Shown piece after piece: positions 1 through 64,000 of a DNA stretch of 64,000 nt. The notes under the pieces are model-generated. The model was not told where the DNA came from, searched no databases, and saw only the letters and a list, made by a program, of their open reading frames with translations. Made by a program: the position numbers and the translations under genes. Position 1 is the stretch's first letter. Each line of letters begins with the position of its first letter. Source of the DNA: Halostagnicola sp. A56 (lineage in GTDB: Archaea > Halobacteriota > Halobacteria > Halobacteriales > Natrialbaceae); the NCBI RefSeq assembly GCF_000691505.1, contig NZ_JMIP02000017.1:248001-312000 (forward strand), written 5' to 3'.

Positions 1-298
1 ACGGGGCGCACGTCCTCATCACCGCCGATCACGCAACGCCGACGATATGGGTACCGAAGAGCGCCCGCACACGGCGCACACGTACAACCTCGTACCGTTC
101 GTGTACGTTGCGCCGGGAGCGGGGTCGGAAACCGACCACGAAGACGCGAGCGAGGAGGGACGACCCGCGAGCGACGACACCGACGACGGCCGACAGGTCC
201 GCGACGGCGGGACCCTCGCGGACATCGCTCCGACGATGCTAGAGTTGATCGGCATCGAGCAGCCCCCGGAGATGACCGGCGAGAGCTTACTCGAGTAG
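1..298 (+). CDS. gpmI: 2,3-bisphosphoglycerate-independent phosphoglycerate mutase, C-terminal fragment (frameshifted)
   Basis: This is the 3' end of the glycolytic/gluconeogenic enzyme that interconverts 3- and 2-phosphoglycerate with bound manganese; its start lies outside the window. The left part reads AHVLITADH up to position 32, and the continuation NADDMG, then [15 protein letters not shown] to the stop at 298, lies in another frame. Family members have ITADHGNADDMG, so one G is missing after the metal-binding His codon (cac g-c aac at 30-37). ADHGN and HTAHT contain metal-ligand histidines of the family. The tail [15 protein letters not shown] is the usual alkaline-phosphatase-fold C-terminus. 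I think the frameshift is a sequence error, because this is a central carbon enzyme and every residue on both sides is conserved. Confidence 0.9.
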
Positions 299-341
299 TT
301 CGCACCGACGAACCGGGGTACTGGAACGCTGCGGTCCGTCC

Positions 342-809
342 TCAGCGCTGTCCGACCGCGTCGATCGCCGCACAGCCGAGTTCGATTACGTCGGCGTCGA
401 GGTCGCTCGCCTGGAGTTCGTCGGGTGTGTACCAGGCCCACGCGTCGACACCGGCCTCGCCCGGACCCGGATCGATTTCGCGGCTCGGCACGGAGCCGAA
501 GTAGACGTGATCGATGTGCTGGTGGCCGACGGCGCCGTCGTAAACGTCGACGTCGTAGAGCATCTGCCGACGAGGCTGGGGAAGACTCCGGCCCGCGTCG
601 CTCTCGAGTGAGTCCTGAACTCGCGGGATCGACGCCTCGAGGCCGGTTTCCTCGCGACACTCACGGATCGCCGCCTCGTGTGGCAGTTCGTCGCGGTCGA
701 TGTGGCCGCCGGGCGGGATTCGCTTTCCGAGCCTATCGTGCGCGTGAAGCGCCGTCGCGCCGTCGTTGACGATGTAGAGCGTCACGGTGAAGTGACGAGT
801 CGTTTCCAT
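342..809 (-). CDS. Nudix hydrolase
   Basis: A 155-residue protein with a complete Nudix box at about residues 35-57: G35-x5-E41-x7-R49-E50-x-R-E53-E54-x-G56-L57. This motif binds the metal and hydrolyses a nucleoside diphosphate linked to some other group. The length is that of a single Nudix domain with no extra module. The substrate cannot be told from the sequence. MutT-like housecleaning or ADP-ribose or NADH pyrophosphatase activity are all possible. It is convergent with gpmI, ending 43 bases from its stop, and there is no sign of an operon partner. Confidence 0.88.
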   Translation of the reverse strand: METTRHFTVTLYIVNDGATALHAHDRLGKRIPPGGHIDRDELPHEAAIRECREETGLEASIPRVQDSLESDAGRSLPQPRRQMLYDVDVYDGAVGHQHIDHVYFGSVPSREIDPGPGEAGVDAWAWYTPDELQASDLDADVIELGCAAIDAVGQR

Positions 810-914
810 GCTCGAGTGGGGAGCACCGGACGATCAAAGGCGCTCCGATCGAACGCGTTATGCCAGATTTGAACTGTTACAAGAGAACGAATAGCACGGT
901 GGATGGATCACACG

Positions 915-924
915 TAATATTATA
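915..924 (+). promoter_or_regulatory. TATA-like box for the small membrane protein gene at 949
   Basis: The AT-rich block taatattata is centred about 30 bases before the ATG at 949. This is the spacing expected for an archaeal TATA box with transcription starting at or next to the initiator codon (leaderless mRNA). Confidence 0.55.
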
Positions 925-948
925 GTAACCGAGTCGAAAGTCACGATC

Positions 949-1119
949 ATGGCTAATCAGGAATCTCAGGGCTCACTCATGATGGACGAAGACGAAGACT
1001 TCGTCCGCAAAGCGATGTACATCATGTTCGGCTGGGTCGTCGTCGTCGTGGCTGCAGGCGTCCTCCTGTTGTTACTTCGAGAACCGCTCGCCGGCCTCGT
1101 CGCGATGGGTCTGCTGTGA
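949..1119 (+). CDS. Small single-span membrane protein (56 aa)
   Basis: The reading frame starts MANQESQGSLMMDEDED and has an acidic N-terminal tail of about 20 residues. It is followed by one hydrophobic helix (MFGWVVVVVAAGVLLLLL, about residues 28-45) and a short C-terminal tail. A TATA box at the right distance supports the ATG at 949 as a leaderless start, and the codons end in G or C as in neighbouring genes. I do not recognise a named family. It is probably a membrane-anchored small protein with its acidic end in the cytoplasm, but no function can be inferred. Confidence 0.65.
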   Translation: MANQESQGSLMMDEDEDFVRKAMYIMFGWVVVVVAAGVLLLLLREPLAGLVAMGLL

Positions 1120-1330
1120 AGATAGGCGTCGATCGGATCCACGACCGCAGTTTAGCTTTCGAACGGTGACTGTCCCCCTCGACGTGCGATTCGATCGACG
1201 ACGTCGCTCGAAAATCGGCGGCAGCATCACTCGGAACGGCGACAGCACCATTCTAAACGGTGACAGTACCGCTCTCGGAAGACGGCGTTCTGATGGCCGC
1301 CCCCGGCGAACGCTGTATCATCGGATATCG

Positions 1331-1340
1331 GATACTTTTA
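1331..1340 (+). promoter_or_regulatory. TATA-like box for metY
   Basis: The sequence gatactttta lies about 30-35 bases before the metY ATG, which fits a leaderless or nearly leaderless transcript. Confidence 0.45.
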
Positions 1341-1368
1341 CTACGGTCCCGATCATCCGTTCGCGTAC

Positions 1369-2655
1369 ATGAGCGACGAACAACCGAATCACCGCTTCGC
1401 CACGAACAGCGTCCACGCGGGCCAGGAACCAGATCCGACGACGGGGGCCAGAGCGCCGCCGATCTACCAAACGACGTCCTACGTCTTCGACGACACCGAG
1501 CACGCGGCGGACCTGTTCGGGTTAGAGGAGTTCGGCAACATCTACTCGCGGATCATGAACCCGACCAACGCGATGTTAGAAGAGCGCATCGCGACGCTCG
1601 AGGGCGGGGTCGGCGCGCTCGCGACCGCGTCCGGGATGGCCGCCTTCGACCTCGCAACCTTCATCCTCGCCGAGGTCGGCGATAACATCGTCTCCGCGTC
1701 GGCGCTCTACGGCGGCACCTACACCTACCTCACCCACACCGTCGCGAAGCGTGGCATCGAGACGAAGTTCGTCGATACGCTCGATTACGACGCCTACGAG
1801 GAGGCCATCGACGACGACACGGCGTTCGTCCACTTGGAGACGATCGGCAATCCGGCGCTGGTCACGCCCGACATCGAACGGGTCGCGGAGATCGCACACG
1901 AACACGACGTGCCGCTGTTCGTCGACAACACCTTCGCCACCCCACACCTCTGTCGGCCGTTAGAACACGGCGCGGACCTGGTCTGGAACTCGACGACGAA
2001 GTGGCTCACCGGCTCCGGGTCGACGGTCGGCGGCGTCCTCGTCGACGGCGGCAGCTTCCCCTGGGACGAGGGCGACTACCCCGAACTCACCGAACCGAAC
2101 CCGGCCTATCACGGGATCAACTTCCACGAGACGTTCGGCGAGCAGGCGTTCGCCATCGCCGCGCGCACTCGCGGACTACGGGATCTGGGCAACCAGCAGT
2201 CGCCGTTCGACGCCTGGGTCACGCTCCAGAAACTCGAGTCGCTGCCCCTGCGGATGGAGAAACACGCCGAGAACGCCCAGCTCGTCGCCGAATACCTCGA
2301 GGACCACGACAAGGTTTCCTGGGTCAACTACCCCGGTCTCGAGAGTCACGAAACGCACGAAAACGCCAAGAAGTACCTCGAGGGCGGCTACGGCGGGATG
2401 ATCACGTTCGGCGTCGAAGGCGGCTACGACGCGGCCGAGACCGTCTGTAACGAGGTCGACCTCACGAGTCTGCTGGCGAACGTCGGCGACGCGAAGACGC
2501 TGATCATCCACCCGGCGAGTACGACCCACCAACAGCTCACCGAGGAGGAAAAACTGTCTGGCGGCGTCACCGACGACCTCGTCCGGCTCTCGGTCGGCAT
2601 CGAAGACGTCGAGGACGTGATCGCAGACCTCGAGCAGGCGATCGAACAGGCCTAA
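1369..2655 (+). CDS. metY: O-acetylhomoserine aminocarboxypropyltransferase (sulfhydrylase)
   Basis: A 428-residue PLP enzyme of the Cys/Met metabolism family. It condenses O-acetylhomoserine with sulfide or methanethiol to make homocysteine or methionine in the cytoplasm. The N-terminus ATNSVHAGQEPDPTTGARAPPIYQTTSYVF is typical of MetY. The PLP lysine is K211 in NSTTKWLTGSGS. The length matches MetY (about 430 residues) rather than the shorter MetB/MetC (about 380-400). The C-terminus STTHQQL..EE is another MetY hallmark. The usual partner metX (homoserine acetyltransferase) is not adjacent. The methionine synthase pair at 21972-24049 and homoserine dehydrogenase at 57648 belong to the same pathway. 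Three similar 14-16 base elements lie upstream (1161-1270). Confidence 0.93.
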   Translation: MSDEQPNHRFATNSVHAGQEPDPTTGARAPPIYQTTSYVFDDTEHAADLFGLEEFGNIYSRIMNPTNAMLEERIATLEGGVGALATASGMAAFDLATFILAEVGDNIVSASALYGGTYTYLTHTVAKRGIETKFVDTLDYDAYEEAIDDDTAFVHLETIGNPALVTPDIERVAEIAHEHDVPLFVDNTFATPHLCRPLEHGADLVWNSTTKWLTGSGSTVGGVLVDGGSFPWDEGDYPELTEPNPAYHGINFHETFGEQAFAIAARTRGLRDLGNQQSPFDAWVTLQKLESLPLRMEKHAENAQLVAEYLEDHDKVSWVNYPGLESHETHENAKKYLEGGYGGMITFGVEGGYDAAETVCNEVDLTSLLANVGDAKTLIIHPASTTHQQLTEEEKLSGGVTDDLVRLSVGIEDVEDVIADLEQAIEQA

Positions 2656-2760
2656 CGGATTGAAACTGCGTTTGGCCCGTCTGAGTGGCCCGAAACGGGA
2701 CGAGTACATCGGCCGCGGAAAGCCACCGTCATTAAGGTCACGGAGGCCCAGCCATCAGAT

Positions 2761-3150
2761 ATGGCCACAGGGCTACTCACGTCCGACACGTCGAACCAGA
2801 TCGTCACGACTGCCCGGACAGCCATCGGCGATAGCTTGCGTTCGGTCACCTACTTCACGAGAGACGACTACGAGCAACTGTACCTCCGCGACGACCTCGA
2901 GCGCGACGCGGACCTCTCGACGTTTATCGGCCACGAGTGGCGCGGGTTCACGACTGCCCAGACCGCCTACGAAGGGTCCGAACTCGGCGACTACAACTAC
3001 ACGATTCGGGTCTTCGACAACGGCTTTCTCATCAGGGTGACCAACGACCGCGAGGGCGTGCTGGTCACCACCGACGGGCTGACCGTCAAGGACTTCGAAG
3101 AAGTCGCGACCGCGCTGCGTACGTACCTCGAAGAACGGGCGCTCGACTGA
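2761..3150 (+). CDS. Conserved haloarchaeal hypothetical protein (129 aa)
   Basis: A soluble 129-residue acidic protein. It begins with a helical stretch (DTSNQIVTTARTAIGDSLRSV). The middle has an aromatic-rich segment (GDYNYTIRVFDNGFLIRVTN) that looks like a beta hairpin. The C-terminus is a helix ending in YLEERALD. I recall similar DUF-class haloarchaeal proteins but cannot assign a function. It is transcribed alone and converges with the small gene at 3152-3310, with their stops almost touching. Confidence 0.75.
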   Translation: MATGLLTSDTSNQIVTTARTAIGDSLRSVTYFTRDDYEQLYLRDDLERDADLSTFIGHEWRGFTTAQTAYEGSELGDYNYTIRVFDNGFLIRVTNDREGVLVTTDGLTVKDFEEVATALRTYLEERALD

Positions 3151-3151
3151 A

Positions 3152-3310
3152 TCAATCGGCGGTCCGTTTCGCGTTCGAAACGGACGTATCTCGTTCCCGC
3201 GTCTCGTTTTCTGCCCGCGAACCGATCGGTAATCCAAAGCCCGCTTCGTCGTCGATGCCGAGCAATCGCGCGAACCGACGACGTTCCGCTTCGGATCTAT
3301 CAAGACTCAT
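3152..3310 (-). CDS. Small charged protein (52 aa)
   Basis: An open frame beginning MSLDRSEAERRRFARLLGID, rich in Arg, Glu and Asp, with no membrane segment and no Cys. It exactly fills the space between the stop of the 2761-3150 gene and the promoter region of the 3507 gene, and its codon use resembles that of its neighbours. The first 20 residues should form an amphipathic helix. It matches no family I know. The position and codon bias favour a real gene, but it could be a chance open frame. Confidence 0.45.
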   Translation of the reverse strand: MSLDRSEAERRRFARLLGIDDEAGFGLPIGSRAENETRERDTSVSNAKRTAD

Positions 3311-3506
3311 GGCACCGACAGATGACAACATCGGTTGTAGTTATGGAGCGCGTTCGGGCTGAGAAACGCACCGTTTCGATCAGAAACGGTCCAAACGGTC
3401 CGAAACGGCCCTGAACAGTTCGGATCGTGTGACGGTTCGTTCGACGCGGTCGGCATCGTCGGCCGCCAGCGTAACACCCTTTTTCGACCCGGCCCTTGTC
3501 CGGGTA

Positions 3507-4049
3507 ATGACCGACCAGCCCGCCGCCGTCGAGCGCGAACTCGAGTCCCACGACGCGTTCACACCGAGAGGGGATGGCACAGGCTACGACCTCGAGACGA
3601 CCGTCTTCGAGACGACCGTGACCGCCGACGAAGGGGAGGGGAAACGAGACGGCGAGTTCCGCGTCACGATCGCGCTGCCGACGCTTTCGGCTGCCACCGC
3701 CGACACCGGCCCTACCGTCGAGCAGGTCGTCGAAGACGGCTGGTTCGAAACCCTCGAGCGACGGCTCGCGGACACCTTTTCGGTCGCCCAGACGAGCACC
3801 CACGAGGAGCCGGTTCTCGAGCGCGACCCCGACGAAGTCCGCGTAATCTTCGAGTACGTCGTCTGGAACGCCGCGGAGGGAGTCGAGGACGCCAAAACGC
3901 TGCTCGAGTACGTCGAGGGAACCTACGCCCAGGGCATCGTCCCCGGCTACGAGTACGAGGGCGAGGCTGCGACGTTGCTCGAGAACGCCCAGAGCCGAGG
4001 CCAGCAGGCCGCGGAGGGAGACGGGAACAGTGGCGGTATGCCGATGTAA
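3507..4049 (+). CDS. DUF5813-like haloarchaeal protein
   Basis: A 180-residue acidic soluble protein that begins MTDQPAAVERELESHDAF. An in-frame upstream extension is less likely because it is basic and unlike the rest of the protein. The pattern of an N-terminal helix, then YDLETTVFETTVTA, then FRVTIALPTLSA, then a long helical region ending in a Gly/Met-rich tail (GNSGGMPM) matches the DUF5813 family as I remember it. The function of that family is unknown. It is monocistronic. The gene ends at the left edge of the lower-GC accessory patch. Confidence 0.75.
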   Translation: MTDQPAAVERELESHDAFTPRGDGTGYDLETTVFETTVTADEGEGKRDGEFRVTIALPTLSAATADTGPTVEQVVEDGWFETLERRLADTFSVAQTSTHEEPVLERDPDEVRVIFEYVVWNAAEGVEDAKTLLEYVEGTYAQGIVPGYEYEGEAATLLENAQSRGQQAAEGDGNSGGMPM

Positions 4050-4104
4050 CGTCGAGTAACTCCAGTGAAGGCCTGCACCTCCTCACAACGTCTTGTGATG
4101 GGGT

Positions 4105-4257
4105 TCAAATCTCACGCCAAAATAGGACACCTGCTAACGCATAGGCGATTCCACCCAAAGCAAAAATTGTAGACATAGCTGAATTATCCTGCACAAAAAA
4201 GGAACCAGCCTGTATCAGTCCAAATACCACTACTAATGCAGCGATAGTCTCACGATT
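4105..4257 (-). pseudogene. 3' remnant of a two-helix membrane protein gene
   Basis: On the minus strand a frame reads NRETIAALVVVFGLIQAGSF, then a short loop (VQDNSAMS), then TILALGGIAYALAGVLFW and REI before a TGA at 4105-4107. Two convincing membrane helices with a charged C-terminus show that this was coding. Upstream there is no ATG, GTG or TTG in frame before a stop near 4305. From about 4257 onward the DNA instead encodes the plus-strand remnant described in the next entry. The 5' end has therefore been lost. Confidence 0.6.
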
Positions 4258-4542
4258 ACAAACAAGGATGAGAATGTCCTTTTCGAGAAAGAATATGTAC
4301 TTTCAGACAGTAACGAGTCTGACGAGGATGCGACGTTTCCAGCATCGACGGATCCCGAAACAATCGTCGTGACCGTTGACGAGACCCGATTCGAACGTGA
4401 GTGGCCCGGCTTTGAGCAACCAGCACTTCCTTGCGATGGACCGAATGAGGCAGGTATCGAAATATATGTAGAGACTGCTCAGAACGGGACACCGGACATT
4501 CGACTCGAAGCAGATTGTCAGTCCATTGCTGGAGAATAACAT
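4237..4542 (+). pseudogene. 3' remnant of a probable secreted or lipoprotein gene
   Basis: A plus-strand frame reads CSDSLTITNKDENVLFEKEY and continues for about 100 residues. It has an Asp/Glu/Thr-rich beta-type composition, includes the pairs PALPCDG and EADCQSIAGE, and ends with TAA. It opens just after an in-frame TAA at 4234 and has no start codon. The composition (LTITNKDE.., TIVVTVDETRF) resembles the beta-sandwich domain of haloarchaeal surface lipoproteins. The CSD at the opening could be the residue after a lost lipobox, but that is speculation. It abuts the opposite-strand remnant at 4105-4257, so two truncated genes meet near 4250. Confidence 0.5.
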
Positions 4543-4553
4543 CACTTAAACCT

Positions 4554-4574
4554 CCTCGGGGCTTGATCCCGAGG
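4554..4574 (+). repeat. Hairpin copy 1 (possible IS605/IS1341-type element end)
   Basis: A perfect 7-bp stem, CCTCGGG / CCCGAGG, with a 7-base loop, followed by GTACTCG. A near-identical hairpin with the same trailing GGTACTCG occurs at 5822-5842. The sequence is reminiscent of the hairpin at the right end of haloarchaeal IS605/IS1341-type elements, but no tnpB or tnpA reading frame is present nearby. The element assignment is from memory and uncertain. Confidence 0.45.
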
Positions 4575-4629
4575 TACTCGCCTGCTCTGCGAGGGTTCGT
4601 GCCACTGTCGGATCTCGTCCGGACACTCG

Positions 4630-4800
4630 AGGTGCGTCCTATTTGAGCGTTCACAGCGATCATTCGGGATTGAGGACTCCGTGTCAGATCGGCGGAGGGC
4701 CATCGCTGGCACGAGTCAAACATCGTCATCTGTGTCCCTGAGTCGTCTCAGGACACTGGAGAGTATGCGGAGTGTTGTTCGGTAGGAGTAGTCGTGGAAG
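4630..4800 (-). pseudogene. Decayed duplicate of part of the 7333-8238 gene
   Basis: The minus strand reads DDV-stop-LVPAMALRRSD, then SIPNDRC, then NRTHLEC. This aligns residue by residue with DDVWLVPAMALHRSG, SISDDQC-like and NKTHLEC of the protein encoded at 7333-8238. The Trp codon (tgg) has become tga. DNA similarity is also evident by eye between 4640-4735 and 7480-7585, both containing gatcggYggagggccatcgc. Upstream (to about 4800) the frame stays open and plausible (HDYSYRTTLRILSSVLRRL). Beyond the THLEC segment the similarity stops and the sequence runs into hairpin copy 1. It is a truncated, nonfunctional paralogue. Confidence 0.7.
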
Positions 4801-4966
4801 TGACTCTGGACGTCGAGCCACTCCTGGAACTGATCGCTTGAGGTCTACCAGACGATGGAGAATCTCGGTGTCAACTACCTCCTGCCGAAGATAAGACTAC
4901 TATAGGCGTTCCAACACCGCTACTGCCTCGGAGTCCAACGTCGGAAACCTCCTTCCAGAACGCCGG
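4801..4966. other. Non-coding stretch between pseudogene debris and the TA pair
   Basis: No convincing open frame is visible. Several stop codons interrupt every frame. The segment may hold further decayed coding sequence, but I could not match it to anything. Confidence 0.3.
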
Positions 4967-5434
4967 CTACGCCGATACGGCTGACTCTGTCCCGTCGCCG
5001 CGTGGCAACCCGAACTCGACCTCGAGCCGGACCGTGTCGTAGGGGACGTACGGCCTCTTCGCGCGGCCGTCTTCTTCGAAGTGAATAATGTCGTACTCGG
5101 CCAGCAGGTACAGATCGTCGTGGACATCGTGGACGTCACGGCCGAGACGGTCGGCCAGTGCGCGGATGCTCTCGGGCGGGTGCTCCATCACCACTTCGAG
5201 CAGCTCCATCCGCCGGTCGGTGAGCAGCTGGCGGAGCCGTGCACGGTCTTCGAAGTTGACGACGTGTGGGACTTCCTCGCCTCCCTCCCACCGTTCGGCG
5301 CGCTCGATGGCCGCTGCCTGCGCCTGCTCCGCTGGGAGCGATGTGATGCGGAGGGTCGAGGGGTACTCGACCTCGTCCGGGGCGGGCGTGAATTCGTCGT
5401 GCGTGGGTTCGATGTCAGTCGGTTCGTCGGGCAT
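4967..5434 (-). CDS. HVO_A0114-family winged-helix DNA-binding protein (probable TumA-type antitoxin)
   Basis: A 155-residue protein. The N-terminal ~65 residues are acidic and proline-rich and include a segment with LRITSLPAEQAQAAAIERAE. The C-terminal half is a winged helix (RMELLEVVMEHPPESIRALA, then DRLGRDVHDVHDDLYLLAEY, then a wing with KRPYVPYD). This is the pattern of the HVO_A0114 or COG4190 family. It follows the TumE-like gene and overlaps it by 20 bases, so the toxin is translated first. Family knowledge suggests it represses the operon and neutralises the toxin. That role is inferred, not shown here. Confidence 0.8.
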   Translation of the reverse strand: MPDEPTDIEPTHDEFTPAPDEVEYPSTLRITSLPAEQAQAAAIERAERWEGGEEVPHVVNFEDRARLRQLLTDRRMELLEVVMEHPPESIRALADRLGRDVHDVHDDLYLLAEYDIIHFEEDGRAKRPYVPYDTVRLEVEFGLPRGDGTESAVSA

Positions 5435-5723
5435 GGATTTCGTTCACCTCGTTCTGGAAGTCGTCGATTAGATCGGAGAGGCCTGTGAACTCTAGCTTCG
5501 TGATGTCGCCCTCGGGTGGGTGTCGGTGATGCCGACCGACATCCAAATGGTAGGGCGAGTTATCGTACCGCAGGAGCGTGTCGCCGTCAGCGTCCATGTA
5601 CTGGAAGCTGTACTTCAGCCCCTGCGGGAAGTCCTCACTCACCGGGACCTGCCACGCGACCATCTCGTATCGACTCCCGTCTGGTTTCTCGTCTTCGTCC
5701 CGGTACACGACCGTTGCAGGCAT
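5415..5723 (-). CDS. TumE-family toxin (DUF6516)
   Basis: A 102-residue protein beginning MPATVVYRDEDEKPDGSRYE. The start at 5723 is chosen because it follows a GGAG sequence and begins the family-like part; an in-frame ATG at 5840 would add 39 residues unlike the rest. The core contains TLLRYDNSPYH followed by VGRHHRHPP, matching the conserved DN..H...HH.H signature of TumE-like toxins as I remember it. With the overlapping HVO_A0114 gene it forms a type II-like toxin-antitoxin pair. The target is not known to me. The pair lies between two direct-repeat hairpins, inside a patch of gene debris. Confidence 0.78.
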   Translation of the reverse strand: MPATVVYRDEDEKPDGSRYEMVAWQVPVSEDFPQGLKYSFQYMDADGDTLLRYDNSPYHLDVGRHHRHPPEGDITKLEFTGLSDLIDDFQNEVNEIHARRTD

Positions 5724-6165
5724 CGTTCTCCTATGTTGGGAAACGGACCCAACAGAGTTAAAGCTTATCGTTGGTGGCGCACCCCAACAGTATGGAAAGA
5801 GCATCCCCTTTTCCAGAACTACCTTGGGGTCAAGATCCAAGGTACTCGGCTTGCCCCGTCCAGAAATGTAACCGTGCCACCGCCATCACGATCAGGAGAT
5901 TGTCGTCTCTATCTGTGGACATGGGGGTGTCTGGCTGTGTCTGCTTGTATAAACTGTGGGACGCAAAAGCTATCGTCTGAGGTGCTTGGGACGTGTCTCT
6001 AAAAAGTGCGTCCGGGAAGAAGTCTTTTATTGAAGTAGACCCGCCAAAATCAGTCTGCAAGCTTACTCTGGTTGGCTTGGTCACGTTGATCGGATGGCAA
6101 AGCCTAGAATCAATATAGACCGAACTACCTCTATCTATATGAAGATCGAACACGAACAGTAGCGT
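5724..6165. other. Lower-GC spacer with hairpin copy 2 and an unrecognised open stretch
   Basis: This 440-base region holds the TA promoter on its left edge and hairpin copy 2 at 5822-5842. On the minus strand an open stretch reads SIKDFFPDALF at about 6000-6040 and MSTDRDDNLLIVMAVARLHF at about 5860-5920. It looks like a remnant of a larger gene, but I do not recognise it. The AT-rich ctatctatatg near 6130-6140 is a good TATA candidate for the 6166 gene. Confidence 0.4.
5822..5842 (+). repeat. Hairpin copy 2
   Basis: CCTTGG / CCAAGG with a 9-base loop, followed by GTACTCG. It differs from the copy at 4554-4574 at only a few positions and has the same orientation relative to the trailing GGTACTCG. 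The two copies flank the TumE/HVO_A0114 pair as direct repeats about 1.27 kb apart. Confidence 0.45.
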
Positions 6166-6708
6166 ATGACCACAGACGAATCGAATCCTGGAGAAAGCCT
6201 CATGGATCGCCAGACTACGGGCGAAGACCGGGTCCGGATGGTTGCTCGCCAGCTGTCGGAGCCGCGGACAGCAAACTGGATTGCGTCCGAAGCAGGGTGG
6301 TCGCACGAACCCACCAAGCGTGTTCTTGAACGGCTCGTCGACGACGGAATTCTCCACCGTGACGATAGTAGCACTCACAGCACGTACTATCCGGATTATC
6401 GCCGTCAAGCGATGCAAGAGGCGATACGCCTTCGAGACAGCGGACACACTGTCGAGGAGCTCACGAACCGTCTCGCCGACATGAAAGGACAGATCCGGGA
6501 CTGGGAGGACGAGTTCGACATCGAGTCGCCAAACCACCTTCGTGGGACACTCGCCGACGACAGCCTCGTCGCCGACGAAGAAGATCGTCGCCGTGAAATT
6601 GCACGCGAGTGGGAGCACCTCCAACGGCGTATCCGAATCGTCGGCTTCGCTGTCCGCGAATGGGATTTCCTCGCTCCAACGACAGAACCCGTCGAGGCAA
6701 GCAGCTAA
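6166..6708 (+). CDS. DUF7342-like winged-helix regulator
   Basis: A 180-residue acidic protein. Residues about 25-75 form a helix-turn-helix (EDRVRMVARQLSEPRTANWI, ASEAGWSHEPTKRVLERLVDD, GILHRDD). The rest is a long charged, probably coiled helical region (MKGQIRDWEDEFDIESP) ending in a second helix pair. The pattern fits the haloarchaeal DUF7342 family of TrmB/MarR-like transcription factors. A TATA candidate at about 6131-6140 leaves a very short leader. It is followed three bases later by the interrupted gene at 6712, and the two were very likely one operon. Confidence 0.75.
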   Translation: MTTDESNPGESLMDRQTTGEDRVRMVARQLSEPRTANWIASEAGWSHEPTKRVLERLVDDGILHRDDSSTHSTYYPDYRRQAMQEAIRLRDSGHTVEELTNRLADMKGQIRDWEDEFDIESPNHLRGTLADDSLVADEEDRRREIAREWEHLQRRIRIVGFAVREWDFLAPTTEPVEASS

Positions 6709-6711
6709 CGA

Positions 6712-7158
6712 ATGTCTGTCCCGCATCCGGGTAGTGACCCGAACGCGAACCTCTATGCCCAACTAAAGCGAGACGTTCTCGAGCGTGTGCCCCAAATCAC
6801 GGCGGTCGAATACGTTCCGGATGAGACCGAAGCGACAGCGTTGCGAGCAATTTTCGACCCAAACTGACTTGATCCACCAACCGGACCTGACTCACCCGAA
6901 CTAACCGTGAAGTGGTATTGCCAGGACCCACACGATTGGTTCCGCGTTAACTACACAAACCCAAACACAGATTTTCATGCTGGCTGGCACCAAGATGAGG
7001 ACCATCCCGATCTCGGACGAGTGCATTTCCAGTACTCGGCTGCCGACGAGGCGGATCGATGGGGATTCACATTCGAACATGAGACCCCTTCGCTAATCCT
7101 CTGGGAAATAGTCGAAGATGCTCACCCGGACTACCAGTACGTGAACCAGGAATCCTGA
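6712..7158 (+). pseudogene. Partner of the DUF7342-like regulator, split by an in-frame TGA
   Basis: The frame opens with MSVPHPGSDPNANLYAQLKR and reads to FDPN, then TGA at 6865-6867. It continues in the same frame with LDPPTGPDSPELTVKWYCQD, HDWFRVNYTNPNTDFHAG and WHQDEDHPDLG, and ends at 7158. Both sides look like one compact haloarchaeal protein of about 148 residues, and the TGA needs only C-to-T from CGA. An ORF restarting at 6907 (GTG) would encode only the C-terminal part. Either the gene is inactive or it makes two fragments. The function of the intact family is unknown to me. The C-terminal end (DAHPDYQYVNQES) may also be altered. Confidence 0.65.
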
Positions 7159-7279
7159 TTCTTGAGAAGACACCCAAGAACGTACTGATCAGCTAGTTGT
7201 GAGTCCGTTTAATTGTTTGCTTCTGGACAATGGACTAGTCGTCGTGGCGAGAGTACAGTAGGTACATCAGGGCACCCAT

Positions 7280-7318
7280 TAACCAACAATTCCAAAGATA
7301 CTACGCCACTGTTGGTTA
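7280..7318. repeat. Inverted repeat TAACCAACA / TGTTGGTTA
   Basis: A perfect 9-bp inverted repeat (7280-7288 and 7310-7318) separated by 21 bases, downstream of the 7333-8238 gene and of the 6712 pseudogene. It could terminate transcription from both sides or be the ends of a tiny non-autonomous element. Confidence 0.45.
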
Positions 7319-7332
7319 GGTCTCCCTCCTGC

Positions 7333-8238
7333 TTACCGAGATCCGTCCGGTTCGGGTCCATATCGGGCTGATTCACAGTGCTGGCATTCCCACATTGGCT
7401 GCCCATCCCACCTGTCATCAGGGACTTTTTCGAACTCGAGGAATCGATGAACAGTCTCGGAACTGCATGCACGACACTCGAGGTGTGTCTTGTTTGGAGG
7501 TCCGCACTGATCATCCGAGATCGGAGACTTCTCGCCAGATCGGTGGAGGGCCATCGCTGGCACAAGCCAGACATCGTCATCTACCTTCTCGAGGATAGTC
7601 ACAAGACGATTTTCAGTCCAGATCGGACTCCCAGTCTCGTCATAGAAGTACGTCGCGTGCTCGGCGCCGTGATGTGACTCTTCCCACTCTGTCCGCCCAC
7701 GAGCCGTTTCGAGCAATTGTGTACCGCTTTCAGATACAACTCGAGTCGCCGGTGGAAGTGAGGGCCACTGATCGGCAAGCTGCGTAGCAGGCGCTGTCTC
7801 GAGATCGTAGATCATCTGGCATTCATCGATCATAGGATCAGAATCCGAATTCGAAAGGAGAGTAGCCGCTGCAGAGCCCTTCGCTACAGCGCCGTAGTAC
7901 GTCGACGCCTCGGCGAGAGCGAAGATAATGTGGAGAAGATCGTACTCCACGTCGACCGTATCCTGGTTGTCTGAAGCTGCCTCGAGATGGTTTGTGAGAC
8001 AGAACCGGCACTTCAACTGGCCGAGAGGAATCGATGTGCCACAGGAGCACTCGGCCGTACTCGCTGCTGTGGTAGCAGGATACCCGTCTGTATCGATGCC
8101 GTCCACGCGTTGACAGTGTGTCCCTTCGTCGCGACGACTGGAGAGTCTCTCGTCGGGGACGTGCGTTGCCTCACCGAGCGGCCGAAGCGCTTCATAATTT
8201 GTGTAATGGTCAGTCATAGTGTCGTCTGGGAAACTCAT
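7333..8238 (-). CDS. Haloarchaeal protein with two zinc-ribbon-like Cys clusters
   Basis: A 301-residue soluble protein of unknown function. The first cluster is C64-S-C66 and C77-x2-C80 (AECSCGTSIPLGQLKCRFCL). The second is C255-x2-C258 and C285-x2-C288 near the C-terminus (LECRACSS, WECQHCES). Both could bind zinc. The middle is helical and includes YDLLHIIFALAEASTYYGAV. A segment with DDVWLVPAMALHRSG is the part copied in the decayed paralogue at 4630-4800. It lies in the accessory patch and its codon use is less GC-biased than that of flanking housekeeping genes. This suggests recent acquisition, perhaps from a plasmid-type gene pool. Confidence 0.7.
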   Translation of the reverse strand: MSFPDDTMTDHYTNYEALRPLGEATHVPDERLSSRRDEGTHCQRVDGIDTDGYPATTAASTAECSCGTSIPLGQLKCRFCLTNHLEAASDNQDTVDVEYDLLHIIFALAEASTYYGAVAKGSAAATLLSNSDSDPMIDECQMIYDLETAPATQLADQWPSLPPATRVVSESGTQLLETARGRTEWEESHHGAEHATYFYDETGSPIWTENRLVTILEKVDDDVWLVPAMALHRSGEKSPISDDQCGPPNKTHLECRACSSETVHRFLEFEKVPDDRWDGQPMWECQHCESARYGPEPDGSR

Positions 8239-8769
8239 GCTTTGCCTTCGGATTTAAACTACAGCCCCGCTAGCAAGTCTTCGAAGGGATGAAAATCCAG
8301 ACTCGCGCAAATTTCCTCTCTTGAACCAAGATATTTAGATGCATGTACTCTTTCTGTAGAAAATCTGTACGCTATCTGCATTTTATCCCCGGGATATATG
8401 GATATTGCTCCCATAGTTAGCTTTAATATTGGACGGAGCAACAGTATTCATGTCGGTGTGGTTCCGACGACCGAACGCGACGAATCGGCTCCTGACTATC
8501 CCTGTGAGTGCCGGTGGACCGCGGTTCCCAGCCGCGGACGAGGGGTACATCCCCTGTGTGCCCCGTGGATCACTCATGCTCAATCAGCGTTTTACGGCCA
8601 CTCGTGGCTGTGTGGCCACCCACTGGACCCGAGCGGGTCTAATAAGCGGACCCGCTGGGTCTTTTCGCCGCGGTATGGCAGTTCATGTTCTCGAGTACCG
8701 TCGTCTGTGACACGGATGTATGACAACAGGTCACAGTTTTATGTGAGGTGAGAATAGTGTTCACGAATA
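8239..8769. other. 530-base spacer: AT-rich part and hairpin-rich part
   Basis: Positions 8330-8450 are AT-rich and probably carry the promoter of the 7333-8238 gene. Positions 8519-8640 are GC-rich with successive hairpins: CCGCGG/CCGCGG at 8519-8537, AGGGG/CCCCT at 8541-8555, GGCCA/TGGCC at 8596-8617 and ACCCG/CGGGT at 8627-8638. A plus frame from 8450 to 8710 stays open (MSVWFRRPNATNRLLTIPVS), but its composition is not that of a typical haloarchaeal protein and I do not call it a gene. A structured RNA is possible. Confidence 0.35.
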
Positions 8770-9366
8770 ATGGGTGTTGGTGGCGAAAACGAATTTCGAC
8801 GACGATCGGTCGAGTCCGGTTCGTCGACCGAACCGACGGACCGACCGACAGTGATCTCGAAAGACGACGCGTTTCACCTCCTGCAGACGAGCCGCCGTCG
8901 CGACGTGGTTCGATACATGGCTCGAGCGGACGGGCGGGTCGAACTGCGCGATCTCGCCGAACAGGTCGCCGCCTGGGAGGAGGAAACGACGGTCGAGTCG
9001 CTCTCCTCCTCGGATCGCCAGCGCGTCTACATCTCGCTGTACCAGACCCATCTCCCGAAACTCGACGAACACGGCATCGTCGATTACGACAAGGACCGCG
9101 GCATCGTCGAGCGGCGTCGCCGGGCGAGACAGCTCGAGTCCTACCTCGCGGTCGATCCCGTCGACACCGCGCCGGATCCGTGGCCCCGGCGGTACGGGGT
9201 CGCGGTCCTTCTCTGCGTCGTATTTACGGGCGCGAGTATCCACGAATTCGGCGTCGGTCCCTCGACTGGACTCGCCCTGCTCGTCTTAGCGACGGTCGGC
9301 GCCGTCGCCGTCGGCCACTGGTGGTCGAAACGGGACGGTTCCGAGCCAATTCCGTCAGTCTCGTGA
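8770..9366 (+). CDS. DUF7344-domain membrane protein
   Basis: A 198-residue protein. Residues about 35-130 match the winged-helix-like DUF7344 domain (DDAFHLLQTSRRRDVVRYMA, then LRDLAEQVAAWEEE, then LYQTHLPKLDEHGIVDYD). It is followed by two closely spaced membrane helices at about residues 143-185 (YGVAVLLCVVFTGA; GLALLVLATVGAVAVG) and a short charged tail. Many haloarchaea carry such membrane-tethered wHTH proteins, presumably DNA-binding regulators anchored to the membrane. The ligand and target are unknown. It ends convergently with the HEXXH gene, overlapping it by 12 bases. Confidence 0.82.
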   Translation: MGVGGENEFRRRSVESGSSTEPTDRPTVISKDDAFHLLQTSRRRDVVRYMARADGRVELRDLAEQVAAWEEETTVESLSSSDRQRVYISLYQTHLPKLDEHGIVDYDKDRGIVERRRRARQLESYLAVDPVDTAPDPWPRRYGVAVLLCVVFTGASIHEFGVGPSTGLALLVLATVGAVAVGHWWSKRDGSEPIPSVS

Positions 9367-9801
9367 TCGGCGTCGAACGGCGTCCCTCGAGCGACTGCTC
9401 CCGTGGCGGTGAGCGTAGAACGCCACGGAGAAGTCCTGTGGACTCGGCAACGCACAGGCTAAGACCCCGATCGCGATCCCTGCGACGATCGGATCGTCGG
9501 CTGGAGCGACCCCGCTCGCGGCGAGGACGAAGACCGGACTCGAGAGCGCGAGCGGCGATACTGCGGCGAGGCGGAGCACCCAGGTCCTGTCGGCGTCGGC
9601 CGCGACCGGTTCGACCACCGCCCACGGATAGCTCGCGAGCGCGCCGATCACGCCGCCCGACCGCGCGGGGAAGTACGACACGTCGTACTCGACGTCTCCG
9701 AGCCACAAAACGAGGGCGTGGGTCCACTCGTGGGCGACCAGTCCGAGGCCGATCGTGACCACGAGCGCTGTTGCGACGCCGACGACTTCGAGGCCGATCA
9801 T
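9355..9801 (-). CDS. DUF3267-like HEXXH membrane protein (putative metalloprotease)
   Basis: A 148-residue protein with about four hydrophobic segments. Residue 24 onward carries HEWTHALVLW, an HEXXH zinc motif set in a membrane helix as in DUF3267 and site-2-protease-like families. A second conserved-looking motif, PSPQDFSVAFYAHRH, lies near the C-terminus and could supply the third ligand (Asp). The start at 9801 (MIGLEVVGVATALVV) begins directly with the first helix. A longer in-frame start exists but adds an Arg-rich stretch that looks non-coding. Proteolytic function is inferred from the motif only. Confidence 0.72.
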   Translation of the reverse strand: MIGLEVVGVATALVVTIGLGLVAHEWTHALVLWLGDVEYDVSYFPARSGGVIGALASYPWAVVEPVAADADRTWVLRLAAVSPLALSSPVFVLAASGVAPADDPIVAGIAIGVLACALPSPQDFSVAFYAHRHGSSRSRDAVRRRSRD

Positions 9802-10071
9802 ACTCCGTTCGAATCGATACTCGCTCTCGAGGACTCGAGTATCAATCTCTCGGTTCCGACCGCTCGCCCGGACGCTTCGATCACCAGTTCTCGCGGCCTG
9901 GCGGTCCGAGTTCTCGTCGACTTCGACCGCGCTCGACCATCGGATCGCTTCCCGGCGATGCGACGAAACGAACGCACCCCGACGAAGTGCAACGAAACGA
10001 ACACATCCGCGCCGTACAGCCTCGCGCGTTCGGAGCCAAGGACTAAGTATTTTGGGATGGACTAGCATACC

Positions 10072-10803
10072 ATGGCCTTCAGCGAAGAACTCGAGTTCGG
10101 CCACGACGACCGAAAACGAATCTACGAACACGTCGAGCGAAAGGGGGCCGTCGATCCCGAGAGCGTCCACCGAGCGCTCGGTATCGATCCCGGCGGCTTT
10201 CGCCATCACGTCGCCATTCTCAAACGGGACGGCCGCCTCGAGTCGGAGGCCGGTAAACTCAGGGTGACGATCGATGGCGGCGCTCGAGAGGAGTACGCCA
10301 CCGAGACGTTTGAGTTCCAGATACGACCGGCGAGACAGGAGGACCTGTCCGGCATCGTCGGCGCGATCCGGCAGGTCGCCGAGGAGAAGACCTACATCGT
10401 CGCCGAGAGCGTCGCGGACGAAATCGACCGCGAGGACGCGCTACTCCGATACAACGAAATCGAGTCGCGAATGTTTTTCGTCGCGACGGTCGACGACGAT
10501 GTCGTCGGCTGGGTGCACCTCAACGCGCCCGAACTCGAGAAGCTAAGTCACACCGCGGAACTCACCGTCGGCGTCCTCGAGGAGTACCGCGGCAACGGCC
10601 TGGGGGCGCACCTGCTCTCGCGGGGCCTCGAGTGGGCCGGCGTCAACGGCTACGAAAAGGTCTACCAGAGCGTTCCCTCGGTGAACCAGGAGGCCATCGA
10701 CTTCCTCGAGTCCCAGGGCTGGCAGACCGAAGCCGTCCGGGCGGACCACTACAAACTCAACGGGAAGTACGCCGACGAGGTGATGATGGCGATCGAACTA
10801 TAG
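10072..10803 (+). CDS. GNAT-family N-acetyltransferase with N-terminal helix-turn-helix
   Basis: A 243-residue protein with two parts. Residues 1-75 form a helix-turn-helix (FGHDDRKRIYEHVERKGAVD, then LGIDPGGFRHHVAILKRDGR). Residues about 80-243 are a GNAT acetyltransferase with the acetyl-CoA loop VLEEYRGNGLGAHLLSRGLE and the later SVPSVNQEAIDFLESQGW motif. The substrate is not predictable. A TATA-like taagtattttg at 10044-10054 lies about 25 bases before the ATG, indicating a leaderless start. The fusion suggests either an enzyme with its own DNA-binding module or a regulator whose activity depends on acetyl-CoA. Confidence 0.85.
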   Translation: MAFSEELEFGHDDRKRIYEHVERKGAVDPESVHRALGIDPGGFRHHVAILKRDGRLESEAGKLRVTIDGGAREEYATETFEFQIRPARQEDLSGIVGAIRQVAEEKTYIVAESVADEIDREDALLRYNEIESRMFFVATVDDDVVGWVHLNAPELEKLSHTAELTVGVLEEYRGNGLGAHLLSRGLEWAGVNGYEKVYQSVPSVNQEAIDFLESQGWQTEAVRADHYKLNGKYADEVMMAIEL

Positions 10804-10896
10804 CTTCGAGTCCCAGCCGAGCGGTCACTCGAACGTTCGCGACAGGGTTCGTGACCGGAAGCCTGAATTATAGTCGAACCGTAGGTGCGGTATTCG

Positions 10897-11319
10897 ATGA
10901 GCGAGGAGATTCCGGACGACGGGCCGATCGTGCTCTTCGACGGCGTCTGTACGCTCTGTAACGGCTTCGTACAGTTCATCATCCCGCGAGATACCGAGGA
11001 GCGGTTTTACTTCGCGTCGCTGCAATCCGACGTGGGTCAGCGTCTCCTCGCCAAACACGACCTCCCCACGGACGAACTCGAGTCGGTCGTGTTGATCGAC
11101 GGCGAGGATGCCTACGTGAAGTCGGGAGCCATTATTCGAATCGCGACGTTGCTCGGCGGCGTCTACCGGCTCCTGTGGCCGCTCCAGTACCTGCCGCGTC
11201 GGCTTCGCGATTTCGCGTACGATTTCGTCGCGGACCGGCGCTATCGCTGGTTCGGAAAGAAAGACCGGTGTGAGATGCCCGAAACTAACGGGAACGTGCA
11301 GGCGCGGTTTCTCGAGTGA
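10897..11319 (+). CDS. DCC-family thiol-disulfide oxidoreductase (DUF393)
   Basis: A 140-residue protein with the family signature at its start: VLFDGVCTLCNGFVQFII, in which C18 and C21 form a CxxC redox pair. The middle has FASLQSDVGQRLLAK and SVVLIDGEDAYVKSGAII, and the end has the usual RDFAYDFVADRRYRWFGKKD. I chose the ATG at 10897 rather than GTG 10885. The TATA-like gaattata at about 10865-10872 places transcription start close to 10897, and the family core begins soon after. The physiological partner is unknown. Confidence 0.87.
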   Translation: MSEEIPDDGPIVLFDGVCTLCNGFVQFIIPRDTEERFYFASLQSDVGQRLLAKHDLPTDELESVVLIDGEDAYVKSGAIIRIATLLGGVYRLLWPLQYLPRRLRDFAYDFVADRRYRWFGKKDRCEMPETNGNVQARFLE

Positions 11320-11409
11320 TCGGTCCAACGCCTCGAAACCGCTCGTCGGTCCACTGTGCGGGAGTACTCGAACCGAAAGACAGTTTTCCCGACCAACCGA
11401 CGGGTAGGT

Positions 11410-12591
11410 ATGCTCTCGATCGCCCTTGCCGGAAAGCCAAACGCCGGCAAGTCTACGTTCTACACCGCGGCGACGCAGGCGGACGTCGACGTCGCCAACT
11501 ATCCGTTTACGACCATCGACGCCAATCGGGGGGTGAGCTACGTTCGGACCGACTGCCCGTGTCTCGAGCGCGAAGAACGCTGTACGAGCGACAACTGCGA
11601 GGACGGCAAACGGTACGTCCCGATCGAACTGCTCGACGTCGCCGGGCTGGTTCCGGGGGCCCATGAAGGGAAGGGACTGGGAAATCAGTTCCTCGACGAA
11701 CTGACGAACGCGGATGTCATCGTCAACGTCGTCGACGCGTCGGGCGGTACCGACGAGAAGGGCGAACCCGTCGATATCGGCACGCACGATCCGCTCGAGG
11801 ACATCGACTTCGTCGAGGAAGAGATGGACCTCTGGCTGGCGGACATCGTCGACCGGAACTGGGAGTCGATCGAGCGGAAGTCTCGGTCGCCGGATTTCGA
11901 CATCGACGACGCGCTCGCCGACATGCTCACGGGATTCGGAGCGACGCCGACGGATGTCGCCCGCACGCTTCGGGACTTCGAGTATCCCGAGGACCCCATT
12001 CAGTGGACCGATGACCATCGGGAAGCTCTGGCTCGAGACGTTCGCCGGCGAACGAAACCGATCGTCGTCGCGGCGAACAAGATCGATATTGCGCCCGAAG
12101 AGAACGTCGAACGACTGCTCGACCTCGACAAGCCGGTCGTTCCGACGACCGCTGAGGGGGAACTCGCGCTCAGACGGGCGGCCGACGCAGGGCTCGCAGC
12201 GTACGACCCCGGCGACGAGACGGTCGAGATCGGCGACGACGTGAGCGACGCCCAGCGGGAGGCGCTCGCGGATCTCTCGGAGACGATGGCCGACTGGAAC
12301 GGCACCGGGGTCCAGCAGGCCCTCGATTACGCCGTCTACGACCTGCTCGAGTACATCACGGCCTACCCCGTCGAGGACGCCTCGAAGTGGTCCGACGGCA
12401 GCGGGAACGTGTTGCCCGACGCGTTCTTGCTTCCCGACGGCTCGACGCCGGTCGACCTCGCCTACGCCGTCCACTCTGACATCGGCGACGGCTACCTCCA
12501 CGCCGTCGACGCGAAATCGAGCCGCGAAATCGCTGACACGCACGAACTCGAGGAGGGCGACGTCGTCAAGATTGTCTCGACGGCCTCCTGA
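11410..12591 (+). CDS. YchF/Ola1-family redox-regulated GTPase/ATPase
   Basis: A 393-residue Obg-superfamily P-loop NTPase. The start is MLSIALAGKPNAGKST with the P-loop at about residues 8-16, which fixes the ATG at 11410. Further motifs are the switch segment (NYPFTTIDANRGVSYV), G3 DVAGLVPGAHEGKGLGNQFL and the G4-like AANKIDI. The C-terminal TGS-type domain contains LLPDGSTPVDLAYAVHSDIG. Four cysteines in CPCLEREERCTSDNC, found in archaeal members, could bind metal. The family binds ribosomes and hydrolyses ATP or GTP in translation and stress control. Confidence 0.93.
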   Translation: MLSIALAGKPNAGKSTFYTAATQADVDVANYPFTTIDANRGVSYVRTDCPCLEREERCTSDNCEDGKRYVPIELLDVAGLVPGAHEGKGLGNQFLDELTNADVIVNVVDASGGTDEKGEPVDIGTHDPLEDIDFVEEEMDLWLADIVDRNWESIERKSRSPDFDIDDALADMLTGFGATPTDVARTLRDFEYPEDPIQWTDDHREALARDVRRRTKPIVVAANKIDIAPEENVERLLDLDKPVVPTTAEGELALRRAADAGLAAYDPGDETVEIGDDVSDAQREALADLSETMADWNGTGVQQALDYAVYDLLEYITAYPVEDASKWSDGSGNVLPDAFLLPDGSTPVDLAYAVHSDIGDGYLHAVDAKSSREIADTHELEEGDVVKIVSTAS

Positions 12592-12707
12592 GCGAAATCC
12601 GTATTTGTCCGTCAGAAATTGGCGAGTGTACGGTTCGCCGTCAAACTCGACGCCCTGACTGGCCGGTCAGTTTAAATCTCTCTGAACCGTAGCTCCGCTC
12701 GAGGCGC

Positions 12708-12956
12708 ATGACTTCCACGATGCCATCACTCGCTGACGACCTGAAGCAGGCGAACGAACGGAGCGCGGCCCACCTCTGGGGCGCGACGATTTCGGCGGTC
12801 GTCTCCTTGCTCATTCCGATATTTGGGCTCGTCGCAACCTACAGCGGGTACAAATTGACGAATATCATGACCCGATCCTGGGTCGGATACGTGCTCGCCG
12901 TTATCGGCCTTACGAACGTCACGTTCTGGGTCTTGTATCTGTTAACGATCTTCTAG
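12708..12956 (+). CDS. Small two-helix membrane protein (82 aa)
   Basis: An 82-residue protein with a charged N-terminal helix (LADDLKQANERSAAHLWG) followed by two membrane segments at about residues 28-48 (SAVVSLLIPIFGLVATYSGY) and 58-80 (GYVLAVIGLTNVTFWVLYLL). A TTTAAA box at about 12669-12676 is some 30 bases upstream. I do not recognise a family. It converges with the UbiA gene, with only 17 bases between stops. Confidence 0.7.
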   Translation: MTSTMPSLADDLKQANERSAAHLWGATISAVVSLLIPIFGLVATYSGYKLTNIMTRSWVGYVLAVIGLTNVTFWVLYLLTIF

Positions 12957-12973
12957 GCGGCGGTTCACCCCAC

Positions 12974-13833
12974 TCAACCGAGCGCGGCGAGCGGTTCGAA
13001 CCAGACCGCGGCCACGAGGACGGCGAGGAAGACGTAAGAGCCCCGAACGAGGAGCATGGTCGCGAGTTCCGGTCCGGTACGACGAGCGTAGAGTGCGACG
13101 ACGCCGAACGCCAATGAAGCGAGGACCGCGGTCGGCGGGAAGACCCGAACGGCGGCGAAGCCGACGACGGCGAACAGGGCCGTCAGTATCAGACCGTACG
13201 CGACGGTTGTCGCTCGTTCCGGACCGAGCGCGACGGCGACGGTCCGCTTTCGGATCGAGCGGTCGTATTCGTAATCCTGCGAGTCGTCGATCACCTTGAT
13301 CCCCGACAGAAGCGTCAGGAAGACAAGCGCGAACGCGACGGCGACGGGAGTGAGCGTCGCGGTCTGGACGAAAAAGCCGCCGAGGATGGCGAGGGAGATC
13401 CCGAGGGGATAGCCGGTCGTCGCCGTCACCGGGTTCGTATCGAGTTGGGGCGCGTGGTGGTACGCGATCACCCACGTCGCGCGGTGAGCGCGACTGCTCC
13501 CGGGCCGACCAGCGCCCAGAGAAGGCCGTTGCAAACGACGAATACGGCCGTCGAGGCGACGAGCGCGAGGCGACACCCGCGCTCGGTGAGCGGGTGATCG
13601 TCGTCTTCGCCCCGCTCGTGAAAGTCGACGTACCCGTCTTTGACGTGGGCGGTGTACACAGCCGCGAAGATCGCGACGACGTGGATCGTCGCGAGCGCCG
13701 GATCGATTTCACGGGCGAGAATCGCACCGAACACGGAGGCGGCGAGCGGTGGCAACATGAACACGGGGTGGACCTGCGAGAGGTACGCTCGAGCGGTCGC
13801 CTCGAAGCCGGACCCGTGTCGTGACAGGGTCAT
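12974..13833 (-). CDS. UbiA-superfamily prenyltransferase (frameshifted)
   Basis: Two overlapping frames together make one polytopic prenyltransferase. The 5' part begins MTLSRHGSGFEATARAYLSQ and reaches GLLWALVGPGAVALTA, with the first Asp motif in KDGYVDFHERGEDDD. The 3' part begins ATWVIAYHHAPQ and contains GYPLGISLAILGGFF and the second Asp motif IKVIDDSQDYEYD, typical of UbiA enzymes that bind prenyl diphosphate through magnesium. One base is missing near 13478-13482 (coding strand accgc-gcgacg, expected accgcggcgacg). Restoring it gives 286 residues, the usual size. The aromatic acceptor is unknown; quinone, lipid or carotenoid pathways are possible. An earlier in-frame ATG is at 13860. 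Confidence 0.83.
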
Positions 13834-13889
13834 AGCACGAATAACGACGGAAAAACCCATAATACTGCGCCCAATTTCGGCGGTGATCG

Positions 13890-15305
13890 TCACCGACTCC
13901 GACTTTTGTCGGCGTCCGTGCGTTCCGGAAATATCTTTCCGGGGTTGAGAATCCCGTCCGGGTCGAACGTCTGCTTGATCGCTCTCATCGCCTCCACGGC
14001 GTGACTGCCGTGTTCGTCCTCGAGTGAGTCGCGTTTGCCGAGTCCGATGCCGTGTTCGCCCGTCGCGGTTCCGCCGAGGGCGATCGCCCGGTCGACGACC
14101 TTCGAGTAGAACTCCTCGCAGCGCTCGAGGTGGTCCGGATCGTCGGAATCGACGAGCGCAGTGTAGTGGAGGTTGCCGTCGCCAGCGTGTCCGTAACACG
14201 GGACGAGCAGATCGCGTTCAGCGCCCAGACGCTTTGCCGTCCGGACGATTTCGGGGTAGCGACTGATCGGAACCGTCACGTCACCGGGGTGAATCGGCTC
14301 GAGGTCGGGATCGTAGGAGTTGACGGCGTAGGCGAGTTCGCGGCGGGCTTGCCAGAGGTCGGCCATCTCGTCGTCACAACTCACCTCGAAGCGCGAAACG
14401 TCGTGATCCTCGAAAATCGTCCGACAGAATTCGATCTCCTCGCCGACGCCGTAATCTGCGTGAAACTCGAGAAAGACCATCGGCGCGTCGGGCAGGCTCG
14501 TCCCGAAGTACTCGTTTGCCATCCTCGCGCTCAACCCGTCGACGACCTCGATTTTCGCGACGTCGACGCCCGCTCGAATGGCGTCGGAAACCGCGCTGGT
14601 GGCGTCCTCGAGCGCCCCGAAAATCGCTCGACCGCCGCGGATCTGCGCCGGTCGGCCGGCGAGTTCGAGCGTCGCCTCGGTGATTACGGCGAGGGTCCCT
14701 TCGCTCCCGATCAGCAGTTCCGTCAGGTTGTAGCCGCTCGAGGTTTTGGCTGCCCGCGAGCCGGTTTCGACGACGGTTCCGTCGGCGAGGACTGCCTCGA
14801 GGCGAAGTACCCAGTCGGCTATCTCGCCGTATTTGACGGTCTGCATCCCGCTGGCGTCGGTAGCGATCATCCCGCCGATCGTCGAGATGTCCCCGGAGGA
14901 AGGCAGCGGTGGGAAAAAGAGCCCGTCGTCGCCGACCGTCTCGTTGACCGCCGAGCCGAGCACTCCGGGACCGACGTCGATCTGAAAGTCCTCGGGTCGG
15001 TACTCCGCGATGCGGTCCATCTCCGTGAGATCGAGGCTGATTCCGGCCGAGGCGGGAACGGCACCGCCCTCGAGCCCCGTCCCGGCGGCGTAGGGCGTCA
15101 CGGGAACGCCTCGCTCCGTCGCTGCGGCGAGCACCGTCGAAACGTCCGCGGTCGAGCGCGGATAGACGACGGCGTCGGGAACGACCGCTCGAGTCGAATC
15201 CTCAGTTCCCCAATCTGCAGCGTGGGTTTCGCGGCGGGCCCATGCGAACGACCGCTGATCGTCCTCGAGCCCCAGATCCGCGAGAAACGAGCAATCGTAT
15301 GACAT
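13890..15305 (-). CDS. FAD-binding oxidoreductase, GlcD/D-lactate dehydrogenase type
   Basis: A 471-residue flavoenzyme of the FAD-linked oxidase class. The PCMH-type FAD domain occupies about residues 40-220, with PRSTADVSTVLAAATERGVP, PYAAGTGLEGGAVPA and ISTIGGMIATDASGMQTVKY. The C-terminal cap carries PCYGHAGDGNLHY and TGEHGIGLGKRDSLEDEHG, hallmark motifs of GlcD and D-lactate dehydrogenase. It ends FDPDGILNPGKIFPE followed by a short charged tail. The likely reaction is oxidation of a 2-hydroxy acid such as glycolate or D-lactate, passing electrons to a quinone or an Fe-S partner. No glcE or glcF gene is adjacent. It is divergent from the F420-oxidoreductase gene. Confidence 0.9.
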   Translation of the reverse strand: MSYDCSFLADLGLEDDQRSFAWARRETHAADWGTEDSTRAVVPDAVVYPRSTADVSTVLAAATERGVPVTPYAAGTGLEGGAVPASAGISLDLTEMDRIAEYRPEDFQIDVGPGVLGSAVNETVGDDGLFFPPLPSSGDISTIGGMIATDASGMQTVKYGEIADWVLRLEAVLADGTVVETGSRAAKTSSGYNLTELLIGSEGTLAVITEATLELAGRPAQIRGGRAIFGALEDATSAVSDAIRAGVDVAKIEVVDGLSARMANEYFGTSLPDAPMVFLEFHADYGVGEEIEFCRTIFEDHDVSRFEVSCDDEMADLWQARRELAYAVNSYDPDLEPIHPGDVTVPISRYPEIVRTAKRLGAERDLLVPCYGHAGDGNLHYTALVDSDDPDHLERCEEFYSKVVDRAIALGGTATGEHGIGLGKRDSLEDEHGSHAVEAMRAIKQTFDPDGILNPGKIFPERTDADKSRSR

Positions 15306-15462
15306 ACGCTATCATCGATCACGAGAGGTATCAACGTTTCCACGCGTTTCGGGACGAACCGAGACGGTCACCGAAGCCTTCGGCCCCGTGAGATACTGCG
15401 GCAACTCGAGTGTCGGATCGCTCTCCCCGATGATCCGACGGCGGATGGTGGCTCGACGCGGA

Positions 15463-15540
15463 AATTTATAATGATTCAACACGCCAGTGGAGGTAATGAC
15501 AACGACCGCTGCGGTCGCCGGCCGGAGGGCAGCACCGTGA
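15463..15540 (+). promoter_or_regulatory. TATA box, possible 14-codon leader peptide and Shine-Dalgarno for the gene at 15537
   Basis: TTTATAATG at 15463-15471 is a good TATA box. Transcription would begin about 25 bases later, near the ATG at 15496. That ATG opens a 14-codon frame (MTTTAAVAGRRAAP) whose TGA at 15538-15540 overlaps the GTG at 15537 of the oxidoreductase. Inside it GGAGGG at 15524-15529 sits seven bases before the GTG. This is either a translationally coupled leader peptide, or the first 14 codons of the protein put out of frame by one more missing base (ccg-tgaac instead of ccggtgaac). Confidence 0.45.
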
Positions 15541-16543
15541 ACGCCGACCTCGACCTTCTCGTGAGACTTGACTCTCACGACACGCCCCAGTCGGTCGCCG
15601 AGCGCGCACGACTCGCCGAATCGCTCGGATTCAGTCGCGTCACGATGGGGGAAACGACTGGCTGGAACGTCGTTCCGGTGCTGACACTCGTCGCCGATCG
15701 GACGACCGACATCGGCATCTCCAACGACGTTATTTCCCCGTTCGGTCGGTCGCCGGCGATGCTGGCCCAGACCGCCCTCACGCTCCAGGAGGTATCCGAT
15801 GGCCGCTACCGCATCGGCCTCGGCCCGAGCTCGCCGGCGATCACCGAACGCTGGCACGGGTCGGCGTTCGATCGACCGCTGCGCCGGACGCGCGAAACGA
15901 TCGAGATTATCCGGGCAGTCTACGAGAACGGAACGCCCGCCTACGAGGGCGAGATCTTCGACATCGCCGGGCTGGACTACGAACGCGACCTGCCCGAGCG
16001 CCCGCCGCCGATCGATGTCGCGACACTCGGTCCCAAAGCGACCGAGATGGCCGGTCGCTTCGGCGACGGCTGGGCACCGCAGCTATTCACGGCGGACGGG
16101 CTCGAGGCGCGACTCGAGGACGTAGAACGCGGTGCCGACCTCGCCGGGCGGGACCGCTCGGCGCTCAGAGTAAGCCCGATCGTTCGGGGAATCGCCTCGG
16201 AGGATCGCGAACGAGCGCGTCGGCTCGCGCGGTCGACGCTCGCGTTCATGCTCGGCGCGTACGGACCCTACTACGGTGATTCCGTCGCCGAACAGGGGTA
16301 TCGATCGGTGGTTTCGAAAATTAGAGCGGCCTGGAGTGAGCGGGACACGGAAGCGATGGCGGCGGCACTGCCAGACGAACTGCTCGACGAACTCGCCCCC
16401 GCCGGCACACCCGAGGAAGTTCGCGACTGGGTCGAATCCTACGCGGCCATCGACGGCGTCGACGCTGTTCGAGTCGGTTCGGTTCGCGGGGCGACCGAGG
16501 AGGACATCGAGCGAACGATGGAGCGCTCGGAGAACTCGTCTGA
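15537..16543 (+). CDS. LLM-class F420-dependent oxidoreductase, TIGR04024-like (3' frameshift)
   Basis: A luciferase-like TIM-barrel protein that probably uses coenzyme F420 to reduce or oxidise an unknown substrate. Seen: DLDLLVRLDSHDTPQSVAER, then LGFSRVTMGETTGWN, ISNDVISPFGRSPAMLAQ, GRYRIGLGPSSP and GPKATEMAGRFGDGWAPQLF, matching the haloarchaeal TIGR04024 group. The GTG start has GGAGGG seven bases upstream. As read, the frame runs on to 16787, through the opposite-strand glycine-zipper gene. If one G is restored in tcgg-ag (16527-16531), the protein ends ERSGELV at the TGA 16541-16543, giving 335 residues, the family's usual length. I therefore place the end there. Confidence 0.8.
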
Positions 16544-16600
16544 AACGGCGTTCTCTCGAGGCCAAAAACGAGCCGATACGACCGATCGAGACGATCCGAT

Positions 16601-16825
16601 TCAGTCCGCGTCCGCGGGTCTGGTTCCGTCCCGATCTTTGACTCGACCGACCAGCGAACTTGCAGCGACCCGCTTTTCGCCGACGATCGCTCCGACGACC
16701 CCGCCGATGGCGCCGCCGGTACTCGCGCCGTTTCTGCTCACGAATCCGCCGATCGCCGCGCCGATCGCCGCGCCGATCGCAGCGTAGCGTGCGCGGCTCA
16801 GCCGTCGTTTGATCTCTCCTTTCAT
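16601..16825 (-). CDS. Glycine-zipper membrane protein (74 aa)
   Basis: A small protein with a basic N-terminus (MKGEIKRRLSRARY), then two glycine-zipper helices, AAIGAAIGAAIGGFVSR and GGAIGGVVGAIVGEKR, then a charged tail ending RPADAD. GxxxG packing of this kind is seen in proteins that oligomerise in membranes. The start at 16825 is preferred over ATG 16849 because a TTTATA box at 16851-16856 would begin transcription at about 16825. The convergent oxidoreductase as read overlaps this gene completely. After correction of its frameshift the two stops are 57 bases apart. Confidence 0.72.
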   Translation of the reverse strand: MKGEIKRRLSRARYAAIGAAIGAAIGGFVSRNGASTGGAIGGVVGAIVGEKRVAASSLVGRVKDRDGTRPADAD

Positions 16826-16850
16826 ACGACTAGTTTCGTGAGTGTCCATT

Positions 16851-16856
16851 ATAAAC
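16851..16856 (-). promoter_or_regulatory. TATA box of the glycine-zipper gene
   Basis: TTTATA on the minus strand about 26 bases before the ATG at 16825 implies a leaderless transcript. It shows that the ATG at 16849, which lies within the core promoter, is not the start. Confidence 0.55.
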
Positions 16857-17117
16857 GTTGGCCGACTTCGGATCGAAAATTCTGACGGCGACTCGAGGGG
16901 GCGAGTCCGGTTACTCGAATGCACCCCGATTACCCGACTTTGCCCCGGTCCCAGACGTTCGTAATCGAATCGCCGTTCGGGGGCGTGTGACTCACGTCTC
17001 TCATCGTTCGTCTCGCTTCGACGGGTTTCATGCACACTGGTAACATTCGACAATACATAGCTGTTTCCCTCCGCTCGGAGAGGTACCGATGGACGGGAGA
17101 AGACGAATTCGATCCGT

Positions 17118-17423
17118 TTACTCGAGCGAACCGGACTCTACGGTGATTTCGCCGTCGGCGGTTACCGTCACCAGACACTCGTTGTACTCGAAGGTGACCG
17201 ATCCGCCGGATCGAAGGCCGTTCGACCGGGGTTCGAACAGTCGCTCGAGCGCGTCGGCGTTGATCGCGTAGTGAAGCGGCTCGAGTTCCGTGACCTCCTC
17301 GTCGCAGAACTCGGCGACCGCTTCGGCGACGGCGACGCTGATCGGTTGTGAATCGAGTCGGTTGTACTGTGTAACGTGTTGCTCGTCAGTCGTAAGCGAA
17401 GACTCTGTAGTCATTTCGGTCAT
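17118..17423 (-). CDS. HalOD1 output-domain protein
   Basis: A 101-residue protein consisting mainly of one HalOD1 domain: YNRLDSQPISVAVAEAVAEF, then ELEPLHYAINADALERLF, then GSVTFEYNECLVTVTADGEI. HalOD1 is a haloarchaeal output domain found alone or fused to response-regulator and PAS proteins; its biochemical role is unresolved. The ATG at 17423 is used; 17414 is a close alternative. It sits next to and downstream of the large PAS/GAF/Bat regulator on the same strand, so it may belong to the same signalling pathway. Confidence 0.82.
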   Translation of the reverse strand: MTEMTTESSLTTDEQHVTQYNRLDSQPISVAVAEAVAEFCDEEVTELEPLHYAINADALERLFEPRSNGLRSGGSVTFEYNECLVTVTADGEITVESGSLE

Positions 17424-17534
17424 GGTATTTGCGTATCCCCATACGCGTCTCGGAGACAACGCCCACTTTGCGAGTCGCGGTAAAGAGTTTGACCGTTAAC
17501 TGTGTAATGGCCGACCTGTGTAGGGGTTAATCAG

Positions 17535-20500
17535 TTAACCGCCATCAGTGGTTATCTCCGTATCGAACAGCGACGAAAACACCGTCTGCTCGGTCGCGCG
17601 GACGTGTTTGTGAAACGCCGGCGGCGAAATATCGAGCGAGGCCGCGACGTCTTCCCCGGTCGTTCGGCGCGGCCACTCGAAGAATCCGCTGTGAAACGCC
17701 GTCTGAACGACCTCCCGTTGTCGATCGGTGAACTCCTCGAGAAGCGGCTTCTTGGGTCGCTGGCCGATCGCTGACGAATGCGTCGACGATTTGTCCCGTT
17801 TCGAAACCATCGTCGCTTCGAACCCGCGTCGGGTAATACCCGAGATCACTTCACGGACGTCGATCGAGTGAGGGACATCGACCGTCGCTCGCGCGGTCGA
17901 TCCGTCGGTCCGCAACTCCCGCAACGTGCCGCCGTTTGCCTCGACGATCGAGCCGAAAAACGGCCCCTCGAGGCGGATCTGGACCGTCGCGGAGTCCTCG
18001 GTCTCCGCGATGACCGAACCGCTCCGGACGCCCTCGAGCGACGACCACTCGAGCTCGTCGGCGTCTCGAACCGTTCGGACGAAGACGGTCGTCGAGCCGT
18101 CGGCCTGCGGAATCGTTCCCTCGACGCGTCCCTCGATGTCGAACGCGTCGACGATGGCGTTTAGGACCGTCCCGGATTCGACCTCGAGTTCGATCTCCGT
18201 TCGCTCGGTTTCGCCTACCGGGTTGGTTCGTTTGACCGTATCGATCGCGTACGCGATCGTCTCGCCGAGCTCGGCCAGCATCGACCTGACCGTTTCGTCG
18301 AACCCTTCGAACTGGGGTCCGTAGAGTGTCAACACGCCGTAGGTGAACTCGTCGTAGATCAGCGGGACGGCGTAGACCGACTGGAAGTTCCGAGAGAGCG
18401 CTTCGGTTCGCCACTCCCCCTTTCGGAGTTCGCTGGCGACGTTTTGGACGTAGGTCGGCTGCCGGGTGCGGACAGTTCGACCCGCAGGCTCCGTCGCCGA
18501 GTCGTCGACGGTCGTCACCGACACCGACTCGAGATAGCCGGTTCCGTGTCCGGCGTCCGCTCGAGGAACGACGTGGTTTCCGCCCGGATCCGGCTCGCCG
18601 ATCCACGCGAACGAACACTCGGTCATCGACGCCAGTCGCTCACAGATCCCGGTTTCGATCTCCGAGCGCGTGTTCGCACGCAGCAGGTGCTCTTCGATCT
18701 CCTCGCGCAACTGGCTCGCGCGGTTCAGGCGCTCGAGGCGCGTGTTCTGTCGCTCGAGTTCCTGTTCGCGCTCGCGAAGGCGGTGTGTCCGCCCGATCCG
18801 ATCCAGCGCGGCCTCGGCGGTCGCGCCGAACAACTGCGCGAGTTCGAACGTCTCCTCGTCGTATCGACCGTGCTCCGTCGACACCGCGGCGAGGACGCCA
18901 TGATCGCCGAACGGAACGTAGAGGGCGCTTCGAACGTTCGTCGATTCGTCGTACAGCGCCGGGGAATCTCTGATGTCGTCGAACAGCCGCGGCTCGCCGG
19001 CGACGAACGTCTCCCAGGCGATGCTGTCACCCGGCGTGAACCGGTCCGGGATTTTGATCGAGTCTTCGATCTCAGCGCCGGAGGCGGCGGGAACGAGCTC
19101 GTTCGATCGTTCATCGAAGCGGAACACGACGGTATCGAGATCGAGGACGTCGGCGGCGACGTCGACGATGTACTCGCAGGCCTCCTGTTTCGTATCGACC
19201 GAAAGCAGGTGTCGAGTCGCTTCCTGCAGCGCGCTCAAGGTGTCCTCGTACTGCGCTCGCTCCGTGACGTCGACCGACGCATTGATGACCCTGTCGACGG
19301 TCTCGCCGTCCATGATCGGCCGGTACCACGTTTCGAATACTCGGTCGCCGATGCGTCGGCGAGAGTGGACGGGGGCGCCCTCGAGCGCCCGCTCCGCGTC
19401 GGCACAGGCCGCCTGATACCCGCCGAACTCGTCGAAAAACGATTCGCCGACGACCTCGCCGGGTTCGAGGTCGAGTCGCTCGAGGGCTTTCCCTCTCGAG
19501 AACGTGAAGGTTCCCTCGTCGTCGAGGACTGAGACGATCAGGGGGACGTTCTCGATGATGGTCTCGAGGCGCTCGGTCCGTTCGACGAGCGTTCGCTCGC
19601 GGTCGACTCGATCGGAGACGTCCCGGAAGTAGATCGAGATGCCGGATTCCGACGGGAACAGTCGGGCTTCGATCCAGCGCTGGTACCGCTCGAGGTAGCC
19701 TTCGACCGTTCTCGGCTCCTGACAGTCGATCACGTCGAGGGACTCGGCCTCGAACTCGGTTCCCTCGAGTTCGGGAAAGACGTCGAGGAACTGTCGACCG
19801 ACGAGTTCCGACCGGTCGAATCCGAGGAACTCCTCGGCGCGGTCGTTGACGTACGTGAACCTGTTCCGCGAGTCGAGCGCGATGAACGCGTCGGTCACCC
19901 GTTCGAACGACTTTCGCAGCTCTCGCTCGATTTGCGTACTCTCGGTGCGGTCACGGATCGCAACGGTGACACCGTCGATCACGTCGTCGTCGAGTTCGTT
20001 CGTGAGAGCGGCCTCGTGAACGTGCCAGGTGTCGTCGGCGTGCTGGAACCGGTACTCGCAGGTCGTCGTTGCTCCCGGACCGCCCGCGATAACGGACTCG
20101 AAGGCCTCGACGAAATCGTCAGCGTCGGCCGGATGGATCACGTCGTCGATGAGTTCGCCGCGACACGCTTCGGGACCGGTGCCGGTAAACCGCTCGATAG
20201 AAGGGCTAACGAACCGTTGACACCGATATTCGTCCAGTATCAGTATCGGCTCTCGAGTGTACTCGAGCAGTTTTCGACACAGGCGGTCGCTCGCCGCGTC
20301 CGATCGGGACGGCGAACACGCGATCGCGCGCTCGATCCGATGGGCGAGCAGACTCGAGTTCCGCGCGTCGTCGCTTCGAATTACGTCCGTTGCGCCCGCC
20401 TCGAGGAGCCGACCGATCTGCGGTTGCTCGTCGTCGACCGAGACGATCACTGGAACCGTCGGGGCGACGCTCTCGAGCGCCGTTCGGTCGTTCGTGAGCA

Positions 20501-20666
20501 GACAATCGGCGTCCTCGAGGCGCTCTGAGTCGAGTTGATCGACCGGCCCCTCGACCGATAGGTCACTCGACTCGAGCGACGAGACGACCGATTGGGCCCA
20601 TGGTGACGTACCCGCGACGAGAACGTGGATCGTCGATCGATCGAGATTCGCGATACCACGATTCAT
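17535..20666 (-). CDS. Multi-domain PAS/GAF sensor with bacterio-opsin-activator (Bat) and HTH-10 output
   Basis: A 1043-residue soluble one-component regulator. In order: a degenerate receiver-like domain (about 12-115; IHVLVAGTSPWAQSVVSSLE, GATDVI); three PAS domains (about 125-245, 250-360 with FVNDRAEEFLGFDRSELVGR-like residues, 370-480 with RPIMDGETVDRVINAS); two GAF domains (about 490-630 and 665-800); the Bat domain (about 815-960; EIELEVESGTVLNAIVDAFD); and a C-terminal HTH-10 (LEEFTDRQREVVQTAFHSGF, FEWPRRTTGEDVAASLDISP). Bat relatives respond to oxygen, redox state or light and activate membrane genes. No heme- or flavin-binding residue can be assigned by eye, so the signal is unknown. 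No histidine kinase domain is present. Confidence 0.93.
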   Translation of the reverse strand: MNRGIANLDRSTIHVLVAGTSPWAQSVVSSLESSDLSVEGPVDQLDSERLEDADCLLTNDRTALESVAPTVPVIVSVDDEQPQIGRLLEAGATDVIRSDDARNSSLLAHRIERAIACSPSRSDAASDRLCRKLLEYTREPILILDEYRCQRFVSPSIERFTGTGPEACRGELIDDVIHPADADDFVEAFESVIAGGPGATTTCEYRFQHADDTWHVHEAALTNELDDDVIDGVTVAIRDRTESTQIERELRKSFERVTDAFIALDSRNRFTYVNDRAEEFLGFDRSELVGRQFLDVFPELEGTEFEAESLDVIDCQEPRTVEGYLERYQRWIEARLFPSESGISIYFRDVSDRVDRERTLVERTERLETIIENVPLIVSVLDDEGTFTFSRGKALERLDLEPGEVVGESFFDEFGGYQAACADAERALEGAPVHSRRRIGDRVFETWYRPIMDGETVDRVINASVDVTERAQYEDTLSALQEATRHLLSVDTKQEACEYIVDVAADVLDLDTVVFRFDERSNELVPAASGAEIEDSIKIPDRFTPGDSIAWETFVAGEPRLFDDIRDSPALYDESTNVRSALYVPFGDHGVLAAVSTEHGRYDEETFELAQLFGATAEAALDRIGRTHRLREREQELERQNTRLERLNRASQLREEIEEHLLRANTRSEIETGICERLASMTECSFAWIGEPDPGGNHVVPRADAGHGTGYLESVSVTTVDDSATEPAGRTVRTRQPTYVQNVASELRKGEWRTEALSRNFQSVYAVPLIYDEFTYGVLTLYGPQFEGFDETVRSMLAELGETIAYAIDTVKRTNPVGETERTEIELEVESGTVLNAIVDAFDIEGRVEGTIPQADGSTTVFVRTVRDADELEWSSLEGVRSGSVIAETEDSATVQIRLEGPFFGSIVEANGGTLRELRTDGSTARATVDVPHSIDVREVISGITRRGFEATMVSKRDKSSTHSSAIGQRPKKPLLEEFTDRQREVVQTAFHSGFFEWPRRTTGEDVAASLDISPPAFHKHVRATEQTVFSSLFDTEITTDGG

Positions 20667-20759
20667 ACAGGGTGTGAGGGCTCTGGAAGGAAAAGCTTCG
20701 CGCCGCTGACGCCGTCGAACCGAAGATCGGGCCGTCGAACGTCTCGCCGATCGCAGTCG

Positions 20760-21815
20760 TCAGTTCCGCGTCTCGAGCGGAACGTGCTCGACCGCGTACC
20801 CCGAATCGGTGCGGTTCACCGACTCGACTTCCCTGAACAGAATCTCCGACTCCATTTTCGTCATCACGGGTATCTCGTAGTTGACGGCCTCGTAGCCGAG
20901 GCCGTCGCCGTCGGCCCGTCGCTGGTCGACGAACTCGCGGTGGCGCTCGAGGCGGGTTCGGCCGACGCTCCTCGAGAGCGTTCCGATATCGTCGATTCTG
21001 CCTTCGAAGGCCTCGAGGAAGGTGTCCTCGAGTTCGTAGCCGATCGAGTTCCGGCCGGCACACATCGCGGCGAGGGTGGTCGTTCCGGTTCCCCAGAACG
21101 GATCGAGCACCGTGTCACCGTATGCGGAGTACATACAGAGCAACCGATAGGGGATCTCGAGCGGGTACGCGCCCGAGCGCTCGCGGACGTCGTCGGGGAC
21201 GCCCTCGAGGCCCTGCAGTTCGCCTTTGACGTCTGTCCAGACGTCCGTGAACCAGCGGTTGCGCTCCTCCCAAAAGTAGGCGGCTTCGTAGCGCCGGTCC
21301 GCGCCTGGTTCGAACGCCCGCCGGTCGCCGCCGTTGCGAAAGATCAGGACGTACTCGTGTTCCAGCGTGACGTACGCGTTGGGTGGGATCATCCCGCTTC
21401 CCATGAACTTCGCGGCGCTGTTCGTCGGCTTGCGCCAGAGGACATCCGGGAGTGGATCAAATCCGCGCTCCTCGAACGCCTCCGTTACGCGGGCGTGATT
21501 CGGGTAGACCCGGAAGCTGTCCTCGAGCGAGCGGGTCGCGTCGCCGACGTTGATACAGGCGATGCCGCCGTCGACCAGCACTCGCTCGAGTTCGTCCCAG
21601 ACCCGATCGAGTTGGGCGTGCATCGCCTCGAACGCCGCCTGCCCGTTTCCCGACTCGAGTTCGCTCGAGACGGCCGGATCCAGGTCCGCAAAGAGATCGT
21701 CCCACATTTCGATCATCGGGTACGGCGGGGATGTCACGACGAGTTCCACAGAATCGTCGGCGACCGCCCGCAGGTCCCGCGAGTCGTCGACGAACAACCG
21801 ATGGGTCGTCTCCAT
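20760..21815 (-). CDS. zim: DNA methyltransferase, Zim-like (probably CTAG-specific, N4-cytosine type)
   Basis: A 351-residue amino-methyltransferase. Catalytic motif IV is VVTSPPYPMIEMW near residue 30. The S-P-P-Y form is typical of N4-cytosine methylases. The SAM-binding motif I is YGDTVLDPFWGTGTTTLAAM near residue 240, so the motifs are in permuted order. The start at 21815 (METTHRLFVDDSRDL) is chosen because it directly precedes the fold. No restriction enzyme gene is adjacent. An orphan methylase of this kind, called Zim and reported to modify CTAG, is widely conserved in haloarchaea. I assign it by resemblance and by the apparent scarcity of CTAG here. The specificity is not read from the sequence. 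Confidence 0.8.
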   Translation of the reverse strand: METTHRLFVDDSRDLRAVADDSVELVVTSPPYPMIEMWDDLFADLDPAVSSELESGNGQAAFEAMHAQLDRVWDELERVLVDGGIACINVGDATRSLEDSFRVYPNHARVTEAFEERGFDPLPDVLWRKPTNSAAKFMGSGMIPPNAYVTLEHEYVLIFRNGGDRRAFEPGADRRYEAAYFWEERNRWFTDVWTDVKGELQGLEGVPDDVRERSGAYPLEIPYRLLCMYSAYGDTVLDPFWGTGTTTLAAMCAGRNSIGYELEDTFLEAFEGRIDDIGTLSRSVGRTRLERHREFVDQRRADGDGLGYEAVNYEIPVMTKMESEILFREVESVNRTDSGYAVEHVPLETRN

Positions 21816-21971
21816 TGACACACACTGTCGCCGTTCGCCCCTTAGATCCTTCGTCACCGACTCCGCTCGAGCGCGTTCGCGTCGATCCGAAACGCAGCCG
21901 GCGTAATTACTGCTGTGTATTACTATGGATGGAAAATATTAAGCGTCGGCATAGCCTAGCCGGGACCACGC

Positions 21972-22976
21972 ATGACCGAATACGTTTCGACCACGGCGGG
22001 GCTGTTCGCGCTCCCCGACTGGGCGAAAGACGATCTCTCGGATCTCAAAGGGCACCAGAAACACGACCTCATCGACGGCGACGAGGGAGGCGAGATCGCC
22101 TCGACCTACGAGAAGGCACGCGAGGAAGTCGTCTCCGCCCAGCAGGAGGCCGGTCTCGACCGCATCGTCGACGGCCAGCTTCGCTGGGACGACATGCTCG
22201 CACACCCGCTTGCCGTCCACGACGCCGTCGAAACGCGCGGTATCGTCCGCTACTACGACAACAACAACTTCTATCGAGAGCCCGTCGTCTCCGGCGAGCT
22301 CGATTTCTCCGGCGACGTCGCCTCCGAACTCGAGACGACCGCCGAACTCGCCGACGGCGAGGATCTGCAGGCGGTCCTTCCCGGTCCCTACTCGCTGGCC
22401 GAACTCGCGACCGACGAACACTACGGCGACCACGCCGACTTTCTCGCGGCGATCGCCGACTTTCTCGCCGGCGAGGTCGAAGCCTTCCCCGAGGTCGAAA
22501 CGCTGTATCTGCTCGAGCCGTCGCTCGTCGAGGACGCTCCCGAAGACGGTCTCGACGAACGCGCGAGCGAAGCGATCGATACCGTCGCCGCCGCGACCGA
22601 CGCGGATGTCGTCGCCCACCCTTACTGGGGCGCACTCGAGGAGAAGACCTACGCGCACTTGCTCGACGCCGACATCGACGCCGTCGGCTTCGACTTCGTC
22701 TCCGAACAGGAGGACAACCTCTACAACATTCAGGAGTACGGCGCGACCGACGACATCTCGCTCGCGCTGGTCGACGGGCAGAACACGCTCGTCGAGGATC
22801 CCGAAGCGGTTCGGGACCGAACCGACTGGGTCTTCGACCAGATCCCCGTCACCGACTTTGAAACCGTCTATCTGACGACGAACACCGGAACCTTCCACCT
22901 GCCGTACAACAAGCACGAAGCGAAACTCGAGATCCTTGCGGAAGCCGCGGATCTCGCCGAGGTGACAGCCGCATGA
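21972..22976 (+). CDS. Methionine synthase N-like subunit (MetE family)
   Basis: A 334-residue TIM-barrel protein related to 5-methyltetrahydropteroyl-triglutamate-homocysteine methyltransferase. Seen: YVSTTAGLFALPDWAKDDL, QAVLPGPYSLAELA and TLYLLEPSLVEDAPEDG. It lacks the zinc-ligand motifs HVCYGD and SPDCG found in its partner. It resembles the non-catalytic N-terminal half of bacterial MetE. Its stop overlaps the next start by four bases (ATGA at 22973-22976), so the two are translationally coupled and probably work as one enzyme or complex in the last step of methionine synthesis. The methyl donor in haloarchaea is not settled. Confidence 0.85.
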   Translation: MTEYVSTTAGLFALPDWAKDDLSDLKGHQKHDLIDGDEGGEIASTYEKAREEVVSAQQEAGLDRIVDGQLRWDDMLAHPLAVHDAVETRGIVRYYDNNNFYREPVVSGELDFSGDVASELETTAELADGEDLQAVLPGPYSLAELATDEHYGDHADFLAAIADFLAGEVEAFPEVETLYLLEPSLVEDAPEDGLDERASEAIDTVAAATDADVVAHPYWGALEEKTYAHLLDADIDAVGFDFVSEQEDNLYNIQEYGATDDISLALVDGQNTLVEDPEAVRDRTDWVFDQIPVTDFETVYLTTNTGTFHLPYNKHEAKLEILAEAADLAEVTAA

Positions 22977-24049
22977 GCACGAACCAGAACAAAGATCAGT
23001 TCCGACCGGACGGCCACGAAAACGACCACTTCCTGCTCTCGACAGTCGTCGGCAGCTACCCCAAACCGAAGTGGCTCAACCGCGCGAAAGAACTCTATCA
23101 GGACGAGGATCACGGATTCGACGAGGACGACTATCAGGAGGCAAAAGACGACGCGGCCCGCCTCATCACCAACGAACACGAGCGCGCGGGACTCGACGTC
23201 GTCGTCGACGGCGAGATGCGGCGCAACGAGATGGTCGAGTTCTTCGCCCACCGGATCGACGGCTACGAGTTCAACGGCCCCGTCAAGGTCTGGGGACACA
23301 ACTACTTCGACAAGCCGAGCGTCGTCAGCGAGGTCGAGTACGACGAGAGCTGGCTCGTCGACGAGTACGAATTCACCGCCGCGGCGACGAACCGGCCGGT
23401 CAAGGTCCCGATCACGGGTCCGTACACCCTCGCGAACTGGTCGTTCAACGAGGCTTACGACGACGATGACGATCTCACGCTCGAGCTCGCAGACCTCGTC
23501 AACGAGGAGATCGAAAAGCTCGTCGACGCAGGCGCACGCTACATCCAGATCGACGAGCCCGCACTCGCGACCACGCCGGACGATCACGCCATCGTCGGCG
23601 AGGCCCTAGAGCACATCGTCAGTGACATCCCCGAAGAGGTCCGCATCGGCCTCCACGTCTGTTACGGCGACTACTCTCGCATCTACCCCGAAATCCTCGA
23701 GTTCCCGGTCGACGAGTTCGACCTCGAACTCGCGAACGGCGATTACGACCAGCTCGAGGTCTTCAAAGATCCCGAGTTCACTGCGGATCTCGCACTCGGC
23801 GTCACCGACGTCCACGTCGCTGAGGTCGAATCGGTCGAACAGATCGAGCAGAACATTCAGAAGGGACTCGAGATCGTGCCGCCGGAACAGCTCGTCGTCT
23901 CGCCCGACTGCGGCGTGAAGTTGCTCCCGCGCGAGGTCGCCTACGGCAAGATGGCGAACATGGTCGAAGCCGCCCGGAACGTCGAGGCGAAACTCGATGC
24001 CGGCGAAATCGACATCGAACGCGAATCGCCCGCGCCGGCCGACGACTAA
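22973..24049 (+). CDS. metE: Methionine synthase, cobalamin-independent, catalytic type (core MetE)
   Basis: A 358-residue zinc enzyme that methylates homocysteine. Seen: LLSTVVGSYPKPKWLNRAKE, VVVDGEMRRNEMVEFF, VPITGPYTLANWSFNEAY, YIQIDEPALATTP, then the zinc and substrate motifs IGLHVCYGDYS (His and Cys ligands) and VSPDCGVKLLPREVAYGKM (Cys ligand). The size matches archaeal core MetE rather than the 750-residue bacterial enzyme. It is coupled to the upstream MetE-like gene by an ATGA overlap. The homocysteine would come from MetY (1369-2655). Confidence 0.92.
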   Translation: MSTNQNKDQFRPDGHENDHFLLSTVVGSYPKPKWLNRAKELYQDEDHGFDEDDYQEAKDDAARLITNEHERAGLDVVVDGEMRRNEMVEFFAHRIDGYEFNGPVKVWGHNYFDKPSVVSEVEYDESWLVDEYEFTAAATNRPVKVPITGPYTLANWSFNEAYDDDDDLTLELADLVNEEIEKLVDAGARYIQIDEPALATTPDDHAIVGEALEHIVSDIPEEVRIGLHVCYGDYSRIYPEILEFPVDEFDLELANGDYDQLEVFKDPEFTADLALGVTDVHVAEVESVEQIEQNIQKGLEIVPPEQLVVSPDCGVKLLPREVAYGKMANMVEAARNVEAKLDAGEIDIERESPAPADD

Positions 24050-24219
24050 TCGTACTGGCAGCGAGACAGAACTCGAACGCGATCTCGTTCGCGGTTTCAC
24101 TGCGGCATTTCAGCATGTATTTTGCATTGATTTTCCCGGCTCCTCGACTGACCGAGAGTGGGAGAGACACTATATACACGGGAACGGTGTTGGCTTTTCC
24201 CGTATGATGCGTATCTACT

Positions 24220-24486
24220 ATGTCGAAGTCGACGGACGAACGGGGCCGAATCTACCTCCCGAAGGACGTCCGCGAGCGGTTCGGTGACCGGTATCGAATC
24301 GTCGAACTCCCGAGCCACGTCGCGATCTTCCCCGTCGACGAGGACCCGCTCGAGGGACTCTGAGCCGCCGTTGGAGATGCTTTTGCAGAGACGGAGGCGG
24401 ACGAGCTGAAAGCGGATGCACGCGAGACGATCTCTCGTGAGGTTCGACCGGAGGCAAAAGACCGGTCACGGGACGGTGAGGAGTGA
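24220..24486 (+). pseudogene. vapB-like AbrB antitoxin gene interrupted by TGA
   Basis: The frame reads MSKSTDERGRIYLPKDVRER, then FGDRYRIVELPSHVAIFPVD and EDPLEGL, then TGA at 24361-24363. It continues in frame with AAVGDAFAETEADELKADAR and ends at 24486. The first part is a complete swapped-hairpin AbrB/VapB DNA-binding domain. The second is the usual C-terminal toxin-binding helix. A single C-to-T change in CGA explains the stop. TATATA at 24171-24176 is a plausible promoter. It lies directly before a truncated VapC remnant, so the module is dead, although the 47-residue DNA-binding part could still be made. Confidence 0.75.
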
Positions 24487-24684
24487 GCTGTATACGTCGA
24501 AACTGACTTTTACACTACACTGCTGAAAGACGACGACTGGTTTCGGGACGCCGCAATTTACGCTCTCGAAGAGCGCGATGACATCCCCCATCTGACATTC
24601 GGTACCACTCTCCGACGACACGAGCGTTACCTGGTTACCGCTCCGTCCAAAAACACCCACATACGTGGGGTTCCTACGACGTGA
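24487..24684 (+). pseudogene. vapC-like toxin remnant (PIN domain N-terminus)
   Basis: In the same frame directly after the vapB relic: AVYVETDFYTTLLKDDDWFR, DAAIYALEERDDIPHLTF, then unrelated residues to TGA at 24682. YVETDF is the first acidic motif of PIN-domain VapC ribonucleases (usually YVDTDF or similar), and the following helix fits. No start codon precedes it, and the protein stops after about 40 recognisable residues, so three of the four catalytic acidic residues are missing. It overlaps the promoter region of the nitroreductase gene. Confidence 0.65.
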
Positions 24685-24686
24685 CG

Positions 24687-25301
24687 ATGCAAGAAACAGC
24701 AGTCGCGAAACGCAAACTCGAGGACGAAGTCGCCGAGAACCGCGACCCTGACCACGACATCGACCCGCTGTTCGTCAACCGCTGGTCGCCGCGTGCGATG
24801 ACCGGCGAAGCGCTCGCCGAAGACGAGTACCTCCCGCTGTTCGAAGCCGCTCGGTGGGCTCCTTCTGCGTTCAACAATCAGCACTGGCGATTTATTATCG
24901 CGACGCGAGAGGACGACGAGTGGGACCAGTTCGTCGACCTTCTGAACGAGGGCAACGCTTGGGCCGAAGACGCTGGCGTCCTCGCGGTCGTCGTCTCCAA
25001 GACGACGTTCGACCACAACGGTGAACCCGCGCCGGTCCACTCCTTCGATACCGGCGCGGCGTGGCAGAACCTCGCGCTCGAGGGCGCGCGTCGCGGCCTT
25101 GCGGTCCACGGAATGGCCGGGTTCGATTACGAGCGAGCCGCCGAAGTGCTCGAGGTTCCCGACGAGTTCGATGTCGAAGCGATGTTCGCGGTCGGCGAGC
25201 GCGCACCGCCCGAAACGCTGCCGGACGAACTCGAGGAGCGAGAAGAGCCGAGCGGCCGGAAGCCCCTCTCGGAGATCGTCCACCGCGGCGGGTTCGAGTA
25301 A
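24687..25301 (+). CDS. Nitroreductase-family protein
   Basis: A 204-residue FMN-dependent oxidoreductase. It contains LFVNRWSPRAMTGEALAEDE and FEAARWAPSAFNNQHWRFII, the two FMN-binding segments of the family, and later AWQNLALEGARRGLAVHGMA and FAVGERAPPETLP. Proteins with the NRWSPRAM start reduce nitro compounds, quinones or similar electrophiles with NAD(P)H; the natural substrate is unknown. ATG 24687 is used; GTG 24681 is two codons upstream. It is transcribed alone, just after the vapBC relic. Confidence 0.88.
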   Translation: MQETAVAKRKLEDEVAENRDPDHDIDPLFVNRWSPRAMTGEALAEDEYLPLFEAARWAPSAFNNQHWRFIIATREDDEWDQFVDLLNEGNAWAEDAGVLAVVVSKTTFDHNGEPAPVHSFDTGAAWQNLALEGARRGLAVHGMAGFDYERAAEVLEVPDEFDVEAMFAVGERAPPETLPDELEEREEPSGRKPLSEIVHRGGFE

Positions 25302-25486
25302 CGGATGTAGGGCGAACGGACAGATTTCGGTGTCGACGTTCAAGCGGATTTTCGATTCATACCGGCGTGCTGTGTACGCTGATCGTACGTGATTCTATTT
25401 TCCCCTTACAGCCGTCATTCGGGTTGTTCGTACTCCCTACCTCCGGAAAATTATTTACCCAGGATATAGTTGTCTCTCCCTGCATC

Positions 25487-28063
25487 ATGACAAATAATGA
25501 CACACTCGGGTCCGATGAAACGGACGCGTCCCGGCGCACCTTCATGAAAGCGGCCGGGACTGCGACGGCGACCTCGGGCGTCGCCATCGGATCGAACACC
25601 GTTGCAGCCGGCGAGAAGGGAGACCGGATGAACGCACGAGGAATCGATCAGTTGCTCGAGGAGCTAACGCTCGAGCAGAAGGTCGGACAGATGACGCAGG
25701 TCGCGATCGACAACCTCGGCGAGGGGTTCGGTCCCGACACCGCGTTCAACGACCACGACGACATCGACACGCTGGGGGAACTCTTTACCGAACTCCACGT
25801 GGGCTCGATCCTCAACGGCGGCGCGACGGGGCCGACGTTCGACGGCGAGGAGTTCGTCGCGGGACTCAACCGGCTACAGAAGTTCACCGTGGATCACACC
25901 GATCCCGCGATACCCTTCATCTGGGGCTGTGACGCCCTGCACGGGAACACCCTGCTCGAGGGCTGTACGAGCTTTCCACAGCGGCTGAACATGGGCGTCA
26001 CTCGCGACATCGATCTGGTCGAGAGCGCGGCGACCCACACTGGTGGGGAGATCGCGGCGATGGGCGGCCACTGGATCTTCGGACCGACCCTCGACGTCCT
26101 CCGCGATATGCGCTGGGGCCGGTTCTTCGAAGGCCACAGCGAAGACTCGATGCTGCTCGGCGAGATGGGGAAAGCCCGTGCCCGCGGCTTCCAGCACACG
26201 GGTCGGGTCACCGCGACGGTCAAACACTTCGCGGGCTACGGCACGCCGAACACCGGCTCGGACCGGACCCACGCCCGGACTTCGATGCGGGACCTTCGAA
26301 CCAGGCAGTTCGACCCCTATCGGCGCGGACTCGAGGAGGCCAAGACGGTGATGGTAAACAGCGGTGCGGTCAACGGCAAGCCAGCCCACGTCTCGCGCTG
26401 GCTCCTGACGACCGTGCTGCGTGACCGGTTCGGCTTCGAGGGCGTCGTCCTGACCGACTGGGACGACTTCGAGCGGCTGATCAGCAACCACGAGTACCTG
26501 CCGGATACCGACGAGGGCTGGCGGGAGGCCGTCAGACGGGGTATCGAGGCCGGCGTCGACATGCACATGTGCGGCGGGGCGGTCGCACCGACGCGGTTCA
26601 TCGATACCGCCGTCGACCTCGTCGAGAGCGGCGAGCTTTCGGAAGCCCGAATCGACGAGTCGGTCCGGCGCATCCTCGCGCTCAAGGCCGATCTCGGACT
26701 GTTCGAGGAGCCGCTCGTGCCGGAAGACGAGATCGGTGACCTCGTCGGCGGCGCACAAGATGTCTCCGAGCGCCTCGCGAAGGAGTCGCTGGTCCTCCTG
26801 CGAAACGAGGAGGAGACGCTGCCGTTCGAAGGCGTCGAGAACCTGCTGCTGACCGGTCCCGGCGTCCTCGAGGGAACGAAGAACCGGTTTCTGATGCAAC
26901 ACGGCGGCTGGACGCTCGGCTGGCAGGGAATCGAGGATGGCAACCTGACCGAGGACGGCCCGCGCCCGCGCCAGAACACGATCGAGGGTGAACTGAAATC
27001 GCGGCTCGGCGACGGGTTCACGCACGTCCCGACGGAGTACGATCCGGCCGCTTTTGAGAGCCTCTACGAGAACTTCGACAACGGCTTTTTCGACGTGACC
27101 GACGAGCAGGAGGCGGCGGTCCGCAAGGCCGCACCCGGCTCCGACGCGGTCGTCGTCGTTCTCGGCGAGGGAACGCACAACGAGGGCTTCGGCGATCGGG
27201 ACAAGATGCGGTTTCCACCCGCCCAGCGCGAACTCGTCGAACTCGTCGACGCCGAGACGGACGACGACACCCCGCTCGTCGGCGTGATCCTCGCCGGAAG
27301 CCCACGCGGCACGGCTGAGACCTTCGAGCACCTTGATGCGGTCGTGTTCGCCGGCCAGCCGGGTAGCGATACCGGCGTCGCGGTTGTCGACACACTCTTT
27401 GGCGACTACAACCCCTCGGGGAAACTCCCGTTCACCTGGGAAGCAAACGTCGGGCACGTGCCACAGATTTACGACGAGTACCCGCCGCGTCACCCCGACA
27501 GCGCCGGCGATCAGATGGTCCAGTACGAGTTCGGTCACGGCCTCTCCTACACCGACTGGGAGTACTCCGATCTGTCGCTGTCGACCGACGCCGTGAAAGA
27601 CCCCGCGTCGACGCCGACGATCACCGCGCAGGTAACCGTCCACAACACGGGCGACACGGACGGCGAACACATCGTCGAGGTGTACAACACCGAGTCCTAC
27701 GGCTCCGTGCTCCAGCCCCACCGACGGCTGATGGGCTTCGAGCGGGTGTCCGTAGCCGCTGGCGACAGCGAAACCGTCTCTCTCGAGCTGGATCTGTCGA
27801 CGCTCGAGGTCGTCCCCGGTGACGTGCCCGGCTGGCGCTCGAGAGTCGTCGAAGCCGGGGAGTACGAACTCACGGTCGGCTCCGACTGGGGCGTGAACGC
27901 GAGCGGCGAGGACGGCGGTGAGACGGCGACGCTGACCGTCGGAAAGACCGCTTCGATCACCGACCCCGAACCGACGCCGGGTCGCTACGACATCGACAAC
28001 GACGGCGACGAGGACTTCGCGGACGTGATGGAACTCTACCGGAAACTCAAGCACCGGCGCTGA
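25487..28063 (+). CDS. Secreted glycoside hydrolase family 3 (beta-glucosidase-like) with C-terminal dockerin-like motif
   Basis: An 858-residue exported enzyme. The Tat signal is SRRTFMKAAGTATATSGVAI near residues 16-36. The GH3 N-domain starts at LLEELTLEQKVGQMTQVAID and includes PFIWGCDALHGNT, GHWIFGPTLDVLRDMRWGR, KHFAGYGTPNTGSDRTHAR and GVVLTDWDDFERL, whose first Asp is the expected nucleophile. The second domain (about 425-650) and the fibronectin-III-like domain (about 730-840) follow. The last 25 residues, YDIDNDGDEDFADVMELYRK, form one dockerin-like calcium loop and helix. TTATTTA at about 25450-25456 is a TATA candidate. The enzyme probably releases glucose from beta-glucans outside the cell. 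Confidence 0.92.
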   Translation: MTNNDTLGSDETDASRRTFMKAAGTATATSGVAIGSNTVAAGEKGDRMNARGIDQLLEELTLEQKVGQMTQVAIDNLGEGFGPDTAFNDHDDIDTLGELFTELHVGSILNGGATGPTFDGEEFVAGLNRLQKFTVDHTDPAIPFIWGCDALHGNTLLEGCTSFPQRLNMGVTRDIDLVESAATHTGGEIAAMGGHWIFGPTLDVLRDMRWGRFFEGHSEDSMLLGEMGKARARGFQHTGRVTATVKHFAGYGTPNTGSDRTHARTSMRDLRTRQFDPYRRGLEEAKTVMVNSGAVNGKPAHVSRWLLTTVLRDRFGFEGVVLTDWDDFERLISNHEYLPDTDEGWREAVRRGIEAGVDMHMCGGAVAPTRFIDTAVDLVESGELSEARIDESVRRILALKADLGLFEEPLVPEDEIGDLVGGAQDVSERLAKESLVLLRNEEETLPFEGVENLLLTGPGVLEGTKNRFLMQHGGWTLGWQGIEDGNLTEDGPRPRQNTIEGELKSRLGDGFTHVPTEYDPAAFESLYENFDNGFFDVTDEQEAAVRKAAPGSDAVVVVLGEGTHNEGFGDRDKMRFPPAQRELVELVDAETDDDTPLVGVILAGSPRGTAETFEHLDAVVFAGQPGSDTGVAVVDTLFGDYNPSGKLPFTWEANVGHVPQIYDEYPPRHPDSAGDQMVQYEFGHGLSYTDWEYSDLSLSTDAVKDPASTPTITAQVTVHNTGDTDGEHIVEVYNTESYGSVLQPHRRLMGFERVSVAAGDSETVSLELDLSTLEVVPGDVPGWRSRVVEAGEYELTVGSDWGVNASGEDGGETATLTVGKTASITDPEPTPGRYDIDNDGDEDFADVMELYRKLKHRR

Positions 28064-28220
28064 CTGGTACACGCCGACAGCGCTCACCGTGCACCCGATA
28101 CGATCTGACTGGCACCCCGCGGCGCTGGCTGGCACACCTACGGTGTTGCCCGCGCACCCGACCCGATGGCGCTAACTGGCGCACGCGAACCGATATTTCT
28201 TATGCGCTGACTCGGGCACT
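28060..28220 (+). repeat. Five degenerate copies of GCGCTGACTGGCACAC
   Basis: Copies are gcgctgactggtacac (28060), atctgactggcacccc (28104), gcgctggctggcacac (28121), gcgctaactggcgcac (28171) and gcgctgactcgggcac (28205). They fill the space between the GH3 stop and the creatininase gene. Spacing is irregular (17-50 bases). The first copy includes the GH3 stop codon. Confidence 0.5.
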
Positions 28221-28227
28221 CCCCATA

Positions 28228-28917
28228 ATGCAACTCGAGACGAGTTCCTGGACCGAGGTAGAAGAGACAGCGCCGACGACCGCGCTCTTGCCCGTCGGCA
28301 GCACGGAACAACACGGCCCGCACGCGCCGGTCGGTACCGACACGATTATCGCGCGGGCGATGGCCGAGGCGGCAGACCGCGAGTCGACGGCGGATTCGGT
28401 CGTGCTGCCGACGCTTCCCGTCGGCGTCGCACCGTACCACGGACACTTTCCTGGGTCGCTTTCGGTTTCGCCCGAGACGCTCCGCAGCTACGTCCGCGAC
28501 GTCCTCGAGTCGCTGTCTGACTCGAGCGTCGAGCGGGTCGTGTTCGTCAACGGCCACGGGGGCAACGGTGGGACGCTCGGGAACCTGGCCCGCGAGGTCG
28601 CCGACGCTGCGGAACTCGACCTCGAGGCGTTCCTCTGGGAGTGGATGCGCGCCGTCGACGAACACGTCGGCCACGCGGGCGAACTCGAGACGGCCGTCTT
28701 GCTCTACCTGTGTCCCGACGACGTCGGCGACCCCGTCGCCGGCGATGCCCTCGAGTGGGACGACACGGTCGACGGCGGCGTCGGTCACCGGTTCACGGAG
28801 GAGTTCAGCGAGAACGGCGCGGTCGGAGATGCAACCGAAGCGACGGCAGAACAGGGCGAAGCGGTGTTCGAGACGGCGGTCGACGCGCTCTGTTCGTTTC
28901 TGGATCGGATCGAGTAA
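28228..28917 (+). CDS. Creatininase-family metal-dependent amidohydrolase
   Basis: A 229-residue protein with the family's metal ligands: LLPVGSTEQHGPHAPVGTDT (Glu, His and Asp), FVNGHGGNGG (His) and VGHAGELETAVLLYL (Glu). Relatives include creatininase, the archaeal formamide hydrolase ArfB in riboflavin and F420 synthesis, and MftE peptidase. An archaeal ArfB role is plausible because of the size, but no riboflavin or F420 gene is adjacent to support it. It starts nine bases after the degenerate repeat array and precedes the quinone reductase gene. Confidence 0.87.
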   Translation: MQLETSSWTEVEETAPTTALLPVGSTEQHGPHAPVGTDTIIARAMAEAADRESTADSVVLPTLPVGVAPYHGHFPGSLSVSPETLRSYVRDVLESLSDSSVERVVFVNGHGGNGGTLGNLAREVADAAELDLEAFLWEWMRAVDEHVGHAGELETAVLLYLCPDDVGDPVAGDALEWDDTVDGGVGHRFTEEFSENGAVGDATEATAEQGEAVFETAVDALCSFLDRIE

Positions 28918-29000
28918 TTCACCCCCGACACCACAACGTTCCCCGTTCGATCGCCGCGACCGCCGCATATTCCTCGGCGGCGGCCGAACGGCGAACCGAC

Positions 29001-29999
29001 ATGCCTTCCGAGATGACCGCCCACGTGATCGAGGAGTACGGCGATCCGGATGTCTTCGCGGAAACCACGCGCGACGTTCCGGAACCAGACCCCGAAGAGA
29101 TTCGCGTCGAGGTCGTCGCCTCGAGCGTCAACCCCGTCGACTACAAGATCCGACAGGGTGCGATTCCCGATTTCGCGCCCGACCTCCCCGCGACGCTTCA
29201 CTGTGACGTGTCCGGCGTCGTCGACGCCGTCGGCGCGGATGTCACGCGGTTCGAGGCGGGAGACGAGGTGTACGGAATGCCCGGTGGCGCGGGGCGGCAG
29301 GGCTCGCTCGCCGACTACGTCGTCGGCCACGCGGGAACCTTCGCTCACGCTCCGAAGTCGATACCGCTCGAGGAGAGTGCGGCGCTCCCGGTCGTCGCGC
29401 TCACCGCCTGGGAGATGCTCGTCGAGAAGGCGACGGTCTCGCTCGGCGACGACGTGCTCGTCTACGGTGCGACGGGTGGCGTCGGCCACGTCGGCGTTCA
29501 GGTGGCGGACTGGCTCGGCGCGCACACGGTCGCGACGGCCTCGAGCGACGACAAACGCGAACTCGCGAGCGCGCTCGGAGCGGACGCAACCGTCGACTAC
29601 ACCGCAACCGAGGTCGAATCCTACGTCGCAGAACACGCGAGCGACGGGGGCTTCGACGTCGTCTTCGATCCAATCGGCGACGATCACATCCAGACGGCCT
29701 TCGAGGCCGTCCGACCGTACGGCACCGTCGTCACGACCGAGTCGAGTTCGACCCAGGACCTCTCGGCGATGCACCAGCGCTCGCTCGAGCTCGGCGTCGT
29801 GCTCGTTATCCTCCCGGTCTTGCTCGGCGAGCACCAAGGACGGATCGGCCGCGAACTCGCGGATATTGCCACGCTGGTCGACGACGAAGTCATCGAGCCG
29901 CACATCGACGACCGATTCGCCTTCGAGAACGTCGCCGAGGCGCATCGACGCGCCGAAGAAGGGGATTTCACCGGCAAGATACTGCTCGTCAACAAGTAA
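29001..29999 (+). CDS. Zinc-free medium-chain dehydrogenase (NADPH:quinone reductase-like)
   Basis: A 332-residue MDR-superfamily protein. The GroES-like N-domain has VVASSVNPVDYKIRQGAIPD and GDEVYGMPGGAGRQGSLADY. The Rossmann domain has VLVYGATGGVGHVGVQVADW as the NADPH-binding loop. No structural or catalytic zinc cysteines are seen, so quinone oxidoreductase or enoyl reductase activity is more likely than alcohol dehydrogenase. The start MPSEMTAHVIEEYGDPDVF is chosen because the family begins there. A second enzyme of this type is at 44177-45148. A 29-bp tandem repeat begins immediately after the stop. Confidence 0.88.
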   Translation: MPSEMTAHVIEEYGDPDVFAETTRDVPEPDPEEIRVEVVASSVNPVDYKIRQGAIPDFAPDLPATLHCDVSGVVDAVGADVTRFEAGDEVYGMPGGAGRQGSLADYVVGHAGTFAHAPKSIPLEESAALPVVALTAWEMLVEKATVSLGDDVLVYGATGGVGHVGVQVADWLGAHTVATASSDDKRELASALGADATVDYTATEVESYVAEHASDGGFDVVFDPIGDDHIQTAFEAVRPYGTVVTTESSSTQDLSAMHQRSLELGVVLVILPVLLGEHQGRIGRELADIATLVDDEVIEPHIDDRFAFENVAEAHRRAEEGDFTGKILLVNK

Positions 30000-30115
30000 T
30001 CGACTCGCCGTTGGCTACGCTGGAGTGATCAACTCGACGTTCATCTCGCTGGAATAATCGACTCGCCGTTGACCTCGTCGGAGTGACCGACTCGGCGTCC
30101 GCCACGCTGGTATCC
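30000..30115 (+). repeat. Four tandem copies of a 29-bp unit
   Basis: Units at 30000-30028, 30029-30057, 30058-30086 and 30087-30115 share the pattern tcRActcgNcgttNNcctcgctggaRtRa with an exact period of 29. The first begins on the base after the TAA of the quinone reductase gene, and the units themselves end in TGA or TAA-like triplets. The array fills the convergent space before the stop of the ABC substrate-binding protein (30126). It could act as a bidirectional terminator or be a slippage product. Confidence 0.65.
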
Positions 30116-30125
30116 GTTCCCGATT

Positions 30126-31676
30126 TCACTCGTCGCCGACGGTGATCGACTCGAGGCCGTACCTCGATTCGATCGGGTGCGGTTCGTAGCCGTTCACGTC
30201 GCTTGCGGTCGCGACGACGGTGGTGTAGTTCGTGAGAAACGCGACCGGCGACTCCTCGAGGACGATCGACTGGATCTCGTAGTAGCGCTCTTTTCGCGCC
30301 GTCCGATCCGTCAGTTCGCGCGCTTCCTCGAGAAGTATGTCGACGGTCTCGTTTTCGTAGCCGTGGTGGAGCGTCGCCTCCTCGGAGTGAAACAGCTCGG
30401 CGAGTCGATCGGGATCCGGATAGTAGAGCGTCCCCCAGGACGTGAGGTAGGCGTCAAAGGGTCCCTGACTGACCTGCTCGAGCATGGCGTTGTACTCGAT
30501 CGTCCGCACGTTGACGTCGAAGCCGACCGCCGAGAGGTCCGACTGCAACACCTCGGCGATCAGCGGGAGGCTCCTGGCGTCGAACGTGGGGATCTCGATC
30601 TCGAGCGTCTGTCCGTCGCGCGTTCGAACGCTGTCCTGACCGGATTCGGCCGACCAACCGGCGTCTGAGAGCAGGCGGCGAGCCTGTTCGGGGTCGTGGC
30701 CGTAGCCGTCCAGATCGGGGTTCGCCCACTCGGTCACGTCCGCCGAAAACGGTCCGACGGCCGGATCGTCGACGCCCTCGAGGACCGACTCGGTGAGCGA
30801 CTCGAGATCCACCGCGTAGTTTACCGCTCGCCGGACACGCTCGTCGTCGAACGGCGCCGAGGTCGTATCGAACGTCAGGAACCTGATCCGTGGGATTTCG
30901 GGCGTGTACACGTCGATACCGTCGGCCGATTCGAGCGCGTCGATCGCCCGTCGCGGCAGGATTCTCGCCATCTCGAGTTCGCCGTTCTCGAGTTTCATGC
31001 GCCGCGTCTGATCGTCCTTGACGCGTTCGTAGCGGACGGATTCGATCGCCGGCTCGTCGCCGTAGTACGCCGCGTGTCGGGTACACGAGAGCCCGCCGGC
31101 GCTCTCGAAGGAGTCGACTGCGAACGGCCCGGTGCTGACCGGCTCCGCGACCGAGCCGTCCTCGTCGAACGTGGCCGGATTCAGAATCACCGCCTCGTTT
31201 CGCGAGAGGTGGGCCGGGAGGGGCGAAAACGGGGTTTCGGTCTCGACGACGACCGTGGCGTCGTCCGTCGCTTCGGCCCCTTCAATCGGAAGCGCCGCGA
31301 AAGCGGCAGACTCGAGCGTGCGCTCGAGCGATTCGACCGCGGCCGCCGCGTCGAGTGAATCATCGTCGTGGAAAGTCACGTCCTCGCGCAGCGTGAACTG
31401 CCAGCGATGCTCGTCGAGGCGCTCCCAGTCGGTCGCGAGTTCGGGCGCTGGGTTCGCGTCGTAATCGACGCCCACCAGCGCTTCCGTGACGCCGAGGCGT
31501 CGGAGCATGCTGCCGCCGTCGAGCGGGTCTGGGGAGGCCTCCCACGGCGCGCCGATTCGCATGTCTTCCGTCTCGATATCGCTCGAGAGACAGCCGGCGA
31601 GGGCGAGAACGCCGGCTCCGGCGGCCGTTTTCAGCGCGGTACGCCGATTCATCTGACTCTGTATTCGCTTTCTCAT
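30126..31676 (-). CDS. ABC transporter substrate-binding lipoprotein, dipeptide/nickel (family 5)
   Basis: A 516-residue exported binding protein. The signal has [20 protein letters not shown] with the lipobox Cys at about residue 29, so it is anchored by lipid outside the membrane. The mature domain has the family 5 pattern: [55 protein letters not shown] and [12 protein letters not shown]. The ATG at 31676 overlaps the stop of the corrected upstream ATPase gene as ATGA (31673-31676), which supports both the start and the frameshift correction. It is last in a four-gene operon. The ligand could be peptides, nickel or another solute. Confidence 0.9.
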
Positions 31677-34002
31677 TTGTGATTTCGATCGTTCATTTTC
31701 GATAGCGGTCGTTCGATCCGTCCGTCCGTTCGCTGTTCGACTGCTGGTCTGCCGTTCCAATCCGGCGCGTACAGGCACCGAGACTTCGAATCGCCCGTCG
31801 CCTTGAGCGACGGATCGACTCGAGTACACTCCTCGGTCGCGGCCGGGCAACGGGGGTGAAACGCACACCCTTCCGGCGGCGCCGACGGGTCTGGTGGATC
31901 ACCGGCGAGCGACGGCCGTCGGACCCATCAGACGCGGATAGCCGCGGGCTGGCGTCCAGTAACGCCCGTGTGTACGGGTGGGTCGGGTCGGACATCGTCC
32001 GATCGACCGGTCCGACCTCGACGAACCGTCCGAGATACATCGTCGCGACGCGGTCGGCAACGGTCCGCACGACTGCGAGGTCGTGGGACACGAACAGGTA
32101 CGCGATCTCGAGTCGGTCCTGAAGGTCCGCGAGGAGGGCCAGTATCGTCGCCTGCGTCGACGGGTCGAGGGCGGCCGTCGGCTCGTCGAGGACGAGTACC
32201 GACGGCTCCAGCGCGAGCGCTCGAGCGATCGCGACGCGCTGGCGTTGCCCGCCCGAGAGCTGGCGCGGATACCGATCGGCCAGATCGGGCGAGAGCGCCA
32301 CGAGCGAGAGAACCTCGTCGACGCGATCCGAACGCCGTACATCCTCCCACCCGGCCTCGATCAGCGGCTCCGCGATCGACTGCCCGACCGTCCGCTTCGG
32401 ATTGAGACTCGCTCCCGGGTTCTGGAAGACGGTGCCGATCTCGGCGAGCTGGTCGCTCGTCCGGGAGCCGACGCCGCCGACGGCCTCTCCGCGAAGGCGA
32501 ACGGTCCCCGCCGTCGGCTCCTCGAGTCCGGTGACGAGCCGCGCGAGCGTCGATTTCCCACAGCCACTTTCGCCGACGAGCGCGAGCGTCTCGCCCGCCG
32601 ATAGCTCGAGTGAGACGCCTCTGACCGCACGGATGGGGCCATCCGTTCCGAGCCACGGGAGCCGATCGACGAGCGATTCGGACCCTCGGAAGCGCTTTCG
32701 CACGTCCTCGAGTTCGATCACGGATCGGTCCGAGCGCTCGCCGGACGGACCGGGACCCACCTGAGCGTAGGTGGTAGATGTCTCCGGCACCTCGGCGTCG
32801 GTGCCCGGACGGCGGGCGGTCGACCCACCGTCGACCATCGGTTTCGGGCCGTTGCCTCGCTTGCGAGACGACCCGTTTTCGTCGAGGCCGTCCCTGGACC
32901 GGGTTGGGTCCCGGGTCGCCATCGACTCGAGCGTTACCTCTCTCGCCTCCCGTACGCCGCAGCGAACGGTGTGAGCGTCGCTCTCGAGTCGGCTCGAGTG
33001 CTCGCCGTCCACGACGACCGTCGGCTGACTGCGTTCCCGACAGGTCGGCCGCGCGAACGAACAGCGGTCGGCGAAGACGCACCCGGACGGCGGGGCGGAT
33101 CGGTCCGACGGCGATCCGGAGAGCGTCGGCGATCGCGACCCTGGGTCGGACCGATCGGATACTCGGGAGTCGGATCGGTCGGGAAGACAGCCGAGCAACG
33201 TCTTCGTATACGGGTGAGCGGGGTTCGAACGAATCGAATCGACCGGTCCCCGCTCGACGATATCGCCGTCGTACATGACGAGGACGCGGTCGCAGCGTTC
33301 CGCGACGACCCCGAAGTCGTGACTGATCAGGAGCACGCCCATCTCGGCGGCGTCGGTGAGCGTCTCGAGTCGATCGAGAACTGCGCGCTGGGTCGTCGTG
33401 TCGAGTCCCGTCGTCGGCTCGTCGGCGATCAGGACCGCGGGCCGGCGAGCGAGCGCGATGGCGAGCAGTATCCGCTGGCGCATACCGCCGCTGCACTGGT
33501 GGGGGTAGGCGTCGATCAGCGTCTCGGGTCGCGGGATGCCCACGGTTTCGAGTAACTCGAGGACGCGCTGTCTCGTCCGTCGCGTCCGAAGACGGGAACG
33601 CATGCTCGTAGCGAGTTCATCCAGTATCGACCGGCTGCCCCCGCTCGAGGCTCGGATCGCCTCCGCGATCTGTTCGCCGACCGTGTAGACCGGATTGAGC
33701 GCCGTCGACGGGTCCTGGAACACGAGCGCGAGCGATCGAGCGCGCAGGCGTCGACGCGTGCGTTCGTCGGCGGTCGTCATCTCGATTCCGTCGAACTCGA
33801 TGCGTCCCTCGACGATTTCCCCCGGCTCCTCGAGCCCGACGATCGATCGCGCCGTGACCGACTTGCCACAGCCGCTCTCGCCGACGAGGCCGACGGTTTC
33901 GCCGGGCTCGAGTTCGAACGATGCCCCGTTGACGGCGTATACCGGGTCCGAGTCGCTCTGGAATCGAACGTGGAGATCTTCGACCGTTAGCGTCGAATCC
34001 AC
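31673..34002 (-). CDS. Fused double ABC ATPase of a dipeptide/nickel-type importer (3' frameshift)
   Basis: A protein carrying both ATPase subunits (DppD- and DppF-like) in one chain. Domain 1: Walker [21 protein letters not shown], signature [19 protein letters not shown], Walker [13 protein letters not shown], then a Cys-rich peptide-transporter tail ([14 protein letters not shown]). Domain 2: [54 protein letters not shown]. As read, the frame ends at 31693 with an Arg-rich tail. Restoring one G near 31901-31904 gives [31 protein letters not shown] and [10 protein letters not shown], the expected Cys tail, and a stop at 31673 that overlaps the next ATG. The corrected length is 776 residues. 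The start is GTG, one base after the DppC stop. Confidence 0.9.
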
Positions 34003-34003
34003 G

Positions 34004-34933
34004 TCAGGATCGCCTCCGTTTCCCGTCCTCGAGGTGGTTCGGATCCAGGACGTCGCGCAGTCCGTCCCCGAGCGAGTTACAGCCGATCACGGTGAGCGCA
34101 ATCGCGACGCCGGGTGCGGTGATGAGCCACGGTGCGGACCGGAGGTACGTGCGGCCGTCGGCGATCATCGTCCCCCACTCGGCCGTCGGCGGTTGCGCGC
34201 CGAGGCCGAGAAACGAGAGGCCGGCGGCGGCCAGGATAACGGTGCCGAGGTTGAGCGTCGCCAGGACGACGACCGGGCTGACGACGCTCGGCAACAGGTG
34301 GCGTCTCGCGATCCGGCGGTTTGGGGTACCATAGAGGCGGGCCGACTCCACGAACGGCTGTTCTTTGACGCCGAGGACGGCCCCGCGGACGACCCGCGCG
34401 TAGGTGGCCCACCCGACCACCGAGAGCGCGATCACGACGTTGCGAAGGCTCGGTCCGAGCGTGCCCGCGATAACGAGCGCGAGGATCAGGCCCGGAAACG
34501 CGAGTTGGATGTCGACCAGTCGCATCAACGCCGCATCGACGACGCCCCTGCTGACGCCCGCGAGCAGCCCGATCGTCGTGCCGAGAACGACTCGAACGCC
34601 CGTCGCGATCAGGGCGAGCCCGAGCGAGACGCGCGCGCCGTAGACGAGGCGGGTGGCCACGTCCCGGCCCAGCGCGTCGGTTCCGAGCGGGTGAGCGAGC
34701 GTCGGCCCTCGAAGTCGAGCCTCGAGCACCTGCGCGGTCGGATCGTAGGGAGCGACCAACGGCCCGACGAGAGCGACGAGAGCGAGCGTGCCGACGATCG
34801 CGCCGCCGAGGCGAACCTGTCCGTTCGAACGGAGCCTCGTCCCGGGGCGCGTGGCGGAACGTTCGCGGACCGCGTCGATGAAGCGACTCGCGGCCAGACG
34901 CACGCGGTCGCTAGCGGTGTCCGAGTCGCTCAT
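34004..34933 (-). CDS. ABC transporter permease, DppC type
   Basis: A 309-residue inner permease subunit with an N-terminal cytoplasmic extension and about six membrane helices. The sequence includes RLRGPTLAHPLGTDALGRDV (the OppC/DppC N-terminal signature), ARVSLGLALIATGVRVVLGT and the ATPase-coupling EAA-like loop (AVLGVKEQPFVESARLYGTP). FLGLGAQPPTAEWGTMIADG is a standard DppC C-terminal motif. Its start overlaps the DppB stop by four bases (ATGA). It forms the channel together with DppB. Confidence 0.92.
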   Translation of the reverse strand: MSDSDTASDRVRLAASRFIDAVRERSATRPGTRLRSNGQVRLGGAIVGTLALVALVGPLVAPYDPTAQVLEARLRGPTLAHPLGTDALGRDVATRLVYGARVSLGLALIATGVRVVLGTTIGLLAGVSRGVVDAALMRLVDIQLAFPGLILALVIAGTLGPSLRNVVIALSVVGWATYARVVRGAVLGVKEQPFVESARLYGTPNRRIARRHLLPSVVSPVVVLATLNLGTVILAAAGLSFLGLGAQPPTAEWGTMIADGRTYLRSAPWLITAPGVAIALTVIGCNSLGDGLRDVLDPNHLEDGKRRRS

Positions 34934-35883
34934 CTGGCACCACCGCCGATCGACGTCGGCTCGAGTCGCGGATCGAGCGCGAGCGAGGCGAGGTCGACGA
35001 GCTGATTGATACTGACGAACGCGGTCGCGGTCACGAGCACGACGCCCTGGATAACCGGAACGTCTCGAGCGAAAACCGCGTCGACGAGAAGCGTACCGAG
35101 GCCCGGTCGCTGGAAGACGACTTCGACGACGACCGCGCCGTTGAGCACGAATCCGAACTGGAGGCCGACGAGCGCCAAGACGGGAACGAGGGCGTTTCGA
35201 AGCGCGTGTTTGGTCACCACGACCCGCTCGCGGACGCCTTTCGACCGCGCGGTATCGACGTACTCCGCCTCGAGCGCCTCGAGCATCGAGGCGCGAACTA
35301 ACCGTGTGAGGACCGCCGCCGTCGCGGTGCCGAGCGTAATCGCGGGGAGGACGAGGTGACCGATCGTTCCGGCCCCCGAAACGGGCGTCAGCCCGAGCCA
35401 AAGTGAACAGACGAGAATCAGGAGGTACCCGAGCCAGAAGTTCGGCATCGAAACGCCGAGGGTCGCGACGAGCTGGCCGGTTCGATCGATCCAGGTGTCG
35501 TGATAGACGGCGCTTACGACGCCCGTCGGAACGGCCAGCAGCAGCGAGATACCGATCGCGGCGAGGGCTAGCTCGAGCGTATTCGGAAGGTACTCGACCA
35601 GTAGCGACGCGACCGGTTCCGAACGGGCGTAGGAGGTGCCGAGATCCCCTCGAACTGCGTCCGTCAGCCACGAAACGTACTGCGTCACGAACGGTTCGTC
35701 GAGGCCGTGTTCCGCGCGAAACGCCTCGGTTGCCGCGCTCGACGGGGGACTCTGGCGTTGCTCCCGAAGGATCGTCGACGCAGGATCGCCCGGCGTGAGA
35801 AACACGAGCCCGTAGGTGAGAAAGGAGACGCCGGCGAGCACGACCGCGAACGATCCGAGGCGGCGAAAGAGGGCACGTATCAC
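34930..35883 (-). CDS. ABC transporter permease, DppB type
   Basis: A 317-residue permease with six predicted helices. It begins with GTG (MIRALFRRLGSFAVVLAGVS). Family motifs include LVFLTPGDPAS, AEHGLDEPFVTQYVSWLTDA, GDLGTSYARSEPV, LGVSMPNFWLGYLLIL and the EAA loop TRLVRASMLEALEAEYVDTA. It is first in the operon DppB-DppC-ATPase-binding protein, all coupled by four-base or near-zero spacing. The promoter must lie in the 35884-36150 region. Confidence 0.92.
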   Translation of the reverse strand: MIRALFRRLGSFAVVLAGVSFLTYGLVFLTPGDPASTILREQRQSPPSSAATEAFRAEHGLDEPFVTQYVSWLTDAVRGDLGTSYARSEPVASLLVEYLPNTLELALAAIGISLLLAVPTGVVSAVYHDTWIDRTGQLVATLGVSMPNFWLGYLLILVCSLWLGLTPVSGAGTIGHLVLPAITLGTATAAVLTRLVRASMLEALEAEYVDTARSKGVRERVVVTKHALRNALVPVLALVGLQFGFVLNGAVVVEVVFQRPGLGTLLVDAVFARDVPVIQGVVLVTATAFVSINQLVDLASLALDPRLEPTSIGGGAR

Positions 35884-36456
35884 AGGGAATCAACTCCGGG
35901 CACGTCTTCAAAGCTGACAACCCGACGTTCTGCGGTCTCGAGACGCCTGCCGCCTGATCGACCGTAATCGAACCACCAGCGCACGATAATCAACTCAACT
36001 TTAGGTAATGAAACGTTGGTTGTAATACTTTGGGTTTGGCCGTCGTGACGGCGGGGCCGTCGGTTCCAGTTCGTGTATTGGTTACAGTTCACGCGTCGGC
36101 TCCCGCTCGTCTCTGCCGACCGGACACCGGCCTGTCTCCGTCCCATTGATGTTAACTACTCTATATAATATAACAAAGACTATTAATTAGTTTTGGTTTT
36201 TAATAATAATGCTGAAGCGCGTGAACGGCCGTCTCAGAGGATGTAACCGCGGAAAATCTCTTCTATGACACGACAGTTTTGTAGTATCCGGCGAGACCGT
36301 TCATTGCGCTGTTCTCTCGAGTCAGTATCTATGTAAGTGTCGTTATCAGTACTCGAGCAGCAACATCGGACTGAAAGCCCCGGACCGACACGCGGATTTT
36401 CTGAGATAGAAAAAACGGACTCCTTTTCATAGCAGTACCGAAACGAGTGAGTACCA
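35884..36456. other. 570-base divergent intergenic region
   Basis: No convincing gene. It holds the promoter of the ABC operon on one side and of the wHTH gene on the other. The block 36150-36215 is unusually AT-rich (ctctatataatataac, then ttaattagttttggttttta) for this genome. Candidate TATA boxes are tatataatata at about 36162-36172 and others. No NikR-like palindrome was noticed that would point to nickel for the transporter. Confidence 0.4.
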
Positions 36457-36804
36457 GTGAGTGAGGACTGCGATCTGACGGAACTGCTCGCTGTTCTCGA
36501 CGACGAGTACGCACGAGCAATCCTCACAGAAACGAGCGTCGAACCCATGTCAGCCAGCACACTGAGCGACCGGTGTGACGCTTCACTGCCGACGATTTAT
36601 CGTCGACTCGATCGGCTCTCGGAGTGTCAACTCATCACCGAAGAAACAGCACTCGCACAGGACGGCAACCACTACAGCGTCTACTCGGCTAACCTCGATA
36701 GTCTCGAACTATCGCTCGAGGACGGCGAGTTCGATCTCGACCTCTCCTATCGCGATCAGGACGTCGCGGACAAGTTCACCGAGATGTGGGAGGGGATGCG
36801 ATGA
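36457..36804 (+). CDS. ArsR-like winged-helix regulator (115 aa)
   Basis: A small regulator starting at GTG 36457 (MSEDCDLTELLAVLDDEYAR). The helix-turn-helix spans about residues 15-75: AILTETSVEPMSASTLSDRC, DASLPTIYRRLDRLSECQLI, TEETALAQDGNHYSVYSANL (wing). The acidic tail ends FTEMWEGMR. It is coupled to a small membrane protein gene by an ATGA overlap. This pair is common in haloarchaea, and the membrane partner may sense or sequester. Targets are unknown. Confidence 0.85.
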   Translation: MSEDCDLTELLAVLDDEYARAILTETSVEPMSASTLSDRCDASLPTIYRRLDRLSECQLITEETALAQDGNHYSVYSANLDSLELSLEDGEFDLDLSYRDQDVADKFTEMWEGMR

Positions 36805-37112
36805 CCCAAAACGTCGTCCGACTGGACGAAGCACCGCTTTTCGAGGTGCTGACAGTCGCGAGTCTCTTCCTGGTGGCACTCGTCGGAACGATCATCGCCT
36901 ATCAGGCCTTCCGCGGATACCGACGAAACGACAGCAGGTCCATGCTGTATCTCTCCGTCGGTCTCCTGTTGCTTACGGTGTGTCCGTTCCTCATCAACGT
37001 GTTCGTCACGACGGTTATCAGTCCGTCACAGGTCGTCACGGTGTTCCTCGAGAACGTGAGTCGACTGCTCGGCTTATTGTCGATAATGTACTCGCTGTAC
37101 GGGAGACACTGA
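36801..37112 (+). CDS. Small three-helix membrane protein (DUF7521-like)
   Basis: A 103-residue protein with three membrane helices: about residues 15-38 (LTVASLFLVALVGTIIAYQA), 48-70 (MLYLSVGLLLLTVCPFLINV) and 78-100 (VTVFLENVSRLLGLLSIMYS). It starts inside the stop codon of the wHTH gene (ATGA), so the two are made together. The resemblance to DUF7521 proteins encoded beside wHTH regulators is from memory. It is probably a membrane partner of the regulator. Confidence 0.78.
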   Translation: MTQNVVRLDEAPLFEVLTVASLFLVALVGTIIAYQAFRGYRRNDSRSMLYLSVGLLLLTVCPFLINVFVTTVISPSQVVTVFLENVSRLLGLLSIMYSLYGRH

Positions 37113-37590
37113 CGCTGGGTACTGGGTTCGAGCGTTCGGGTACTCGTTTTTCCAAAAGACGCGATCGACTACCGAGTACAGATCGCCTGGAGGGCCATTC
37201 TGCACAGTGATGAACCCGTTCACCGTCGCAGCAGGTTCAACGGAGTCCGAACGGACTCGATCGGGGTCGACGAAAGCGTCGATGGTGATTGTCAGAGGCA
37301 CCCCCCGATCGAACCGATGGTCGAGAAACGCGGTCCGACCGAAGGTCGAACGTCGCGTCCTCATCGTCAAATTGCTCCATCGACTACTAATACCACGACA
37401 TGATTTTCTGGGTGAGAAAACGCTCCGGAGAAAGGTCATCTCGGAAAGATTGGTTCGTCCGACTTTCCGGTTCCGGTCCGCTCTGTGCTCGAGCACAGAA
37501 CTCGTCGGCTGCTCGAATCGATAGCAGCGCCGTGATCGCGGTTAGACAGCGTTTCGATACGACTTTGGGCTCGGTCGCCGAAGGATATCT
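37113..37590. other. 480-base spacer with a doubtful minus-strand frame
   Basis: A minus-strand frame from 37439 to 37074 is open. Its middle looks protein-like (DRGVPLTITIDAFVDPDRVR, PPGDLYSVVDRVFWKNEYPN), but it overlaps the end of the 36801 gene by 39 bases and its N-terminal part is rich in Arg and Ser. It may be a short-lived or degraded gene; I do not call it. The rest probably holds the promoter of the 37591 gene. Confidence 0.3.
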
Positions 37591-37806
37591 ATGGATCGCT
37601 CCGGGTTCGTCAAGCTGTCCGTCGTCGCGTTCGGACTCGTCGTCTGCAGTTTTTTCGTCCGGGGCGTGAGCCAACTGTTCGTCGGCCAGACGACCGCGGA
37701 GATACTGCAGGCGCCGCTCGCGATCGTCGGATTTTCGATTCTCGTCTACCTGTTCATCCGGGCGACGCTCGACGCGGCCGGAATCTGGTCGGTCGACGAG
37801 ACGTGA
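37591..37806 (+). CDS. Small two-helix membrane protein (71 aa)
   Basis: A 71-residue protein, MDRSGFVKLSVVAFGLVVCS, with helices at about residues 7-27 and 40-60 (APLAIVGFSILVYLFIRATL) and a short acidic end (AGIWSVDET). It lies 42 bases before hisD on the same strand and may be cotranscribed with it. There is no evidence of a role in histidine synthesis. The family is unrecognised. Confidence 0.72.
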   Translation: MDRSGFVKLSVVAFGLVVCSFFVRGVSQLFVGQTTAEILQAPLAIVGFSILVYLFIRATLDAAGIWSVDET

Positions 37807-37848
37807 CGGAAGGAAACCGTTTTTCGCACCGCGAACGATAGCACGGAC

Positions 37849-39132
37849 ATGACCATGCAGGAGCGATACGTCTCCGAACTCGGACCCGACGATCGCGCCG
37901 CCTTTTTCCAGCGCGACGCCGGTATCGAGTCGATCCGGTCCGACGTCCGAGAGATCGTCGACCGAGTTCGCGAGGAAGGAGACGTCGCCGTCCGCGAGTT
38001 CACCGAACGGTTCGACGATGTCTCGGTCGGAAACCTCGAGATCACAGACGAGTGCGGACGGGCCTACGACGCGCTCGAGGACGACCTGCTCGAGGCGATC
38101 GAAACCGCCGTCGCGAACGTCGAGGAGTTCCACGAAGCACAACTGCCCGAAGACTGGCGGGAGTCGTTTGCTCCCGGACGCGAACTGGGGAGACGGTTTC
38201 GACCCATCGACCGCGTCGGCGTCTACGTCCCCGGCGGAAACGCGGCTTATCCCTCGAGTGCGATCATGGGTATCGTGCCGGCGGTCGTCGCCGGCGTCGA
38301 GCACGTGTCGGTCGTCACGCCGCCGGCGGACCAGCTCAACCCGGTCACGCTCGCAGCGATCCACGCCGCGGGCGCGGACGCGGTCTACAGCGTCGGTGGC
38401 GCGCAGGGAATCGCCGCGCTCGCGTACGGAACCGAGTCGGTCACGCGCGCGCAGAAAATCGTCGGGCCCGGGAACCGGTGGGTGACCGCGGCGAAAGCCG
38501 AGGTCCGTGGCGACGTCGCGATCGACTTTCTGGCGGGGCCGAGCGAGGTTCTCGTCGTTGCCGACGACACCGCCGACCCCGAACTCATCGCGTCGGAACT
38601 GATCGCACAGGCAGAACACGACCCCAACGCCTCGGTCGTCGCGATCACGGACGACGAGGAGACCGGGTCGAAAATCGTCGAGGCGCTCACAGACCAAACG
38701 AGCGAACGCGAGCGCGAGGAAACGATCCGTGCTGCGCTCTCGAACGACGCGAGCGGGGTCCTCGTGGCCCGTTCGATGAGCGAAGCCATCCTCTTTGCGG
38801 AATCGTACGCTCCCGAACACCTCTCGGTTATCGCCGACGATGATGAGGCGGTTCTCGAGCGGATCGACAGTGCCGGAAGTGTCTTTCTGGGACCGGCCAC
38901 GCCGGTCGCGGCCGGCGACTACGCGAGCGGAACGAACCACGTCCTACCGACGAACGGCGGCGCTCGCGTGACTGGCGGTCTGTCCGTAGAAACGTTCCTC
39001 CGATCGACGACCGTCCAGCGTCTCTCCGAATCCGGACTCGAGGATCTCGGCGACACCATCATGACCCTCGCGACCGCGGAAGGACTCGAGGGACACGCAG
39101 CGAGCGTTCGAAAACGGTTGGATCGGGACTGA
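37849..39132 (+). CDS. hisD: Histidinol dehydrogenase
   Basis: A 427-residue zinc enzyme that makes the last two NAD-dependent oxidations of histidine synthesis, from histidinol to histidine. Seen: FRPIDRVGVYVPGGNAAYPS, VVTPPADQLNPVTLAAIHAA, YSVGGAQGIAALAYGTESV, KIVGPGNRWVTAAKAEVRGD, IDFLAGPSEVLVVADDTADP, LIAQAEHDPNASVVAIT and FAESYAPEHLSVIADDDE, then NHVLPTNGGARVTGGLSVET. All are canonical, and the catalytic Glu-His pair is in APEHLS. A second ATG two codons in (37855) is an alternative start. Other his genes are not in the window, which is normal for haloarchaea. Confidence 0.96.
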   Translation: MTMQERYVSELGPDDRAAFFQRDAGIESIRSDVREIVDRVREEGDVAVREFTERFDDVSVGNLEITDECGRAYDALEDDLLEAIETAVANVEEFHEAQLPEDWRESFAPGRELGRRFRPIDRVGVYVPGGNAAYPSSAIMGIVPAVVAGVEHVSVVTPPADQLNPVTLAAIHAAGADAVYSVGGAQGIAALAYGTESVTRAQKIVGPGNRWVTAAKAEVRGDVAIDFLAGPSEVLVVADDTADPELIASELIAQAEHDPNASVVAITDDEETGSKIVEALTDQTSEREREETIRAALSNDASGVLVARSMSEAILFAESYAPEHLSVIADDDEAVLERIDSAGSVFLGPATPVAAGDYASGTNHVLPTNGGARVTGGLSVETFLRSTTVQRLSESGLEDLGDTIMTLATAEGLEGHAASVRKRLDRD

Positions 39133-39207
39133 ACGCCGGACTCGCCTCTCATCGAGCGAATAGCAGGTGCTAGTTTTACGTCCCCGAGCGGTGGATTGAT
39201 ACCCGAG

Positions 39208-39429
39208 ATGCAACCGGATATCGTCGATCCGACCGATCGGCGCGTCCTCGAGCGAAACTACGACTACGCCCAGAAGAACCTCTGGATTCTCTCTATGTGG
39301 TACGAGTACGACGTCCAGCGAATGATCGAACTCCTCGCAATCAACGACGTTCAACTGTCCGCGAACGACGAAAAACGGTTCGGGGAATACTACGAGTCCG
39401 TTCGAGCGGAGCGAAGCGATCGTGTCTGA
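39208..39429 (+). CDS. Conserved small hypothetical protein (73 aa)
   Basis: A short helical protein, MQPDIVDPTDRRVLERNYDY, rich in charged residues and tyrosine (WILSMWYEYDVQRMIELLAI), without Cys or membrane segment. The ATG at 39208 is preferred to the TTG four codons upstream. It stands alone between hisD and the HesB gene. The codon bias is normal. No function can be proposed. Confidence 0.62.
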   Translation: MQPDIVDPTDRRVLERNYDYAQKNLWILSMWYEYDVQRMIELLAINDVQLSANDEKRFGEYYESVRAERSDRV

Positions 39430-39480
39430 AACCGTTCGAAGGGCGTCAACGTTAACATCGTCGCGCCGGAAAGTAGAGAT

Positions 39481-39849
39481 ATGAGCACCGAAAGCGTGGA
39501 TGGCTCGGACACCCGACCGACGATCGAAGTGACCGAGGACGCTGCCGAACAGGCCCACTCGCTGTTGGAAGGGGAGGGCCTCGACGACGGTATCGCTGGC
39601 CTGCGTCTGTTCGTACAACAGGGGGGCTGTGCCGGACTCTCGTACGGAATGCGATTCGACGACGAACCCGAGGACGACGATACGATATACGAGCACCACG
39701 GACTTCGGGTCTTCGTCGACCCGGCGAGTCTCAAGTACATCGAAGGAAGCGTTCTCGACTTCGAAAGCGGTCTGCAGGCGGAAGGGTTCCACGTCGAGAA
39801 TCCGAACGTCGTCAGCGAGTGTGGCTGTGGCGAATCGTTCCGGACGTAA
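39481..39849 (+). CDS. A-type Fe-S cluster carrier (HesB/IscA/ErpA family)
   Basis: A 122-residue protein with the three invariant cysteines of A-type carriers: one in LFVQQGGCAGLSYGMRF and two in the C-terminal ECGCGESF. The central FVDPASLKYIEGSVLDFESG is the usual conserved stretch. It accepts or delivers iron-sulfur clusters to apoproteins in the cytoplasm. The N-terminal 15 residues are an acidic extension typical of halophiles. It is alone, with no suf gene beside it. NifU-type scaffold gene 59384-59749 is the other Fe-S assembly factor in the window. Confidence 0.93.
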   Translation: MSTESVDGSDTRPTIEVTEDAAEQAHSLLEGEGLDDGIAGLRLFVQQGGCAGLSYGMRFDDEPEDDDTIYEHHGLRVFVDPASLKYIEGSVLDFESGLQAEGFHVENPNVVSECGCGESFRT

Positions 39850-39928
39850 CCGGCCCCGTTACGCGGGTTTATGACGAGACTACCATCCAACGGTACCGCT
39901 GACGAACTATCTCACTCTGCGCACCGAA

Positions 39929-40129
39929 CTACTCCTCGAGTTCGAACGCGACCGTGACTTCCGCCTGATACTCTCGATCGTCGACGTTGGCGATCTCGAC
40001 GCCGAGCTCGTCGACCTCGATCCAGTACACGTTCTGAAGCGTGGCTTCCGCTCGGTCGATAGCGTCGTCGGCAGCGGCATCGAAACTCTCCGAACTCGTT
40101 CCGATCAGTCTAATCTTTTTGAATACCAT
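39929..40129 (-). CDS. Dodecin (flavin-storage protein)
   Basis: A 66-residue protein matching archaeal dodecin over its whole length: [38 protein letters not shown] and [14 protein letters not shown]. The Trp in VYWIEV is the residue that stacks on flavin in the Halobacterium protein. Twelve copies assemble into a hollow shell that binds riboflavin or lumichrome pairs and protects against photodamage. It diverges from the aminotransferase gene. Confidence 0.95.
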
Positions 40130-40229
40130 TGCCCGTGCTACTATGGCACAACATCATATAAACGTACGCCGGACACCCATCGGTACCGGGGAATCAATGC
40201 TTTTGGGGGTTCCGGTATGACACTCTGGT

Positions 40230-41432
40230 ATGCCTACTACTGACAACGAAACGCCGGATATCTCGGAACTGACGCCGCCATCCCGAACGCTAATGGGACC
40301 GGGCCCGAGCAATAGTAACCCCCGCGTGCTCCGAGCGATGAGCACGCCGCTCGTCGGACACCTCGACCCGTCTTTCGTCGAGATTATGAACGACGTTCAG
40401 GAGTTACTGCGATACACGTTCCGGACGGACAACGAGTGGACGATCCCGGTTTCGGGAACCGGTTCCGCAGCGATGGAGGCCGCGATCGGCAACCTCGTCG
40501 AACCGGGAGACACGATGCTCGTCCCGACGAACGGCTACTTCGGTGATCGGATGGCGTCGATGGCACGCCGCGCCGGCGGCACGGTCGTCGAAGTCGATGC
40601 ACCGTGGGGCGAACCGCTCGAGACGCCCACTGTCGAAGACGCACTCGAGACCCACGACCCGGACGTATTCGGATTCGTTCACGCGGAGACGAGCACCGGT
40701 GTCCTCCAGCCGAACGTCCCGGAGTTGACGGCCGCCGCACACGATCACGAGGCACTCGTTATCGCCGATACCGTCACCTCCCTCGGCGGCGTCGAACTCC
40801 GCGTCGACGAGTGGGACATCGATGTCGCCTATGCCGGCCCACAGAAGTGTCTCTCCTGTCCGCCCGGGGCGAGTCCACTGACGCTCTCCGACGAGGCAAT
40901 GGAGAAAGTTCTCTCGCGCGAGCAAGCGCCCCGATCGTGGTATCTTGACCTCTCCCTACTCGAGGGATACTGGGGCGACGAACGCGCCTATCACCACACC
41001 GCACCGATCACTAACGTCTACGCCCTCAGAGAGGCGCTTCGGCTCGTCGTGGAGGAAGGCATCGAAAGCCGCTGGAATCGCCACGAACGGATGGCCGGCG
41101 CGCTAAAAGCTGGCGTCGAAGCGATGGGCCTCGAGATGAACGCACCCGAAGAATACTGGCTTCCGAGTCTGAACGCGGTGCAGGTCCCAGACGGAATCGA
41201 CAACAGTGAAGTTTGTGAGACGCTTCTCGAGCGTTACGACCTGGAAATCGCCGGCGGACTCGGTGATCTCTCGGGGGAGATTTTCCGTATCGGCTGTATG
41301 GGACACTCCGCGCGCGCCGAAAACGTCATTTTCGCTGTCACCGCACTCGGCGATGTACTCGAGTCGCTGGGGGCCGACGTTGACCCTGGCAAAGGCGTCA
41401 CCGCGACTCGACGGTCCCTCGCTACCGAATAG
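40230..41432 (+). CDS. PLP-dependent aminotransferase, alanine-glyoxylate / serine-pyruvate type
   Basis: A 400-residue class V aminotransferase. Seen: SRTLMGPGPSNSNPRVLRAM, PLVGHLDPSFVEIMNDVQEL, WTIPVSGTGSAAMEAAIGNL, FVHAETSTGVLQPN, ALVIADTVTSLGGVELRVDE and the PLP lysine in YAGPQKCLSCPPGASPL. The enzyme transfers the amino group between alanine, serine or glycine and glyoxylate or pyruvate. It sits next to dodecin with separate promoters. A glycolate oxidase-like enzyme (13890-15305) elsewhere in the window would make glyoxylate, but there is no linkage. Confidence 0.92.
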   Translation: MPTTDNETPDISELTPPSRTLMGPGPSNSNPRVLRAMSTPLVGHLDPSFVEIMNDVQELLRYTFRTDNEWTIPVSGTGSAAMEAAIGNLVEPGDTMLVPTNGYFGDRMASMARRAGGTVVEVDAPWGEPLETPTVEDALETHDPDVFGFVHAETSTGVLQPNVPELTAAAHDHEALVIADTVTSLGGVELRVDEWDIDVAYAGPQKCLSCPPGASPLTLSDEAMEKVLSREQAPRSWYLDLSLLEGYWGDERAYHHTAPITNVYALREALRLVVEEGIESRWNRHERMAGALKAGVEAMGLEMNAPEEYWLPSLNAVQVPDGIDNSEVCETLLERYDLEIAGGLGDLSGEIFRIGCMGHSARAENVIFAVTALGDVLESLGADVDPGKGVTATRRSLATE

Positions 41433-41440
41433 ATCGGGAC

Positions 41441-41761
41441 CTACGCTGCTGCACGCGGGCCTGGTGGTGCTCGTTCGACCTGATACTCGTCTCCGTCGAC
41501 TACGATGATCGCCCACTCGTAGTCCGGATTCGTTCGTTTGAGCTTGTTCTCGAGTTCGTCGACATCGTCCGGTTGTGCGACGAAACAGTGGAACTTGCCG
41601 GATTCAGTTGGGAGTGTTCCAGCCTCGAGAACAGTACTGACGTGGACGACTTTCCACTTTCGTTGGGCTCGAAATTCTGGACCGTCGCCTTCGACGGTGT
41701 ATCCGAGCTCTGCAAAGATCGACCTGGCCTGCTCGACGAGTTGCATGTTAACAGGTCCCAT
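41441..41761 (-). CDS. DUF7116-like haloarchaeal protein
   Basis: A 106-residue protein, MGPVNMQLVEQARSIFAELG then YTVEGDGPEFRAQRKWKVVH and YEWAIIVVDGDEYQVERAPP, ending GPRAAA. The pattern, including the PPGPRAAA end, is that of a conserved haloarchaeal DUF family. The function is unknown. The first ATG (41761) is used; an ATG at 41746 is an alternative. It converges with the aminotransferase gene, with eight bases between the stops. Confidence 0.78.
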   Translation of the reverse strand: MGPVNMQLVEQARSIFAELGYTVEGDGPEFRAQRKWKVVHVSTVLEAGTLPTESGKFHCFVAQPDDVDELENKLKRTNPDYEWAIIVVDGDEYQVERAPPGPRAAA

Positions 41762-41991
41762 TCAGGTAACGGATACGATGGCATGCGTGATAAAGGTTGG
41801 TCCGGTCGACAAACGCAGCGGTCCTCAAATACACCTGAATTCTACTATTCTTTAAATGGGATAGATGGTACCCTAAGCGCTAACTCGGTAAGTCGGTAGC
41901 CGAACGAAAGGCTTAGGAGAATTATCTCTGGATCCCCCACGACTGTTTTATTTATGTATTATTACTTCCCACGTTATTGTTCGCTGTTGCT

Positions 41992-44018
41992 ATGGGAAAT
42001 AACCACAGGCATAGCAGGATTGCACAGGAGCCAACTATCGATCGGCGAACCGTCATGAAAGCGAGCGCGGCGCTCGGAACGCTCGCGCTCTCGGGAGCAA
42101 CCCTCGGAACGACGGGCGTACGGGCGCTCCCCGATAACCCCGAAACCGACGAAGAAACCGTCGCCTTGCAGATGTTTCACCGCGAGTGGACCGAAATCGA
42201 ATCCCGAATCCCTGACATCGCCGACTCGGGATTCGACGCCATCTGGGTTCAGCAGCCAGCCGAGATGAAACTGGACTGGGACAACCTCACCTACGACGGG
42301 ACGATGGGATTCTACGACGAGGTTGGCCCCTACGGACACCGCGATCCGCACCCGCCGATCGGCTACCAGCCGGTCGATCTGCGGAACTTCGACTCCTCGC
42401 TCGGAACGGAAGGCGAACTCGAGTCGCTGATCGAGACCGCTCACGACCACGATATCGAGGTCATCGTCGACACCGTACTCAACCACATGGCCAATCCCGA
42501 CGGACCCGACGGACGGGTCGACTGGCCCCAGTTCGACGAGAACGAACACTTCCACGACAACGGAACGCTCGGCGACGACTGTCAGGTAAACGGCGAGGCG
42601 GCAAACTACGAGTGCGATCTGCTCGGCCTCCCCTCGCTGGACGTCGAGCATCCCGAGGTCCAGTCGGCCCACGAGGCCTACATCGAGAAGATCGCAAGTC
42701 TGGGTGCCGACGGCCTGCGCTACGACGCGGCCGCACACGTCTGGCCGTGGTATTTTGCGGAGAACGTCAATCCGCTGGCGGACGACCTCGGCCTCTGGCG
42801 CGTCGCGGAGGTCTGGGAAGAAAGCGATATCGACGGTTTGCTCGAGTGGGCCGACACGGGTATGACCGTCTTCGACTTCCCGCTTCACTCGGCCATCTCC
42901 GACGCATTCGAGAACGGTAGCATGGAGAACCTCTCACAGAATTCCGCCCCGGGCGTCGCCCACCGGGACCCGAGCGTCGCGGTCACGTTCGTCCAGAACC
43001 ACGACGCGGTCGGTCCGGGGGTCCACCCGACCGACGACGCAGCGACCGTCCCGGAAGGTCGCGCGGTCGAACTCGCGGAGGCGTTCATCCTCGCGTACGC
43101 CGGTATGCCGATGATTTACCGGTCGGGCCCCGAGGAGTACCACGAACTCGAGGACGACGATCTGTCCACGCTCGTTACGATCTCGAAGGAGTTCGCCCGC
43201 GGCGAGGTCATCGACCGCGACGTCGGTATCGACCACTACGTCTTCGAGCGAGAGGGGAACCTCCTCGCCGGGATCAACAAAGGCGGTCAGCCCAGGTCGG
43301 TCGCAGTCGACTCGTCTTGGGCCGATACCGTTCTCGTCGACGCCACCGGGACCGGCGACGATCTCGAGGTCGGCTCAAGCGGCGAAATCACCGTCGAAAT
43401 TCCGGCTGAGGGATACGTCATGTACGTCGACGACGCGGATCCAATCCCCGCGGAGCGTGGCGTTTCGTTCGACTCGCTCGAGTATACCGTCGACGAGGCC
43501 GAATCCGTCGACATCGGCGTCACAGCCAGCGCCGGAGACGAACCGCTCACCGCGGACGTGACGCTCGCAGTCGACGGAACCGAGGAGGCGACCCAGGGCG
43601 TCGACCTCGACGCCGAATCGTCGACAGCAGTCGAATTCGAACTCGGAACGGCCGATCTCGACGACGGCGAATACGACCTCGAGGTCGCCATCCCCGACGA
43701 CTCCGACACCGCCACGCTCCTCGTCGGAAGCGAAGCCGACGGCGGCGACCTGACGCTTCGGACGACGGTCGACGTCGGATACGGCCAGTCGGTCTACTTT
43801 ACGGGAAGCACCGACGAACTCACCGACTGGGGCGGTGGTATCGAAGGCACCTGGTCGGAGGGCAACGTCTGGGAAGTCACCGTCGCCGATCCCGGTGAAT
43901 TCGAGTGGAAGACTCGCCGTGGCCCGTCGGGCGAGAGCGGCGAGGTCTGGGAGCGCGGCGATAATCACGATCACACCGACCTCGATCCGTCCCATCAGGC
44001 TGGGCGGACGACGCCTGA
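41992..44018 (+). CDS. Secreted GH13 alpha-amylase with C-terminal CBM20-like starch-binding domain (3' frameshift)
   Basis: An exported glycosidase with a Tat signal at about residues 18-45 (IDRRTVMKASAALGTLAL). The four GH13 regions are present: IEVIVDTVLNHMANPDG, ADGLRYDAAAHVWPW (nucleophile Asp), LWRVAEVWEESDIDG (acid Glu) and VAVTFVQNHDAVGPGVH (Asp). An all-beta domain follows, then a CBM20-like module (GYGQSVYFTGSTDELTDWGG, NVWEVTVADPGEFEWKTRRG, WERGDNHDHTDLDPS). As read, the frame continues to 44397 and into the next gene. One G restored near 43998-44000 gives HQGWADDA and a stop at 44016-44018, for 675 residues. A TTTTATTTA box at 41946-41954 precedes the ATG at 41992. It degrades starch outside the cell. 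Confidence 0.88.
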
Positions 44019-44176
44019 CCGACCGCTCCGATCGCAGCTTCGAGCGACTGCTGGTCTCGCTCGAGGACGACCGACCGAGGCCGCGCTGGTGACCGCCGGG
44101 CGCGACTCTCGAAAACGGCCGACCGGTTCCTCCCGGTTCTCGCGCTTTTATGCGGTTGTGTGTCGAACGAGATCGT

Positions 44177-45148
44177 ATGCGAGCTATCGAAGTTCCAGCG
44201 TACGGAGAGAGCGACGCGCTCGAGGTCGTCGATGTCGAAACACCCGAGCCGGGCCCGGGCGAGGTTCGGATCGAGATCAAAGCCGCCGGGATCAACTTCG
44301 CGGACATCATGCAACGACGTGGCGTCTACCCCGGCGGACCGGACGCGCCGTACACGCCCGGCATGGAAGCCGCGGGAACGATCGACGAGGTTGGTGAAGG
44401 CGTCGACCTCGAGGCGGGCGACCGCGTCGTCGCAATGCTCGAGACCGGCGGCTACGCCGAGTATGCGACCGCGAACGCCCAGATGCTGTTCCCGATTCCC
44501 GAGGGGATGAGTTTCGAGGAAGCCGCCGGGTTCCCCGTCCAGTTTCTCACCGCCCACGCCTGTCTGTTCGAGTGGGGCGACCTGGAGGCGGGCGAATCGG
44601 TCCTGATACAGGCCGCGGCGGGCGGCGTCGGCACCGCCGCGGTGCAACTCGCCTCCCGGGCCGGTGCCGAGGTCTTCGGGACCGCGAGCACGCAGGAGAA
44701 ACTCGAGCTCGCGGCGGACCTGGGCTGTGACCACCCGATCCAGTACACGGAGGTCGACTTCCGGGACCCAATCGCTGAAGCGACCGACGACGAGGGCGTC
44801 GACCTCGTCCTCGAGAGCGTCGGCGACGACGTGTTCGATCGCAGTCTCGACGCGCTCGCGCACTTCGGCCGACTCGTCACCTACGGCGTTGCGAGCGGCG
44901 TTCCGGCCGAGGCTGAGAACCGACGGCTCCTCTTCGAGAACAAGAGCGTCCGCGGGTTCCACCTCGGACAGGCCGCCGCCCACGATCCGAGCAGGATCAT
45001 GCAGGCCGTCCCGGAACTCACCGAGGGACTGCAATCCGGCGAACTCGAGGTCGTCCTCGGCGAGTCGTTCGCGCTCGAGGACGCGGCCGAGGCCCACCAG
45101 TACATCGAAGACCGGAAGAGTTCGGGAAAAGTCGTTTTGAAGCCGTAG
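44177..45148 (+). CDS. NADPH:quinone oxidoreductase (QOR-type MDR)
   Basis: A 323-residue zinc-free medium-chain dehydrogenase starting MRAIEVPAYGESDALEVVDV. Motifs: IKAAGINFADIMQRRGVYPG (classic QOR), GMEAAGTIDEVGEGVDLEAG, AAGFPVQFLTAHACLFEW, VLIQAAAGGVGTAAVQLASR as the NADPH loop, and VDLVLESVGDDVFDRSLDAL. It ends with KSSGKVVLKP. It probably reduces quinones or alpha,beta-unsaturated carbonyls, protecting against oxidative damage. The upstream amylase frame overlaps this gene only because of its frameshift. Confidence 0.9.
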   Translation: MRAIEVPAYGESDALEVVDVETPEPGPGEVRIEIKAAGINFADIMQRRGVYPGGPDAPYTPGMEAAGTIDEVGEGVDLEAGDRVVAMLETGGYAEYATANAQMLFPIPEGMSFEEAAGFPVQFLTAHACLFEWGDLEAGESVLIQAAAGGVGTAAVQLASRAGAEVFGTASTQEKLELAADLGCDHPIQYTEVDFRDPIAEATDDEGVDLVLESVGDDVFDRSLDALAHFGRLVTYGVASGVPAEAENRRLLFENKSVRGFHLGQAAAHDPSRIMQAVPELTEGLQSGELEVVLGESFALEDAAEAHQYIEDRKSSGKVVLKP

Positions 45149-45224
45149 CAAGGCTCGAGCAGCGACTCGAGACTATTTTCGTCGTGGGAACGCCGGAGCA
45201 CGAGAACGCCGGTCTATCGACGGT

Positions 45225-48200
45225 TCACTGCCGGGTTTGCCCGCCGTCCGCTTCGATCGAGGACTCGTCCTCGAGCTCTGGAGCCGCGTCTCCGTCGGGA
45301 CCACACCCGAGCGAGCGGTGCGGACAGAACTGACAGTGCGGCCCCGGCGTCGTCTCAGCGAACGTCGGCTCGTCGATCGACGCGAGCGACTCGCGGACTG
45401 CCGACCAGTCGGGGCGCTCCGCCGGCTCGAGGAGTTCGACCCGCGGTCCGTCGACATCTCCCACGTAGACGTACCCGACCCCAGCGATCGGTTCGTCGAA
45501 CGCCCGCTCACAGGCTCGAGCGTACACCGAGAGCTGGACGGCCTCGGTCGGATCGATCCGGTCGGCCGTCGCCTTGTAATCGAGGACGATGAGCCCGCCC
45601 GAGGGGGTTCGTTTGATCGAATCGACGTAACCGACGACGTCGCCGGCAACTCCCGAAACGTCCTCGAGGACGAACGGCAGTTCGGCAGCGACGGTCTCCC
45701 AGTCAGCGACGGGGTCCTCGAACATCGAGGCTTCGACCTCGAAATAGCGGTCGATACACGCAGAGATCGCATCGCGGTACTCGAGGGCGTTTCGCGCGGC
45801 GAGCCGCCTGCTGGCCGCGTCGTGCCACTCCGCGCGTGTGTCGTAGCCGCGGTGAAACGCCTCCTCGGCGACGGCGTGGAAGATCGATCCGACGAGACGG
45901 CCGTCGGTCCGGGCATCAGCTGCTGTCTTCGAATCTGGCTGTGCGGTCTCGCGATCGCTCTCGGCCGATCGAACGGGATCGCCGGGCGCTTGCACGACGT
46001 GATCGAGATAGTGCTTTCGAGCGCAGGTTTCGTGGGTCGCCAGCGCGGAGTAACTGTGACGCATCGTCGCCTCGAGATCCGAGAGCGACGAGAGCGTCTC
46101 GACGGGGAACCGGACCGTTTCGGTCGTCAGCGCGCTCGCCTGGCGGGTCGTCGGCACGTCGAAGTCGTCGCCGACTCCCACACTGCCCGCGGCGTCGGCG
46201 GCCGGAAGCAACTGCCCGTCGCGAACCAATCGACCGAGGTGATGGACCCGCTCGATCGCCGCCCGCGTCTCGAGCGGTTCGACCCGCCGGTCGTCGTTGT
46301 CCTGGTAGTACGTGATCGTCCCCGGATTCTCGTGCGCACTCGTCTCGAGTGCGCCCGTCCAGTCGACGACTGTCTCCGGATACCGCTCGCGGACGGTATC
46401 GAAGCTCTCGGCGATCGTCGACCAGAGGTCCATCCGCTTTCCGGCCACGGACCACTCGATCTCGTCGGCGAGACAGGATTCGGCGGCCGAGACAGACACT
46501 TGTGTTGCGTCGCCGTCGTAGTCGTACTCCGAACCGAACACGAGCAGGTGGTTCTCGGCTCGAGTCAGGGCGACGTGGAGCACGCGCCACTCCTCGCCAA
46601 GCGGTTCCGCCGCGAGATTGGCGAGCAGCGGCGAGTCGACGTCGTCGTCGAGCGTCGCCTCGAGGAGTCGGTACCGGTTGCGGCGGGCATAATCGCCGTC
46701 GACGCACCACTCCTCGTCCGAGAGGAAGGGGACGAGGACGGTGTCGAACTGGAGGCCCTTCGCCTGGTGGACGGTCATCACGTCGACCCGGTCGCTCGAG
46801 CGAGCGCCACGGTCGGTCGACGACTCGCTCGCGCGGAGCGTGCGTTCGAGGGCGTCGACGAACCGCGACGTGAGCGACGTAAGCACCGAATCGCCGTCGT
46901 ATCCCTCGACGAAGCGCTCGAGTCGCTCGAGTTCGGTGCGTTCCGCCGCCGTCAGGAACCACTCGAGGTTCGTCCGTTCCCGGAAGCGTCGAACGAACTC
47001 CGAGAGCGGATAGACGTCTCGAATCGACTCGAGCGCCTCGAGGTGGTCTCGGGCCCGCGCGAGCCTGTCGACGGCCTCGACCGGAGGCTCGTCGTCGCCG
47101 GCCGGATCGGTCGCCACACCGGTCTCGAGGTCACAGTCGAACAGCGCGTCGTACAGTGAGTCGCTCCGGCGCGCGAGCGTCTCGAGGTCCGATTCGGGTA
47201 TTCGATAGCGAAAGAGCAACACCCGCCAGAGGTGTGCATCGGCCGCTTGGTCGACGAGCACGCGGAGATACGAGAGCACGGTCTGTATTCCGGGGTGGAT
47301 CTCACCTCGTGGCGAGCCGGAGACGGCGAAGGGGATGCGCCGACTCTCGAGTTCGTCGGCGACCGCCTGGGCCTGCCGGTTCGTCCGAACGATGATCGCG
47401 ACGTCCTCGAGCGAGCGCCGCGGGACGTTCTCGAGGCGGCCGTTGAGCAGCCGGGCGGTCGCTTTGGCCACCTGCTCGGGCGTCGACCAGGGCAGTTCGT
47501 CGCTCTCGACTTTCAGCAGCCGGTGGGGCGGATCCGGCTCGTCGTACTCGCCGGGAGCCCGGTCGTTCTCCCGGAGCGTCTTCGACTCCTGAGGTCCGTA
47601 CGAACAGTTGTTCGTCAGGTCGAGGATCTCCTGGCGCGACCGGAAGTTCAACTCGAGTTCGACCGACTCGAACCCGTCGTCGGTGTTCGAAAGGCGGTCG
47701 AGACCCTCGCGGTCGGTGCCTCGCCACCCGTAGATCGCCTGATCCTTGTCGCCGATAGCGAGCAGATCCGGCCGGCTTTCGCCCTCGGTGAGCGCTCGAA
47801 TGAGCCTGAACTGCGTCTCGTCGGTGTCCTGGAACTCGTCGCAGTAAACGTGGTCCCAGCGGGTCGCGATCTCGTCGGCCACGGAGTCGGTTTCGGTGAG
47901 CAAGCCCGTCGCCGTCCGAACGAGTTCGTCGAAGTCGACGGCGTCGTCGCGCGCTAACCGCTCCCTGTAATCCGCGTAGACGTCGGTGTAGTGGCGCGCG
48001 AGTCGCAGGAACTCGACGTAGTGTTTCAACCGGCCGAACGGCGTCTGCTCGAGTCTACCCGTCGAGTCGCCCCATATTTCGTTCCCGAACAGCGCTCGCG
48101 GCAGGTGTTTCGTCGTCGGCTCCTCGAGCGATATCGTCTCGAGCGTATTTGTCACGCACGTCTGGAGCGCCCGCAGGTACGCGTCGATCGTCTCGACGAC

Positions 48201-48953
48201 CGAGTCAGACCGAAACTCGCTCGGCGCTTCCGCGATCTTCTCCCGACAAAAGCCCACCAGCTTGCCGTACTCGATCAGCGACTCGCGAGCGGCCTCGAGG
48301 TGCTCGGGGTCGTTGAAGTACCGAAACGCCTCGTTATCGAAGGAGAACTCCTCTGCGGCCGTCTCCTCGAGCCAGAGGACGAACTCGGAACACAGCTCGA
48401 GGGTGCGAACCGACGGCAGTCGCGACGCGAGCGCGTCGGGATCGATATCCTCCTGGCTCATCGTCGCGACGAACCAGTCGATGGCGTCCGCGAGGTCGGC
48501 CGGCGAGCCGTCGCCGCGAGCGGGGGCGGCCGCGAAATCGTACTCCGTTTCGGCGAGGAGTCGGCCGACGATTCGTCGTCGCTTGCGTTCGGTCACGACC
48601 TCGAACTCCGGCGAGAGCCCGAGATAGTAGGCGTACTCGCGGACCAACTCGTAACAGAACGAGTGGTAGGTGTAGACGTCGATCGCCGCCGCAGCCGCCG
48701 GGTCGAGCCGTTCTGCGACCGCTTCACGGATGCTCGAGGCGGCCTCGTTCGCGAAGGTGAGTACCAGCACGTCCTCGGGGTCGACCGCCCCACTATCGAT
48801 CGCCCGCTCGATCCGCATGAGCATCGTCGTCGTCTTCCCGGTTCCGGCGCCCGCGTCGACGGAGATCGACACGCTCTCGCTCTCGATGACCCGCCGCTGA
48901 TTGCCCTTCGGCTCGAGCGGCTCGTCTCTCTCCGGGTCAGGTCGATCAGCCAT
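45225..48953 (-). CDS. AddA/RecB-like UvrD helicase with C-terminal Fe-S PD-(D/E)XK nuclease
   Basis: A 1242-residue SF1A helicase-nuclease. Walker A is SVDAGAGTGKTTTMLMRIER (residues 31-50). Further helicase motifs are VYCDEFQDTDETQFRLIRAL (motif II), GDKDQAIYGWRGTDREGLDR (III), MTVHQAKGLQFDTVLVPFLS (V) and RVLHVALTRAENHLLVFG (VI). The C-terminal ~270 residues are a RecB-family nuclease: HETCARKHYLDHVVQ, GSIFHAVAEEAFHRGY, VVGYVDSIKRTPSGGLIVLD with the following YKAT (Asp and Asp-x-Lys active site), and CQFCPHRSLGC closing an iron-sulfur cluster with the first Cys. It is last of three overlapping genes. Together they match the parts of AddAB, which processes broken DNA ends for recombination. 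Confidence 0.88.
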   Translation of the reverse strand: MADRPDPERDEPLEPKGNQRRVIESESVSISVDAGAGTGKTTTMLMRIERAIDSGAVDPEDVLVLTFANEAASSIREAVAERLDPAAAAAIDVYTYHSFCYELVREYAYYLGLSPEFEVVTERKRRRIVGRLLAETEYDFAAAPARGDGSPADLADAIDWFVATMSQEDIDPDALASRLPSVRTLELCSEFVLWLEETAAEEFSFDNEAFRYFNDPEHLEAARESLIEYGKLVGFCREKIAEAPSEFRSDSVVETIDAYLRALQTCVTNTLETISLEEPTTKHLPRALFGNEIWGDSTGRLEQTPFGRLKHYVEFLRLARHYTDVYADYRERLARDDAVDFDELVRTATGLLTETDSVADEIATRWDHVYCDEFQDTDETQFRLIRALTEGESRPDLLAIGDKDQAIYGWRGTDREGLDRLSNTDDGFESVELELNFRSRQEILDLTNNCSYGPQESKTLRENDRAPGEYDEPDPPHRLLKVESDELPWSTPEQVAKATARLLNGRLENVPRRSLEDVAIIVRTNRQAQAVADELESRRIPFAVSGSPRGEIHPGIQTVLSYLRVLVDQAADAHLWRVLLFRYRIPESDLETLARRSDSLYDALFDCDLETGVATDPAGDDEPPVEAVDRLARARDHLEALESIRDVYPLSEFVRRFRERTNLEWFLTAAERTELERLERFVEGYDGDSVLTSLTSRFVDALERTLRASESSTDRGARSSDRVDVMTVHQAKGLQFDTVLVPFLSDEEWCVDGDYARRNRYRLLEATLDDDVDSPLLANLAAEPLGEEWRVLHVALTRAENHLLVFGSEYDYDGDATQVSVSAAESCLADEIEWSVAGKRMDLWSTIAESFDTVRERYPETVVDWTGALETSAHENPGTITYYQDNDDRRVEPLETRAAIERVHHLGRLVRDGQLLPAADAAGSVGVGDDFDVPTTRQASALTTETVRFPVETLSSLSDLEATMRHSYSALATHETCARKHYLDHVVQAPGDPVRSAESDRETAQPDSKTAADARTDGRLVGSIFHAVAEEAFHRGYDTRAEWHDAASRRLAARNALEYRDAISACIDRYFEVEASMFEDPVADWETVAAELPFVLEDVSGVAGDVVGYVDSIKRTPSGGLIVLDYKATADRIDPTEAVQLSVYARACERAFDEPIAGVGYVYVGDVDGPRVELLEPAERPDWSAVRESLASIDEPTFAETTPGPHCQFCPHRSLGCGPDGDAAPELEDESSIEADGGQTRQ

Positions 48954-49971
48954 CGAATCCCACCTCCCGGGAGAGATACCGCGGACAACAGACCGCGTAG
49001 GCGCAGTCCGGACACGAGTTGGTCTCGATCTGGTCCCAGCCGCCCGCCGGCTCGCGGCGCTCGGAAACGATATCGTCGACGACGCTCGCGAGCCGTTGCT
49101 CGATCGTTTCGTTCCGGTGTTCGTGTGTCATACCGAACGTGTGGTGGTCGAGAAAGACATCGGTCAGGTCGATCGGATCGACGCTCGTCTCGACTGTTTC
49201 GCTGACCCAGTTGACCGAGTTTCGGGAGCGATCCGCGAGCGGGATCAGGACGTATCGACAGGTCCGGCCCTCGAGTCCGAGGCGATCACACAGCCCCCGG
49301 AGCCCGTCGAGAACGGCAGCGGTCTCGAGTAACGTCCCCACCGGGCCCGGTTCGAAAGTCGAGTCGTCCGGATCGAAGTGATCCGAAAACAGTTCGGCGA
49401 CATCGCCCTCCCAGTCCGATCGATAGCGTAGGAGCCCCAGCGAGTCGGCCGTGGGGACGAACCGAACGCCGACGAGTGAGGCGCCGTCGCCGACGACGTA
49501 ATCGACCGACGACTCGAGGGTCACCGATCGGGAGGCCGCCGCTTCGTCAGCCGGAATCGAAACCGTCGACGATAGCGAGAGCGCCGGGCCGATCAGTTCG
49601 CCAACGGTGCTCGTCGATCGAAGTTCGTCGATTCCGGCCGCGTGGGTCGTTCCGACCGCCTCGACGTATGCTCGGACGGTCGCCTCGAGCACTCGGCGTT
49701 CGAACCGGCGCTGTGCCAGCGAGTGAAAGCGCTCGTCGTGTTCGCTCCAGAGCGTCGCGAGTCGCTCGAGCATCGCTTCCGCAAGGGAGTCGCACTCGAG
49801 TTCGCCCGTTCGCAGGCCGTCACAGATCGCGCGACGAACCAGATCGACGCGGTCGCTCGAGTTGGACTCGGCCGTCGGGTGACGAACTCCGTCGACGTGG
49901 GCAAACGCGTAGCGGCGCGGACAGCGCAGATACGTCTCGAGCGCCTCGACAGAGAGCGGACGACTACTCAC
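48946..49971 (-). CDS. AddB-like nuclease-domain protein with Fe-S cysteines but no visible PD-(D/E)XK active site
   Basis: A 341-residue protein. The start SVEALETYLRCPRRYAFAHV has C17 in the setting typical of AddB, Cas4 and RecB nuclease domains. The end has NSCPDCAYAVCCPRYLSREV with C320, C323 and C328 or C329, the matching C-x2-C-x4/5-C of an iron-sulfur nuclease. In the middle, where the active site should be (a beta hairpin of form GxxDxxxx..DxK), the sequence is LESSVDYVVGDGASLVGVRF, with Gly-Val-Arg in place of Asp-x-Lys. It therefore appears to be structural rather than catalytic. It overlaps its neighbours by eight bases on each side. Confidence 0.72.
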   Translation of the reverse strand: MSSRPLSVEALETYLRCPRRYAFAHVDGVRHPTAESNSSDRVDLVRRAICDGLRTGELECDSLAEAMLERLATLWSEHDERFHSLAQRRFERRVLEATVRAYVEAVGTTHAAGIDELRSTSTVGELIGPALSLSSTVSIPADEAAASRSVTLESSVDYVVGDGASLVGVRFVPTADSLGLLRYRSDWEGDVAELFSDHFDPDDSTFEPGPVGTLLETAAVLDGLRGLCDRLGLEGRTCRYVLIPLADRSRNSVNWVSETVETSVDPIDLTDVFLDHHTFGMTHEHRNETIEQRLASVVDDIVSERREPAGGWDQIETNSCPDCAYAVCCPRYLSREVGFDG

Positions 49972-52291
49972 GACTTACCTCCCCCGCGGCGAACTCGAAC
50001 TGAGAGACGACCGCCTCGGCGAGTTCCTCGTCGATGTCGCCGTCCTCGAGAAGGACGGCGATCTCTTCGAACAGCGCCTCGGTTTCGGCGAGGTCCGCGT
50101 CGCCGCCGGTGCTTGCCTCCCTGAGAATGCGATCCAGTTCGCCGCGGGGCTGCTCGAGCAGCGCCTCGAGCGCGTTCGATTCGCCGTAGATTTTCGCTTC
50201 GCGACTCGTCACGTCGACATCCTCGAACGAACAGGTGGAGGCCTGCTCGAGGAACTGCAGGTATCGCGATTGCTCGTGGGTCCGGCGGAGTCCGCCCGAG
50301 CCGCGTTCGTACGAACAGCAGTACAGCCGCTCGGTGGCCGCGCGGGTGCCGACCGCCAGCCGTCGCCGGGCACGCTGGGCGTGATACGTCTCGAAGGGGT
50401 CCGAAACTGACTCGCCGTCGGTTATCGGTTCGAAAGTCCGCTCGAGTACCGCCGGAGCCGGATCGGTCACAGCCGGATAGTGGGCCATCGTCCGGAGCCA
50501 GGCCGTCGGAAACAGGTTCGTAAGCGAGGGGTCGCCGGGGTAGTTTCGCTCGATCAAATCGAGCACGAAGACGACGGCGTGTGGGTCGTACGCCAGGTCG
50601 TCGATCGCACAGACCGTCACCCCGCCTGTCGGCGTCCGAGCGTCGACCGTGTGGACGTGTGGCGCGTCGTACCTGATGGTCCGCTCGAGCATGCGACGGA
50701 CACCCGCCCAGTCGGGGCCGACGAGGTCGGTCGTCTCGACGAAGCGGGCGATCTCGCGCACGCGACGAACGCCGGCGAACTGCTCTCTGGCGTCGACCCA
50801 CTCCTCGCGAGCAATTCGACCTTTCAGGTCCGTCCGGGTGAGCCAGCGTTCGATCGAGCGCGCGACGCTCGGCCCGTCACACGCCTCGAGGAGTTCGGTG
50901 GAAAAATCGTCGACTCGAGCCGCGAGACGATCGTACGCGACGACTTTCGAGTCGTTCGCTCGAGTGTCGCGTGCTCGAGCCGCGTCAGGACCGCGACGAG
51001 CGTCGGCAAGCGCCCCCGATTCGCGGGCTGACTGGAGGGTAACGAACGCGTAGAGTTCGTTGACCGCCGGGTCCTCCGCGAGCGAGGGGACGCCGAGAGT
51101 GGCAGTCGGGACGGATGCCTCTCGGAGACGCGTCCGCGTTTCGGGCACCCGTTCGACGCGAGGGACGGCGACCGCCACGTCATCGTATCGAACGTCGTCG
51201 CGACGGTCGAGGAGGGACTGAATCTCCGTCGCGACCGCGTCGATCTGCTCGCGGCGCGTTCGGGTCCGAATACGTCGCGCGGTGTCAGGTTTGGTGTCGG
51301 TAGCAGCCGAATCCGCAGTTCGTCCGGTCGCGAGAAACTCAGTGATCCGTCGGTGCGGGGGCGACGCGTCAGTCGGACGATCCAGATCGGCGTCGAACGG
51401 GGCCTCCTCGACGGATTCGATCGCCAGGCCGTCCGCGATATCGGCGAGCGAGCCGGGTTCGACGCGGGTTCGCTCGGTGCTCGCGTGGGGTTCGCCCAGA
51501 CAGACCAGCGTCGCGTCCTCCGAGAGCGCCGCGAGATACTGCCGGTCGAGACGGCGAAACTCCTCAAACTCGAGGGCCAGCACCGCGTCGAAGGAGGCGG
51601 TGACGCGGGTCCGGACGCCGTCTTCGTCGGCCTCGAGCAGATCGACGGCTCGCGGAACGACATCGGCTCGTTCGACGTACCCTCGATCCGCGAGTTCCTC
51701 GTGAAACCTGTCGTTCATCGCGTAGAGGAACTCGAGACAGTCGTGGAGCTCCCCGGGCTGGAGAGCTGTCTCGGAGGAAGGGGCGTCAGTACCGTCCTCA
51801 GCGAGCGAGAGTCGCTGTCTTGTCGCCTCGAGCAGCAGCTGACCCACATCGCGGGCAAAGCTCTCGTGGTCGGCCGCCCGCTCGAGGTAGGGCGGAATAT
51901 CCCGACTCGCGCCGTCGATCACCAGCGAGATGAGTTCGATCCGTTCTTCGTACTCGAGGCGATCGAGCGTCGGGTCGTACTCCTCGAGCACTTTCGAGGC
52001 GTGTTCGGGCAGGGACTCGAGACGCGGCGAGTGAGGGCCGGCGGTCGTCGCGTTCTCGTCCGAGGCCGTCGAGTTCCTATCCGGGGCGGGGCTGCCAGTC
52101 GCGCTCTCGCCCGAAAGCGCCTCGCGAACGCGCTCGAGTCCGGCGGGGTGGCGCTTGACGACGAGGACGTTTTCCGCGCCGTACTCCGCACAGAGCGCGC
52201 CGTATTCGGCGGCGACGATCTCGAGAATGTCGCTTCGAAGCGTCGGCAGGACTTTGAGCGTCCCCTCGAGGCGGTGGGCGGTTCCGGTCAT
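49964..52291 (-). CDS. AddB-like helicase-fold subunit lacking a Walker A motif
   Basis: A 775-residue acidic protein, first of the three-gene operon. The N-terminal strand GAENVLVVKRHPAGLERVRE sits where a P-loop strand would be but has no GxxxxGK(T/S). Later segments look like an SF1 helicase core: FDAVLALEFEEFRRLDRQYL with ALSEDATLVCLGEPHASTER (motif II/III-like), RREQIDAVATEIQSLLDRRD with YDDVAVAVPRVERVPETRTR (domain 2 re-entry, as in AddB and RecC), and VTVCAIDDLAYDPHAVVFVL (motif V-like). No nuclease domain follows; that is supplied by the next gene. The likely role is DNA binding or Chi-like sequence recognition within the complex. No family name is recognised with certainty. Confidence 0.65.
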   Translation of the reverse strand: MTGTAHRLEGTLKVLPTLRSDILEIVAAEYGALCAEYGAENVLVVKRHPAGLERVREALSGESATGSPAPDRNSTASDENATTAGPHSPRLESLPEHASKVLEEYDPTLDRLEYEERIELISLVIDGASRDIPPYLERAADHESFARDVGQLLLEATRQRLSLAEDGTDAPSSETALQPGELHDCLEFLYAMNDRFHEELADRGYVERADVVPRAVDLLEADEDGVRTRVTASFDAVLALEFEEFRRLDRQYLAALSEDATLVCLGEPHASTERTRVEPGSLADIADGLAIESVEEAPFDADLDRPTDASPPHRRITEFLATGRTADSAATDTKPDTARRIRTRTRREQIDAVATEIQSLLDRRDDVRYDDVAVAVPRVERVPETRTRLREASVPTATLGVPSLAEDPAVNELYAFVTLQSARESGALADARRGPDAARARDTRANDSKVVAYDRLAARVDDFSTELLEACDGPSVARSIERWLTRTDLKGRIAREEWVDAREQFAGVRRVREIARFVETTDLVGPDWAGVRRMLERTIRYDAPHVHTVDARTPTGGVTVCAIDDLAYDPHAVVFVLDLIERNYPGDPSLTNLFPTAWLRTMAHYPAVTDPAPAVLERTFEPITDGESVSDPFETYHAQRARRRLAVGTRAATERLYCCSYERGSGGLRRTHEQSRYLQFLEQASTCSFEDVDVTSREAKIYGESNALEALLEQPRGELDRILREASTGGDADLAETEALFEEIAVLLEDGDIDEELAEAVVSQFEFAAGEVSRE

Positions 52292-52496
52292 CGATTCGTA
52301 CAGTCTCGACTATGTGGCCGTCTCGTACTTAAACACACGTACGCGAGACTATCGGCCGGTCGGACGCTGGGACTCCCGACAGCGTCGGGTCGATCGGACG
52401 CTAGGACTCACCGACAGCGTCGCCGTTTGCGCGCTGCCAGTAGCGGCGTCCGAACGCCGACGGTTCGGCGGCGGATCGATCCGCCTCCGACACACA

Positions 52497-52505
52497 TTAT
52501 AGTGT
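52497..52505 (+). promoter_or_regulatory. TATA-like box of the CBS-protein gene
   Basis: attatagtg lies about 25 bases before the ATG at 52525, implying a leaderless or nearly leaderless transcript. Confidence 0.5.
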
Positions 52506-52524
52506 TCACGCATAACACGCCTGT

Positions 52525-52938
52525 ATGGACGATATTTTCGTCGCGAGACTGATGTCCACGACGCTGCACACCGTCAGTCCCGACACGCTGGTCGAGCAGG
52601 CCGGACAGGAGATGCTCGAGAACGAGATCGGCTCGGTCGTCGTCGTCGACGACCAGAACCAACTCGAGGGGATTCTCACCTCCACGGACTTCATCACCAT
52701 CGTCGCCGAGAGCTACCCGAAAGCCGAAACGTCGGTCTCGCGGTACATGACGACGGACGTCATCACGGCCTCTGCCCAGGACAGCATTCGGGAAGTCGCA
52801 GACGTCATGGTCGAACACGGCTTCCACCACGTCCCAGTCGTCAACGACGACGAGGGCGTCATTGGGATTATCACGTCCTCCGACCTCGCGGCGTACCTCT
52901 CGAACGTCGAGACCCCCAGTCCCGGCGAAGCAGCTTAA
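52525..52938 (+). CDS. Tandem CBS-domain protein
   Basis: A 137-residue protein made of one CBS pair. CBS1 is RLMSTTLHTVSPDTLVEQAG, NEIGSVVVVDDQNQLEGILT, STDFITIV. CBS2 is RYMTTDVITASAQDSIREVA, HHVPVVNDDEGVIGIITSSD, LAAYL. Such stand-alone pairs bind adenine nucleotides and act as regulatory modules. No effector domain is attached. It is divergent from the AddAB-like operon. Confidence 0.92.
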   Translation: MDDIFVARLMSTTLHTVSPDTLVEQAGQEMLENEIGSVVVVDDQNQLEGILTSTDFITIVAESYPKAETSVSRYMTTDVITASAQDSIREVADVMVEHGFHHVPVVNDDEGVIGIITSSDLAAYLSNVETPSPGEAA

Positions 52939-53064
52939 ACACGGGGACGAGACTCGAGATCCAGAGGGACGGCAACCGCCATTCTCGATTTGTGACGACG
53001 CTGTAGCGCTGGCTTCGTCCGGGGCTTACCGCCTCGAGTAACGTGGGAAGATTTATCATGGACG

Positions 53065-53079
53065 GTGGTAAGGTACCAC
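53065..53079. promoter_or_regulatory. Palindrome GTGGTA-agg-TACCAC between TATA and start
   Basis: A perfect 6-bp inverted repeat with a 3-base spacer lies between a TATA-like atttat (53051-53056) and the ATG at 53086. It would straddle the region just upstream of the transcription start, a typical position for a repressor site. Confidence 0.4.
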
Positions 53080-53085
53080 ACGACC

Positions 53086-53241
53086 ATGGATCTCTATCCA
53101 GGGGTAACCAAGATATCGGGCGTCTGTGGGAACTGCGGCGACGACCTCATGATGGTTCTGTCGCCGTATGCCGGAATAGTCGAAAACGGCACTAACGAGT
53201 GCAACAAGTGTGAGACGACGGATTTCCAGCGCACGCTATAA
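53086..53241 (+). CDS. Small zinc-ribbon protein (51 aa)
   Basis: A 51-residue frame, MDLYPGVTKISGVCGNCGDD, with C14-x2-C17 and C39-x2-C42 (NGTNECNKCETTDF), 21 residues apart: a treble-clef or zinc-ribbon pattern for one zinc ion. The TATA-like atttat at 53051 supports a leaderless or short-leader start. It is too small for an enzyme; DNA, RNA or protein binding is likely. Short CPxCG-type zinc-finger proteins are common in haloarchaea, although this one has CGNC rather than CPxCG. Confidence 0.72.
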   Translation: MDLYPGVTKISGVCGNCGDDLMMVLSPYAGIVENGTNECNKCETTDFQRTL

Positions 53242-53340
53242 CGAGAATCGACCCTCCGTCTGCTGTTGTGTGAGAGCCATCCGGCGATTGTCCGTGTCTA
53301 ATCCGATGCAGTCACGCAGTTGGCGCAGTTACGCAGTCCC

Positions 53341-53751
53341 TTACGAAGCGAAATCCGCTCGTGAGGCATACCGACCGCGCTGGTACACGTAGAGCAGTGC
53401 CGAGAGTGGGGGACCGCAAAGGATCGCGAGCACACCGATCGGCGGTACCAGGAGAAACGAAAGCGGTGCAATGAGCGCGTAGGACCACGCGAGCGGGACG
53501 CCCGTCCCGTACTGGGCGAGCGTTCGACTATCCAGTTCGTATAAGATCCCGAGCGAGACAGTCATGAGCGCACCGATGACGAGTATCGTCCCATCCGTCG
53601 ACAAAGCGACGAGATCCGATGTGCCAAAGCTGAGTGCGGGAACCGCTCCCCAGAACGCCCCGAGCGCCAAGATGGAGCGTCGGTAACCGATTTTCTCGGG
53701 CGGCGACCGTGCAGTATCTGTCGCGATATCGGACTGTTCGTCTGTCACCAC
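53341..53751 (-). CDS. Four-helix membrane protein of unknown function
   Basis: A 136-residue protein starting at GTG 53751 (MVTDEQSDIATDTARSPPEK) with an acidic N-terminal tail. Hydrophobic segments lie at about residues 26-46 (SILALGAFWGAVPALSFG), 52-72 (GTILVIGALMTVSLGILYEL), 84-104 (VPLAWSYALIAPLSFLLVPP) and 105-125 (GVLAILCGPPLSALLYVYQR). No motif points to transport or catalysis. It stands alone. Confidence 0.7.
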   Translation of the reverse strand: MVTDEQSDIATDTARSPPEKIGYRRSILALGAFWGAVPALSFGTSDLVALSTDGTILVIGALMTVSLGILYELDSRTLAQYGTGVPLAWSYALIAPLSFLLVPPIGVLAILCGPPLSALLYVYQRGRYASRADFAS

Positions 53752-53875
53752 AAGAAGGTTTCTGGCCAGTGAGTTGTGCGGGGTTACCGATGGCAGCGAC
53801 CGGCTCCCGACTAACGTCCCATCTCCGACGGTGTCGCGGAACTCGTAGAATAACTCGAGCGCAACCGATCCGGGC

Positions 53876-54283
53876 CTATTCGGTGGCGGTGAGTCCTACC
53901 CGATTCCCTTCGGAGTCGGTGATGACCGCGAAGTGACTCTCCATCTCCGGAATCGACTCCTTCGGAAGGACCGTCTCACCGCCGCTCGAGTCGACTCGAG
54001 CGAGGACATCGTCCAGATCGTCCTCGACGGTCAGGTAGACGAGCGGCCCGCCGTCGTTCGGTTCGTAGGCGATCGACTCACCGCTCTCGCCGGTATACTC
54101 GCCGCTCTCGACGATCATCCCACCGACTTCGCCGTCCTCGACGTGAAACATACCCGCCCGTTCGCCGGGTTCGCCAGCCGGCGAGTGGACGTCGATTTCG
54201 CGCTCGAGGACGGTCGCGTAAAAGTCGACCGCCCTGTCGAAGTCGGTACTCGGAATCTCGAACCAGTTGATAACGTGTGCCAT
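53876..54283 (-). CDS. VOC-superfamily (glyoxalase-like) protein
   Basis: A 135-residue protein with two beta-alpha-beta-beta-beta halves: INWFEIPSTDFDRAVDFYAT, VLEREIDV, then LVYLTVEDDLDDVLARVDSS, GGETVLPKESIP, FAVITDSEGNRVGLTATE. The second half has the D-S-E-G-N-x-V-G-L ending of metal-binding VOC proteins. Members can be lyases, dioxygenases or binding proteins; the substrate is unknown. Confidence 0.88.
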   Translation of the reverse strand: MAHVINWFEIPSTDFDRAVDFYATVLEREIDVHSPAGEPGERAGMFHVEDGEVGGMIVESGEYTGESGESIAYEPNDGGPLVYLTVEDDLDDVLARVDSSGGETVLPKESIPEMESHFAVITDSEGNRVGLTATE

Positions 54284-54470
54284 AGTGTGTTTCTCCCGTC
54301 AGATTCCACGCGTTCGAATCGGATATAGGACCGACACTGCAGTCGAAAGGTCGTCGAACGCTCTCTCTCTCTCTATCGAGCCGTCGTCCACCGACCGCGT
54401 TCGTCGACGGTGAATCGGAAACGGAAACCGAGCCCTCGAGGATACACCCTTCTAACTCGTCGCCTCACCT

Positions 54471-54833
54471 ATGGCACAGAGACCAGCGTGTACCGGCGAA
54501 TCGCTTCAGAACGAACTCCGACGGCACCTCGAGCGATGCAACCGGAGGGGCGACACCGAGCGCATCGCCCAGGAACTCGCGCGCAAACACAGCGTCGGCT
54601 ATCAGGTCGTCGGGATTCACCGTCGCGGGAACGAGGTATTACTCCACGAGCGGCGCACATCGGCCTCGGGAAACGAACTCACTGTCCACGCGGTCGCCGT
54701 CGACGGTCGCCTCCCTAAAATCGGCACCGTCTGGACCGGCCGGAATCTCGAGGATTGGCTCTCCCACCATCAGTACTATCTGGAATGGGTCCATCCGGAT
54801 CTCGAGGTGGATGGAGAGTCGTCGGGAATTTGA
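54471..54833 (+). CDS. Conserved haloarchaeal hypothetical protein (120 aa)
   Basis: A 120-residue soluble protein. It begins MAQRPACTGESLQNELRRHL; the middle has a beta region (YQVVGIHRRGNEVLLHERRT, NELTVHAVAVDGRLPKIGTV) and the end is YLEWVHPDLEVDGESSGI. It is a single domain with no Cys cluster. It lies just beyond the 3' end of tRNA-Ala on the opposite strand. The function is unknown. Confidence 0.72.
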   Translation: MAQRPACTGESLQNELRRHLERCNRRGDTERIAQELARKHSVGYQVVGIHRRGNEVLLHERRTSASGNELTVHAVAVDGRLPKIGTVWTGRNLEDWLSHHQYYLEWVHPDLEVDGESSGI

Positions 54834-54949
54834 ACCCAAACCAGACGTTCCAGTTCGCTTCGCTTGCGGGCTGCGACTGGTAGGGCTTCGAATCCCAACT
54901 TCAGCAGACGATTCACACCGCTCGCGAACTTGGTCGCGGCGCAGAATAG

Positions 54950-55021
54950 TGGACTCGCTGGGATTTGAACCCAGGGCCTCTTCCTTGCGAAGGAAGCGAT
55001 CTACCACTGATCTACGAGCCC
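54950..55021 (-). tRNA. tRNA-Ala (anticodon CGC)
   Basis: A 72-base cloverleaf on the minus strand. The acceptor stem is GGGCTCG/CGAGTCC with the G3-U70 wobble pair that identifies alanine tRNA. The anticodon arm is CTTCC-TTCGCAA-GGAAG and the T arm is CTGGG-TTCAAAT-CCCAG, with discriminator A. CCA is not encoded. There is no intron. Confidence 0.95.
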
Positions 55022-55086
55022 TCGAGCACACCTAACTCCGGTTTCTATTTGAGGCTTGTGTTTTGAAGACGGTCGCGAGTCCGCGA

Positions 55087-55722
55087 CTACAGCGACGATC
55101 GGTCGCGCTGGGTCGACGATTCGACGTGGAGGACTCGAGCGCGCCCTGTGAGCAATCCGAGCAAGAGCCCGGTGAAGTGTGCGACCAGCGCGACGCCCGG
55201 CGCGAACGTCGTGAGCGTGACGACGGCGGCGACCACGAAGAAGACGGCGTAGGTCACCCAGTCGGGAACGTCGATCACCGACGCGACGCCGCTCGAGAGT
55301 CGGTTGCCGGCCAGGAGATAGCCAAGCAGTGCGAACACGGCACCGCTCGCGCCGAGCACGCCCGGAGCCGTCCCGCCCGAGCCCAGAACCGACGCGAACC
55401 CCGACAGGACCAAGACCTGTGAGACGCCGGCGATGGCACCCGTAAGCAGGAAGAAGGCGTGAAATCGCAGGCGACTCGTCGCTCGAGCGACCGGCCAACC
55501 GAACAGGACAAGCGCGATCGAGTTCGAGAGCAGGTGGCCGACGCCGTCGTGGGCGTAGACGCTGGTGATGATCGTCCACGGATCGTTCGACAGCGGCGCG
55601 GCGAGGACGAACAGGCCGCCCATTAGACCGAGAATCGAGGTCAGAAACTGCGCGACGAAAACGAGTACGAAGACGACGAGTAACTCGAGGATCGGACTCT
55701 CGGTTCCCGAGTGAGTCGACAT
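55087..55722 (-). CDS. Rhomboid-family intramembrane serine protease
   Basis: A 211-residue polytopic protein with about six helices. The catalytic serine is in LGASGAVFALLGYLL and the catalytic histidine in GVALVAHFTGLLLGLLTG, as in rhomboids. The first loop has TSVYAHDGVGHLLSNSIALV, matching the family's H..HLxxN motif. The start at 55722 (MSTHSGTESPILELLVV) is used; the upstream in-frame Met would add a basic stretch. It cleaves membrane proteins within the bilayer; substrates are unknown. Confidence 0.92.
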   Translation of the reverse strand: MSTHSGTESPILELLVVFVLVFVAQFLTSILGLMGGLFVLAAPLSNDPWTIITSVYAHDGVGHLLSNSIALVLFGWPVARATSRLRFHAFFLLTGAIAGVSQVLVLSGFASVLGSGGTAPGVLGASGAVFALLGYLLAGNRLSSGVASVIDVPDWVTYAVFFVVAAVVTLTTFAPGVALVAHFTGLLLGLLTGRARVLHVESSTQRDRSSL

Positions 55723-55806
55723 ACCTGTACTCCGGCGGCGAAATACAAAAGTGTGCACTCCGAACGTGCGACGGCGGTGAAAAACGCGTCCCGAATCGAT
55801 TCCGAG

Positions 55807-56115
55807 TTAGTCTTCGAGGACGATTTCGATCGAAACGTCGTTTGGCACCTGAATGCGCATGAGCTGACGGAGTGCGCGTTCGTCGGCGTCCAGGTCGATC
55901 AGGCGCTTGTGGACGCGCATCTCCCAGTGCTCCCACGTCGCGGTCCCCTCGCCGTCGGGGGACTTCCGAGTCGGGATCTCGAGGGTCTTCGTCGGCAGTG
56001 GAATCGGTCCACTGAGGTTGACGCCGGTGTTGTTCGCAATCTCGCGGACATCGTCACAGATGTCGTCTAGGTCTTCTGGACTCGTGCCCGCGAGTCGAAC
56101 GCGTGCCTGTTGCAT
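55807..56115 (-). CDS. rps10: 30S ribosomal protein S10 (uS10)
   Basis: A 102-residue ribosomal protein. [40 protein letters not shown] and [20 protein letters not shown] match archaeal uS10 across its length. It lies five bases after EF-1alpha on the same strand, the conserved archaeal tuf-rps10 pair. Confidence 0.97.
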
Positions 56116-56120
56116 CTATG

Positions 56121-57389
56121 TTACTTCTCGTTGACCTCGAGAACCTTTCCTGCCGCGATGGTCTGACCCATGTCGCGGATGGCGAAGCTCCCGAGTTCTG
56201 GGATCTCGCTCGATGGCTCGATGCTGAGTGGCTTCTGTGGTCGGATGGTGACCACTGCAGCGTCACCCGACTGGATGAAGTCGGGGTTCTCCTCGGCGAC
56301 CTCGCCGGAGGACGAGTCGATTTTCTTGTCGATGGATTCGATCGTACACGCGACCTGTGCGGTGTGTGCGTGGAAGACCGGGGTGTATCCCGCCGTGATC
56401 ACGGAGGGGTGCTGCATAACGACGACCTGTGCCTGGAACGTCTCGGCGACGCTCGGTGGGTCGTCGGCCGGACCACAGACGTCACCGCGGCGGATGTCGT
56501 CCTTGCCGAGGCCGCGGACGTTGAATCCGACGTTGTCACCGGGCTCGGCTTTTGGCACCTCTTCGTGGTGCATCTCGATCGTCTTGACTTCGCCGCCCAC
56601 GTCGCTGGGCTGGAAGGAGACGTTGTCGCCGATGTTCATGACACCCGTCTCGATACGTCCGACTGGGACGGTACCGATACCGGAGATGGTGTAAACGTCC
56701 TGGATCGGGAGTCGAAGCGGCGCGTCCGTCGGCGGCTCGGACTCCGGCAGGTCGTTGAGCGTCTCGAGAAGCGAACGGCCGTCGTACCACGGCGTGTTGT
56801 CCGAGGTCTCGGCGATGTTGTCGCCCTCGAAGGCCGAGATCGGGATGAACGAGTCGTCGTCGACCTGGAAGTTGACCTGATCGAGGAGTTTGTTGACTTC
56901 CTCGACCACGTCGTTGTAGTCGTCTTCGGAGTAGTCGACGATGTCCATCTTGTTGACACCGACGATCAGTTTCTCGATACCGAGCGTCCGCGAGAGGAAG
57001 ACGTGCTCCTGAGTCTGTGGAGCGACGCCGTCGTCTGCTGCGACGACGAGGACCGCGTGGTCCGCCTGAGACGCGCCGGTAATCATGTTCTTGACGAAGT
57101 CCCGGTGGCCAGGGGTATCGACGATCGTGAAGTAGTACTGATCGGTGTCGAACTCCTGGTGGGCGATGTCGATGGTGACACCACGCTCTCGCTCTTCGGC
57201 GAGGTTGTCCATGACGTAGGCGAACTCGAATCCGCCCTTGCCCTTCTCTTCGGCTTCTTCGCGGTGCTGTTCGATGACGTGCTCGGGTACGCTCCCCGTC
57301 TCGTAGAGGAGTCGTCCCACGAGCGTGCTCTTCCCGTGGTCAACGTGGCCGATGATGGCCAAGTTCTGGTGCGGTTTGTCTTCGCTCAT
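56121..57389 (-). CDS. tuf: Translation elongation factor EF-1alpha
   Basis: A 422-residue GTPase that brings aminoacyl-tRNA to the ribosome. G motifs: [20 protein letters not shown] (G1), [12 protein letters not shown] (switch I), [20 protein letters not shown] (G3), [12 protein letters not shown] (G4). Domains 2 and 3 follow ([20 protein letters not shown]). The TATA box GATATAAG on the minus strand at about 57411-57418 is roughly 25 bases before the ATG, so the mRNA is leaderless or has a very short leader. It is cotranscribed with rps10. Confidence 0.98.
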
Positions 57390-57410
57390 TGTTGTAGCTC
57401 ACGCGCAAGG

Positions 57411-57418
57411 CGCTTATA
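57411..57418 (-). promoter_or_regulatory. TATA box of the EF-1alpha/S10 operon
   Basis: The minus-strand sequence gatataag lies about 25 bases upstream of the ATG at 57389, at the position expected for a TATA element of a highly expressed leaderless gene. Confidence 0.6.
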
Positions 57419-57499
57419 TCGGTCTCTTTTGGCAGTAGCGGTTAAAACCATTTCGAAAGCGTATTCGAACGACCCCCGCTCCGTCTGCCGGTTTGTGCT

Positions 57500-57515
57500 A
57501 CGTTCACACGAACGT
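57500..57515. repeat. Hairpin ACGTTC-acac-GAACGT downstream of hom
   Basis: A perfect 6-bp stem in the 258-base gap between EF-1alpha and hom. It could help end hom transcription or be a factor-binding site of the EF-1alpha promoter region. It is about 110 bases upstream of the EF-1alpha start. Confidence 0.3.
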
Positions 57516-57647
57516 GGGTGTCGAATAAATCACATCGAACCACCGTCACCAAATGGCCGTCGACGGTCGCTTTGCACCCGACGTGTTCAGTTCGAAAACG
57601 AGAGGAGTACCGCTCGGTGACGAAAAAACGCCGGTCGGTAACGCTAA

Positions 57648-58594
57648 TTACAGTTCGGGCAGCCGGCCGACGTCCGAGAGCACGGCTGTCGCCGTTTCTG
57701 GGCCACCCGCACCCCGACCGCTCGAGGCGAGCGAGCCCGCGTGGCGCGTCTCGATCTCGACAATGTTCTGCGTGCCGGTGACGGCGAGCGCGCCGTGTTC
57801 GGGCACGAGCCGTGGCCCGACGCGGACGCCCTCACGGGAGGCTTCGCCGATCAGCCGGATGGTTCGGCCGTCCTCCGCGGCGAGTTCCAGCGCGCTGCCA
57901 GGGATGTTCTGGATCCCGTCGACATCGGCGTCCTCGAGCGAGAAGCCGCCGTCGTTCAGGACGTTCGCGAGGATGACGAACTTCAGCGCCGCGTCGGTGC
58001 CGTCGACGTCGAATGTCGGGTCGGCTTCGGCGACGCCGAGATCCTGGGCTTCGGTCAGGACGTGTTCGTAGTCGAGTCCCTCCGCGGCCATCCGAGTGAG
58101 GATGAAGTTCGCGGTGCCGTTGAGGACGCCGCGGACGGCGGTGACCGCGTCGGGCGTGCAGTCCTCGATCGTCGAGAGGACCGGGATCGCGCCGCCGACG
58201 GTGGCTTCGAACCGGATCGATCCCGCACTGTCCGCGGCGAGGGCCCGAATCTCTTCGTAGCGTTCGGCGACCGGACCTTTGTTCGCGAGGACGACGTGTC
58301 GGTCGGCCTCGAGTGCGCGTTTCGCGTGGGTGAATCCGGGTTCCGCGTCGCGAGGGTCGTCGGGGTCGCTTCGACGAGCACGTCGTAGTCGGCGTCGAAC
58401 GCGGCGTCCGGGTCGCGGTCGCCGACGGGATCGTCCCCGGCCTTGCGCTCGAGGACGGCCTCGACGTCGATACCCGTCGGGTCGACGGTCGCAGAACTCG
58501 AGTCGGCGAGCGCGACGACCTCGTGGCCGTACTCGCTCGCGAGGTTCACGACGGAGGTGCCGACGGAGCCGGCACCCAACACGGCGAGTCGCAT
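57648..58594 (-). CDS. hom: Homoserine dehydrogenase (frameshifted)
   Basis: The enzyme reduces aspartate semialdehyde to homoserine, feeding threonine and methionine. The 5' part is MRLAVLGAGSVGTSVVNLAS with the NAD(P)-binding loop, up to DYDVLVEATPTTL. The 3' part, in another frame, is DAEPGFTHAKRALEADRHVV, LANKGPVAERYEEI, RFEATVGGAIPVLSTIEDC, VLNGTANFILTRMAAEGLDY and EADPTFDVDGTDAALKFVIL. One G is missing near 58350-58352 (coding strand ctcg-cgac, expected ctcggcgac). Restoring it gives a typical 315-residue enzyme. The ATG overlaps the stop of the ACT gene by one base (TGATG), the usual haloarchaeal pair. Confidence 0.92.
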
Positions 58595-59193
58595 CAGGCC
58601 TCACCTCCGGGGAGCGGTTCGACGACGGTGAGATCCTTGTCCGCGCCGATCGATCGGATCGACGCGAGTACCTCCTCGGCGCGGCCGGTGTCGATCGCGA
58701 GTCGAAGGCGCGCGCTGGCGATCCCCGTCGTTCCGTCCGGGGCGGCAAGCGAGAGGTCGAGAACGACGGCGTTTGCTTCGGTTTCGATCGCAGAGAGCGT
58801 CTCGGAGAGGTCAGTATCGACGACGTGGCCGACGAGGACGACAGACACCTCGCCGCCGTAGCGTTCCGCTCCGGCCTGGATGACGTTGACGCCACCCTCG
58901 CGGAGGGATTCGACGACATCGGCGAACCGGTCTGGCGGACACTCGAGGTCGACTTCGACCGGAATGTGTCCGCGCGGGGTGATATTCCCGCGCTCGTGGT
59001 GAATACTCAAGAGGTTGCCGCCGTTTTCGGAGATCGGCGCGAGCGCGCGGAGCAACTCGCCGGGCTCGTCGACGAGCTCGAGGCGGACGGTGTACGCGCG
59101 AAGCCCGCCGTCGGAGCTTGGCTGGCTGGACTGGGTTTCGTCTACTGTGCTGGGTCCGGGTCCTGCGCCGTCGGGGGTGGGCGAATCACCCAT
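58594..59193 (-). CDS. ACT-domain amino-acid-binding protein
   Basis: A 199-residue regulatory protein. After an acidic, Pro/Ser-rich N-terminal ~30 residues there is a first ACT domain (AYTVRLELVDEPGELLRALA, ENGGNLLSIHHERGNITPRG) and a second one (EVSVVLVGHVVDTDLSETLS, LRLAIDTGRAEEVLASIRSI). It is coupled to homoserine dehydrogenase and probably gives feedback control by threonine or another amino acid. The start at 59193 is fixed by GGAGGT at 59201-59206 (minus strand), seven bases before the ATG. A GTG at 59202 lies within that ribosome site. Confidence 0.88.
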   Translation of the reverse strand: MGDSPTPDGAGPGPSTVDETQSSQPSSDGGLRAYTVRLELVDEPGELLRALAPISENGGNLLSIHHERGNITPRGHIPVEVDLECPPDRFADVVESLREGGVNVIQAGAERYGGEVSVVLVGHVVDTDLSETLSAIETEANAVVLDLSLAAPDGTTGIASARLRLAIDTGRAEEVLASIRSIGADKDLTVVEPLPGGEA

Positions 59194-59200
59194 CGTCGAC

Positions 59201-59206
59201 ACCTCC
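59201..59206 (-). promoter_or_regulatory. Shine-Dalgarno GGAGGT of the ACT-domain gene
   Basis: A strong ribosome-binding site on the minus strand, seven bases from the ATG at 59193. It decides that start over the GTG at 59202. Confidence 0.7.
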
Positions 59207-59383
59207 CTGAAGGCGTCTACACGTCGTCATAGTCACTATCTGAGTAATGGGCGGGTAAAAACGTATAGTCGTTCCCAAAACTGTCCGGCCCCGACAACGG
59301 CTACCACACGAAATCGAACGGCGAGGGCGGACGGCTACAGAAGAGCCGGATACGGACGATCCAGATAAGCCCAACACGGGCGG

Positions 59384-59749
59384 CTACAGATGGTCTTTTC
59401 CGGGGTTCGACGATCCCCAGTCGCCCCGGCCGCCTTCGGTCCGGTCGATTCCCATGATAGATTCGGCCTGATCGGGACCGCCGAGTTGGTCTCGGGCGTC
59501 GGGGACCCGGACGGTTATGTCCTCGATTTCGTCCCACGTGAGGAGTTCGGCCTCGATGTTGCCCGTCGTAATGTCGCTCACCGAGCAGCCGCTACAACCC
59601 CCGCCGAGTTCGATGATGACCTCGCCGGTGTCGGGGTCTGCGGTTCGAACCGCGCTGGTACCGCCGTGCATCTGGATGATCGGCATCTCGCGTGCGAGCC
59701 ACCGTTCGACGCGCTCGCGGAGCGGCTGTTCGGCCTGGGAGTCACTCAT
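59384..59749 (-). CDS. NifU C-terminal-type Fe-S scaffold protein
   Basis: A 121-residue protein with the NifU/NFU signature: AREMPIIQMHGGTSAVRTAD, EVIIELGGGCSGCSVSDITT. The two cysteines of GCSGC hold a bridging iron-sulfur cluster between two monomers. It delivers clusters to target proteins together with carriers such as the HesB protein at 39481. The Gly-rich C-terminal tail GGRGDWGSSNPGKDHL is not part of the fold. The ATG at 59749 is the first Met of the domain. Confidence 0.9.
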   Translation of the reverse strand: MSDSQAEQPLRERVERWLAREMPIIQMHGGTSAVRTADPDTGEVIIELGGGCSGCSVSDITTGNIEAELLTWDEIEDITVRVPDARDQLGGPDQAESIMGIDRTEGGRGDWGSSNPGKDHL

Positions 59750-59831
59750 TGGCGTCACTACTGTCTCGAGGAAAGAATACGTTCCGCTGCGTCCGAACGA
59801 TCGTGATGGTTTCGCGAACCGACGGGTCGGC

Positions 59832-61217
59832 TCACTGGAAGAGACTCGGATCGGTCAGCGACGGCGGGTCGGGCTGCTCACCGGATTCGATCGGAAACGT
59901 ATACAACGCGTTTTCCGGCCCGTCCGCACTCGTGTAGGCCGTACTACTCGCGAGGAACGCCTCTCCGGGATCGATCACGCGTGCCGTCCAGAACGACGCG
60001 GTCGTCGGCTCGCGCCACCAGGCCAGTTCCGTCGGCGACTCGAGGTCCGAGATGTCGTGGATTTTCACGCCGCCCCCATACCACGACGAGTAGAGGTGGC
60101 CGTCTCGAAGTTCGAAGTTGTGTGACGTCGTCCAGGGTTCACCGCCGTAGGTGCCGTCGTAGCCCTCAGGAGCGTCGATCGTCGACCGGTGGACCGGCTC
60201 GGTCGGATCGGTGAAATCGTAGAGTTCGATGCCGCCGGGGCCGGTCGCCGTCTCGAGGTCGGTCTCCCAGCTCTCGCGGCCGATCGCGAGGACGTCGCCA
60301 GCGTCGTCGAGCGCGGCGAAGTGGTCGTTGCCCGGCAGGCCGAACTGCGCGTCCTGAACCTCGAAATCCGTCTCGTACCCGCGTTGGGTCTCGAGATCCG
60401 TGTCGACGAACCGCGTGAGTAGCTGTGGATCGGACGGATCGCTCACGTCCAGCAGGTATGTGCCCGCGTTCCAGTAGGTGAGCGCCGCGATATCGTCGAT
60501 GACGGTAACGTCGTGGAGATAGCGCAACAGCCAGTCGACGGCCGCCCACTCGGGTTCGTACTCGAGCAGCGACCACCGGGTGAGTTCCGCTATCTCGTCG
60601 CCCGAAATATCGAAAATGACGAGCGGATTTCCCGGCGCTGCTGCGGTCGAACCGGCGTCTGCATCGGTTGCGGTGCCGTCTGTATCGGCCGCGCCGGTAT
60701 TGCTCGTAACGTTGTTCGCGGCCACGTAGAGCACGTCGCCGTCGAGAAAGCAGTTGTGGATGTGATAGTCCGTTTCGTACGGCTCGGCGGCCAGAACTGG
60801 CTCGGCGGGGTCGCTCACGTCGTAGACCAGAAACCCGTGAAACACCCCGCTGAGGTCGTTGGCCGGTCCCGCAACGACCAGCCGATCGGCGCTCACTTTC
60901 ACGTCGAGGATGTCGAGGAACCGTTCGCCCGCGGCGTCGCCCGCGCCCTCGTCCTCGAGCAGGTTCTTCGGCTCGGCCAGCACCGTCAGTTCCTCGGGAT
61001 CGGTTACGTCCACGGCGGCGAAGCCGTCGATGCCGGCCACGTACGCCGTCTCGCCGTCGTCGCCGACGACCACTTCCGCGGCCCCCTCGAGCGAGACGCG
61101 ATCCAGCGGCTCGTAGGAACCCGTTGGATCCTCGGAGCCGGAATCGAACAAACAGCCGGCGACACCGAGAGACAGGCCCGCACCGCCGGTCGCCCGAAGA
61201 ACGGCTCGTCGTCGCAT
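59832..61217 (-). CDS. LVIVD-repeat beta-propeller lipoprotein
   Basis: A 461-residue exported protein. MRRRAVLRATGGAGLSLGVA followed by GC shows a twin-arginine-like signal and a lipobox, so it is lipid-anchored outside the cell. The mature protein repeats blades of the form VDVTDPEEL, YDVSDPAEP, FDISGDEI, LDVSDPSDP, YDFTDPTEP and HDISDLESP, typical of LVIVD propellers. Other segments include DYHIHNCFLDGDVLYVAANN. The function of such haloarchaeal surface propellers is unknown; binding of sugars or proteins is possible. The start at 61217 is preferred because the signal peptide begins there. Confidence 0.9.
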   Translation of the reverse strand: MRRRAVLRATGGAGLSLGVAGCLFDSGSEDPTGSYEPLDRVSLEGAAEVVVGDDGETAYVAGIDGFAAVDVTDPEELTVLAEPKNLLEDEGAGDAAGERFLDILDVKVSADRLVVAGPANDLSGVFHGFLVYDVSDPAEPVLAAEPYETDYHIHNCFLDGDVLYVAANNVTSNTGAADTDGTATDADAGSTAAAPGNPLVIFDISGDEIAELTRWSLLEYEPEWAAVDWLLRYLHDVTVIDDIAALTYWNAGTYLLDVSDPSDPQLLTRFVDTDLETQRGYETDFEVQDAQFGLPGNDHFAALDDAGDVLAIGRESWETDLETATGPGGIELYDFTDPTEPVHRSTIDAPEGYDGTYGGEPWTTSHNFELRDGHLYSSWYGGGVKIHDISDLESPTELAWWREPTTASFWTARVIDPGEAFLASSTAYTSADGPENALYTFPIESGEQPDPPSLTDPSLFQ

Positions 61218-61302
61218 GGTCGTATCTGTGATCGCAGCGACCAATAATGCAGCGTCTCGTCGGCTACCGGTTGAGCATGCTCTGGTTCGGTTCGGCGCAC
61301 TC

Positions 61303-61388
61303 CCCCTCGAGTCGTCGCCGGTCGCCGGACGAACTCTCGGGACATCACCGACCGCCGGACTACCCCTCGAGTCGTCGCCGGTCGCCGG
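61303..61388. repeat. 26-bp direct repeat, offset 60 bp
   Basis: cccctcgagtcgtcgccggt followed by cgccgg occurs at 61303-61328 and again at 61363-61388. The second copy contains the last codons and stop region of the ROK gene; the first lies just downstream of it. The spacer reads acgaactctcgggacatcac and on. It appears to be a partial duplication of the gene's 3' end. Confidence 0.6.
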
Positions 61389-62337
61389 TGCCGCCCGTGA
61401 GCGCGCTCGCGATCGCGCCCTCGACGACCACGTCGTCGCCGTGGTCGGTGACCCGAATCTCGGGGACGTTCGTCATCACCATCTCCGAGACCCGCTCGCG
61501 GATCGGGTCGACCACCAGTTCCTCGTTGTGCAACGCGACCGCGCCGCCGAAGGAGACGAGCAGCGGCGCGAACGAGTGGATGATGTTCGTCACGCCCAGG
61601 GCGTTCCAGTGGGCCATCTGGTCGATCGTGTAGTCTGCCAGTTCGTCCTCGCCAGCCAGATCGAAGACATCTTTCGCGGAAAAGTCGGGGTCCTCGAGCG
61701 GCAGGTCGGTCGAAATCGTCGGGTCGTCTTCAGCGAGCAATCGCGTGAACTGCGGGATCGCGTTTCCCGAGCAGTAGGCCTCCCAGTGGCCGTCGCGACC
61801 GCACCCGCAGGTAAGTCGCTCTCGCGGATCGATGACGCAGTGGCCGATCTCGCCGACGTTGCCGTCCCACCCCTGCAGTATTTCGCCGTCACAGCAGACG
61901 CCGGCCCCGATCCCCGACGAAATCGTGATGTAGACCATGTCGTCGGGGTTGCGATCCGCGTGGAAGCGTTCGCCGATGACACCCGCGGCCGTGTCGTTGT
62001 GGAGGTGGACCTCGTCGGTCTCGAGAAGCTTCGAGATCGGGCCCGTCAGGGGGATTCGATCGATGGTGTCCGGGAGGTTCGCCGGATCGATGACCGCCCC
62101 CTCCGCGAGGTCGAACGGCCCGATCGAGCCGATGCCGGCGGCGGCGACCTGTTCCGGACCGATCCCCGCCTCGTCACACGCCGTTCGGACAGTCGCCAGG
62201 ATACCTTCGGTGACGTCGATCCCGGTCGGGCCCCGCGGCGTCCCGTTTTCGCTCCGGCCGATGATCGTCCCGTCATCCGTAGCGACGACCGCGCGCACGT
62301 TCGTCGCGCCGAGATCGACGCCCGCGTAGTAGACCAT
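61360..62337 (-). CDS. ROK-family sugar kinase
   Basis: A 325-residue sugar kinase of the ROK family. MVYYAGVDLGATNVRAVVAT has the phosphate-binding loop, LHNDTAAGVIGE has the catalytic Asp region, and TISSGIGAGVCCDGEILQGW, GNVGEIGHCVIDPRERLTCG with CGRDGHWEAYCSG carries the zinc site (His and three Cys). It most likely phosphorylates glucose, N-acetylglucosamine or a related sugar. Whether it works with the secreted amylase and GH3 enzyme, which would release glucose, is inference; they are not linked. A TATA-like acttaag lies about 30 bases upstream on the minus strand. Confidence 0.92.
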   Translation of the reverse strand: MVYYAGVDLGATNVRAVVATDDGTIIGRSENGTPRGPTGIDVTEGILATVRTACDEAGIGPEQVAAAGIGSIGPFDLAEGAVIDPANLPDTIDRIPLTGPISKLLETDEVHLHNDTAAGVIGERFHADRNPDDMVYITISSGIGAGVCCDGEILQGWDGNVGEIGHCVIDPRERLTCGCGRDGHWEAYCSGNAIPQFTRLLAEDDPTISTDLPLEDPDFSAKDVFDLAGEDELADYTIDQMAHWNALGVTNIIHSFAPLLVSFGGAVALHNEELVVDPIRERVSEMVMTNVPEIRVTDHGDDVVVEGAIASALTGGTGDRRRLEG

Positions 62338-62490
62338 TCCTATCGTAAGGACGACCGCGGCGTTACTTAAGTTGCCAGTTTACTCGAATTGGAGTTAACA
62401 CGTGACATGGTGCTGTGACACGGTACTCGAGTCGCGGCGAAGCGTCCCTTCGCGGATAGTCTCGGAAGCGGGAACTGCCCGCTCGAGCGG

Positions 62491-62946
62491 TTAGCTATCG
62501 TTCCGGACGAACGTAACGGGCGCGGGCGACGACAGCAGGATGTCCTGTGCGGTCGAACCGAACACCGCCTTGCCCGCTGGCGACCGCTTTCGACCACCGA
62601 CGACGACCCGGTCGGCGTCGGTCGTCTCCGCGAGATCGACGATCGTCTCGCCGTGATCGCCGACGGCTCCACGGATGTCGTAGGAGATGTCGTGTTCGTC
62701 CAGCGCCCGCTCGAGTTCGCGGATCGTCGCGTGGTGGTTCGCGACGTCGTTCGCGTCGAAGTCGTCGCGTTGCTGATCGAAGTCGAGTCGATCACAGACC
62801 TCCGCGTACTCGTCGGACGTGAAGACGTGGGCGAGCACGACGGTCGCGCCCGTCGGCGCGGCAACCTCGATGACTGCCTGTGCGAGTTCGTCGATTCGGT
62901 CGGAGTCGGTCGGTCCGACGGCCAGTAAAATCGTATCGAGCGACAT
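62491..62946 (-). CDS. Universal stress protein (UspA family)
   Basis: A 151-residue UspA domain. The start is MSLDTILLAVGPTDSDRIDE, then GATVVLAHVFTSDE, VGDHGETIVDLAETTDADRV and VVGGRKRSPAGKAVFGSTAQ, which carries the ATP-binding G-x2-G-x9-G-(S/T) pattern, then DILLSSPAPVTFVR. It probably binds ATP and acts as a stress regulator. The upstream minus-strand gtttaagc at about 62971-62978 is a TATA candidate. Confidence 0.92.
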   Translation of the reverse strand: MSLDTILLAVGPTDSDRIDELAQAVIEVAAPTGATVVLAHVFTSDEYAEVCDRLDFDQQRDDFDANDVANHHATIRELERALDEHDISYDIRGAVGDHGETIVDLAETTDADRVVVGGRKRSPAGKAVFGSTAQDILLSSPAPVTFVRNDS

Positions 62947-63088
62947 ACCACCGACAACTCACCCCACCCGCTTAAACGTTAACTGAATCTCGAGTACTGA
63001 ACTCCGAGTACCGAACCACTCGAGAGCGCCGGCGATCGACTGAACCGACGTGCAATACACCTAACCCCGCGGGAGTCAGACGGAGCGT

Positions 63089-63829
63089 ATGGACGGACCA
63101 GATCTCACGGAACAGGTGGTTCTCGTCACCGGAAGCGGGCGCGGTGTCGGGCGGGAACTCCTGCTTTCGACGGCCGAGTGCGGTGCCAGAGTCGCCGTTC
63201 ACTACCACACAAGCGCCGAGGAGGCTCGCGAGGTCGCGGCCACTGCCCGCGAACGCGGCGCGCCCGACTCGACGACGGTGCAGGGCGACGTTACCGACCC
63301 CGACTCGGTCGACGGCCTGGTGTCGGCGGTCGAATCCGAACTCGGCACCGTCGACGTGCTCGTCAACAACGTCGGCGACTTCGCGCCGGAACACTGGGAG
63401 TCGATCGACATAGAGACGTGGAATCGAGTGCTCGAGACGAACCTCAACGGGACTGCGCTCTGTTCGAAGCGCGTGCTCCCAGCCATGCGCGAATCGGGGT
63501 ACGGCCGCATCGTCAACCTCGGCTATGCCTCGAGCGATCGAGCGATGGTCGACCCCAAGAACTTCCCGTACTTCGTCGCCAAGACCGGCGTCCTCCAGTT
63601 CACGCGGATGCTCGCCGCCGACACGCAGGACGACGGGATCACCGTCAACGCCATCTCGCCGTACGTCGTCGAGAACTCCGCGGAGTTCCCCGAGGAGTTA
63701 CCGCGGGGCCGACCGGCGAGTTTCGAGGACCTGATTCGCCCGCTTTATTTCTTCCTTGACCCCGAGAACGGGTACGTGAGCGGCGAAAACATCGAAGTCG
63801 ACGGCGGGTGGCTCCCCGAGGACGTGTAA
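63089..63829 (+). CDS. Short-chain dehydrogenase/reductase
   Basis: A 246-residue Rossmann-fold oxidoreductase. VVLVTGSGRGVGRELLLSTA is the nucleotide-binding loop, VLVNNVGDFAPE is the NNxG motif, GRIVNLGYASSD supplies the catalytic Ser, and NFPYFVAKTGVLQFTRMLAA carries Tyr-x3-Lys. It ends YVSGENIEVDGGWLP as in FabG-like enzymes. The dinucleotide preference is probably NADP, because of the Tyr-His-Thr after the second strand (AVHYHTSAEEA). The substrate is unknown. Confidence 0.92.
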   Translation: MDGPDLTEQVVLVTGSGRGVGRELLLSTAECGARVAVHYHTSAEEAREVAATARERGAPDSTTVQGDVTDPDSVDGLVSAVESELGTVDVLVNNVGDFAPEHWESIDIETWNRVLETNLNGTALCSKRVLPAMRESGYGRIVNLGYASSDRAMVDPKNFPYFVAKTGVLQFTRMLAADTQDDGITVNAISPYVVENSAEFPEELPRGRPASFEDLIRPLYFFLDPENGYVSGENIEVDGGWLPEDV

Positions 63830-63930
63830 ACTCCCGAATCGTGAAGCGGATTCGAACGAGCGCTCGAGCGAATAAATCGAACCGCAACGAGCGCGTGAAC
63901 TGAACCGCAACGAACAGGTGATCGACCGCC

Positions 63931-64000
63931 TCAGCGCGAAGTGAGCCGCTGGCGGGCGAACTTCGCCAACAGCGGGATGTCGCCGGGCTCGAGCAATCGG
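63931..64000 (-). CDS. C-terminal end of a gene continuing beyond the window
   Basis: The minus strand reads RLLEPGDIPLLAKFARQRLT followed by SR and a TGA at 63931-63933. The start is outside the window. The residues are amphipathic helix-like, but 22 residues are not enough to name a family. Confidence 0.5.
   Translation of the reverse strand, partial: RLLEPGDIPLLAKFARQRLTSR

What the first reader, a model, noticed from the sequence alone, without database searches (positions are those of the whole stretch)
45225..52291. Three-gene split AddAB-like recombination machine in an archaeon
Three overlapping genes (8-base overlaps at both junctions) encode, in order of transcription, a helicase-fold protein without Walker A, a separate Fe-S nuclease-fold protein, and an active UvrD-type helicase fused to an Fe-S PD-(D/E)XK nuclease. 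The last corresponds to AddA. The first two together correspond to AddB cut between its helicase-like and nuclease domains. Archaea are usually thought to resect ends with HerA-NurA and Mre11-Rad50, so an AddAB-type enzyme with a divided AddB would be a distinct end-processing system and might recognise a Chi-like sequence.
Basis: partly seen in the sequence, partly recalled or inferred. Interest (0 to 1): 0.8.

Follow-up and report, generated by a model that had tools for sequence, protein, structure and literature searches.

The report
Split RecBCD/AddAB-like machine in haloarchaea
A salt-loving archaeon carries a conserved three-gene set that looks like the bacterial machines that chew back broken DNA ends, but with one of the usual subunits cut into two proteins, so it is a candidate DNA-end processor in organisms where that enzyme is not settled.

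Summary
The three overlapping genes exist as described (45225-52291, minus strand, 8-nt overlaps). They occur together, in order and on one strand, in 70 of 70 loci examined (chosen by a match to the 775-aa protein; two of the 70 are the same plasmid); that protein matches 139 of 391 Halobacteria genomes. The architecture is of RecBCD/AddAB/AdnAB type: an active UvrD-type helicase with a PD-(D/E)XK nuclease (1242 aa), a helicase fold without Walker A (775 aa) and a separate Fe-S-type nuclease fold (341 aa). The last two align in order to the two halves of a fused haloarchaeal AddB. Three corrections: (1) the window's genome also encodes fused AddB and AddA, the fused AddB matching 95 of 391 genomes; (2) the 341-aa nuclease has lost its D-x-K catalytic residues here and in its clade, but keeps its four cysteines; (3) the 1242-aa helicase lies outside the AddA/RecB clade and has its own cysteine motif. 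The nuclease-dead clade includes a Natrialbaceae set with housekeeping neighbours; nuclease-intact loci often lie near defence genes (17 of 29). Best reading: an ATP-dependent, end-resecting helicase-nuclease, a new three-subunit variant of a known kind. Complex formation, activity and Chi response are untested.

The parts
49964..52291 (-). First gene, 775 aa: helicase-fold protein without Walker A; AddB/RecC-like N-terminal part
   Evidence: profile hits B. subtilis AddB 3u44_B E 3.8e-9; Walker A in 0 of 32
48946..49971 (-). Second gene, 341 aa: stand-alone Fe-S-type PD-(D/E)XK nuclease fold, AddB C-terminal-like; catalytic D-x-K lost here
45225..48953 (-). Third gene, 1242 aa: active UvrD-type helicase fused to PD-(D/E)XK nuclease with its own four-cysteine motif
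49964..49971 (-). 8-nt overlap of genes 1 and 2
48946..48953 (-). 8-nt overlap of genes 2 and 3
48831..48854 (-). Walker A (AGAGTGKT, residues 34-41) of the 1242-aa protein
   Evidence: A34, A36, G37, G39, K40, T41 invariant in 20 rows; pattern in 20 of 20
47829..47840 (-). Motif II D372-E373-F374-Q375 of the 1242-aa protein
   Evidence: D372, E373, Q375 invariant; F374 nearly invariant
45573..45581 (-). Nuclease motif D1125-Y-K1127 of the 1242-aa protein, intact
   Evidence: invariant in 20 of 20
46023..46025 (-). First cysteine C977 of the 1242-aa protein
   Evidence: 20 of 20
45303..45335 (-). Cysteines C1207-x2-C1210-x6-C1217 of the 1242-aa protein
   Evidence: 20 of 20 each
49921..49923 (-). 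First cysteine C17 of the 341-aa protein
   Evidence: 25 of 25
48985..49014 (-). Cysteines C320-x2-C323-x5-C329 of the 341-aa protein (same spacing as fused haloarchaeal AddB C1014-C1017-C1023)
   Evidence: 24, 25 and 25 of 25; AddB 16 of 16
49501..49503 (-). D157 of the nuclease core of the 341-aa protein, retained
   Evidence: 71 of 71 rows
49456..49464 (-). R170-F171-V172, where intact relatives have D-Y-K: catalytic pair lost
   Evidence: D-Y-K in 29 of 71 rows

Best explanation
The operon encodes a three-subunit ATP-dependent DNA-end helicase-nuclease of the RecBCD/AddAB/AdnAB type. The 1242-aa subunit is the 3'-to-5' SF1A motor and carries the working nuclease. The 775-aa subunit is an inactivated helicase fold that holds the complex and the second strand, as AddB and RecC do. 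The 341-aa subunit is the AddB nuclease domain made as a separate chain, folded round an Fe-S cluster, which in this clade has lost catalysis and serves as structure or DNA guide, as the corresponding domain of RecC is recalled to do. The complex would load on a double-strand end, unwind it and degrade DNA, giving single strands for RadA (or destroying foreign linear DNA). Shown here: the gene set, its conservation, domain identities, motif states and family position. Inferred: complex formation, polarity, resection, Fe-S occupancy, the cellular role.
For: Linkage in 70 of 70 loci, tandem on one strand. Domain identities. Core motor and nuclease residues of the 1242-aa protein invariant in 20 of 20. 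Cysteine spacing of the 341-aa protein equals that of fused haloarchaeal AddB. The 775-aa family groups with AddB against all active motors in the tree (98/98), and a grouping with the 1242-aa family is rejected (p-AU 0.012). In the Natrialbaceae loci the dead nuclease subunit is conserved about as well as its 775-aa partner (mean column identity 65% against 68% in 27 rows each), which suggests that it is kept for a non-catalytic role.
Against: No biochemistry. The structure models are weak (mean pLDDT 51.6 and 53.6). Direct profile-to-sequence scores of the 775-aa family on AddB are low (median 8, maximum 30 bits); its best outside match was single-chain UvrD-Cas4-like proteins (median 78 bits), so the AddB likeness rests on profile-profile alignment and a tree where long branches meet (flagged). 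The system is patchy (139 of 391 genomes; one sampled genome of the window's own genus, G020, has no match), so it cannot be the general haloarchaeal resection enzyme. Two plasmids have incomplete sets: DL31 has the third gene with no annotated partners, beside a transposase, and pHLAC01 has only a fragment of the first; Halobacterium DL1 has a shortened third gene.
Confidence: 0.75

Rival explanations
1. It is an anti-virus or plasmid-borne defence nuclease first, and only secondarily a repair enzyme: it destroys linear foreign DNA.
For: In the nuclease-intact clade 17 of 29 loci have at least one neighbour from six gene clusters whose one scanned member matches PADLOC models: prokaryotic Argonaute, DrmB, methyltransferase, CARF-PIN, PDC-S01, PDC-S27; these six were found among nine neighbour proteins that I picked for scanning. 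A plasmid copy lies in a stretch with a BREX-5 gene. 16 plasmid records match the 775-aa protein.
Against: The window's own copy belongs to the other clade, where a CBS gene recurs in 26 loci and uvrA in 13. Of the 12 neighbour clusters seen in at least five nuclease-dead and no nuclease-intact loci I scanned one member of 10: one PADLOC match, UvrA to mad3, a likely cross-match. None of the six defence-type clusters occurs in the 40 'lost' rows, whose other neighbours were not scanned.
Confidence: 0.25
2. The 1242-aa protein is a stand-alone UvrD-Cas4 fusion of the kind described in 2017, and the two upstream proteins are accessory factors rather than an AddB equivalent.
For: Its best-scoring outside sequences here are single-chain proteins of 1018-1046 aa in same-phylum genomes (median 352 bits against 229 for haloarchaeal AddA), which I label UvrD-Cas4-like by their domains; the one printed has the same kind of cysteine motif in its nuclease. 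The published family is described as monophyletic and defence-linked (PMC5704561, section 8 read).
Against: Linkage with the 775- and 341-aa proteins in 70 of 70 loci and their order-preserving alignment to AddB halves.
Confidence: 0.15
3. It is an ordinary AddAB whose addB gene was split by one event in haloarchaea, with no further change.
For: Order-preserving alignment to fused AddB and to AddA.
Against: The 1242-aa family lies outside the AddA+RecB clade (100/98; 97/97; 95/91 and 96/97) and has a four-cysteine nuclease that haloarchaeal AddA lacks; fused AddB and AddA coexist in the same genome. AdnB and bacterial AddA were not in the trees.
Confidence: 0.15

Closest known systems
AddAB (RexAB), helicase-nuclease of many bacteria; a two-gene form is also in haloarchaea
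   Same: Active SF1 motor with nuclease plus inactivated SF1 fold with Fe-S nuclease; CX2CX5C spacing as in the fused haloarchaeal AddB (and, recalled, B. subtilis AddB)
   Different: AddB made as two proteins; 1242-aa subunit outside the AddA/RecB clade and with its own cysteine motif; AddB-type nuclease dead in this clade; no Walker A, as in fused haloarchaeal AddB (0 of 16), whereas B. subtilis AddB has an ATP site (PMC4824097, passage)
RecBCD
   Same: Inactivated helicase fold without Walker A (RecC, recalled); only one working nuclease in this clade
   Different: The two flanking genes are a CBS-domain and an alcohol-dehydrogenase-like gene, not RecD; RecC-like part in two chains; 1242-aa subunit outside the AddA/RecB clade
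AdnAB (mycobacteria)
   Same: UvrD-type motor plus nuclease; the profile of the 1242-aa nuclease domain hits AdnA and AdnB best (2.6e-6, 2.1e-5)
   Different: AdnA is one chain with motor and nuclease (recalled); here the inactive motor and its nuclease are two chains. AdnA and AdnB could not be put in the trees
UvrD-Cas4 fusion family (PMC5704561)
   Same: Single chain UvrD helicase with Cas4/RecB-type Fe-S nuclease; proteins of this architecture are the best-scoring outside matches of the 1242-aa family
   Different: Described there in restriction-modification or Dcm contexts, stand-alone or in non-conserved contexts; here linked to two further genes in 70 of 70 loci
Gabija GajB (PADLOC hits)
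   Same: UvrD-type helicase core
   Different: No PADLOC family in the two partner proteins; GajB has no C-terminal nuclease (recalled)

Membership tests
AddAB | AddA-type subunit: SF1A motor with C-terminal PD-(D/E)XK nuclease | tested here: met
AddAB | Active subunit falls in the AddA (AddA/RecB) clade | tested here: not met
   references were haloarchaeal AddA and E. coli RecB only
AddAB | AddB is one polypeptide with inactivated motor and nuclease | tested here: not met
   All three genes in 70 of 70 loci; the first stop lies at or before the start of the 341-aa match in all 70 within 5 nt
AddAB | AddB-type Fe-S cysteines C...CX2CX5C | tested here: met
   C17, C320, C323, C329; cluster occupancy not testable
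AddAB | AddB nuclease catalytic residues present | tested here: not met
   D-Y-K in 29 of 71 rows, lost in 40, partly lost in 2; lost in the window
AddAB | AddB helicase fold groups with AddB | tested here: inconclusive
   98/98 with AddB but long branches meet; unresolved when AddB is left out; hhalign E 2.6e-16
AddAB | Chi recognition and ionic latch | not testable with these tools
   Model too weak
RecBCD | RecD subunit encoded with RecB and RecC | tested here: inconclusive
   Flanking genes resemble the CBS and alcohol-dehydrogenase clusters, not RecD; not searched genome-wide
AdnAB | Two paralogous subunits, each with motor and nuclease in one chain | tested here: not met
   Inactive motor and its nuclease are separate chains
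AdnAB | Active subunit in the AdnB clade | not tested
   AdnB sequence not obtained; profile score 236 bits, below PcrA at 310 and above AddA at 222
UvrD-Cas4 fusion | UvrD motor fused to Fe-S Cas4-like nuclease | tested here: met
UvrD-Cas4 fusion | No AddB-like partner genes | tested here: not met
   70 of 70 linked
Gabija | GajA OLD-type nuclease beside GajB | tested here: not met
   PADLOC scan of the other two proteins gave no family

The most novel reading that the evidence does not exclude
A fourth class of end-processing helicase-nuclease beside RecBCD, AddAB and AdnAB: it has three separately encoded parts and split early into two lines. One line is mobile, sits near defence genes and has two live nucleases. 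The other includes the chromosomally inherited Natrialbaceae set and has only one, so that a destroyer of foreign DNA was turned into (or came from) a housekeeping resection enzyme, paralleling AddB and RecC.
Probability: 0.35. Interest if true: 0.8.

Novelty: new variant of a known kind. Interest (0 to 1): 0.62.

Why it matters
How haloarchaea make long 3' single strands for RadA is not settled. A review of Haloferax volcanii says HerA and NurA are absent there, and the passages seen name Mre11-Rad50 for resection (PMC7776575); [quoted passage not shown] Two AddAB-like sets, together matched in 203 of 391 class genomes, give named genes to delete in laboratory strains. The sharp split into a nuclease-intact line often near defence genes and a nuclease-dead line with a chromosomal branch (tree) offers a natural test of what the second nuclease of AddAB is for.

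Tried and rejected
Rejected: 'defence system Gabija' or Argonaute partner for the window copy (no GajA family in the partners; housekeeping neighbours). Rejected: frameshifted single addB, since the genes are separate in 70 of 70 loci. Rejected: 'the three-gene set replaces the two-gene AddAB': the two occur independently (31 of 391 genomes match both, 33.8 expected, Fisher p 0.54; with a stricter cut of the AddB hits 24 against 30.2, p 0.13; some fused-AddB hits are fragments). Led nowhere: viral-contig scans with the 775-aa and 1242-aa alignments (0 relatives and 1 weak relative); PDB profile search with the 341-aa alignment (0 hits at E 0.1); PDB search with the window's 1242-aa nuclease domain as a single sequence (one chance hit); PDB search with fused AddB as a single sequence (0 at E 0.1); fold search with the 341-aa model (best E 0.064, AddAB chain A); profile comparison with E. 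coli RecC as a single sequence (Prob 2.4). The Rad50 hook model found nothing in the genome, but it also did not ring in Haloferax volcanii, so it says nothing. Literature searches on AddAB, RecBCD or resection with archaea or haloarchaea: (nine) showed no description of this gene set in the listings and passages seen; only open-licence papers are held. One PADLOC-like context test is partial: only 9 picked neighbour proteins of divergent loci (one of them from a nuclease-dead locus) and 10 of the nuclease-dead group were scanned.
Full report
OBSERVATION. The three minus-strand ORFs are as reported: 775 aa (52291 to 49964), 341 aa (49971 to 48946) and 1242 aa (48953 to 45225), with 8-nt overlaps at both junctions. 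The genome is a Natrialbaceae archaeon near Halostagnicola (closest named locus L022, 76% identity). The window lies on contig C9 of an assembly given as 83.69% complete. Pfam finds UvrD-helicase, UvrD_C and PDDEXK_1 in the 1242-aa protein, PDDEXK_1 in the 341-aa protein and nothing in the 775-aa protein.

CONSERVATION. The 775-aa protein matches 139 of 391 genomes of the class, in 51 of 86 genera. I examined 70 loci in detail: the 26, 40 hand-picked places favouring divergent ones, three plasmid loci and one more genome (L139). L082 and L100 are the same plasmid (identical rows), so 69 are distinct. All were chosen by a 775-aa match, so linkage is conditional on that. A fourth plasmid locus (pHLAC01) has only a fragment of the 775-aa gene and none of its partners annotated; it is not among the 70. 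By single-sequence search the 341-aa gene was missed in 2 of the 40 divergent loci (L078, L082); by profile all three genes are present in 70 of 70, on one strand and in separate frames in 70 of 70. As the reverse test, 15 plasmid records hold at least 80% of the 1242-aa protein: 14 of them are also in the 775-aa list. The exception, DL31, has a transposase just upstream of the gene and, further upstream, DUF87 and NurA-domain genes. One record with the 775-aa gene, Halobacterium DL1, has a shortened third gene.

WHAT THE 775- AND 341-AA PROTEINS ARE. A profile of 32 members of the 775-aa family hits, among solved structures, UvrD1 (1.2e-9), B. subtilis AddB (3.8e-9), PcrA (6.6e-7) and, weakly, AdnA (0.004). 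A Walker A pattern is found in 0 of 32. Against an alignment of 16 fused haloarchaeal AddB proteins it aligns to residues 17-562 (Prob 98.7, E 2.6e-16), and the 341-aa family aligns to residues 706-1023 (Prob 97.7, E 1.9e-12). The order is that of AddB, cut between its motor-like and nuclease parts. Of 25 members of the 341-aa family, 12 match the cas4 model and 2 match addB_alphas; the window's own matches neither. Its cysteines (C17, C320-x2-C323-x5-C329) have the spacing of the fused AddB (C721, C1014-x2-C1017-x5-C1023). Structure models used a shallow alignment of 27 near relatives and are weak (mean pLDDT 51.6 and 53.6). The 775-aa model still matches UvrD/PcrA, AddA, AddB, AdnA and RecB chains (E 3.4e-12 to 2.2e-6 over the 50 listed), which shows the SF1 fold but does not pick AddB. 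The 341-aa model gives no match at E 0.001 (best 0.064, AddAB chain A).

THE 1242-AA PROTEIN. The core of Walker A, motif II (D372, E373, Q375) and the nuclease residues H1026, D1111, D1125, K1127 and Q1140 are invariant in 20 of 20. It has its own four cysteines (20 of 20), for which 14 haloarchaeal AddA proteins show no counterpart. Profile-profile alignment with AddA is near full-length (E 2.1e-78). Yet in the four trees that hold both, haloarchaeal AddA and E. coli RecB form a clade that excludes it (100/98; 97/97; 95/91 and 96/97). Its place relative to UvrD/PcrA and the UvrD-Cas4-like proteins changes between trees. Its best-scoring outside sequences are single-chain proteins of 1018-1046 aa in same-phylum genomes, which I label UvrD-Cas4-like (median 352 bits; AddA 229, RecB 144). 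Among solved structures its profile scores PcrA 310, AdnB 236, B. subtilis AddA 222 and RecB 144 bits. The nuclease domain alone matches AdnA and AdnB best. AdnB could not be included in the trees. The 775-aa family groups with AddB against all active motors (98/98); grouping with the 1242-aa family or with the UvrD-Cas4-like proteins is rejected (p-AU 0.012 and 0.022). The program warns that long branches meet there, and with AddB left out the 775-aa family falls in an unresolved fork with the 1242-aa and AddA/RecB groups.

A DEAD NUCLEASE IN THIS CLADE. Across 71 rows (70 loci plus the window) H110 and D157 are kept in 71, the four cysteines in 70, but the D-x-K pair is intact in only 29, half lost in 2 and lost in 40, including the window (R-F-V). 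On a quick tree of the 1242-aa proteins the intact rows form one side of a branch (support 99) and the lost and half-lost rows the other: one switch explains the pattern. Since the 1242-aa nuclease residues are intact in both, the window's complex should have one working nuclease, as RecBCD has (recalled).

SURROUNDINGS. Neighbour clustering (an in-house gene caller that found the third gene in 70 of 71 loci) shows recurring housekeeping neighbours in nuclease-dead loci: a CBS-domain gene in 26, uvrA in 13 (Pfam names of one member each). Three of these loci are in records titled chromosome (L006, L017, L027). The two half-lost loci, which are near-copies of each other, have a DrmB-like neighbour. 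Among nine neighbour proteins that I picked, mostly from the nuclease-intact clade, six match PADLOC models: Argonaute, DrmB, type II methyltransferase, CARF-PIN, PDC-S01, PDC-S27. Their clusters occur in 17 of 29 nuclease-intact rows, in the 2 half-lost rows and in none of the 40 lost rows; other neighbours were not scanned gene by gene. As a control, 10 of the 12 clusters typical of nuclease-dead loci were scanned by one member each: one PADLOC match, UvrA to mad3. At least three intact copies are on plasmids.

A SECOND SET IN THE SAME GENOME. Contig C14 encodes a fused AddB of 1066 aa and contig C7 an AddA of 1213 aa. The fused AddB matches 95 of 391 genomes (some hits are fragments) and 49 plasmid records, among them Halobacterium salinarum R1 pHS3, where addB and addA overlap by 8 nt in a region that also has BREX-5 pglZ. 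In the other 23 loci with a fused addB that I read by script (L115-L117, L119, L121-L138, L140), an addA match follows in all 23, cut by the end of the locus in some and short in L122; in the window's own genome the two lie on different contigs, addB at a contig end. The two systems occur independently (both in 31 of 391, 33.8 expected); 203 of 391 match at least one.

HOW IT PROBABLY WORKS. Inference from the families: the 1242-aa motor moves 3'-to-5' from a DNA end, the 775-aa subunit takes the other strand, the nuclease of the 1242-aa subunit cuts, and the 341-aa subunit serves as an Fe-S-held platform. In AddAB the inactivated helicase domain scans for Chi and carries the latch (PMC4824097, passages read). 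Whether the 775-aa protein scans for any sequence is unknown.

LITERATURE. PMC7776575 (passages) states that HerA and NurA are not present in H. volcanii. [quoted passage not shown] Against both, the NurA model is over its cut-off in the window's genome and in the H. volcanii control. PMC7521656 (passage) says no Chi or similar signal is known in Haloferax. PMC5704561 (passages, and section 8 read) describes UvrD-Cas4 fusions and names no AddB-like partner in that section. PMC6343036, PMC10117719 and PMC9051519 (passages) speak of AddAB in bacteria; the hit in PMC6063281 was a person's name; the searched terms of PMC8708640 gave only a reference. I found no description of the three-gene set or of haloarchaeal AddAB in the searches listed under Tried and rejected; most subscription papers are not held.

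VERDICT. A real, widely conserved, new three-subunit variant of the RecBCD/AddAB/AdnAB kind. Its claims of an AddA subunit, a working split AddB nuclease and a sole AddAB-type system need correction.

Noticed in passing
G000 C14:109013-112213 (L104:7014-10214) and C7 (L112:7942-11583): The same genome also encodes a fused AddB and an AddA; 16 of 49 plasmid records with this fused AddB are over 90% identical to it across haloarchaeal genera, as if recently mobile.
   Followed up: partly
G000 C9:242693-243655, about 4 kb before the window: A NurA-family gene over the curated cut-off; the same model is over its cut-off in the Haloferax volcanii control, although two papers say nurA is absent or not apparent in halophiles.
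   Followed up: no
window 41977-44397 (+): An amylase-like ORF whose last part becomes strongly basic, unlike the acidic rest, as though the reading frame shifts near 44000 (by eye).
   Followed up: no
L150 (DL31 plasmid phalar01) 1-8348: The 1242-aa type gene without its two annotated partners, with a transposase just upstream and DUF87 (HerA-like) and NurA-domain genes further upstream.
   Followed up: partly
L152 (Natronomonas pharaonis plasmid PL131) 5001-5882: An unannotated stretch matching only the C-terminal part (877-1220) of the 1242-aa protein, possibly a remnant.
   Followed up: no
L075:3878-6565 and loci L081, L092, L094: A Piwi/Argonaute gene near the nuclease-intact three-gene set in four loci, with further defence-type genes.
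   Followed up: partly
L060, L061, L086, L101: A DrmB-like (DISARM) neighbour cluster beside the three genes in two nuclease-intact and two half-lost loci.
   Followed up: partly
L082:856-3003 and seven other loci: A family of about 706-715 aa whose scanned member has no Pfam or PADLOC match recurs beside the nuclease-intact set (two of the eight loci are the same plasmid); a plasmid annotation calls it tyrosyl-DNA phosphodiesterase.
   Followed up: partly
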